A DNA stretch of 33,813 nucleotides, from NCBI GenBank assembly GCA_019745075.1, contig JAIETR010000028.1, positions 1 to 33,813 of the forward strand. The letters run 5' to 3'. Below are positions 1-33,813 of the stretch, piece after piece. Below the pieces are notes generated by a model. It saw only the letters and a list, made by a program, of their open reading frames with translations. It had not been told where the DNA came from and ran no database searches. This DNA is from Qipengyuania sp. Its GTDB lineage: Bacteria > Pseudomonadota > Alphaproteobacteria > Sphingomonadales > Sphingomonadaceae. Numbering within the stretch: the first letter of the stretch is position 1; the number at the start of each line of letters is the position of its first letter. The translations under genes and the position numbers were made by a program.

Positions 1-29
1 CAACGGCGCCTCGATTTCGTTCAACGACT

Positions 30-1556
30 TCACGTGTTTTCGAGCAGATGTTCCGCGGCGATCCTGGCCTTCCACTCCGCCGGAGCGAGGGTGTGGACGT
101 TGTTGCCGGCGGCGTCGACGGCGACGGTCACCGGCATGTCCTTGACCTCGAACTCGTAGATCGCTTCCATGCCGAGATCCTCGAAGGCGACGACCCGCGC
201 GCCCTTGATCGCGCGGCTGACGAGATAGGCCGCGCCGCCGGTCGCCATCAGATAGGCGACCTTGTGCTTCGCGATCTCGGCCACCGCGCCCTGGCCGCGC
301 TCGGCCTTGCCGATCATCACCAAGAGGCCGAGGCCGAGCATCGTCTCGGTGAACTTGTCCATGCGCGTAGCGGTGGTCGGGCCGGCGGGGCCGACCACCT
401 CGCCCATGACCGGATCCACCGGACCGACATAGTAGATCGCGCGGTCCCGGAAATCGACCGGCAGCGCCTCGCCCTTGTCCAACATGTCCTTGATGCGCTT
501 GTGCGCGGCGTCGCGGCCGGTCAGCATCTTGCCGGTGAGCAGGATGCGGTCGCCCGCGTTCCAGGTGGCGACCTCTTCGGGCGTGAGCGTGTCGAGATCG
601 ACCCGCCGGGCCGCCGCGTCGGGCTGCCAGTCGACCTTGGGATAGTCGTCGAGGTTGGGCGGCTCGAGATAGGCCGGGCCCGAGCCGTCGAGCGTGAAAT
701 GCGCGTGGCGGGTGGCGGCGCAATTGGGGATCATCGCCACCGGCTTGCCCGCCGCATGGCACGGCCAGTCCATGATCTTGACATCGAGCACGGTCGAGAG
801 CCCGCCCAGCCCCTGCGCGCCGACCCCTTGCGCATTGACCGCGTCGTAAATCTCGATCCGCAGCTTTTCGAGGTCGCTCGCCGGCCCGCGCGCCTTCAAT
901 TGCGCCATGTCGATCGGCTCCATCAGGCTCAGCTTGGCGAGCTTCATGCAATGTTCCGCCGTGCCGCCGATGCCGATGCCGAGCATGCCCGGCGGGCACC
1001 AGCCGGCGCCCATCAGCGGGATCTGCTCGATCACCCAGTCGACGATCGAATCGCTGGGGTTCATCATCTTGAACCTGGACTTGTTCTCGCTGCCGCCGCC
1101 CTTGGCCGCGACATCGATCGAAACCGTGTTGCCCGGAACCATATCGACAGAGAGCGTGCACGGCGTGTTGTCGCGGGTGTTGCGACGGGTGAAGGCGGGA
1201 TCGGCGAGGATCGAGGCGCGCAGCTTGTTGTCGGGATCGTTGTAGGCGCGGCGCACGCCTTCATCGACGACCTCCTGCAAGCTCCGGGAAGAGCCGAGGC
1301 GGCAGTCCTGGCCCCACTTGACGAACACGTTGACGATGCCGGTGTCCTGGCAGATCGGTCGATGGCCTTCGGCGCACATCCGGCTGTTTGTGAGGATCTG
1401 CGCGATCGCATCCCTGGCCGCGGGGCCCTGCTCGGCTTCGTAAGCGACGCCGAGCGCGCGGATATAGTCCATCGGATGATAGAACGAGATATATTGCAGC
1501 GCGTCGGCCACGCTGCCGATCAGGTCCTCTTCGCGGATTGCGGTCATGTCGCTCAT
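30..1556 (-). CDS. fumA: Fumarate hydratase, class I (iron-sulfur)
   Basis: Interconverts fumarate and malate in the cytoplasmic TCA cycle, using a [4Fe-4S] cluster. The 508-residue product has the usual class I length and both lobes. Probable cluster cysteines are C69 (RPICQDTG), C187 (GWCPPG) and C279 (IPNCAA); their spacing of about 118 and 92 residues resembles known class I enzymes. The C-terminal swivelling lobe is recognisable from the IYEFEVKDMPV stretch near the end. I chose the ATG at 1556 (MSDMTAI); an upstream in-frame extension to 1640 reads as non-family sequence. The gene is divergent from the Pcm-like gene, and about 134 bp between them must hold both promoters. Function is confident; the symbol is generic for the class. 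Confidence 0.95.
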   Translation of the reverse strand: MSDMTAIREEDLIGSVADALQYISFYHPMDYIRALGVAYEAEQGPAARDAIAQILTNSRMCAEGHRPICQDTGIVNVFVKWGQDCRLGSSRSLQEVVDEGVRRAYNDPDNKLRASILADPAFTRRNTRDNTPCTLSVDMVPGNTVSIDVAAKGGGSENKSRFKMMNPSDSIVDWVIEQIPLMGAGWCPPGMLGIGIGGTAEHCMKLAKLSLMEPIDMAQLKARGPASDLEKLRIEIYDAVNAQGVGAQGLGGLSTVLDVKIMDWPCHAAGKPVAMIPNCAATRHAHFTLDGSGPAYLEPPNLDDYPKVDWQPDAAARRVDLDTLTPEEVATWNAGDRILLTGKMLTGRDAAHKRIKDMLDKGEALPVDFRDRAIYYVGPVDPVMGEVVGPAGPTTATRMDKFTETMLGLGLLVMIGKAERGQGAVAEIAKHKVAYLMATGGAAYLVSRAIKGARVVAFEDLGMEAIYEFEVKDMPVTVAVDAAGNNVHTLAPAEWKARIAAEHLLENT

Positions 1557-1690
1557 CGGGGCGGCTTTCTCTCCGGTCGAATGCGGGATTGGCCATAGGC
1601 GCGCCGGCTGGCAGGCGTCAAAGCGCTTGGAAGCAAGCAATGTTGTCCCTAAGGCAACGCCCGTTCCGCAAAGGCCTGTAAGACAGACGC

Positions 1691-2281
1691 ATGATCGCCA
1701 CCGAAACCCGTTTCGAGGACGCGCGCCGCGCCATGATCGACAGCCAGCTGCGGACCAGCGGAATCAACGAGCCTTTCGTGCTGGCGCGCATGGGCGCCGT
1801 CCCGCGCGAGGATTTCGTGCCCGAGGGCCAGCGTGCCGCGGCCTATGCCGATCGCGCCGTCCGCCTGCCCGGCGGGGGGGCGTTGCCCGCACCGGTGTTC
1901 CACGGCCTGCTGCTCGCCGAGGCGCGGCCCGCCAACACCGACCATGTGCTCGCGGTCGATGGCGGCAGCGGGTACCTGCCCGCGCTGCTCGAGCCGATGG
2001 TGCGCGCGCTGGCCGTGGTTTCGCCCGAGGAGGCCGCGGCGGGCCGGATCGGGAGCAACCCCTCGCTGGTGCTGATCGACGGCGCCGTCGAACATCTTCC
2101 CGATGCGCTCGTCCGCAAGCTGGCCGACGGCACGCGGATCGTCACCGGTCTGGTCGAGCGCGGCGTCACCCGCCTGGCCGTCGGGCGCAAGACCGGCGGG
2201 GTGCTGGGCCTCGTGGCGCTGGCGGAGACCGGAGTTCCGCGCCTCGCCGCCTTCGACCGGGAGGCCGGCTGGAGCTTCTGA
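1691..2281 (+). CDS. Protein-L-isoaspartate O-methyltransferase family protein (Pcm-like, degenerate)
   Basis: A 196-residue protein related to Pcm, which uses S-adenosylmethionine to repair isoaspartyl residues. The N-terminal family signature is visible (DARRAMIDSQLRTSGI near residue 10, then VPREDFVPEG). The SAM-binding glycine motif, normally like EIGTGSGY, reads AVDGGSGYLPALL around residue 89, and the region after it is shortened. Either activity is altered or this is a specialised subfamily. The stop overlaps the tolC start in TGATG, so the two are probably translationally coupled; I recall the same pairing in other Sphingomonadales. Family assignment is fairly sure, but enzymatic repair activity is not shown. 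Confidence 0.85.
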   Translation: MIATETRFEDARRAMIDSQLRTSGINEPFVLARMGAVPREDFVPEGQRAAAYADRAVRLPGGGALPAPVFHGLLLAEARPANTDHVLAVDGGSGYLPALLEPMVRALAVVSPEEAAAGRIGSNPSLVLIDGAVEHLPDALVRKLADGTRIVTGLVERGVTRLAVGRKTGGVLGLVALAETGVPRLAAFDREAGWSF

Positions 2282-3780
2282 TGCGGATCGGGAGGGTTCT
2301 GCGCGCGGCGCTCGCGGCCTCGGCGCTCATGCCGCCGGGAGCCGCCCGCGCAGACACGCTGCAGGAGGCCCTGACCGCCGCCTACCGGAACAACCCCACG
2401 CTCGCCGCCGCCCGCGCCAACCAGCGGGCGACCGACGAGGGTGTGCCGATCCAGAAGGCCGCCGGGCGCCCCAGTCTGACCGCCTCGAGCCAATATCTCG
2501 AATTCGTCAAGAAGAGCTCGACAAGCTTCATCAGTCCCGATCGGGCGGTGAACGGACAGCTCAATCTCGGCATCCCGATCTATTCGGGGGGCGCCGTGCG
2601 CAACGGGGTGCGCGGCGCGGTGGCGCGCGTCGAAGCGGGCCGCGCCGATCTGCGCGGCGCCGAGAGCGATCTGTTCACCCAGGTCGTCGCCGCCTATATG
2701 GACGTGCTGCGCACCCAGGCGCTGGTCGGCTTGCAGGCCAACCAGGTCGATGTCCTGTCGGTGAATCTGCGCGCCACCAGCGACCGCTTCGAGATTGGCG
2801 ACCTGACCCGCACCGATGTCGCGCAATCGCAGGCCCGACGCGCGCTTGCGCAGAGCGATCTTCGCACCGCGCAGGCGAACCTGATCGCGGCGCGCGAGAC
2901 CTATGCCCAACTCACCGGCATGGCCGCCGACGATCTTCAGCCGCCGCCGCCGCTTCCGGGTTTCCCGGCCAGCGTCGAAGAAGCGGTCGATATCGCGCAG
3001 GCGCAGAACCCGGACATCGTCGCGGCCAAGGACCGCGCGCGCGCCGCGGGCTTCGACGTCGATGTCGCGGGCGCCGGACGGCTGCCGAAGGTGTCGGTCG
3101 TAACGGCCGGCACCTACAACAATTATCTCGGCTCGCTCGGGTCGATTGGCATTGGCGGCGGGAGAACCTCGTTTCCCCAGGCCAGCACCGCGGTGCAGGT
3201 GGGCGTCCAGCTCAACCTGCCGCTGTTCCAGGGCGGGCTTCCCGCGGCGCAACGCCGCCAGGCACAGGCGCGCGAGGGCGCCGCGCTCGAGACGGTGATC
3301 GCGGCCGAGCGACTGGTGACCGCGCAAGTGCGTTCGGCGTGGTCGAGCTGGCAGGCCGCCACCGCGGTGATCGTCAGCGCGCAGACCGCGGTCGATGCCG
3401 CCGCGCTCAGCCTCGAGGGGGTTCGCGCGGAGAATTCGATCGGCAACCGCACCATTCTCGAAATGCTCAATGCCGAGCAGGAGCTGCTCAACGCCCGCAG
3501 TCAGCTCGTGACCGCGCGCCGCAACGCCTACGTGGCTGGTTTTCAATTGCTCGCCGCGATGGGCCGCGCCGAGGCGCGCGATCTCGGCCTGGTCGAGGAA
3601 GGACTGCTTTACGATCCGGTCGCCAATTACGAGCGCGTGCGCGGCAAGTGGTTCGACTGGGACGACGATCGCGCTCCGGTGGCGACCGCCACCAGCACCG
3701 ACACCGTGCCGTCCGCCACGGCCGAGATCCCCTCGGACGCCGTGCCGCAAATGGGTGAAACCGGGAACAGACCGGGTTAA
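2281..3780 (+). CDS. tolC: TolC family outer membrane efflux protein
   Basis: Trimeric outer-membrane channel protein of tripartite efflux pumps or type I secretion. The 499-residue product starts with a signal peptide (basic MRIGR, then an Ala/Leu-rich core ending near residue 24, ARADT). TolC repeats follow: LQEALTAAYRNNPTL near residue 25 and a second set starting near VEEAVDIAQAQNPDI. These two internal repeats give the coiled-coil and barrel halves. A polar, Ser/Thr-rich tail closes the protein. The ATG at 2281 overlaps the upstream stop by one base. No inner-membrane pump or adaptor gene is in the window, so the partner is unknown. Confidence 0.93.
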   Translation: MRIGRVLRAALAASALMPPGAARADTLQEALTAAYRNNPTLAAARANQRATDEGVPIQKAAGRPSLTASSQYLEFVKKSSTSFISPDRAVNGQLNLGIPIYSGGAVRNGVRGAVARVEAGRADLRGAESDLFTQVVAAYMDVLRTQALVGLQANQVDVLSVNLRATSDRFEIGDLTRTDVAQSQARRALAQSDLRTAQANLIAARETYAQLTGMAADDLQPPPPLPGFPASVEEAVDIAQAQNPDIVAAKDRARAAGFDVDVAGAGRLPKVSVVTAGTYNNYLGSLGSIGIGGGRTSFPQASTAVQVGVQLNLPLFQGGLPAAQRRQAQAREGAALETVIAAERLVTAQVRSAWSSWQAATAVIVSAQTAVDAAALSLEGVRAENSIGNRTILEMLNAEQELLNARSQLVTARRNAYVAGFQLLAAMGRAEARDLGLVEEGLLYDPVANYERVRGKWFDWDDDRAPVATATSTDTVPSATAEIPSDAVPQMGETGNRPG

Positions 3781-3794
3781 GGTCGCGCTTCCGG

Positions 3795-3816
3795 CGATTC
3801 GCGCCGGGGCGAATCG
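3795..3816 (+). promoter_or_regulatory. Perfect 8-bp stem-loop directly before the PopZ-like gene
   Basis: CGATTCGC (3795-3802) and GCGAATCG (3809-3816) are perfect reverse complements around a 6-base loop. The right arm runs straight into the Shine-Dalgarno GGAGG (3816-3820) of the gene starting at 3829. No T-run follows, so it is a poor intrinsic terminator for tolC; an effect on translation or mRNA stability is equally possible. Each arm also carries a GANTC (CcrM-type) site. Confidence 0.5.
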
Positions 3817-3828
3817 GAGGCGGACACG

Positions 3829-4305
3829 ATGCAGCAACCGGGCGAACCGTCGGTCGAGGAGATCCTCGAATCGATCAAGAAGGTGATCGCGCGCGAAAAC
3901 GGCCCGGTAAGCGCCGCGCCGCGCCGCCGTGCCGTTACTCCATCCGTTGGCGAACCGGTCGGGCCGGCCGCGGCCGAGGAGGCCGAGGAAGTTCTCGATC
4001 TCGACGAAGCGGCGATGCTGGCGCTGTCGGACCCGGAAAACGAAGCCGAAGCGGAGGCGGTGCCCCCACCCCTGACCGGAGACGCCACCGTCACCGCCAT
4101 GCGGGAAAACTTCGCCGCGCTGGCCATGCTGTCGCAGCCCGGCCGCCAGCCGCAGATCGTCCGCTCGGGCGAAACCTCGCTCGAGGGGCTGACGCGCGAG
4201 CTCTTGCGCCCGATGCTCGCGCAATGGCTCGACGAGCACCTGCCGGGCATGGTCGAGGAACTGGTCAAGGCCGAGATCGCGCGCATCGCGGGCAAGAAGC
4301 GCTGA
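3829..4305 (+). CDS. popZ: PopZ-type polar organising protein (DUF2497)
   Basis: A 158-residue acidic protein with PopZ/DUF2497 architecture: an N-terminal helix (EPSVEEILESIKKVIARE, residues 6-23), a long acidic Pro/Ala-rich middle, and a C-terminal assembly region (LTRELLRPMLAQWLDEHLP then VEELVKAEIARIAG). In Caulobacter, PopZ forms polar condensates that bind ParB and anchor the origin. ParA/ParB and the putative origin in this window make that role plausible here, by inference. A strong GGAGG site precedes the ATG. In many alphaproteobacteria valS follows this gene; here a peptidase does. Confidence 0.88.
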   Translation: MQQPGEPSVEEILESIKKVIARENGPVSAAPRRRAVTPSVGEPVGPAAAEEAEEVLDLDEAAMLALSDPENEAEAEAVPPPLTGDATVTAMRENFAALAMLSQPGRQPQIVRSGETSLEGLTRELLRPMLAQWLDEHLPGMVEELVKAEIARIAGKKR

Positions 4306-4504
4306 CCGGAACTTCGCGAAGAAACAATTTTCCTACAGCGCGGGCAATTTGATAGGACTGCCGAATCGCCTTTTGTTCTGCGCCTGGAGCGGGGTCCAAA
4401 ACCTGGGTGGAACCGCAGTATTCGACAGCGTTTCAGGTGTCGCCTTTGCGTCGCCTTTGGCGAGCCCACGCGCGGCTGGCCATGCGGAAAGGAGTCCTTC
4501 GCTC
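4306..4504 (+). other. Intergenic region before the S9 peptidase
   Basis: About 200 bp without a convincing gene. It contains a short palindrome CTTCGCGAAG (4312-4321) just after the PopZ-like stop and, at its end, AAAGGAG (4488-4494), a strong Shine-Dalgarno ten bases before the ATG at 4505. A promoter is expected here but I cannot place one confidently. Confidence 0.35.
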
Positions 4505-6715
4505 ATGCGCTTAACATTCGCCCCCGCTCCGTCGAGCCCGTTGCCGGATATGAGCACACACCCCAGGCCGGGCGCCATGACCGCACGCATCGGGCTTGCC
4601 GCCCCGCTCGCCAGCGCCTTGGCGCTTGTCCTTGCCACCCCGCTCGCCGCCCGGACCGCGGCTCCTCCGGCCCGACCGCCGATGACGGCGCGGGATCTCG
4701 TCATCATGCCGCGCCTCGGCGCGCCGAGCGTCAGCCCCGACGGCGGATGGGCGGTGTACCCGATCACCGGGACCGACCCCGCCAGCTACGAACGGACCAC
4801 CAGCCTGTGGCTGCGCGCGCTGGATGTTCCCGCCGCGAAGCCGGTCAGGATCGCCGGGCTCGACGGGGCCAGCGACGCCAAATTCGCCAGCGACGGCTGG
4901 CTCTATTTCCTCGCCGATGGCGTTACCCCCCAGGGTAAGGAGGCGACCAGCCAGGTCTGGCGTGCGCGGGTGGGGCCCGACGGCGCCGCCACCGGCAAGG
5001 CGCAGGTCAGCGATTTCGCCACCGGCGTCACCGGCTTCGCCGTCGCGCCGGGCGGCAACCGGATCGCGGTCTGGGCCGACATCGCGCGGACCTGCGCGAG
5101 CTTCGGCTGCCCCGCAACCGATGCCAAGGCGCACCTGCCCGGCCCCGGCACCGGGCGGCTCTACCGCGCGGACGACGGCTTCGTGCGCCATTGGGATGCC
5201 TGGGAAACCCCAGGCACCGTCAGCCGCGTGTTCGTGTTCGAGCTCGCGGACGGCAAGGCGGGCGGGCGCGGCATCCCCGTCGACGGCCCGGCCGGTCCCG
5301 GCGCGCTGACCGGCGACACGCCGGGCAAGCCGTTCGGCGGCAATGAGGACGTCGCCTGGAGCGCCGATGGCAAGAGCCTGTTCTTCGTCGCTCGCAAGGC
5401 CGACAGACACGAGCCGCGCTCGACCAATCTCGACATCTGGCAAAGCCAGCTGACGGGCGGCGCGCCGGTCAATCTGACTCTCGCCAATCGGGCAACGGAC
5501 GCGCTACCGACGCCCTCGCCCGACGGGCAGTATCTCGCCTATGTCGCGATGGCGCGCCCGGGCTACGAAGCCGATCGCCAGGTGGTGCAGCTGCGCGATC
5601 TCAAGACCGGCGCCGTTACCGCGCTCACCGATAAATGGGACCGCTCGGCCGGCTCGCTTGCCTGGACCCCCGATTCGCGCTGGCTGATCGCGACCGCCCA
5701 GGATGTGCTCGACACCCCCGCCTTCCGCATCGACCCGCGCACCGGCGAAGTCCGCAAGCTCGATCTGATGGCGGGGAACGAGGCGCACATTGCCGATATC
5801 GTCCCGCTCCACGGCGAGAAGCTGGTGTTCACTCGCGATTCGGTGGGCGCGCCGCCGGAGATGTTCCTGTCGCGCGGCTGGCGGCAGGCGGTGCCGCTGA
5901 CCGACGCGGCGACCACCCGCATGGGCCGGCTCGCCCCGACCGTCACCACCCGGTTCAGCTTCGCGGGCGCCAACGGCGACACGGTCTGGGGACAGATCAC
6001 CAAGCCCGAGGGGGCGGCTGGCAAGTTGCCGGCGATTCTCTATGTCCACGGCGGGCCGCAGGGCTCGTTCAACGACGCGTGGTCGAACCGCTGGAACCCG
6101 CGCGTGGTCGCGAGCCAGGGCTATGCGGTGATCTCGGTCGATTTCCACGGCAGCACGGGATACGGGCAAGCCTTCACCGACAGCATCAGAAACGACTGGG
6201 GCGGCAAGCCGCTGGAAGATCTGCAGAAGGGCCTCGCCGCCGCGCTGCGTCTCGACCCTCGGATCGACGGCGACAACGCCTGCGCCATGGGCGCCAGTTA
6301 CGGCGGCTACATGATGAACTGGATCGCCGGCAAATGGCCGGACCGGTTCAAGTGCCTGGTCCAGCACGACGGGGTCTTCGATGCGCGTGCGATGGCCTAT
6401 GAGACCGAGGAGCTGTGGTTCGACATCTGGGAGCACGGCGGCAAGACCTATTACGAGGATCCGGCCGCCTACGAGAAATGGAACCCGGCCAACCACGTCG
6501 CCGAGTGGAAGACCCCGATGCTGGTGATCACCGGAGAGAAGGATTTCCGCATTCCTTACACCCAGGGGCTGGCCAGCTTCACCGCCCTCCAGATGCGCGG
6601 CGTTCCCGCAGAGCTGCTGGTGTTCCCCGATGAGAATCACTGGGTGCTCAAGCCCAAGAACTCGCTCCAGTGGCACAACACGGTGTTCGGCTGGCTGGCG
6701 CGCCATCTGAAGTGA
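4505..6715 (+). CDS. S9 family serine peptidase (prolyl oligopeptidase / acylaminoacyl-peptidase type)
   Basis: Secreted or periplasmic peptidase that probably cleaves short peptides. An N-terminal beta-propeller (about residues 70-480) precedes an alpha/beta-hydrolase domain. The catalytic triad is visible: Ser598 in [11 protein letters not shown], Asp680 in GEKDFRIP and His712 in [10 protein letters not shown]. The length of 736 residues fits bacterial S9 enzymes. Two starts compete. The ATG at 4505 has the strong AAAGGAG site but gives a long N-region; the ATG at 4577 gives a textbook signal peptide (hydrophobic core [15 protein letters not shown]) but a weak ribosome site. Its stop overlaps the GTG start of the ferredoxin, so the two genes are probably cotranscribed. 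Confidence 0.92.
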
Positions 6716-7101
6716 TCCATACACTCGAACTGGCGCGTGAATGTGAATTGGCCGAGGCCGCGCTCGCCAAGATCGGCGGCGAGCGCATCGGGCGGCACAT
6801 CTTCCTGTGCGCGATGTCGGAAAAGCAGGCCTGCTGCCCGCGCGAGGTCGGTGCCGAGGCCTGGGCCTTCCTCAAGCGGCGGCTCAAGCAACTGGGGCTG
6901 GTCGGCAGCGCGGTCCAGCGCACCAAAGCCGATTGCCTGCAGATCTGCGCCGCCGGCCCCATCGCCGTCGTCTGGCCCGACCGGGTCTGGTATCACTCCT
7001 GCTCGCCCGCAGTGCTCGAGCGGATCATTCAGGAGCATCTGATCGGCGGGGCGCCGGTCGAGGACTACCGGCTCCGATCCTCGCCCACCGCGTCATCGTG
7101 A
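6712..7101 (+). CDS. (2Fe-2S) ferredoxin domain protein, thioredoxin-like fold
   Basis: A 129-residue ferredoxin of the thioredoxin-like [2Fe-2S] type (Aquifex Fd4 / NuoE-related). Likely cluster ligands are C33 (IFLCAMSE), C42 or C43, and C75/C79 (DCLQIC), the last pair with the family's C-x3-C spacing. The downstream stretch [18 protein letters not shown] is also typical. I chose the GTG at 6712, which overlaps the upstream TGA; an in-frame extension upstream lies inside the peptidase gene. The 3' end overlaps the convergent membrane-protein gene by 37 bp. Its redox partner is unknown. Confidence 0.85.
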
Positions 7102-7346
7102 CCGGTGCCGTTGGAGAGGAACACGAGCCCCATCAGTGCGCCGGTCAAGAGCATCATCACCCCGATGCCGAGCGCGGTGGCGATGTAGAAATGGACCGAA
7201 ACCGGTTCGTCGCCAGTCGCGAACCACAGGAACGCGGCCCCAACCGTTAGCGTGGTCACCGCCGCCATCAGCGCCATCATCCTCCGCCACCGCTTCCAGG
7301 CGAAGGCGGCGGTCCGCGAATCCTCGAGCGGAGATTTGGGCGTCAT
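7065..7346 (-). CDS. Small two-helix membrane protein, unknown function
   Basis: A 93-residue protein starting [12 protein letters not shown] basic segment (WKRWRR) precedes a first transmembrane helix ([19 protein letters not shown]), followed by a short periplasmic loop and a second helix ([20 protein letters not shown]). The tail is short and acidic. I do not recognise a characterised family. The ATG at 7346 was chosen because the 13 residues upstream look non-coding. It is convergent with the ferredoxin gene and divergent from the CBS gene. Confidence 0.65.
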
Positions 7347-7443
7347 GCCGGCGCCATGCGCCGGGCCGTGCGAGACTGCAACCACGCCGATTCGCCATTC
7401 GAGGCGATTCGTGGCATTCTCTCGCCGTCACAGGAGAGGACCG

Positions 7444-7875
7444 ATGCAGGTTTCCACGCTGCTCGAAAACCGCGCCCGCGCCGACATCGTCAGCTGCGCG
7501 CCCGATGTCAGCCTTCACGAGGCGGTTCGCACCCTCGCCGAGAGACGAATCGGTGCGATGCCGGTGATGGAGGGCGGCGAGGTTGTCGGCATCATCTCCG
7601 AACGCGATGTGCTCTATTGCCTCGCCTCGAAGGGCGGCGAGAGCCTGACAAAGAGCGTGCGCGAGGTGATGACCGCGCCGGTGGTGACGGTCGAATGCAC
7701 CACCTCCTGCGTCGAGGCGCTGGCGCTGATGACCGCGCGCCGCTTCCGCCATCTCCCCGTGGTCGAGCGCGGCGAGATGCGCGGCTTCCTTTCGATCGGC
7801 GATCTGGTGAAGGTGCGGCTCGAGGAGGTCAGCCACGAAGCCGAGGCGATGCGCGAATACATCCGCATGGCCTGA
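7444..7875 (+). CDS. CBS-domain pair protein
   Basis: A 143-residue stand-alone Bateman module with two CBS repeats: one around residues 10-62 (VSLHEAVRTLAERRIGAMPV, then GIISERDV) and one around residues 75-130 (SCVEALALMTARRFRHLPV, then GFLSIGDL). Such modules bind adenine nucleotides and sense energy state; the partner protein is unknown. GGAGAGGA (7433-7440) sits three bases before the ATG. It is followed by the Fe-S carrier gene after 42 bp. Confidence 0.88.
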   Translation: MQVSTLLENRARADIVSCAPDVSLHEAVRTLAERRIGAMPVMEGGEVVGIISERDVLYCLASKGGESLTKSVREVMTAPVVTVECTTSCVEALALMTARRFRHLPVVERGEMRGFLSIGDLVKVRLEEVSHEAEAMREYIRMA

Positions 7876-7917
7876 ACCGGCCTTGAGGACCGGGGCGGGA
7901 CGCCCTAGATCGGGGCA

Positions 7918-8247
7918 ATGAATGCGATGCTGTCCCTCACTCCCGCCGCCGCCAGGCGCGTCGCCTGGATCGCCCAGCGGCAGGCGAAGCCCGCGGTGCT
8001 GCGGCTCGCGGTCGAGGGCGGGGGCTGCTCGGGCTTTCAATACACGTTCGAACTCGCGGACGGGCCCGAGAGCGGGGATTCGGTGAGCGAGACCGAGGGG
8101 GTGCGGCTGGTGGTCGATCCGGTCAGCCTCGACCTCGTCGCCGGGAGCACGGTCGATTTCGTCGAATCGCTGGGCGGCGCCGCGTTCAAGGTCGAAAATC
8201 CCCAGGCCGCCTCGGGCTGCGGTTGCGGTTCCAGTTTCGGCATCTAA
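7918..8247 (+). CDS. erpA: A-type iron-sulfur cluster carrier (ErpA/IscA/HesB family)
   Basis: A 109-residue A-type carrier that receives Fe-S clusters and delivers them to apoproteins. The three conserved cysteines are present: C37 in GGGCSGF and C101/C103 in SGCGCGSSF. The body (VDPVSLDLVAGSTVDFVESL) matches the family. The length is normal. Ten bases separate it from xthA. The exact subtype (ErpA, IscA or SufA) cannot be fixed from sequence alone; a stand-alone location away from isc/suf genes favours ErpA. Confidence 0.9.
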   Translation: MNAMLSLTPAAARRVAWIAQRQAKPAVLRLAVEGGGCSGFQYTFELADGPESGDSVSETEGVRLVVDPVSLDLVAGSTVDFVESLGGAAFKVENPQAASGCGCGSSFGI

Positions 8248-8257
8248 AGCTCCGCGC

Positions 8258-9034
8258 ATGCGGATCGCCAGCTTCAACATCAACGGCGTCAAGGCGCGCC
8301 TGCCCCGGCTGCTGGAATGGCTCGAGGAAACGCGGCCCACGGTTGCCTGCCTCCAGGAAATCAAGACCCAGGACGAGGGTTTTCCCGCCGCCGAGTTCGA
8401 GAAGATCGGCTATCGCGCGATCTGGCACGGCCAGAAGGGTTTCAACGGCGTCGCCATCCTCGCCCACGGGATTGAGCCGGTCGAGGCGCAGCGAACGCTT
8501 CCTGGCGATCCCGAGGACGAGCACGCCCGCTATATCGAGGCGGACGTGAACGGGGTGCGGATCGCCTGCATCTACCTGCCCAATGGCAATCCCGTCCCCG
8601 GACCCAAGTTCGACTACAAGCTGGGCTGGATGGAGCGGTTGCGTACCCGCATGCGCGAGCTCTGGGCGCTCGAGATCCCGGTCGCCGTGGTGGGCGATTT
8701 CAACGTCATCCCGGAGGACAAGGACGTCTGGTCGCCCGCGGCGATGGCGCCGGATGCGCTAATGCGGCCCGAATCGCGCGATGCCTACGCCCGGCTGCTA
8801 GGCGACGGATGGACCGACGCCATCGACACGCTCAATCCGCGCGGCGGGGTGTGGACGTTCTGGGATTATCAGGCCGGCGCGTGGCAGCGCGACCACGGCT
8901 TCCGCATCGACCACCTTTTGCTCAGCCCGGAGCTCGCCGACCGCATGATCGCGGCCGGAGTCGACAAGGCCTATCGCGGCCGCGAGAGGGCGAGCGACCA
9001 TGCGCCTGTATGGGTCGAAGTCAGAGATCGGTAG
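8258..9034 (+). CDS. xthA: Exodeoxyribonuclease III
   Basis: AP endonuclease and 3'-5' exonuclease for base-excision repair, 258 residues. Family motifs appear in order: MRIASFNINGVKARL at the N-terminus, the metal-binding CLQEIKTQDE near residue 35, YLPNGNPV, GDFNVIPEDKDVW, the DNA-contacting WTFWDYQAGAWQRDHGFRID, and the catalytic SDHAPVWVEV at the C-terminus. The gene begins ten bases after the Fe-S carrier. Its 3' end is overlapped on the opposite strand by the frameshift-extended tail of the cell wall hydrolase frame. Confidence 0.96.
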   Translation: MRIASFNINGVKARLPRLLEWLEETRPTVACLQEIKTQDEGFPAAEFEKIGYRAIWHGQKGFNGVAILAHGIEPVEAQRTLPGDPEDEHARYIEADVNGVRIACIYLPNGNPVPGPKFDYKLGWMERLRTRMRELWALEIPVAVVGDFNVIPEDKDVWSPAAMAPDALMRPESRDAYARLLGDGWTDAIDTLNPRGGVWTFWDYQAGAWQRDHGFRIDHLLLSPELADRMIAAGVDKAYRGRERASDHAPVWVEVRDR

Positions 9035-9850
9035 CGGCCACGGGATTCTTCGGGGCGCACCGCGGCCCGCGAGCCTGTCCCGAGCGGCTGGCTTGCCATC
9101 CGGCCGAAGGGGCCGAACGCCGCCCGCAGGCGCCCCGGACCCCGGACTTGATCCGGGGAGAGGGAGCAGCGCCGAGGATGCCCGCGCGGAGGCGCGGGCG
9201 AAACTACCTATAGAGACGTGGTTTCTGATCCGCGCGGCGGCCTGACGGCGGCCGCTCCAGGCGGGCGAGACGTGGCGGGCGTGGAAGTAGAGCGCATCCT
9301 TCGCCGCGCTGGTCCACAAACCGCGATGGGCGATCTGCGCGATCGCCTTCGCGCGCCGATAGGTGGCGGTGGCGGTGGGCGCCGCCGGCATGCGGCCGCG
9401 CTTGACGAAGCTGAACTGCGACTTCTGCGTCACCACACCGCAATAGCTGGCCGGGAAGCGGCCGCTGGCGGCGCGGTTGACGATCACTTCGGCGACCGCG
9501 AGCTGGCCGGCGAGCGGCTCGCCGCGCGCTTCGAAATAGATCGCCCCGGCAAGGCATTCGAGCTGGTCGTCGAGCGCGGCATCGCGCGGCATGCCGGCGA
9601 CGAGTTCGCCGAGGCTGGAAGCCGTGGCCGGCTGCGTCGCGTCGGCATCCGCGGTCTCTTCGCCTGACTGCACGACTTCGCGGGCGACGAATTGCGGAAC
9701 AATCTCTTCCGCGGGAGGGTGGGTGTGCTCGGCGACAATGGCCGGATCGGCCGTTTGCGCGAGGGCGCCAGGCGCCTCGACCGGTGCGAACACCGAGGCC
9801 AGCGAAACGGCAAGCGCCGCCACACCGGCGGAAACATTCATGCGGATCAT
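8798..9850 (-). CDS. Cell wall hydrolase (SleB / Hydrolase_2 type), C-terminus frameshifted
   Basis: Secreted peptidoglycan hydrolase with a signal peptide (hydrophobic SAGVAALAVSLASVFA near residues 7-22), a low-complexity linker, then the SleB-like catalytic domain. The domain begins ECLAGAIYFEARGEPLAGQL, with the conserved glutamates, and runs through VIVNR and YFHARHVSPAW. The family usually ends NHVFYR then stop. Here the frame reads NHVSIG and runs on to 8798 across the end of xthA, while LYR-stop is found in the neighbouring frame ending at 9204. One missing T near 9218 explains this. The likely ancestral gene is 9204-9850. The extra tail of about 130 residues is probably not a domain. 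The start could also be the ATG at 9841. Confidence 0.75.
   Translation of the reverse strand: MIRMNVSAGVAALAVSLASVFAPVEAPGALAQTADPAIVAEHTHPPAEEIVPQFVAREVVQSGEETADADATQPATASSLGELVAGMPRDAALDDQLECLAGAIYFEARGEPLAGQLAVAEVIVNRAASGRFPASYCGVVTQKSQFSFVKRGRMPAAPTATATYRRAKAIAQIAHRGLWTSAAKDALYFHARHVSPAWSGRRQAAARIRNHVSIGSFARASARASSALLPLPGSSPGSGAPAGGVRPLRPDGKPAARDRLAGRGAPRRIPWPLPISDFDPYRRMVARPLAAAIGLVDSGRDHAVGELRAEQKVVDAEAVVALPRAGLIIPERPHPAARIERVDGVGPSVA
9140..9158. repeat. Palindromic element CCCCGGA-TCCGGGG
   Basis: CCCCGGA (9140-9146) pairs perfectly with TCCGGGG (9152-9158) around the loop cttga. I recall this kind of sequence as common in intergenic DNA of Sphingomonadales and Caulobacterales, so it may be a dispersed REP-like repeat. 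It lies between the ends of xthA and the hydrolase. Confidence 0.5.
9181..9198. terminator. GC-rich hairpin between convergent genes
   Basis: CCCGCGC (9181-9187) pairs with GCGCGGG (9192-9198) across a 4-base loop. It sits just beyond the ancestral stop position of the cell wall hydrolase (9204) and after xthA. It could end transcription from either side, but neither strand shows a clear T-run, so the call is tentative. Confidence 0.35.
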
Positions 9851-9878
9851 GTGCGTCTTGATCAGGGCGGTGAACGCG

Positions 9879-9899
9879 CCTGTCGCAGGCTGCGACGGG
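9879..9899 (-). promoter_or_regulatory. Hairpin upstream of the cell wall hydrolase
   Basis: CCTGTCGCA (9879-9887) and TGCGACGGG (9891-9899) form a nine-pair stem with one T-G pair and a 3-base loop. It lies 29 bases upstream of the hydrolase start and about 145 bases after the DUF1491 stop on the same strand. It may be a terminator for the upstream genes or part of the hydrolase leader. Confidence 0.35.
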
Positions 9900-10043
9900 G
9901 CATGCGATTGGCATGTCCGATCCCGTCGATGGCGGCCTGCCGGCCGTTCCCCGTCTGCGCGCCAGCTTGCCGACCCCAATGCCGTCCAAGCCGCCTGCGC
10001 CTTCGATGCGCCCTCGACTAGTCACATCTGCAACCGGGTCAAG

Positions 10044-10382
10044 TTAACGCGCGAACTCTGCGACGAGCCGTTCCGCATTCGGGATATCCAGTTCGACCAG
10101 CCAGATATCGCGGTCCCGCGCCGTCCGACGCGCCAAATACTCGCCGAACTCTTCCTGCGTTTCAGGTGTTTGCTCTCGAACAACTTCGAAAACCCGCTGC
10201 CCGTCGAGCCGTGGCATGCGCTCCCACAAGCGCGCGCTCCCGTCCCTCTCGATGGTTAAGATCAGGATCGCTCCGGCGTCGCGCTCGCCCTTGGCCACGA
10301 CCGTCGCGAACCCGCCCGCCGCCTCGGTGGCGCGAATCAACCCCGCGACCTCGAGATGCGCCGGTAGCCGGGCCTCGCTCAC
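10044..10382 (-). CDS. DUF1491 family protein
   Basis: A 112-residue protein of the uncharacterised alphaproteobacterial DUF1491 family. Recognisable stretches are LPAHLEVAGLIRATEAAGGFATVV, GAILILTIERDGSARLWERMP and a C-terminal DIWLVELDIPNAERLV. I chose the GTG at 10382 because it overlaps the thioesterase stop in GTGA, the same coupling used by other genes in this arm; a GTG at 10391 is also in frame. It has no signal peptide or membrane segment. Function unknown. Confidence 0.8.
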   Translation of the reverse strand: MSEARLPAHLEVAGLIRATEAAGGFATVVAKGERDAGAILILTIERDGSARLWERMPRLDGQRVFEVVREQTPETQEEFGEYLARRTARDRDIWLVELDIPNAERLVAEFAR

Positions 10383-10843
10383 GCTTCCCACGCCCGGTAG
10401 CCGGGCAGGCTCGACAGCGCGATCCGGCTGCGCATGAAGGTGCCGGTGCCGCGCCCGATCTCCTCGCCCTCTGCATCGACCAGCCGCGCCTCCGCCACGA
10501 ACACGCGCTTGCGGCCCGAAACCCAGCGCCCCTCGGCCACCACCGCGCCCTCGCGCACCGGCCTGGTGAAATGGAGGTTGAACGAGGTGGTCAGGAGGAA
10601 GCTGTCGGTCGCAAGGCTGTTGGCGGCATAGAAGGCGGCATCGTCGAGCATCTTGAAATAGATCGTGCCATGCGCCGCGCCGGCGGCGTGGAACACCTCG
10701 CGAGTGACCTCGAACTCGATCCGCGAGCGGCCCTCCGCGGCGATGGCCAGTCGTGAGGCAAACAGCGCATTGACCGGCGCCGAAGCGTAGAGCCGCTCCA
10801 GCGCGCGGTAATGCAGCTGCGCACCCGCGACGGTCATCACCAC
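10379..10843 (-). CDS. PaaI-family hotdog thioesterase
   Basis: A 154-residue hotdog-fold protein, probably an acyl-CoA thioesterase. The family core is visible: FHAAGAAHGTIYFKMLDDAAFYAANS (about residues 51-76) with the HG-x-facing helix, then TTSFNLHFTRPVREG and ARLVDAEGEEIGRGTGTF. Substrate cannot be inferred. It is 13 bases from hpf and overlaps the DUF1491 gene, so hpf, thioesterase and DUF1491 probably form one transcript. An ATG two codons downstream is an equally good start. Confidence 0.85.
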   Translation of the reverse strand: MVMTVAGAQLHYRALERLYASAPVNALFASRLAIAAEGRSRIEFEVTREVFHAAGAAHGTIYFKMLDDAAFYAANSLATDSFLLTTSFNLHFTRPVREGAVVAEGRWVSGRKRVFVAEARLVDAEGEEIGRGTGTFMRSRIALSSLPGYRAWEA

Positions 10844-10856
10844 TGCGCCGCGCGCG

Positions 10857-11432
10857 TCAGCGCGGCTCGACCCAGCCGATCGAACCGTCGCGCCGGCGAT
10901 AGACCATGTTGTGCGCGCCGGTGCCCGCGTTCTTGAACAGCAGCGCGCCGGTGTCGCGCAGGTCGAGCATCATCACCGCATCGGCCACGCTGGCCTCGGG
11001 AATGTCGGCGGTGGTCTCGGCGATCACCGGCGGCGCGTCCTGCGCGTCGGCCTCGTCGTCATCGGCGGTGCCGGTCGGCGCCGCGAACACGGTATAGGCG
11101 GCTTCCTCCTCGGCCTGCGAATGCGCGACCTGCTCGTGCCGGTCCTTGATCCGCCGCTTGTAGCGCCGCAATTGCTTGTCGAGCTTCTCCGCCGCCTGAT
11201 CGAACGACAGATGCACGTCCTGGGCATCGCCGTGGCTCTTGAGAATCAGCCCTTTGTTGACATGTGTCACGATGTCGCTGGTGAAGGCCCCGTGCGCGCC
11301 CTTGCCGAAGGTGACCTGCGAAGAAAGCGCTCGACTGAAATATTTCTCGACCATCCCGTTGAGGCGGTCGGCGACATAGGTTTGCAGCGCTTCGCCGGTG
11401 TCGATCTGGTGTCCCGAGACGCGGATATCCAT
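10857..11432 (-). CDS. hpf: Ribosome hibernation promoting factor, long form
   Basis: A 191-residue long-type HPF, which dimerises 70S ribosomes into inactive 100S particles. The N-terminal ribosome-binding domain (MDIRVSGHQIDTGEALQTYV to about residue 100) has the basic LRRYKRRIKDRH region. An acidic linker follows, and the C-terminal dimerisation domain (VMMLDLRDTGALLFKNAGTG, then VYRRRDGSIGWVEP) confirms the long form. The ATG at 11432 is preceded by AAGGAG (11449-11444) and is preferred to the upstream in-frame start at 11459. In many relatives ptsN follows; here a thioesterase does. Confidence 0.94.
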   Translation of the reverse strand: MDIRVSGHQIDTGEALQTYVADRLNGMVEKYFSRALSSQVTFGKGAHGAFTSDIVTHVNKGLILKSHGDAQDVHLSFDQAAEKLDKQLRRYKRRIKDRHEQVAHSQAEEEAAYTVFAAPTGTADDDEADAQDAPPVIAETTADIPEASVADAVMMLDLRDTGALLFKNAGTGAHNMVYRRRDGSIGWVEPR

Positions 11433-11473
11433 GGGCGGCTGTTCTCCTTTTGCTTCCATCCCAACCCCCGAAC

Positions 11474-11487
11474 GCCGCCGCGGCGGC
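11474..11487 (-). terminator. Palindrome between dnaQ and hpf
   Basis: The 14-base palindrome GCCGCCGCGGCGGC lies nine bases after the dnaQ stop and upstream of the hpf ribosome site. It could attenuate transcription between dnaQ and hpf. No T-run follows, so a terminator role is only possible. Confidence 0.35.
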
Positions 11488-11495
11488 TGTGGCTC

Positions 11496-12206
11496 TCAAT
11501 GCGCGAGTGGCGGGGTGGTGCCCCACAGCGCATCCTTGATCCCGGCGATGAAGCCGGCGTGCCGTGCCATCTCCGCCTCGCTCGCGGCGTGCGGGCGGGG
11601 CGGGCGGCGCGCGCCGGCCGAAGCAGCGAAGGTTCTGAGTTCGGGAACGGCGCTCGTCGCCCCGGCGCGGTCGGTCGCGAGCTCGAGACCGATCTGCCGC
11701 CCGCCGCGCAGCTCGACATAGACTTGCGCCAGCAGCTCGGCATCGAGCAGCGCGCCATGTTTGACCCGGTGGCGGCGATCGATCCCGTACCGCGTGCACA
11801 GCGCATCGAGCGACAGCTTGGCCCCGGGGTGCCGCCTCTTTGCCATCGCGACGGTGTCGATCATCCGCGACATGCAGATCGGGTCGCGCGCGCTGGCCGC
11901 GATCTCGGCGTTGAGGAAGGCGAAGTCGAAGCCGGCATTGTGCGCGATCAGCGGGGAATCACCGATAAAGTCGAGCAAGGCCTCGAGCTTGTCGCGGAAA
12001 AGCGGCTTGTCGGCCAGGAATGCGGCGGAGAGGCCGTGCACCTGCTCGGCACCGGCGGGCATGTCGCGCTCGGGGTTGAAATAGGCGTGGAATGTCTGCC
12101 CCGTGGGCACGAGATTCACGAGCTCGATGCAGCCGATTTCGACCATCCGGTCGCCCGTTCGCGGGTCGAGGCCGGTGGTTTCGGTGTCGAACACGATCTC
12201 GCGCAT
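11496..12206 (-). CDS. dnaQ: DNA polymerase III epsilon subunit (proofreading exonuclease)
   Basis: The 236-residue 3'-5' exonuclease that proofreads in the replicative polymerase. All DEDDh residues can be placed: D7 and E9 (FDTETTG), D94 (HNAGFDFAFLN), H150 and D155 (HGALLDAELLA). The C-terminal tail after about residue 175 is the poorly conserved polymerase-binding part. It follows coaE after 51 bp in the leftward arm from the putative origin; dnaQ near coaE-aroE is the common alphaproteobacterial arrangement. Confidence 0.96.
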   Translation of the reverse strand: MREIVFDTETTGLDPRTGDRMVEIGCIELVNLVPTGQTFHAYFNPERDMPAGAEQVHGLSAAFLADKPLFRDKLEALLDFIGDSPLIAHNAGFDFAFLNAEIAASARDPICMSRMIDTVAMAKRRHPGAKLSLDALCTRYGIDRRHRVKHGALLDAELLAQVYVELRGGRQIGLELATDRAGATSAVPELRTFAASAGARRPPRPHAASEAEMARHAGFIAGIKDALWGTTPPLAH

Positions 12207-12257
12207 TGCCCTTCCCCTCTGCGCCGCTTGCCGGGGCGGCGCAAGCCCGGAAAGCGC

Positions 12258-12851
12258 CTAGTCGCTCGACAATTCCGCGATCAGCGCGCGCACCTCGCGC
12301 TCGGTTTCCCCGAGCGAGACACCGGTGTCGATCACGTGGTCGGCGCGGGCGCGCTTTTCGGCATCCGGTGTTTGGAGCGCCAGGATTCGCGCGAATTTCT
12401 CCGGAGTCATCCCCGGTCGCGCCAGCACGCGCGCGCGCTGGACTTCGGCGGGAGCCGACACGACCACGATCCGGTCCACGGCTTCGTATCCGCCCTTCTC
12501 GAACAGCAGCGGAATGTCGAACAGCGCCAGCGGCGCGCCGGCATGCGCGACCAGGAACTCGGCCCGGCGGCGGCCGACCGCGGGATGGATCAACGCCTCC
12601 AGCCGGGCGAGCGCCTCCGCATCGCCGAACACCCGCGCCCCGAGCGCGTCGCGCCGCACGCCCTCGGCTCCGGTGCTGCCGGGGAACTCGGCCTCGATCG
12701 CCGCCAGCAGCTCGCCGTCCGGCCCCTGGAGCGCGCGCACCTCGGCATCGGCATCGAACACCGGCACCCCGGCCGCCGCGAACATCGCCGCCACGGTGGA
12801 TTTGCCCATCCCGATCGAGCCGGTGAGGCCGAGGACGAGGGGCTGCTTCAT
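12258..12851 (-). CDS. coaE: Dephospho-CoA kinase
   Basis: Catalyses the last step of coenzyme A synthesis, phosphorylating the ribose 3'-OH of dephospho-CoA. The 197 residues begin with a P-loop (LGLTGSIGMGKST, G11-S18). The CoaE signatures FDADAEVRAL (about residue 35), HPAVGRRRAEF and LFDIPLLFEKGGYEAVD follow. The ATG overlaps the aroE stop (ATGA), so its translation is probably coupled to aroE. Confidence 0.95.
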   Translation of the reverse strand: MKQPLVLGLTGSIGMGKSTVAAMFAAAGVPVFDADAEVRALQGPDGELLAAIEAEFPGSTGAEGVRRDALGARVFGDAEALARLEALIHPAVGRRRAEFLVAHAGAPLALFDIPLLFEKGGYEAVDRIVVVSAPAEVQRARVLARPGMTPEKFARILALQTPDAEKRARADHVIDTGVSLGETEREVRALIAELSSD

Positions 12852-13711
12852 CGGGTGAGGAGCTGCCGCAATTCGTCATCGTATTCACGCGGCGCGGGCT
12901 GTCCGAAGAACATCTCGAAAGCGAGCGCGGCCTGGCCGATCAGCATGGCCCGGCCATCGATGGTCGCCAAGCCGGCCGCCCGGGCATCGCGCAGGAATCG
13001 CGTCTCGGGCGGATCGGTCACGATGTCGTAAGCCGTGCTGCCGGGCGGCGCATGGCTCCAGTCGAAGGCCAGGGGCGGCTGGCCGCGCATTCCGAGCGGA
13101 CTGGCATTGACGATCAGGTCGCAGCAGCCCGCGCGATCGTCGAATGCGAAGTCCGTCGGCGCGGCGAAATGTGCCAGCTCGATGGCACGGTGTTCGCCCC
13201 CGGTGGCTCCGGGTGGCGCGAGCTCGTCGAGCAAGGCTCGCGCCTTCGCCGGATCGCGGCCCGCGAGCACGATCGTGAAACCCTCGCCGGCGAGCGCCGC
13301 GACGATCGCGCGCGCCGCCCCGCCGGTGCCGAGCACGCGCGCCATGCGGAAATAATGCTGCCGGGCGAGATCGCGCCGCAGCGGTTCGAGAAAGCCGCCG
13401 GCATCGGTATTGTATCCCACCAGCGCATCGCCTTCGCGCACCACCGTATTGACCGCGCCGATCGCCCTGGCGAGCGGATCGAGCCGGTCGAGATGGGCGA
13501 TCGCCGCCTGCTTGTGCGGCATCGTCACATTGCACCCGCGCCACTCGGGCTCGCGACTGCGCTCGGCGAAGTAGGCGGCAAGGCCGCCTGTTCCGACCAG
13601 CCGGCGGCGATAGTCGGCCGCAAGGCCCACGCTTTCTAACCAGAACCGGTGGATCGCCGGCGATTTCGATTGCGCGACCGGGTCGCCGATCACCTCGGCA
13701 TAGGGTGTCAT
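12848..13711 (-). CDS. aroE: Shikimate dehydrogenase
   Basis: NADPH-dependent reduction of 3-dehydroshikimate to shikimate in aromatic amino acid synthesis. The 287-residue protein has shikimate contacts (SKSPAIHRFW), the catalytic Lys67 in NVTMPHKQ, Asp103 in YNTDAGG, and the nucleotide-binding loop GTGGAARA near residue 128. The C-terminal GRAMLIGQAALAFEMFFG is also typical. The start ATG at 13711 overlaps the maf stop and its stop overlaps the coaE start, both as ATGA. Confidence 0.96.
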   Translation of the reverse strand: MTPYAEVIGDPVAQSKSPAIHRFWLESVGLAADYRRRLVGTGGLAAYFAERSREPEWRGCNVTMPHKQAAIAHLDRLDPLARAIGAVNTVVREGDALVGYNTDAGGFLEPLRRDLARQHYFRMARVLGTGGAARAIVAALAGEGFTIVLAGRDPAKARALLDELAPPGATGGEHRAIELAHFAAPTDFAFDDRAGCCDLIVNASPLGMRGQPPLAFDWSHAPPGSTAYDIVTDPPETRFLRDARAAGLATIDGRAMLIGQAALAFEMFFGQPAPREYDDELRQLLTR

Positions 13712-14334
13712 GGAACAAGCACGCCGCGTTCGCGCAGCGCCCCCAACACCGGGAACAGCGGCATCCCGAGCACGGTGAACTGGTCGCCGATCACCCTCTC
13801 GAAAAGCTGCACCCCCGGCCCCTCGATCCGGAAGCACCCGACGCAGCCCGCCACCGCGGGCCATTCGGCGTCGAGATAGCTCTCGATGAAGTCCGCGCTC
13901 AGTTCCCTCACCTGCAACCGGGCGAAATCGCCCTCCACCCAGTCGATCCTGCCGCCACGCGCCAGCGCGGCGGCGCTGTGCAGGGTCATCGTCCTGCCGG
14001 AAAACAACGCCAGATGCTCGGCCGCCTCCTCGCGGTTCGACGGCTTGTCGAACCGGCGCGCCGCAACCTCGACGAGCGAATCGCTGCCCAGCACCCACTG
14101 GCCCGGCCGCGAGGCGGAAACCGCCGCCGCCTTCGCCGCCGCGAGCGCCTGGGCGATCTCGGCCGGCTCGCTGTCCGCCATCTCGACCTCGAGCGCGCGC
14201 TCGTCGATCCGGGCCGGAACGGCCTCGAAGGGCACTCCGGATGCTGCGAGCATGGCCCGGCGCGAGGCGCTGGCCGAGGCCAGCACGATGCTCTCGCGCA
14301 CCAGGCCTGTCCCGAGCGGCGCCGAAGGGCTCAT
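13708..14334 (-). CDS. maf: Maf-like nucleotide pyrophosphatase
   Basis: A 208-residue Maf/HAM1-fold protein; the family hydrolyses non-canonical or modified nucleoside triphosphates and is linked to septum control. Motifs: IVLASASASRRAML (residues 16-29), then LGSDSLVE, DKPSNREEAAEHL and the C-terminal EGPGVQLFERVIGDQFTVLG. It overlaps ppsR upstream and aroE downstream, both as ATGA. The ATG at 14334 was chosen for the overlap; an in-frame GTG-type start closer to the motif cannot be excluded. Confidence 0.93.
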   Translation of the reverse strand: MSPSAPLGTGLVRESIVLASASASRRAMLAASGVPFEAVPARIDERALEVEMADSEPAEIAQALAAAKAAAVSASRPGQWVLGSDSLVEVAARRFDKPSNREEAAEHLALFSGRTMTLHSAAALARGGRIDWVEGDFARLQVRELSADFIESYLDAEWPAVAGCVGCFRIEGPGVQLFERVIGDQFTVLGMPLFPVLGALRERGVLVP

Positions 14335-15191
14335 ATCGGCTTGACCCCTTCGAACTCGCCCGCCCGATCGCCGCCGACCGCGCCACGCTCTCGCTCGCCC
14401 AGCAGGCGGATGATGGCGGCCGCGGTCTCCTCGATCGAACGCCGCGTGACATCGATCACCGGCCAGCCGCGATCCGCGAACATGCGCCGCGCGAAGGCGA
14501 CCTCGGCCTGAACGCGCTCGGCATCGATGTAGTCGGTGCGCGCGCTCTCGCCCAGCGTGAGCAACCGGTTGCGGCGAATCTGGACCAGCCGCTCGGGCGA
14601 ATTGGTGAGGCCGACGATCAGGGGATTCCTGAGTCCGAAAAGCGCCGGCGGCGGCGGGCTTTCGACCACCAGCGGGACGTTGGCGACCTTGTAGCCGCGG
14701 TTCGCGAGATAGATGCCGGTCGGCGTCTTCGACGAGCGCGACACCCCGGCAAGCACGATATCCGCCTCTTCCCAGTCCTCCGCGCCGATCCCGTCGTCGT
14801 GCGCGATGGTGAACTGGATCGCATCGACGCGGCTGAAATAGGCCTCGTCCATCAAGTGCTGGCGACCGGGACGGCCGTGGGCCTCGCGGCCCAACGCCTG
14901 CTCGAGCGCCTCGGTCACCGCATCGAGCACCGGCACGCCGGGTAGCGTAAGATGGCGGCAATGCTCCTCGAGCCGGGCGCGCGTCTCGACATTGACCAGC
15001 GTATAGAGCACCAGCCCGGGATTCGCGGTCAGCTCGGGGACGATTCGATCGAGATGTTGGCGGCTGCGCACCATCGGCCAGAAATGGCGCACCACCTCGG
15101 CGCCCTCGAACTGCGCCAGCGCCGCCTTGGCGATCATCTCCAGCGTCTCGCCGGTCGAATCCGATACCAGATGGAGGTGAAGGCGCTTCAC
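14331..15191 (-). CDS. ppsR: Pyruvate, phosphate/water dikinase regulatory protein (DUF299)
   Basis: Bifunctional kinase/pyrophosphorylase that inactivates and reactivates PEP synthase or pyruvate phosphate dikinase by threonine phosphorylation. The 286 residues open with KRLHLHLVSDSTGETLE. The nucleotide-binding loop GVSRSSKTPTGIYLANRGY is near residue 150, and ARRMFADRGWPVIDVTRRSI is near the C-terminus. I chose the GTG at 15191, directly before the family's N-terminus. It is the first gene of the leftward ppsR-maf-aroE-coaE unit and borders the putative origin. Confidence 0.93.
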   Translation of the reverse strand: MKRLHLHLVSDSTGETLEMIAKAALAQFEGAEVVRHFWPMVRSRQHLDRIVPELTANPGLVLYTLVNVETRARLEEHCRHLTLPGVPVLDAVTEALEQALGREAHGRPGRQHLMDEAYFSRVDAIQFTIAHDDGIGAEDWEEADIVLAGVSRSSKTPTGIYLANRGYKVANVPLVVESPPPPALFGLRNPLIVGLTNSPERLVQIRRNRLLTLGESARTDYIDAERVQAEVAFARRMFADRGWPVIDVTRRSIEETAAAIIRLLGERERGAVGGDRAGEFEGVKPI

Positions 15192-15513
15192 GGCGTCGGG
15201 CGGATCCGCTTGTGGGCAATCGCCGGCATAAACCACGGGAGCAATGGGCCGACAAGCATGGGACAGGATTCGCTCCCCGCTATCGGCCGATTCGCCCGCG
15301 GCGTTACGCGCCCGCCGCCGAGCTATCGACAGCTTGGGGACAAGCCGGAAAACTTTGACTCGACTCCGCAACCGCGCGAGTCGATCCGCCACGCCGCGCT
15401 GTCAAAGCCGGGAGAATTCGGGCAGGAGCCCGCTGTCCCCGCTTTCCACAGGGCCAACAGACTCCATCATCCATCTTAGAATCTTAGTTTTATTGAAGTG
15501 AGACCAGACCACG
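15192..15513. other. oriC: Putative chromosomal replication origin (oriC)
   Basis: About 320 bp without a gene between divergent ppsR and hemE, the position of the origin in Caulobacter and other alphaproteobacteria. It contains seven GANTC sites (15267, 15289, 15357, 15362, 15378, 15460, 15479). Four 9-mers are two mismatches from the DnaA box TTATCCACA: 15211-15219, 15323-15331, 15335-15343 and 15442-15450. An AT-rich stretch at 15465-15500 with the direct repeat TCTTAG (15475 and 15482) could be the unwinding element. No perfect DnaA box is present. Gene order and the divergent orientation of both arms are the strongest evidence. Confidence 0.7.
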
Positions 15514-16539
15514 ATGCCCGGCCTGCTGCTCGATACGCTCAAGGGACGACGCCGCGAGCAGGTTCCGGTCTGGCTCATGCGCCAGGCGGGGCGCTATCTG
15601 CCCGAATACCGCGCGCTGCGGGAGGAAAGAGGCGGCTTTCTCGAACTGGCCTATGACAGCGCGACGGCGGCGGAGATCACGCTCCAGCCGATCCGCCGCT
15701 TCGGCTTCGACGGCGCGATCCTGTTCTCCGACATCCTGGTGATTCCGCATGCGCTGGGGCAGGAGCTGTGGTTCGAGGCGGGCGAGGGGCCGCGCCTGGC
15801 GCCGCCGCTGGTCGACGGCGCCTGGGCTGCGCTGGAAGCCGCGCCGCGGCGTCTCGACCCGGTTTACCAGACGGTCCGGCTGACCCGCGCGGCGTTGCCC
15901 GACGGCGTGACCATGCTCGGCTTCGCGGGCTCGCCCTGGACGGTGGCGACCTACATGGTCGCGGGCCAGGGCTCGAAGGACCAGCACCAGGCGCGCGAGC
16001 TGGCTTACCGCGAACCTGTCGCCTTCGCCTCGCTGATCGAGGCGATCGAGACCGCGACGTTCGGCTATCTGCTCGGCCAGATCGACGCCGGGGTCGAAGC
16101 GGTGCAGCTGTTCGACAGTTGGGCGGGCAGCCTGGCGCCCGATCAGTTCGAGCGCTGGGTGATCGCGCCGACCGCCCGGATCGCCGCCCGGCTGCACGAG
16201 GCGCGCCCGGGCGTGCCGGTGATCGGCTTTCCCAAGGGCGCGGGCGCCAAGCTGCCCGCCTATGCCCGCGAGACCGGGATCGACGCCGTGGGCGTGGACG
16301 AAACCGTCGATCCGCTGTGGGCGGCGCGCGCATTGCCCGCCACGATGCCGGTCCAGGGCAATCTCGATCCGCTCCTCCTGCTGGCGGGCGGCGAGGCGCT
16401 GGATGCACGGATTCGAGCCGTTCTCGCGGCCTTCGCCGACCACCCGCATGTCTTCAATCTCGGTCACGGCATCGGCCAGTTCACTCCGATCGCGCATGTC
16501 GAGCGGCTTATCCATGCGGTTCGCGACTGGCGGGGATGA
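15514..16539 (+). CDS. hemE: Uroporphyrinogen decarboxylase
   Basis: Decarboxylates uroporphyrinogen III to coproporphyrinogen III in heme synthesis. The 341-residue protein carries the N-terminal signature PVWLMRQAGRYLPEYRALR (substrate-binding arginines, about residues 17-35), then FSDILVIPHALG, GFAGSPWTVATYM and the C-terminal FNLGHGIGQFTPIAHVE. The gene adjoins the putative origin, as in Caulobacter and other alphaproteobacteria, and is followed by hemJ after 33 bp. The ribosome site is weak. Confidence 0.97.
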   Translation: MPGLLLDTLKGRRREQVPVWLMRQAGRYLPEYRALREERGGFLELAYDSATAAEITLQPIRRFGFDGAILFSDILVIPHALGQELWFEAGEGPRLAPPLVDGAWAALEAAPRRLDPVYQTVRLTRAALPDGVTMLGFAGSPWTVATYMVAGQGSKDQHQARELAYREPVAFASLIEAIETATFGYLLGQIDAGVEAVQLFDSWAGSLAPDQFERWVIAPTARIAARLHEARPGVPVIGFPKGAGAKLPAYARETGIDAVGVDETVDPLWAARALPATMPVQGNLDPLLLLAGGEALDARIRAVLAAFADHPHVFNLGHGIGQFTPIAHVERLIHAVRDWRG

Positions 16540-16572
16540 CGCGCCGTGGGGCTTGGGTTAGACCGGCCCGCG

Positions 16573-17016
16573 ATGCAGCAGACTCTCGCCATCCTCTACC
16601 CCTGGCTCAAGTCCGGCCATATCATCTTCGTCGTGTTCTGGATGGCGGGGCTGTTCATGCTGCCGCGCCAGATGCTCTATTGCCTTTCCGCGACGCCGGG
16701 CTCGCCCGAGGAGGCGCTGTGGGCCGAGCGGATGGGCAAGCTGCGCGCCATCATCCTGACCCCCAGTATCGTCGCGGTCTGGATTCTGGGGCTCGCGCTG
16801 GCCGCGGGGCTCGATGTGTGGGACCAGGGATGGCTGCACGCCAAGCTCGCGCTGGTCGTGGCGCTGAGCGGCTTGCACGGCTATCTGGCCGCGCAGGCGA
16901 GGAAGATGGCGCGGGGCCTGCGGCCGCTAAGCGAGCGCCAGCTCCGCATGTGGGGCGAGCTCCCTGCGCTCTTGCTCGTGCTGATTGTCGTGCTGGTCGT
17001 GACGAAGCCGTTTTGA
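16573..17016 (+). CDS. hemJ: Protoporphyrinogen oxidase HemJ (CopD-like membrane protein)
   Basis: Membrane oxidase that converts protoporphyrinogen IX to protoporphyrin IX in bacteria lacking HemG/HemY. The 147 residues form four predicted helices. The conserved histidine lies in KSGHIIFVVFWMAGLFMLPR (helix 1) and a conserved lysine in WLHAKLALVVALSGLHGYL (helix 3). The ATG at 16573 was chosen over an in-frame start at 16546. Placement between hemE and rho is typical for this order and makes a heme gene pair. Confidence 0.92.
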   Translation: MQQTLAILYPWLKSGHIIFVVFWMAGLFMLPRQMLYCLSATPGSPEEALWAERMGKLRAIILTPSIVAVWILGLALAAGLDVWDQGWLHAKLALVVALSGLHGYLAAQARKMARGLRPLSERQLRMWGELPALLLVLIVVLVVTKPF

Positions 17017-17157
17017 ACGGATTGACGCTTCGTCCTGCGGGACTTATCTGACGGCCACCATTCGGCGTCGGGTTTTCGCGTTTCTCGTGCGAAGCCGGGT
17101 CTGCTTTCTCCAAGCCCATCGACCTCAGCCGGCCATCTCCCAGGACGGACCATAGCG
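17017..17157 (+). other. rho leader region
   Basis: About 140 bp between hemJ and rho with no gene. In other bacteria the rho leader is a site of autogenous termination by Rho. The sequence is pyrimidine-rich in places (17095-17135) but I see no clear hairpin or attenuator, so this role is only by analogy. Confidence 0.25.
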
Positions 17158-18423
17158 ATGCATCTGCGCGAACTGAAAATGAAGCCCCCGGCCGAGCTGG
17201 TCTCGATGGCCGAGGACCTCGGCGTCGAGGGCGCCAGCACCATGCGCCGCCAGGACCTGATGTTCTGCATCCTGCGCGAGCTTGCCGAGGACGAGGAATA
17301 CGAAGAGCCGATCATGGGCATCGGCACGATCGAGGTGATGCAGGACGGCTTCGGCTTCCTGCGCAGCCCCGAGGCCAACTATCTCGCCGGCCCCGACGAC
17401 ATCTACGTCAGCCCCAACCAGGTCCGCAGATGGGGCCTCAGGACCGGCGACACCCTCGAGGGCGAAATCCGCGCCCCCAAGGACGGCGAGCGCTATTTCG
17501 CGCTCACCAGCCTCAAGAGCGCCAATTTCGACGATCCGGAGGCGGTACGTCACCGCACCAATTTCGACAACCTCACTCCGCTTTACCCCGACGAAAAGCT
17601 TAGCCTCGATTCGCTCGATCCGACGATCAAGGACAAGAGCGCCCGGGTGATCGACATCGTCAGCCCCCAGGGCAAGGGCCAGCGCGCGCTGATCGTCGCC
17701 CCGCCGCGCACCGGCAAGACCGTGCTGCTCCAGAACATCGCCAAGGCGATCACCGACAACCACCCCGAGGTGTTCCTGATCGTGCTGCTGGTCGACGAGC
17801 GGCCCGAGGAAGTCACCGACATGCAGCGCAGCGTGAAGGGCGAGGTCATCTCCTCGACCTTCGACGAGCCCGCGACGCGCCATGTGCAAGTGGCGGAGAT
17901 GGTGATCGAGAAGGCCAAGCGTCTGGTCGAGCACAAGAAGGACGTCGTGATCCTGCTCGATTCGATCACCCGCCTCGGCCGCGCCTACAACACCGTGGTG
18001 CCGTCGAGCGGCAAGGTGCTGACCGGCGGCGTCGATGCCAACGCGCTCCAGCGGCCCAAGCGCTTCTTCGGCGCCGCGCGCAACATCGAGGAGGGGGGCA
18101 GCCTCTCGATCATCGCCACCGCGCTGATCGACACCGGCAGCCGCATGGACGAGGTCATCTTCGAGGAGTTCAAGGGCACCGGCAACTCGGAGATCGTGCT
18201 CGACCGCAAGGTTTCCGACAAGCGCATCTTCCCGAGTCTCGACGTGGGCAAGAGCGGCACCCGCAAGGAAGAGCTGCTGGTCGAGAAGGACAAGCTCACC
18301 AAGATGTGGGTGCTGCGCCGCATCCTCATGCAGATGGGCACCGTCGACGCGATGGAGTTCCTCCTCGACAAGATGAAGGATTCCAAGACCAACGAGGATT
18401 TCTTCGCGACGATGAACCAGTAG
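17158..18423 (+). CDS. rho: Transcription termination factor Rho
   Basis: Hexameric RNA helicase that terminates transcription. The 421 residues match the E. coli length. The N-terminal helical and cold-shock RNA-binding domain spans about residues 1-125 ([28 protein letters not shown]). Walker A is [13 protein letters not shown] (about residues 181-193), Walker [17 protein letters not shown], the Q-loop [20 protein letters not shown], and the R-loop [11 protein letters not shown]. The gene heads the rightward block toward mnmE. Confidence 0.98.
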
Positions 18424-18450
18424 CGGCAGTCGATTCGGCTCGTCTGACTC

Positions 18451-18476
18451 AAGACTCCGTTCGTCGCACGAGTCTT
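18451..18476 (+). terminator. Stem-loop after rho
   Basis: AAGACTC (18451-18457) pairs with GAGTCTT (18470-18476) across a 12-base loop that can add a GT/AC pair. It starts 27 bases after the rho stop and is followed by a short pyrimidine stretch (TCGCTTCG). It is a plausible intrinsic terminator separating rho from the inserted two-gene cassette. Confidence 0.45.
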
Positions 18477-18522
18477 TCGCTTCGTCGCTCCATATGTCAG
18501 GGAAGTGTCAAGGGGACAGACG

Positions 18523-18771
18523 ATGCCTGACCTGCGCCGCGCCGAGATCGATCAGAACTACGACTTCTTTCAACGGAATTTGAAGCGGATGCTTTCTCGG
18601 CATGAGGGCCAATACGCGCTTCTGCGGCATAAAGAGATCGTGGGTTATTACGCCGCCGTCGGCGAAGCCTATCGTGACGCGGTCGGCCGCTTCCCCGATA
18701 GGCTCTTTTCCATCCAGCTCGTAACTCTTGAACCGGTAGAGCTCGGTAATTGGTCAGTTGCCGTCGCTTGA
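18523..18771 (+). CDS. Small conserved protein paired with a retropepsin-like protease
   Basis: An 82-residue soluble protein without a named domain. Visible features are a helical N-terminus (EIDQNYDFFQRNLKRMLSRH), then YALLRHKEIVGYY, an Ala/Arg helix, and a C-terminal LFSIQLVTLEPVELGNWS. I recall proteins of this shape next to small aspartic proteases in other bacteria, but know of no described function. AAGGGGAC lies just before the ATG. The next gene starts 14 bases before this one ends, so the pair is coupled. Base composition is visibly less GC-rich than rho or mnmE, which suggests acquisition. Confidence 0.7.
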   Translation: MPDLRRAEIDQNYDFFQRNLKRMLSRHEGQYALLRHKEIVGYYAAVGEAYRDAVGRFPDRLFSIQLVTLEPVELGNWSVAVA

Positions 18772-19180
18772 AGGTATTCATGACCGGCGTCGGGTGGTTC
18801 TACCGGTCGCCGTCTTGGGCGCCGACAATCCGTCTGATTTGACCCACATTGCCGGAACTGCGCTGCTCGACACCGGCGCGACTTCAAGCGCAATCGCGCC
18901 CAAATTCGTTCGGAAGCTTGGTCTGATCTCGACCGGCAAACGTTCAATCATGGTCGCGACCGAGCAAAGGCTCGTCGATTTTTTCGTCTTCCGCTTGGGA
19001 TTCTTTTGCGATTCAGTAGGGTTGGCAGAGTGTGCTTCTTGGCCGCATGTCTTTGCTGAAACAGAAGGGTTTCAGATCAAGCAATCGCATAACTTCGACG
19101 TCCTTCTTGGAATGGATGTACTCGGGCAATGTGATTTGGAAATTTCCAGAGCAGGTAATTGGCGATTGGGATTCGGTTAA
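18758..19180 (+). CDS. Retropepsin-like aspartic protease domain protein
   Basis: A 140-residue single-domain retropepsin-like protein. The active-site triad is D38-T39-G40 in TALLDTGATSSAIAPKFV, and the late flap/hydrophobic motif is FDVLLGMDVLGQCDLEI near residue 115. It is about the size of one retroviral protease subunit, so the active form would be a dimer. The frame opens with TTG at 18758 inside the previous gene; a GTG at 18794 is the alternative. No signal peptide or membrane helix is seen. Target unknown. The stop overlaps the convergent NTF2-like gene by three bases. Confidence 0.8.
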   Translation: MPSLEGIHDRRRVVLPVAVLGADNPSDLTHIAGTALLDTGATSSAIAPKFVRKLGLISTGKRSIMVATEQRLVDFFVFRLGFFCDSVGLAECASWPHVFAETEGFQIKQSHNFDVLLGMDVLGQCDLEISRAGNWRLGFG

Positions 19181-19575
19181 TCCTTCATCCTCCCAAGCCG
19201 CGCCGCCATTGCCTCCCGGACCTTGTTCACCGCCTTCAAGGGCCGCACCATGACCTTGAAGTCGGCGATCATTACATCGGCATCGAAGCGGATCAGGTCC
19301 ACGCCGTTGACGTGGATGCCGTCGATCTTGGTCTCGAACTCGAGCAGCGCCTCCTCTCCATCGACTAGCTCGCGGACATAGCGGAAGCTGGCGTTGCCGA
19401 GCGTCTGGCCGGCGGCGGCGAGATAGGAGACGACCAGCGCGCGGCCGCGCTGCGGAGTGTGGACCACGGGCGAGTGAAACACCGCGTCCTCGCGAATGAT
19501 CTCGGCCAGCGCCTGCGGCTCGCTCCCGCCGGCAACCGCCGAGTGCCAGGCTGCCAGCCCTTTGGTTGCGTTCAT
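19177..19575 (-). CDS. NTF2-like (SnoaL-type) protein
   Basis: A 132-residue cone-shaped NTF2-fold protein; the family includes small isomerases, hydrolases and ligand-binding proteins. Typical stretches are LAAWHSAVAGGSEPQALAEI, DAVFHSPVVHTPQRGR, ALLEFETKIDGIHVNGVDLI and a C-terminal MIADFKVMVRPLKAVNKV. The ATG at 19575 was chosen over an upstream frame extension. It is the only leftward gene in the rho-parB block. Substrate unknown. Confidence 0.8.
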   Translation of the reverse strand: MNATKGLAAWHSAVAGGSEPQALAEIIREDAVFHSPVVHTPQRGRALVVSYLAAAGQTLGNASFRYVRELVDGEEALLEFETKIDGIHVNGVDLIRFDADVMIADFKVMVRPLKAVNKVREAMAARLGRMKD

Positions 19576-19659
19576 TCGGCGTCCTCCCGTGCATCGCCTG
19601 CTTGCCTTAGGGGCGCGGCAATTCCAAGAGAGGGGCGGAAAAAGCATGGAGCCTGCCGC

Positions 19660-19923
19660 ATGAAGGTCAATATCGAAATCGACTGCACTCCCGAGGAGGC
19701 GCGCGGCTTCATGGGCCTGCCCGATGTCGGCAAGGCCAACGCGGTCTATGTCGACCTGATGTCGAAGGCCATGCAGGACGTCTCCGATACCGAGAAACTG
19801 CAGGAATACGCGCGCCAGCTCGCCCCGATGGGGCAGGCCGGCTTCAAGCTGTTCCAGAGCTTCATGGAGGGCGCCAGCGCGGCCTCCCGCCGCGGGAAGG
19901 ACGACGGCGACGCGGGGAGCTGA
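19660..19923 (+). CDS. DUF6489 family small protein
   Basis: An 87-residue protein beginning KVNIEIDCTPEEARGFMGLPDV, with an amphipathic C-terminal half (GQAGFKLFQSFMEGASAA). This matches my recollection of DUF6489, a family found next to rho/mnmE in Sphingomonadales. The helix-rich, phasin-like C-terminus hints at a surface- or lipid-associated role, but that is speculation. It ends 15 bases before mnmE and is probably cotranscribed with it. Confidence 0.65.
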   Translation: MKVNIEIDCTPEEARGFMGLPDVGKANAVYVDLMSKAMQDVSDTEKLQEYARQLAPMGQAGFKLFQSFMEGASAASRRGKDDGDAGS

Positions 19924-19938
19924 GCCGCCGGCGCGGAC

Positions 19939-21213
19939 GTGACCGACACGATCTTCGCACTGTCGAGCGGTGCGCCGCCGGCCGCGATCGCCGTGGTGCG
20001 GGTCAGCGGCCCCCAGGCTCTCGAGGCGCTCGAACGGCTCGCCGGGCCGCTTCCACCAGCCCGCCGCGCGGCATTGCGCAGATTGCGCGAATCAACCGGC
20101 GCACCGCTCGACGAGGCGCTGGTGCTGGTCTTCCCTGGTCCTCACAGCGCCACCGGCGAGGATTGCGGCGAGTTGCACTGTCATGGCGGGCGCGCCGTGG
20201 TGGCCGCGGTCTGCGCCGAACTGGGCGCGATACCGGGTTTGCGCGCGGCCGATCCCGGCGAGTTTACCCGCCGCGCCTTCGCCAATGGCCGGATCGATCT
20301 GGCGCAAGCGGAGGCGTTGGGCGATCTGCTCGAGGCCGAAACCGAGCTGCAGCGTCAGGCGGCGCAGGCGGGTGTCGGCGGTGCTCTGTCGGAGCAGGTC
20401 GAACGATGGCGCGACGAGGTTCTGGCGCTGTCGGCGCTGGTCGAAGCGATGCTCGACTTTTCGGATGAGGACGACGTGGAGGTGGTACCTGCCAGCGTCC
20501 TCGACCGGTGCGCGGTGCTGCGCGGTCAGATCGAAGGCGTTCTGGCGCGTCCCCGCGCGGAGCGGCTTCGGGAGGGCATTCGGGTGGTTCTCGCCGGTCC
20601 ACCGAACATCGGGAAATCAAGTCTGTTCAATGCCTTGATAGGAGACGGCGCCGCCATCGTCTCGCCCCAGGCCGGAACCACGCGCGATTTTCTCGAGCGC
20701 CCGGTCGCCTTTTCGGGGGTTCCCTTCGTACTGGTCGATACTGCGGGCCTGCGAGCGAGCGGGGCGGGTGAGATCGAGGCGATCGGCGTGGCGCGCGCGC
20801 AGGATCAGCTTGCGTGCGCCGACCTGGTGCTGTGGCTCGGTCCGGAAGGCGAGGGACCGGGCGGGGCGATCGAAGTGCAGCCGCGCGCCGACGATCCCGA
20901 TGCTCCGCCCAAGCTCGACCCCGATCACGCCGTTTCGAGCGTGACGGGCGCGGGCCTCGCCGGGCTCGAAGCCGATCTCGTGGTGCGGGCTCGGGGATTG
21001 TTGCCCAAGCCGGGGTCTGCCGCGGTGAACGCGCGGCAAGCCGAACTCCTGGGCGAGGCTTCAGGCTCGCTTGGCGATGCCGATGCCGACGATCCGCTCT
21101 TGCTCGCCGAGTCGTTGCGCGTGGCGCGAAGCGCGTTCGACCGCTTGCTGGGCCGCGCCGGCGTGGAGGACATGCTCGACGCGTTGTTCGGCCGCTTTTG
21201 TGTCGGCAAATAG
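19939..21213 (+). CDS. mnmE: tRNA modification GTPase MnmE
   Basis: With MnmG it installs the carboxymethylaminomethyl group on wobble uridine 34. The 424 residues comprise an N-terminal folate-binding domain (FALSSGAPPAAIAVVRVSG), a helical domain, an inserted G domain and the C-terminal catalytic FCVGK. The P-loop is GPPNIGKSS (residues 220-228), G2 is AGTTRD and G3 DTAGL. The expected NKxD (G4) is absent: the region after LVLWLGPEGEG reads IEVQPRADDPD. The protein is also slightly shorter than usual. Start is GTG at 19939. A parS-like site lies just after the stop. Confidence 0.94.
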   Translation: MTDTIFALSSGAPPAAIAVVRVSGPQALEALERLAGPLPPARRAALRRLRESTGAPLDEALVLVFPGPHSATGEDCGELHCHGGRAVVAAVCAELGAIPGLRAADPGEFTRRAFANGRIDLAQAEALGDLLEAETELQRQAAQAGVGGALSEQVERWRDEVLALSALVEAMLDFSDEDDVEVVPASVLDRCAVLRGQIEGVLARPRAERLREGIRVVLAGPPNIGKSSLFNALIGDGAAIVSPQAGTTRDFLERPVAFSGVPFVLVDTAGLRASGAGEIEAIGVARAQDQLACADLVLWLGPEGEGPGGAIEVQPRADDPDAPPKLDPDHAVSSVTGAGLAGLEADLVVRARGLLPKPGSAAVNARQAELLGEASGSLGDADADDPLLLAESLRVARSAFDRLLGRAGVEDMLDALFGRFCVGK

Positions 21214-21229
21214 GGTTTCACGTGGAACA
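21214..21229. promoter_or_regulatory. parS: parS site 1
   Basis: GGTTTCACGTGGAACA, directly after the mnmE stop. Its reverse complement TGTTCCACGTGAAACC differs at one base from the palindromic parS consensus used by ParB in many bacteria (TGTTTCACGTGAAACA-like, with the Caulobacter C variant). It lies about 6 kb from the putative origin. Confidence 0.85.
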
Positions 21230-21274
21230 TCCCGGGCTTTTGACGGGGTGGCCCGGTTCGCCTAGAGGCGCGCG

Positions 21275-23113
21275 GTGACGCGCTTCGACATCATCGTGAT
21301 CGGCGGAGGCCACGCCGGCGTCGAAGCCGCCGCAGCCGGCGCGCGCATGGGTCTGCAGGTGGCGCTCGTCACCTTCGATCCGGCGCGGATCGGCGCGATG
21401 TCCTGCAACCCCGCGATCGGAGGTCTCGGCAAGGGGCACCTCGTGCGCGAAATCGACGCGCTCGACGGGATCATCGCGCGCGCCGCCGACGACGCGGCGA
21501 TCCACTATCGTATGCTCAACCGCTCGAAGGGTAGCGCGGTCTGGGGTCCGCGCGTTCAGGCCGACCGGGCGCTGTTCCGCGCGAGCGTGCAGCGCCAGGT
21601 GGCGGGCTTGCCCGGCCTGACGGTCCTGGCGGGCGAAGCGGCCGGGTTGCGCCTCGGGGGAGCGGTGCGGGGAATTTCGCTGGCCGATGGCGCCATGCTC
21701 GAAGCGCGACACGTCATCCTGTGCACCGGGACTTTCCTGGGTGGGGCGCTGTTTCGCGGCGAGGAACGGGTCGCCGGCGGGCGAACCGGAGAGCAGGCGG
21801 CGACGGTGCTGGCCGCGCAATTGCGCGAAGCCGTGTTGCCGATGGCGCGGCTCAAGACGGGCACTCCGCCGCGTCTCGACGGTCGCAGTGTGGATTGGGC
21901 GAGGCTCGAGGCGCAGCCTTCGGACGATGAGACCTGGACGATGTCCGCGCTCACGGAACGGCGCGCCAATCCACTGCTCCATTGCGCGATCACGCGCACA
22001 AACCTGCGGACGCACGACATCGTGCGCGCCAATTTCGATCGTTCGCCGCTGTTCAGCGGGGCCATCCACGCTTCCGGCCCACGCTATTGTCCCTCGATCG
22101 AGGACAAGATCCACCGCTTCGGCGACCGCGACGGGCACCAGATTTTTCTCGAGCCCGAGGGGCTGGACACGCCGCTTGTCTATCCCAACGGGATCAGCAC
22201 GTCGCTTCCGGTCGATGCCCAGCTCGCGATGCTCCGCAGCATTGCCGGGCTGGAGCGCGTCGAGATGGCCGCCCCCGGCTACGCCGTCGAATACGATCAT
22301 ATCGACCCGCGGGCTTTGGGACCCGATTTGCAGGTTCAGGCGATCCCAGGCCTCTATTGCGCCGGGCAGGTCAATGGCACCACCGGCTACGAGGAAGCCG
22401 CCGCGCAGGGGCTCGTCGCGGGTCTCGGCGCCGCCTGCGCGGCGCGCGGGATCGCGGCGCCACCTTTCGACCGCGCCAACAGCTATCTGGCGGTAATGGT
22501 CGACGACTTGACGCTGCAGGGCGTGACCGAGCCCTATCGCATGCTGACCGCGCGCGCCGAGTACCGCCTGCGCCTGCGGGCCTCCAACGCCGACACGCGT
22601 CTCACGCCCGTGGGGATCGCGCTCGGCTGCGTGAGCGAGGAGCGGGCGCGCTGGTTCGAGCGGCGCGAGACGCTCCGCGCGGCGATCGAGGCGCGGTTGG
22701 ATCGGGTTCCCGAGGCCACCGAATGCAACGCCTTGCAGGCGGCAGCGGTCCCCCGGTCGTCGCTCCGCGCATTGATCGGAGGCGGGCGCCTGGAACGCGC
22801 GCAGGCGCACGCGCTGTTGGGCGGGGATGCGTCTGCCGAGCTGATCGACGAGATCGTCGAGGACGCGCGCTACGCGCCCTATCTGGCCCGACAGGAGCGC
22901 GAACTGCACGACATGCGCGCGGCACGAGGTCAGCGCCTGCCGGATATCGCCTATGGCGAGATACCCGGGCTGTCGCGCGAGATGATCGAGCGACTTTCCA
23001 CGGCGCGGCCACGAACCATGGCCGAAGCGGGTTTGATACGGGGGATCACCCCTGCGGCGCTCGCGGCGGTGCTGGTTCACGCCCGCAAGCAGGTGGCCGC
23101 CGTTGCTGCGTAG
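21275..23113 (+). CDS. mnmG: tRNA uridine-5-carboxymethylaminomethyl synthesis enzyme MnmG
   Basis: FAD- and NADH-dependent partner of MnmE. The 612 residues begin with the FAD-binding dinucleotide fold [21 protein letters not shown]. The GidA signatures follow: [48 protein letters not shown] and [20 protein letters not shown]. The C-terminal helical domain binds MnmE. The start is GTG at 21275 and the 3' end overlaps rsmG. Confidence 0.97.
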
Positions 23114-23732
23114 TGAGAGCGAATCGCGTGCATTTGTCGCCGCACGGTGCTCTCAGGAGGCACTGGAGAGGCTGGATCTTTTCGCGGCCCGCCTGCGCGA
23201 AGCGAACGCGACGCAGAACCTAGTCGCCAGATCGTCTCTCGACTGTCTGTGGCTGCGCCACATTGCCGATTCGGCGCAGTTGCTCGCTCATGTTTCACGC
23301 GAAACATCGCTCTGGCTCGATCTGGGTTCGGGCGCGGGCTTTCCGGGGTTGATCGTGGCGGCGATGCAACCGGACCGAAAAATTGTGATGATCGAGTCAC
23401 GGATCCTGAGAATTCAATGGCTTGAAAGCATGATCCGTTCTCTCGGTTTGGAAAAATGTCGCGTGATCGGAAAGGATATTCGCCGCGTCGATGCATTCGA
23501 GGCCGACGTCATCAGCGCGCGCGCATTTGCACCCTTGCCCCGGCTCGTCGAACTTTCCGCACGCTTCTCCACAAATGCAACCGAGTGGGTGTTGCCCAAG
23601 GGACGGTCGGCGGCGCAGGATATCGCCGCGCTGCCCGCGCATTTGCGAACGAGGTTCCACGTGAAACAATCCTGCACCCATTCGGAAGCCGGCATCATTG
23701 TCGCGCGCGGGCACATGGAAATGTCCGTATGA
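23103..23732 (+). CDS. rsmG: 16S rRNA (guanine-527-N7)-methyltransferase
   Basis: SAM-dependent methyltransferase that modifies G527 of 16S rRNA. The 209 residues have the usual length. The motif [17 protein letters not shown] (about residues 70-86) binds SAM, and [16 protein letters not shown] is the second family signature. The start is TTG at 23103 inside the mnmG 3' end; the stop overlaps the parA start as ATGA. Two parS-like sites are embedded in its coding sequence. Its GC content is slightly lower than that of neighbouring genes. Confidence 0.95.
23292..23307. promoter_or_regulatory. parS: parS site 2, inside rsmG
   Basis: TGTTTCACGCGAAACA is a near-perfect 16-base palindrome with outer halves TGTTTC and GAAACA. 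It differs from the canonical parS only in the central CGCG instead of CGTG. It lies within rsmG codons, immediately before the SAM-binding motif. Confidence 0.85.
23653..23668. promoter_or_regulatory. parS: parS site 3, at the rsmG 3' end
   Basis: GGTTCCACGTGAAACA matches the C-variant parS except for the first base. It lies inside rsmG, about 60 bp before parA. A ParB nucleus here could also affect parAB expression. Confidence 0.87.
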
Positions 23733-24508
23733 TCACCGTCGCAGTCGCCAATCAAAAGGGCGGGGTGGGCAAGACCACCACCGCCATCAACATCGCCACC
23801 GCCATGGCAGCGACCGGCTGGCGCACGCTGCTGCTCGATCTCGATCCACAGGGCAACGCCTCCACCGGGCTGGGCATTCCGAGCGCCGATCGCGACATCT
23901 CGAGCTACGATCTTCTCATCGAGGGCAACTCGCTCGCGCAAATCGCTCGCGCGACCAGCATTCCCGGGCTCGACATCGTTCCCGCCACGCAGGACCTTTC
24001 GGGAGCCGAGGTCGAACTCGTCTCGGCCGAGGATCGGGCCCAGCGGCTGCGGCAGGCGATTCGTTCGGGCGGCAGCCGCCACGACATCTGCTTCATCGAC
24101 TGCCCCCCTTCGCTCGGGCTGCTGACGCTCAACGCGCTCACCGCCGCCGATACCCTGCTGGTGCCGCTGCAATGCGAATTCTTCGCGCTCGAGGGCCTCA
24201 GCCAGCTCCTGCAGACGGTCGAGCGAGTCCAGCAGCGCTTCAATCCCGATCTCGGCATCGTCGGCGTGGTGCTGACCATGTTCGACCGGCGCAACCGACT
24301 CACCGATCAGGTGGCCGACGACGTGCGCGACTGCCTTGGCGCGCTGGTCTTCGACGCGGTGATTCCGCGCAACGTACGCCTGTCCGAGGCGCCCAGCCAC
24401 GGCCTGCCGGCGCTGGTTTACGATCATCACTGCGCGGGCAGCCGGGCCTATATCGCGCTCGCGCGCGAGCTGATCGGGCGCCTTCCCGCCCAAAGGATAG
24501 CCGCATGA
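23729..24508 (+). CDS. parA: Chromosome partitioning ATPase ParA
   Basis: Walker-type ATPase that moves ParB-parS complexes along the nucleoid. The 259 residues begin [20 protein letters not shown], with the deviant Walker A and its signature lysine at residue 10, followed by LLDLDPQGNAS and IDCPPSLGLLTLNAL (Walker B region). It overlaps rsmG upstream and parB downstream, each by ATGA. Confidence 0.97.
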   Translation: MITVAVANQKGGVGKTTTAINIATAMAATGWRTLLLDLDPQGNASTGLGIPSADRDISSYDLLIEGNSLAQIARATSIPGLDIVPATQDLSGAEVELVSAEDRAQRLRQAIRSGGSRHDICFIDCPPSLGLLTLNALTAADTLLVPLQCEFFALEGLSQLLQTVERVQQRFNPDLGIVGVVLTMFDRRNRLTDQVADDVRDCLGALVFDAVIPRNVRLSEAPSHGLPALVYDHHCAGSRAYIALARELIGRLPAQRIAA

Positions 24509-25470
24509 GCGACACCACCGATCCCCACGCTCCCGCGGCGCCCGCGCGCAAGAAGCTGGGCCGCGGGCTGGGCGCGCTGATGGGCGAAATGCGTCGCGAC
24601 GAGCCGATCGTCCGCCTCAACCCGCGCGCCATTCTCGAAGATATGGGCGCGGCGACGCCGCCTCCCGGCGCGCAGAGCAACCAGTTGAAATTACTAGCTG
24701 TTGCGGCGATCGAACCGCTTCCAGGCCAGCCACGGAGCCATTTCGACGAGGCGGCTCTCGGCGAGCTGGCCGAATCGATTCGCGCCCGCGGCGTGATCCA
24801 GCCGATCATCGTCCGCCCGCGCGGGCACGGGCATTACCAGCTTGTCGCCGGCGAACGGCGCTGGCGAGCGGCGCAGAAGGCGCAGCTCCACGAGATTCCC
24901 GCGATCGTGCGCGAACTCGACGATCGCGAGGTCATGGCGCTGGCGCTGATCGAGAATCTCCAGCGCGAGGATCTCAACCCGGTCGAGGAGGCGCGGGCCT
25001 ACCGCCGGCTCGCGGAACAGGAGGGCATGACCCAGGCCGAGATTGCCGGGCTTGTCGACAAGTCGCGTAGCCACGTCGCCAACATGCAGCGCCTGCTCGA
25101 TCTCCCCGACGATGTCTTGGGGCTGGTCGCCGCGGGCAGCCTCTCGATGGGCCACGCCCGGGCCCTGATCGGGCATGCGGAGGCTTCGGCGCTGGCGCGC
25201 AGGGCCGCCGATGAGCGGCTTTCGGTGCGCGACGTCGAACGCCTGGTCCGGCGCGGCCGCAAGCCTGCGCGGATGGTACCCGCCGGGCCCGCCGCCGACA
25301 GCAGCAATGCCGATATCGCCGCGGTTCAGACGCATCTCGAGGACTTCCTCGGCATGCCGGTGCGAATCGTCACCGACAAATCCCCCCAGCAGGGCGCGGT
25401 GACCATCCGATACCGCACGCTCGACCAGCTCGACCTTATTTGTCAGAGGCTTACCGGGGGCGATATCTGA
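24505..25470 (+). CDS. parB: Chromosome partitioning CTPase ParB
   Basis: Binds parS and spreads as a CTP-dependent clamp. The 321-residue protein has a basic N-terminus with KKLGRGLGALMGE (ParA-contact region). The CTPase domain carries LVAGERRWRAAQKA (C-motif), and LALIENLQREDLNPVEEA follows. The helix-turn-helix MTQAEIAGLVDKSRSHVAN contacts parS, and the C-terminal dimerisation domain ends DQLDLICQRL. Three parS-like sites lie within 3.3 kb upstream. The stop is followed by 88 bp before the pilus genes. Confidence 0.97.
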   Translation: MSDTTDPHAPAAPARKKLGRGLGALMGEMRRDEPIVRLNPRAILEDMGAATPPPGAQSNQLKLLAVAAIEPLPGQPRSHFDEAALGELAESIRARGVIQPIIVRPRGHGHYQLVAGERRWRAAQKAQLHEIPAIVRELDDREVMALALIENLQREDLNPVEEARAYRRLAEQEGMTQAEIAGLVDKSRSHVANMQRLLDLPDDVLGLVAAGSLSMGHARALIGHAEASALARRAADERLSVRDVERLVRRGRKPARMVPAGPAADSSNADIAAVQTHLEDFLGMPVRIVTDKSPQQGAVTIRYRTLDQLDLICQRLTGGDI

Positions 25471-25558
25471 GTTAACAACGTTACGCGGCTTTGCTTAAAC
25501 ACCCGGTAAGGGTTTCCCACTACTGCGTTCGGGTTGAACGGGAACCTGTGCGGACGCA

Positions 25559-26050
25559 ATGAGCGGAACACGGCTAATTCTGGCGATCGTGGCCGCTGCC
25601 CTGATGGCGGCTCCCGTCGCCGTGTCCGCCAATACCCTGACCGGCACCATGAATGCCCGCATGCGTGTGGACACCTCGTGCCGAATCACCACCGAGCCGC
25701 TTTTTTTCGGGAACGTCAATATCTTCTCCGGCGTGGTCGATGCCACCGCCAATATCCGGCTGCGCTGCGGCCCGGCCGTCGCCTACAGCGTGGCGATCGA
25801 CAATGGCCAGAACCCCAATGGGACCCAACGCCGGTTGTGGAACGGCGGCGGCTGGTTCCAGTACGTAAACTACCAGATCTATCGCAACGCCGCCCGCACG
25901 CAGGTGTGGGGTTCGACGGCGGGGAATGTGGTCACCGGGACGACTCCGGCGAATGGCCAGGTGACGCTGGTCGCCTATGGCCGTGTGCCCAACAGCATCG
26001 TCATGCCGAACGAATATCGGGACGTCGTCACGGTCACAGTAACATTCTAG
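25559..26050 (+). CDS. Spore coat U domain pilin subunit 1
   Basis: A secreted 163-residue subunit of archaic (Csu-like) chaperone-usher pili. The signal peptide is MSGTRLILAIVAAALMAAPVAVSAN. The SCPU domain follows, with paired cysteines (DTSCRI and LRCGPA), the NGQNPNGTQRRL turn and the C-terminal beta strand DVVTVTVTF. That end probably donates or receives the exchange strand. It is the first gene of the pilus operon. Confidence 0.88.
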   Translation: MSGTRLILAIVAAALMAAPVAVSANTLTGTMNARMRVDTSCRITTEPLFFGNVNIFSGVVDATANIRLRCGPAVAYSVAIDNGQNPNGTQRRLWNGGGWFQYVNYQIYRNAARTQVWGSTAGNVVTGTTPANGQVTLVAYGRVPNSIVMPNEYRDVVTVTVTF

Positions 26051-26099
26051 AAACCACTGGTTTAAGCCAAGATGCTTTATCTTCTGAAAAAGTGGTTTC
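26050..26099 (+). promoter_or_regulatory. Alternative stem-loops between the two pilin genes
   Basis: GAAACCACT (26050-26058) is repeated inverted as AGTGGTTTC (26091-26099). The left arm can instead fold locally as AAACC-act-GGTTT (26051-26063). The two structures are mutually exclusive, a layout seen in attenuators and processing sites. It overlaps the end of the first pilin gene; the 190 bp to the next start is unusually AT-rich. Confidence 0.4.
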
Positions 26100-26242
26100 C
26101 AAATTTACGCACCGTTAACCAAGCGAGCGCTAGGTATTCCTACGCAAAGAAAGCGAACGCTTTCGTCACGATTAGGCATTTCGCAACACATTTTCGGCAT
26201 GGAGGAGCACGGCCCAGCGCCGAAGCTTTAAGGGATTTGACC

Positions 26243-26701
26243 ATGCGTAAACTCACATTTGGACTTGCCGCCGTCGCGGTCGTCGCGTCGGCCCCGGCCT
26301 TCGCGGCCACCACCAGCGGGACCGTCAATGTCACTCTGAACGTCGACAATGCTTGCAGCCTCACCACCGGCGCGATCGATTTCGGCGTCGTGACCGACTT
26401 CACCGCCGCGACGACCGCCGCCTCGGCCACGACGCTCAAGTGCACGCCGAACGCCGTCGCGACCGTGACCGTGAACTCGGGCAACAACCCGATCGGAGCT
26501 CAGCGTCGCCTCGCCAGCGGCACCAACTTCGTCGATTACAACATCACCGATTCGGCGAATGTCGCCTGGCCCGCGGCCGGCCTGTCATACACCGGCACGG
26601 GCAGCGACGTATCGCTCGGCATGCGCGGCGTCGTGCCTGTCCAGGCCGCGCAGCCGGCCGGCGCCTACGCCGACCTGCTGACGATCACCGTTACCTACTA
26701 A
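26243..26701 (+). CDS. Spore coat U domain pilin subunit 2
   Basis: A 152-residue secreted SCPU protein. The signal peptide is MRKLTFGLAAVAVVASAPAFA, then TTSGTVNVTLNVDNACSLTT (first cysteine), TLKCTPNAVATVTVNSGNNP (second cysteine) and the C-terminal ADLLTITVTY strand. Small, Ala/Thr-rich and strongly biased in composition, it is the best candidate for the major shaft subunit. An upstream in-frame extension to 26072 lacks a signal peptide and was rejected. Confidence 0.88.
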   Translation: MRKLTFGLAAVAVVASAPAFAATTSGTVNVTLNVDNACSLTTGAIDFGVVTDFTAATTAASATTLKCTPNAVATVTVNSGNNPIGAQRRLASGTNFVDYNITDSANVAWPAAGLSYTGTGSDVSLGMRGVVPVQAAQPAGAYADLLTITVTY

Positions 26702-26725
26702 ACCTGTAGAAGACCGGAGACCGCA

Positions 26726-27496
26726 ATGACCCGTTCCGCTTCGATCCTGCGCACCTGTGCTCCGATCGTCGCGGGCGGGTCCTTGCTCGCCGCCGCTCCT
26801 CCTCCGGAACCCGCCGCGGTCGGGGAGCAGGAGCCGAGCGAGAAGGCAGCGGCCCCGGGCCCGGCCATCCTCAGCATCGCCCCCTTGCGGGTCGAAATCG
26901 AGGGAACGGGCGCCGGCGCCACCGTCCGGCTCACCAATTCATCCAACCACGCGTTGCCGGTTCAGGCGCGCCTGTTCACCTGGAGCCAGGCGAACGGCGA
27001 GGACGTTTTCGCGCCGAGCAGCGAGCTCGTGGTTTCGCCATCGATCACTTCCATCCCGTCCGGAGAGACGCAGATCGTGCGCGTATTGCGCAGCGGTGCG
27101 GCCACGCCGGGCGAAAAACGGTTCAGGCTGGCTGTCGATCAGTTGCCCGATCCGGCCCAGGCGCGTCCCGGCCAAGCCCTGACGCGCATCCGCTTCACCC
27201 TTCCCGTATTCGTCGATCGCGAAAAGGCGCAGCCCGCCGCTTTCGCCTGGCGAATCGCGAACGACCGGATCGAACTCGCCAACACCGGCGGCGCCACCGC
27301 GCGGGTGCTCGAGCTTCAGGTGAAGACCGCGGACGGCCGCATCGTTCCGGTGGAGCGCAACTCCTTGCGCTACGTCCTGGGCAATTCGACGATCGCCTGG
27401 CCGCTCGGGAATGGCTGCTCGCTGGGCCCGGTCCGCGTGACCGCCCAGATCGACGGCCAGGCGGTCGACGGTGTTGCTGCGTCCGCGTGCGGTTAG
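26726..27496 (+). CDS. Periplasmic pilus chaperone (PapD-like)
   Basis: A 256-residue periplasmic chaperone that folds pilin subunits and delivers them to the usher. A signal peptide and Pro/Ala-rich linker precede the first immunoglobulin-like domain (ILSIAPLRVEIEGTGAGATVRLTN). The conserved TQIVRVLRSG and FRLAVDQLP regions follow, with subunit-binding strand RIRFTLPVFV, then the shorter second domain. The stop overlaps the usher start by 26 bp. Confidence 0.9.
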   Translation: MTRSASILRTCAPIVAGGSLLAAAPPPEPAAVGEQEPSEKAAAPGPAILSIAPLRVEIEGTGAGATVRLTNSSNHALPVQARLFTWSQANGEDVFAPSSELVVSPSITSIPSGETQIVRVLRSGAATPGEKRFRLAVDQLPDPAQARPGQALTRIRFTLPVFVDREKAQPAAFAWRIANDRIELANTGGATARVLELQVKTADGRIVPVERNSLRYVLGNSTIAWPLGNGCSLGPVRVTAQIDGQAVDGVAASACG

Positions 27497-29921
27497 TCCT
27501 CTTCTCGCGCTGATCGCCGCCGCAATCGCCGTTTCGGGCGGAAGCGCCCGCGCCCAGGAGAACGACCCCTTCGCGCTTCCCAAAGGTGTGACCGTCAAGG
27601 CCGTCGAGCAGGCGGCGGGCCCGGGGCTGTCCGAAATCGAAATCGACGGCGTCGTTCGCCGGCGCATGGTCACGCTGGCTGGCCGAGACCAGGCGTTGAC
27701 GATCGACGCCGAGGAAGCGCGCGCCGCAGGCATGCCCGTGGCCGATGGAGTCGCCGGACCGGTTCGGCTTAGCGCTCTGCCGCTCTACCAGTGGCGGTTC
27801 GACAGCCTGCGCCAGCGGCTGATCGTCAAGCTGTTGCGCAACAATGACGGCGCCAACTTTCGCGATCTCTCCAGGCCCAACTGGGCGCTGACCAGGACGA
27901 CGCCTCTGCTCGCCCTGCGCCTTGACTACGATCTCACCGCCTCCGTCACCCCCACCGGGCGCAGCGCGGGCGGGCTATTCGAGGCCGCGCTGGTGCGCGG
28001 CGATGTAGCGCTCGCGACCAGCGCCCGCGCGGATTCCAACCCGGGCCTCCAATCCAACCTCCTCGTCCGGCTCGACAGCGCGATGCACTGGAACCTGCCT
28101 CGTCTCCGCACCGCCGTGACGATCGGCGATTTCGTCAGCGCGGGCACGGTCACCCAGCGCGCGGTGCGGATGGGCGGCATCCAGGTCGCCTCCAATTTCG
28201 AGTTGCGGCCCGATCTTGTCACCACCCCCTTGCCCAGCTTCTCGGGCAATGTCGCCGTGCCTACCAGCGTCGACATCCTGACCGCGGACCAGCGCTATCG
28301 CGCGGCCGAAGTCGAACCGGGCAGTTTCACGCTGCGCAATGTTCCGCTGGGCAACGGGCGCGGCGAGTTTTCGGTCGTCACCCGCGATGCGCTTGGCCGC
28401 GAAGTGATTCAGGCAATGCGGTTCTACACCTCGCGCAATCTGCTTGCACCGGGCCTGACCGGCTATGCGGTTAATGCCGGATTCGTCCGACGACGATACG
28501 GCGAGGTTAGCGATGAGTACGGGGATCTTGTGGCCAGCGCCTTTCTGAGGCGCGGGCTTTCGCCGTTTCTGACGGTCGAGGCGAGCGGCGAAGCCACCGC
28601 CGGCCTCGCCAATTTCGGTGCGCGCGCCGATTTCACCGTCGGGAATATCGCGCTGATCAGCGCCGAAGGCCGCTACAGCCGGGACGCCGACGCGCGAAGC
28701 GGCGCCTTGATGCGGTTTTCGATCGAATCGACGAGCGCGATGTTCGGAATTCGCGCTGGAATCGTGCTCCCGAGCGCCTCCTACCGCGATGTCGCCAGCC
28801 GGTTGGGTGACAGAGCGCCGTCACGACAGCTTTTTGCCGATATTTCCTACATTCTGGGCCCCAACACGCGGGCCTATGTCGCCTATGTGCGCCAGGATGA
28901 CCGTTTCGACTCTCGTTTCGGCACGCCCGCGCGGCGCCTCGAAACGCTGAGCGGCAATTTTCGCATGCCGCTGTCCTCGCGAATCGACATGTTCGCGGCC
29001 GGGGGCCTGCGCCGCAGCGAGCAGCGGAGCACGCTGTTCGCCTCGATCGGCGTCTCGGTCAACCTGGGCAGCCCGCGTCAGCTGGGCGCCTACGCCGGCA
29101 TCGAAGGCGACCGGCCGACCGCCGGGATCAGCTATAACAAGAGCGACCAACGCGTGGGCGACCTCGGCTATCGCCTCGCGGCCAACGTCGCGCCCAACTA
29201 CCAGCGCATCGGCGGCAGCGCCCTGTGGCGGGCCCGCCCATTCGCGCTCGAGGGGCAGGTCGAGGAAGTGAACGGCGCCTTCGCCGGGCGCGTCAACGCG
29301 CGCGGAACGCTGCTCGTGGCCGACGGGACGGTCTACGCGCGCAGCCAGACCGGGGGCAGCTTCGCCCTGGTGCGGAGCGGCACGGTTCCGGACGTAGCGA
29401 TCAAGCTTGAAAACCGCGTGGTGGGCAGGACCAATCGCCGGGGACGTCTGCTGGTGGAGAACCTCCTGCCGCTGGTGCCGATGCATGTCGATGTCGATAC
29501 CGAGCAGCTTCCCGCCGAGGCGATGGTCCGCCAGGCCAAGCATGTGATCGCGGTGCCGCGCCGCGCGGTGGCGCTGGTGGCGATGGACGTGATCGCCTTC
29601 CGCCCGGTGCTGCGCAAGATCGTCGACGGCGCGGGCAATCCGGTCCAAGCCGGTCTCGCGGTCACCGCCGCGCCTTCGGGCGAGGGCTCGCTGATCGGTT
29701 TCGACGGGATGGCGGAGATCAATGCCGCCGGCGGCGACCGGCGCCTGCTGATCGGCCCGCCGGGGCGCGGCTGCGCGGTCGATCTGCCCGACGCGGTCGC
29801 GCTCGAGACCGAAGAGACGCCGCTGGTGTGCCGGGTGGAGACCATCGCGGGCGCGCAGCCGGCCGAGGATCGGCGGGCCGGCAAACGGCGACGCCCGGTG
29901 AAAGTCGCGCGGCGCGACTAG
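27471..29921 (+). CDS. Outer membrane pilus usher (fimbrial usher)
   Basis: An 816-residue outer-membrane usher that assembles and secretes pilin. The signal peptide has the hydrophobic core LLALIAAAIAVSGG. An N-terminal chaperone-binding domain leads into the 24-strand barrel (about residues 130-640, with FTLRNVPLGNGRGEFSVVTRD and YTSRNLLAPGLTGYAVNAGF). C-terminal plug-like domains end with EETPLVCRVE. I chose the GTG at 27471 overlapping the chaperone. The length fits archaic Csu/SCPU-type ushers. Confidence 0.92.
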   Translation: MLLRPRAVSPLLALIAAAIAVSGGSARAQENDPFALPKGVTVKAVEQAAGPGLSEIEIDGVVRRRMVTLAGRDQALTIDAEEARAAGMPVADGVAGPVRLSALPLYQWRFDSLRQRLIVKLLRNNDGANFRDLSRPNWALTRTTPLLALRLDYDLTASVTPTGRSAGGLFEAALVRGDVALATSARADSNPGLQSNLLVRLDSAMHWNLPRLRTAVTIGDFVSAGTVTQRAVRMGGIQVASNFELRPDLVTTPLPSFSGNVAVPTSVDILTADQRYRAAEVEPGSFTLRNVPLGNGRGEFSVVTRDALGREVIQAMRFYTSRNLLAPGLTGYAVNAGFVRRRYGEVSDEYGDLVASAFLRRGLSPFLTVEASGEATAGLANFGARADFTVGNIALISAEGRYSRDADARSGALMRFSIESTSAMFGIRAGIVLPSASYRDVASRLGDRAPSRQLFADISYILGPNTRAYVAYVRQDDRFDSRFGTPARRLETLSGNFRMPLSSRIDMFAAGGLRRSEQRSTLFASIGVSVNLGSPRQLGAYAGIEGDRPTAGISYNKSDQRVGDLGYRLAANVAPNYQRIGGSALWRARPFALEGQVEEVNGAFAGRVNARGTLLVADGTVYARSQTGGSFALVRSGTVPDVAIKLENRVVGRTNRRGRLLVENLLPLVPMHVDVDTEQLPAEAMVRQAKHVIAVPRRAVALVAMDVIAFRPVLRKIVDGAGNPVQAGLAVTAAPSGEGSLIGFDGMAEINAAGGDRRLLIGPPGRGCAVDLPDAVALETEETPLVCRVETIAGAQPAEDRRAGKRRRPVKVARRD

Positions 29922-30400
29922 ATCCGATCCGCGAGCAGCCGTGCCAGCGCCTCGATCCCCGCGACGTCCTCGTCGTCGAAGCGCGCCAGTTCAGGGCTGT
30001 CGAGATCGATCACCGCCACCACCCGGCCCTCCCGCACCACCGGCACGACCAGTTCCGAGCGGCTGGCCGAGTCGCAGGCGATGTGACCGGGAAAGGCGTG
30101 GACGTCGCGCACCAGCTGGGTCGTTCCGCTGGCCGCCGCCGCGCCGCAGACGCCCCGGCCAAGCGCGATGCGGATGCAGGCCGGGCGGCCGGCGAAGGGG
30201 CCGAGAACCAGCTCGCCGTCCACAACCCGGTAGAAGCCGGTCCAGTTCACGGCGGGCAGATACTCCCATAGCAGCGCGGCGACATTGGCCATGTTGGCGA
30301 CCGCGTCGCGTTCTCCCGCGGTCAGTCCGTCGGCGGCGGCCAGGAGATCGGCATGGAGCGCGGCCTTGCCGGCGCCGGGAGCGGGCCTGAAATCGTACAT
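29918..30400 (-). CDS. msrC: Free methionine-(R)-sulfoxide reductase (GAF domain)
   Basis: A 160-residue GAF-domain enzyme that reduces free methionine-R-sulfoxide in the cytoplasm. The family opening VNWTGFYRVVDGELVLGPFAG and the three catalytic or resolving cysteines are present: PACIRIALGRGVCGAAA (two) and HIACDSASRSELVVPV (third). The ATG at 30400 was chosen over an upstream frame extension. The stop overlaps the usher stop on the other strand by two bases. Confidence 0.9.
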   Translation of the reverse strand: MYDFRPAPGAGKAALHADLLAAADGLTAGERDAVANMANVAALLWEYLPAVNWTGFYRVVDGELVLGPFAGRPACIRIALGRGVCGAAAASGTTQLVRDVHAFPGHIACDSASRSELVVPVVREGRVVAVIDLDSPELARFDDEDVAGIEALARLLADRI

Positions 30401-30461
30401 GGCCGCGATGTAGCGAGGCGCGCCATTGCCGCAAGGTGCGAGCCCGCCTAAATGGTCGGGC

Positions 30462-31913
30462 ATGAGCATCGCGAAGAAAATCGGCATCGGCTTCGTCGTC
30501 GCAATCCTGATTCTCCTGATCGCCGGCTGGCTGTACACCCGCCCGGACCAGGCCGACCTCGCCTGGGCCAGGGTGACGGGGACCGATCCGGAGCTCGGGC
30601 CGCCGCAGGGCGAAACCTTTCCCACGGTCGGGATCGCCGAGCCGATCGGCTGGGCGGCGGGGGCCGCGCCCGCGCCGGCCGCGGGCCTCGCGGTCAGCCG
30701 GTTCGCCGAGGGACTCGATCACCCGCGCACGATGCTGACGCTGCCCAATGGCGATGTGCTGGTGTCGCTCACGCGCGCGCCCGCGATGAAGGCGCCGGGC
30801 GACGACATCTGGCTGCGGCAGAAGATTCAGGGCTACCTGTTCCGCAAGGCGGGCAGCGGCGGGACCTCGCCCGACCAGGTGCTGCTGCTGCGCGACGCCG
30901 ATGGCGACGGCCGCGCGGAGGGGCGCTTCGTGCTCGGAAACCGGTTCGCGTCACCCTCGGGCCTCGCTTGGGCGAACGACCGGCTGTTCGTCGCCAGTCA
31001 CGATGCGGTCTGGGCTTGGCCGTACAAGCTCGGCGAGACCGCGCTTGCCGGGACGCCGACCAAGATCATGGACCTCGCCCCCGGACCCAACCACTGGATG
31101 CGCAACCTGCTGCTCAGCCCCGACGCGAGCAAGCTCTATGTCGCGGTGGGGTCGGCTTCGAACATCGGCGAGAACGGGATGCAGGCCGAGAAAGGCCGCG
31201 CGCTGATCTGGGAATATGATTTCGCGACCAAGAGCCGGCGCGTGTTCGGCGCGGGGCTGCGCAATCCCAACGGGCTGGCCTGGAGCCCGTGGTCGGGCGA
31301 ACTGTGGACCACGGTTAACGAGCGCGACATGCTGGGCTCTGACCTGGTGCCGGACTACCTCACCAATGTGCCCGTCGGGGTGCAGTACGGCTGGCCGTGG
31401 GTCTATTGGAAAAACAATATCGATCAGAGAGTTAAGTCCGGGATGCCGCAGTTCATGACCGAGTACACGCGGCGGCCGGAGTATTCGCTCGGGCCGCATG
31501 TCGCGCCGCTGGGGCTGGTGTTCTCGCAGGGCGGCTCGCGGCTCGGTCCTCGATTTCAGCAGGGCGCGTTCATTGCCCAACACGGCTCGTGGAACCGCAG
31601 TCCTCCGTCGGGCTACGACGTGGTCTATGTCGCTTTCGACGCGCGCGGCAATCCGCAGGGCAAGCCGATAACGGTCCTGAGCGGGTTCCTGACCGGCGAC
31701 GGCAAGACCCAGGGCCGCCCGACCTGGCTCGCCTGGGCCAAGGATGGCGCGCTGCTGTTAAGCGACGACACCGCCGGAATCATCTGGCGCGTGATCGACC
31801 CTTGGGCCGAGCCTGCCCCGGCGATTGTGCGCGAGACGGGCCGGCCGCTGCCGCCGCAGAGGGAACTGCGGGGTCTGCAAGGCGCGTTCAAAGAGGATTA
31901 CGCGCGGCAGTAA
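30462..31913 (+). CDS. Sorbosone dehydrogenase-like PQQ-type beta-propeller, membrane anchored
   Basis: A 483-residue protein of the L-sorbosone / PQQ-dependent sugar dehydrogenase family, which oxidises sugars or aldoses in the periplasm. An N-terminal anchor (IGIGFVVAILILLIAGWLY, residues 7-25) leads into the propeller. Motifs include LDHPRTMLTLPNGDVLVSL, LLRDADGDGRAEGRFVLG, GAGLRNPNGLAWSPWSGELW and AFIAQHGSWNRSPPSGYDV. Substrate and cofactor are inferred from the family. The gene stands alone and is followed after about 8 bp by an IS5 element. Confidence 0.88.
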   Translation: MSIAKKIGIGFVVAILILLIAGWLYTRPDQADLAWARVTGTDPELGPPQGETFPTVGIAEPIGWAAGAAPAPAAGLAVSRFAEGLDHPRTMLTLPNGDVLVSLTRAPAMKAPGDDIWLRQKIQGYLFRKAGSGGTSPDQVLLLRDADGDGRAEGRFVLGNRFASPSGLAWANDRLFVASHDAVWAWPYKLGETALAGTPTKIMDLAPGPNHWMRNLLLSPDASKLYVAVGSASNIGENGMQAEKGRALIWEYDFATKSRRVFGAGLRNPNGLAWSPWSGELWTTVNERDMLGSDLVPDYLTNVPVGVQYGWPWVYWKNNIDQRVKSGMPQFMTEYTRRPEYSLGPHVAPLGLVFSQGGSRLGPRFQQGAFIAQHGSWNRSPPSGYDVVYVAFDARGNPQGKPITVLSGFLTGDGKTQGRPTWLAWAKDGALLLSDDTAGIIWRVIDPWAEPAPAIVRETGRPLPPQRELRGLQGAFKEDYARQ

Positions 31914-31933
31914 TGCCTAGGAGTCGTGGACAA

Positions 31934-32364
31934 TTAGCGTGACCAGATGGCGGCGGCGACGAGTTGGATCATGGAGAGATAGGCTCTGGCGGTTTGCTCG
32001 TAGCGGGTGGCGATGCGGCGGAAGTGTTTGGCTTTGTTGAAGAAGCGTTCGACGAGATTGCGCTCCTTGTAGATGACGGGGTCGTGGTCGATGCGCCTTG
32101 CGCGGCTGCGGCTGGAGGGGATCGCGGCTTTGGCCCCGGCCTGGTCGATGGCGGCGCGGAAGTGATCGGCGTCATAGGCCCTGTCGGCGAGGACATGCGC
32201 GGCGGGCAACCCGGCGATCAGGGCCTGGGCGTGAGTGACATCGCCGGCCTGACCGGGAGTGACGAGAAAGCGGACCGGCATGCCCAGGCCATCGACCGCG
32301 ACATGCAGCTTGGTCGTCAAGCCGCCTCGGCTGCGGCCAATGGCGCGATCTTCAGGCCCCCTTT
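31934..32364 (-). pseudogene. IS5-family transposase, C-terminal part (interrupted)
   Basis: Reads GPEDRAIGRSRGG then TTKLHVAVDGLGMPVRFLVT. It carries the second catalytic aspartate in LADRAYDADHFR and the third catalytic (Glu) region in RNLVERFFNKAKHFRRIATR. It ends AAAIWSR. The 5' side is cut at 32364 by the IS110 element. The matching upstream part is at 33717-33813. Disrupted, so not expected to be active. Confidence 0.88.
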
Positions 32365-32368
32365 ATGG

Positions 32369-32380
32369 ATGGCCCGCCCC
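32369..32380 (+). repeat. Left subterminal inverted repeat of the IS110-like element
   Basis: ATGGCCCGCCCC, a perfect 12-base inverted match to 33702-33713. It begins four bases inside the left boundary (seven if the TTT belongs to the element). Confidence 0.85.
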
Positions 32381-32437
32381 TAAATCGAACCGTTGTCGTC
32401 TCACGACAGTGGGTCGTTTGAGGAAGGAGCGAGGATC

Positions 32438-33376
32438 ATGGACGTATCAGTTCTTGGAATCGACTTGGGGAAGAACAGCTGCAGTGTGGTCGGCTTGGAT
32501 GCGACCGGCAAGGTCGTTGTCCGCCGGCGGATGCGGCGCGAGACGGTCATCACTTACGCGGCGACCTTGCCGGCCTGCGTCGTGGCGATGGAAGCCTGCT
32601 GCGGGGCTCATCACATGGGTCGCGCATTGGCACGACAAGGCCATGCCGTTCGGTTGATGTCGCCGGAGTATGTCCGTCCCTACGTCAAGGCGCAGAAGAA
32701 CGACGACCGCGATGCGGAGGCGATCGCGGAAGCGGCGACACGGCCGACCATGCGGTTCGTCGAGTTGAAGACCGAGCAGCAACTCGACATGCAGACGCTG
32801 CACCGCATTCGCGACCAGCTAGTCGGTGATCGCACCTCGTTGATGAACCAGATCAGGAGCCTTCTGCTCGAGCGCGGCCACATCGTGCCGCAAGGACGGG
32901 CAAAGCTCGCGGTTCGGTTGGGTGAGATGCTCGATGGCGACGAGCCGGTGCTCGGCTTTCGCATCCACCGGCTCGTCGGCGATATGCGCTTGCGCTGGAT
33001 CGCCCTCGATGAGCGGATCGCAGATCTCGATGCCGAGTTCGCCGAGGCTGCCCGGACAGATGAGCGGACGCGGCGGCTGCTGACCATTCCCGGCATCGGT
33101 GCGCTCAATGCGACCGCGCTGGTGGCAGCGGTCGGCGATGCCCGGACCTTCGGGCGTGGTCGCGATCTTGCCGCCTGGCTTGGCCTGGTTCCGCGGCAGG
33201 CGACGACCGGAGGCAAGCCGCGGCTGCTCGGCATCACCAAGCGCGGCAGTCGCTATCTGCGCAAGAACCCGATCCAGGGCGCCCGTGCGTCATTGCCGAC
33301 AATGAGCAAGAGCGATACGCGACTGGGCGCCTGGCTGCGCGGTTTGCTGTCGCGGTCCCACCCAACACCGTCGTAG
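32438..33376 (+). pseudogene. IS110-family transposase, C-terminus frameshifted
   Basis: A DEDD transposase/recombinase. The N-terminal RuvC-like domain has Asp in LGIDLGKNSCSVVGLD, Glu in VVAMEACCGAHH, and two Asp in KNDDRDAEAIAEAATR. The C-terminal transposase_20 region has IPGIGALNATALVAAVGD and WLGLVPRQATTGGKP. The frame stops at 33376 after SRSHPTPS. One missing C near 33361-33363 would restore RSHPNTVVVALAAKMARIVW and run to a stop at 33462 (about 28 more residues). A good ribosome site (AAGGAGCGAGG) precedes the ATG at 32438. 312 residues as read. Confidence 0.85.
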
Positions 33377-33462
33377 TGGCGCTGGCGGCCAAGATGGCGC
33401 GTATTGTCTGGGCGCTGCTGCGTCATGAGCGCACCTATGACCCGGTCGCGCAAGCGGCCTGA

Positions 33463-33701
33463 ACAAGATCGGCCGATGCCCCTTTGCACCGGCTGGATGA
33501 TGTCTGCGGGAGGTGAGTGACAGATGGCCTGACAGTCGACCGGTGTCCCGGAACCCTACGGCGTAAGATGGCACTCGATGCCGGCCCCTTTATGAGGACC
33601 AGGACGCGCGGATCTCCATCTTGGCCAACGACCTCGCGTCGAAAGGCCGGATACGTTTTCGCAGACTGCTCAGAAACATCGGACACAAACCGCTTGCCGA
33701 C
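33463..33701 (+). ncRNA. Candidate guide (seek/bridge) RNA region of the IS110-like element
   Basis: Roughly 240 bp of noncoding DNA between the restored transposase stop and the right subterminal repeat. It contains CCCCTTTATG (33585-33594), identical to ten bases across the element's left junction (32358-32367). It also contains ATACGTTTT (33651-33659), identical to nine bases across its right junction (33712-33720). IS110-family elements encode a guide RNA in such a segment. The RNA ends and fold are not determined, and the function is inferred. Confidence 0.6.
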
Positions 33702-33713
33702 GGGGCGGGCCAT
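33702..33713 (+). repeat. Right subterminal inverted repeat of the IS110-like element
   Basis: GGGGCGGGCCAT, perfect inverted partner of 32369-32380, followed by three bases (ACG) before IS5 sequence resumes. Confidence 0.85.
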
Positions 33714-33716
33714 ACG

Positions 33717-33813
33717 TTTTACCCGTGGCGTGCTGATGCGCCCGGACGATGGTGGAATCGACGATCAGGTAATCGAAGTCCGGATCCTCGGCCAGCGCAT
33801 CGAACAGCCTCCG
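33717..33813 (-). pseudogene. IS5-family transposase, middle part (interrupted, cut by window edge)
   Basis: Read leftward, this gives FDALAEDPDFDYLIVDST then IVRAHQHATGK, the conserved region holding the first catalytic aspartate (VDST) of IS5 transposases. Joined to 31934-32364 it restores an open frame. The N-terminal part lies beyond the window. Confidence 0.82.

Follow-up and report, generated by a model that had tools for sequence, protein, structure and literature searches.

The 3' noncoding segment of an IS1111-group insertion sequence (32363-33716), which has inserted into an IS5-type transposase gene, very probably encodes a seekRNA or bridge RNA that would hold both target and donor guides, direct joining at a TT dinucleotide and be re-aimable through changes in its guides. 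The element lies in the window, i.e. the whole stretch of 33,813 nucleotides analysed here (contig JAIETR010000028.1 of Qipengyuania sp.), and all features of the element and its RNA given below are on the + strand. Covariation of guides with insertion sites, a covarying fold, an invariant donor guide and the element junctions, all read directly from the sequences of the element and its relatives, carry this explanation.

Element boundaries were set by comparing the junctions with those of relatives and with a related IS5 copy on contig C75 of the same genome (L004), which is uninterrupted at the insertion point. They run from the left copy of the core TT (32363-32364) to the right end ACG (33714-33716). 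With few exceptions (e.g. L082, L089, L098 and L106), TTATGG is found at the left junctions and ATACGTT at the right ones, so that the core common to the target and the element ends is TT. Perfect subterminal inverted repeats of 12 bp, ATGGCCCGCCCC at 32369-32380 and its exact reverse complement GGGGCGGGCCAT at 33702-33713, stand 6 and 3 bp from the element ends. Domain profiles identified both IS110 family domains in the recombinase (RuvC-like DEDD domain, PF01548, E = 8.8e-20; C-terminal domain, PF02371, E = 9.5e-20), which also shows the S/T-G motif of the family as TTGG after GLVPRQA, and a noncoding region of about 240 bp (33463-33701) follows its gene. In the available portions of its description (PMC11187229), the IS1111 group is characterised by subterminal inverted repeats of 11-13 bp, which stop 7 (or 6) and 3 bp short of the element ends, and by an extended noncoding stretch behind the recombinase gene. 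Judged by the features tested, the element is a member of this group with a predicted seekRNA.

The interrupted gene, on the - strand, encodes a DDE_Tnp_1 (IS5-type) transposase, in agreement with the preliminary description of this DNA; both the PF01609 match and the uninterrupted relative on C75 bear this out. Its C-terminal half, including the target bases CCCCT, occupies 31934-32362 (PF01609, tblastn), and its N-terminal side (33719-33813, 98 % match to C75) runs off the window end. The DEDD recombinase open reading frame (32438-33376) comprises the N-terminal domain (PF01548) and most of the C-terminal domain (PF02371). By comparison with the 341-aa recombinases of relatives (L007, L008, L009, L011 and L064), the reading frame is lost near 33365, and the ~33 C-terminal residues continue in another frame that ends at 33460-33462. 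The window copy may therefore be a dead one, or the broken frame may stem from an error of the draft assembly; despite it, the RNA part looks intact.

The preliminary description had pointed to two strings, each present at one junction and again in the noncoding segment. Both were found where it had placed them, i.e. CCCCTTTATG at 32358-32367 and 33585-33594, and ATACGTTTT at 33712-33720 and 33651-33659. Its statement that such a coincidence is unlikely by chance also held, given that both junctions were matched in none of 5000 dinucleotide-preserving shuffles of 33463-33701, and that a junction-crossing match as long was obtained in 4/5000 shuffles for the left junction (10 nt) and 6/5000 for the right one (9 nt). 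The strings are indeed junction strings, but the element boundaries lie within them and not at their edges: CCCCTTTATG is composed of target CCCCT, the common core TT and element ATG, and ATACGTTTT of element ATACG, the core TT and target TT.

Insertion sites of relatives were gathered from genome contigs (the best 80 of 159 relatives, i.e. 79 loci), from further genomes (16 loci, one of them being the window's own copy) and from plasmid records (26 analysed out of 60 listed from 447 matching, picked for diversity and not at random). Loci without a readable RNA and right end were dropped (24), leaving 103 copies. Copies that lacked a left end, had N close to the junction or extended for fewer than 12 nt on the right were then removed and each site was reduced to a single copy, which gave 74 non-redundant sites. 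They comprise 35 sites with CCCC at the left flank (hereafter CCCC sites) and 39 non-CCCC sites. At L010 and L016, the right end runs into an N and then into a repeat of the RNA segment, apparently an artefact of scaffolding, and L025 holds two divergent element copies close by in opposite orientation.

Each flank was moved, in both senses, over the full ~287-nt segment and scored against shuffled pairings (500 shuffles). For the six bases left of the core, the best fit was in the same sense at 33584-33589 (4.61/6 matched vs 2.57 shuffled, z = 16.1). The eight bases that follow the core on the right gave theirs as reverse complement at 33558-33565 (4.77/8 vs 2.91 shuffled, z = 11.5), and a register shifted by one base came second (z = 9.7). 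Position by position, the left-target guide (CCCCT in the window, 33585-33589) matched flank positions -5 to -1 in 81-97 % of the 74 sites vs 41-61 % in shuffled pairings, and positions -6 to -9 gave no excess of matches, so that this guide has a sharp edge and a length of 5 nt. For the right-target guide (33560-33567, reverse complement of the right flank and core), 62-78 % of the sites matched at t3-t8, the shuffled values being 29-36 % at t4-t8 and 68 % at t3, and registers slip by 1 nt. The window copy itself reaches 5/6 only in the slipped register 33561-33566 (TTACGC vs TTACCC), with fewer matches in the other. As the right-target guide is a reverse complement of the flank, it had been overlooked in the preliminary description. 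Guides are thus ordered in the RNA as 33560-33567, then 33585-33591, according to the covariation over the 74 sites. The left guide is followed by the core TT and ATG (33590-33594), TTATG being found in 72/74 sites, and ATG also starts the element after the core.

Related elements sitting at related sites could mimic such matching without any base pairing. The shuffles do not preserve relatedness and several irrelevant placements in the scan reached z values of 4-6; placements other than the two above went up to about 6, and some of them likewise outscored all 500 shuffles, owing to the relatedness of the copies. Against relatedness as the whole account, the match follows the letters of each copy's own flank, with its sharp edge at -5. 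Among the 39 non-CCCC sites, the left guide matched 4.10/5 vs 1.61 shuffled and the right guide 4.97/6 vs 3.26 shuffled, with 0/2000 shuffles as good in either case, so that the result does not depend on two groups only. The left guide was matched 5/5 at 16 of them, with 14 different guides, 4/5 at 14 and only 2-3/5 at 9. At CCCC sites, it was matched 5/5 in 34/35, but there it barely varies (60/2000 shuffles as good), and the right guide matched 4.57/6 vs 3.79 shuffled (0/2000 as good). Close relatives with different sites also have correspondingly different guides: when each copy was set against its nearest relative having another left site, the left guide fitted its own site better in 65 cases, equally in 3 and worse in 6 (n = 74), and the same contrast for the right guide gave 40, 22 and 12 (n = 74), these contrasts being not independent because many share one partner. 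The refuting condition set at the outset, i.e. copies at unrelated sequences with unchanged strings, was examined over the 74 sites with the opposite outcome: the guide changes with the site. We therefore regard relatedness alone as a very improbable explanation, and retain base pairing of the guides with the target.

According to the preliminary description, both strings would be junction copies that guide target choice. Its first string does contain the left-target guide, whereas a role of the second as a target-junction guide was not supported. The literal presence of both strings and their absence together from all 5000 shuffles are in keeping with that proposal; however, ATACGTT stays unchanged across all right flanks, the two bases behind it show no tracking of the flank (final TT of the second string: 46 % vs 43 % shuffled at t3, 22 % vs 21 % at t4), and it is a different segment, 33560-33567, that tracks the right flank. 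Target choice by the two strings as first described is hence extremely improbable. Because ATACGTT is invariant and equals the right end of the element plus the core, positions 33651-33657 are best read as a donor guide (ATACG and core TT). The invariance concerns both the RNA and the element side (74/74), which makes covariation impossible for a donor guide. A possible second donor guide, UCCAU at 33615-33619, could pair with ATGGA at the left end, with a complementarity of only 4-5 nt; CCATCTTGG at this place is invariant.

The preliminary description had also taken the 3' segment for a guide-RNA gene, which both the guide-site covariation and a covarying fold support. The predicted structured segment (33495-33680; covariation on 41 sequences and covariance model R1) is delimited by a closing stem (33504-33507 with 33661-33664). 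Its target-binding arm (33541-33610) is built of a long stem (33541-33551/33599-33610), a CCU/AGG stem (33555-33557/33595-33597) and a cap hairpin (33569-33573/33579-33583), an arm supported by pairing and compensatory changes, and the right- and left-target guides are the two sides of one internal loop, i.e. the 5' and the 3' side, respectively. A donor-arm hairpin of variable sequence (33623-33648) has 87.1 % of its cells paired and 5/7 pairs changed on both sides. Over the 41 diverse sequences, 94.1 % of cells are paired in this fold vs at most 41.6 % in slid versions, and 154 cells are changed on both sides vs 45.5 ± 6.8 when shuffled. Compensatory changes were found in 17/30 pairs vs 11.9 shuffled. 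All these figures are helped by the fold having been derived from this very alignment. A conserved structure with guides in internal loops is thus predicted for the target arm, and is less certain for the donor arm. One RNAalifold helix, AGATGG (columns 31-36) with CCATCT (columns 134-139), was excluded from the fold, since it is invariant, hence uninformative, and competes with the donor loop. Taken alone, the window sequence folds with an ordinary energy (z = 0.17), and a search of 31800-33813 against Rfam gave no family match up to E = 5.

A covariance model was built from the 41 sequences, the use of such a model having been among the checks suggested at the outset, and it matched 24/48 held-out loci at E up to 0.1, i.e. 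about 21 distinct elements. Duplicates occur among the 48 loci: L153 and L174 (L153/L174) share one place, and so do L132/L171 and L136/L169. Nineteen rows of distant elements, including L131 and L076, were further inspected by eye; L162 and L181 duplicate L128, and L130, L159 and L191 have no placeable left guide. Left guides were readable in 14/17 distinct distant elements, with the guide order of the window element. On the right side, guide AGTGGGACA of L131 is readable against its right flank TGTCCCACT, and L154 displays a 10-base match. The RNA triplet after the left-guide core in the 14 distant elements, read by eye, was ATG in 5, ATA in 3 and ATT, ACC, AAT, TTG, TTT or GCG in 1 each, and the element starts with ATG after the core in 14/14, so that pairing of this ATG is indistinguishable from a conserved RNA motif. 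A left guide running on into the element's ATG might act as a second-strand handshake spelling the left junction of the product; we consider this weaker possibility rather unlikely.

We propose that the 3' noncoding segment of this IS1111-group element would be transcribed as a seekRNA/bridge RNA and bound by the DEDD recombinase. In one internal loop, the top strand to the right of the insertion point would be bound by 33560-33567, and 33585-33591 would base-pair with the TT core and with the bottom strand on the left side. In a second arm, 33651-33657 would pair with the element's own right end in its circular form. The RNA-loaded recombinase would then fuse the circle to the target at TT, so that one product junction reads target-left, TT and ATGG, and the other ATACG, TT and target-right. 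Relatives would re-aim by altering both guides, many of which would point at the A-run of the frame overlap in transposase genes of other families. For transcription, the RNA-protein complex, the circle and catalysis, this scheme draws on published work on IS1111 and IS621.

Regarding the targets, at least 42 of the 73 sites examined touch transposase genes, as a raw count. An IS5-like transposase was detected by tblastn in a flank of 27/35 CCCC sites and in both flanks of 23/35, the corresponding numbers for the 39 non-CCCC sites being 2 and 1. As the window, L004, L117 and L127 supplied the IS5 queries, they match themselves; with the window and L127 removed, the count is 25/33 CCCC sites. 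Published traits of the IS1111 group also comprise insertion that is specific in site and orientation, and excision as a circle; of these, specific positions and a single orientation were observed at the IS5 sites. For non-CCCC sites, a Pfam scan covered 70 of the 103 listed open frames and 38 of the 39 sites (L106 omitted). Transposase domains (HTH_Tnp_1, DDE_3, rve and DUF4096) were present at 15/38 (L044, L045, L046, L049, L052, L059, L060, L063, L088, L099, L107, L116, L117, L119 and L120), helix-turn-helix domains only at 4/38 (L105, L110, L114 and L125), and neither a transposase nor a helix-turn-helix domain in the frames tested at 19/38. Insertions L052, L120, L105, L110, L114 and L125 seemingly occupy the same place of IS630-type genes, and their guides differ as the codons do.

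On the transposase strand, the core sits in an A-run. T-runs are of 3-6 at CCCC sites, and at non-CCCC sites the T-run is of exactly 7 in 20/39 and nothing extends beyond the core TT in 10/39; examples of codons at the core are CCA AAA AAA CTG and GGA AAA GGG GGG. Among sites with both IS5 halves (n = 24), a -1 relation between the halves was found in 18, a +1 relation in 1 and a common frame in 5, and in 18/24 the match to the N-terminal half stops at a distance of 0-4 nt from the core; the 24 include the window, whose N-terminal piece was translated in an arbitrary frame, its value of 0 being meaningless. Among sites with both IS3/IS630-type halves (n = 8), the relation is -1 in 6, +1 in 1 and in frame in 1. 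Programmed frameshifting is a trait of IS3, IS630 and some IS5 elements, and the A-runs at the frame overlaps are likely to be programmed -1 frameshift windows, as judged from the overlap together with general knowledge of these families. The C75 copy has six T at the site, and the window target (32357-32364 joined to 33717-33724) adds up to five. By hand reading, this difference gives the gene halves a different frame relation, i.e. -1 in the C75 copy (T6) and not so in the window target (T5 in all).

These observations lead us to favour slightly the view that the clade is an RNA-guided parasite of transposons, whose guides would be selected for the A-run of the frame overlap and whose prey would be switched through five plus six RNA bases. 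The bias could also be incidental, arising from IS-rich regions or from guides that happen to fit A-runs, with no selection for transposase frameshift windows. The transposase share indeed consists of raw counts from this clade alone, 8/35 CCCC sites have no IS5-like flank, 19/38 other sites have no transposase or helix-turn-helix match in the frames tested, and 10/39 non-CCCC sites have no T-run beyond the core TT. An incidental bias accounts less readily for the IS5 genes being broken at the same point (the 18/24 matches ending 0-4 nt from the core), for the -1 relation in 18/24 IS5 sites (query sources, i.e. the window and L127, included) and in 6/8 IS3/IS630-type sites, or for the T-run of exactly 7 at 20/39 non-CCCC sites. 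We hold it to be a real possibility, yet one below even chances. If guides are indeed selected in this way, the A-run frame-overlap signal, kept alike by IS5-, IS3- and IS630-type elements, would serve as a common address.

In its own genome, the element is present as one full-length copy and the RNA covariance model gives one match. An exact-pattern search found the RNA pattern in 2/385 genomes of the class and 13/397 of the family, own genome included, so the distribution of the element is patchy. Relatives sought by protein in IMG/VR gave 10 candidate stretches, of which 0 were confirmed. The same genome carries on contig C2 a second, distant IS1111-type element (L003/L130) with a 348-aa frame and inverted repeats of its own; a right-guide match of 7 bases can be read in it, its left guide is not placeable and the RNA model gives no match. 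Partial relatives lie on contigs C21 and C79.

RNA-guided recombinases of the IS1111 type are among the candidate tools for programmable DNA insertion, and guide/target pairs in the portions of the literature available to us cover few elements. To these, the clade adds a covarying fold, a covariance model and a set of 33 different left-guide 5-mers, each paired with natural sites. It also provides guide lengths, namely 5 nt plus core on the left and about 6 nt on the right, where the register slips by 1 nt. The target pattern leads to a testable idea, namely that such elements find plentiful and harmless addresses in conserved signals within other transposons. What merits follow-up is the compact table of natural guides and targets, together with the apparent targeting of the A-run at frame overlaps of other transposons.

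A guide-RNA mechanism is already known for the IS1111 group, and the aim at the frame-overlap A-run may be unreported. The accessible text of PMC11187229 and PMC11208160 holds 0 mentions of frameshift or slippery sites, and a search for papers linking IS1111/IS110 targets to programmed frameshifting, which covered few subscription papers and no preprints and is thus weak evidence of novelty, returned none. In the sections consulted of the work on IS1111-group seekRNA elements, i.e. ISEc11, ISXne4, ISPa11 and ISKpn4 (PMC11187229), the RNA likewise lies downstream of the recombinase gene, subterminal inverted repeats are present, the top-strand complement precedes the bottom-strand match and guides are naturally re-directed; targets and core are different there. 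What is presented here differs in covering 74 sites of one clade, in a donor guide read from invariance and in the many sites within transposase genes (compared with PMC11187229, as far as its text was available).

The bridge RNA of IS621 (IS110 group) similarly has target and donor loops, with left and right guides around a 2-nt core, but lies in the left end of the element, with a reversed guide order and a CT core, as far as described in the extracts used (PMC11208160, PMC11208158). Inspection by eye of the window RNA, at the place equivalent to the IS621 handshake bases, gave no match to the donor. Elements aimed at other mobile DNA are not confined to this clade: IS4321 and IS5075 reportedly aim at Tn21-family ends. 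ISEc21, according to the passages available, aims at DDE codons of IS3-family transposases (PMC11187229). As far as these partial accounts go, all three resemble the present clade in being IS110/IS1111 elements whose insertion is directed to conserved sequences in other mobile DNA; compared with them, the address here would be the frame-overlap A-run in IS5-, IS3- and IS630-type genes, reached by means of different guides.
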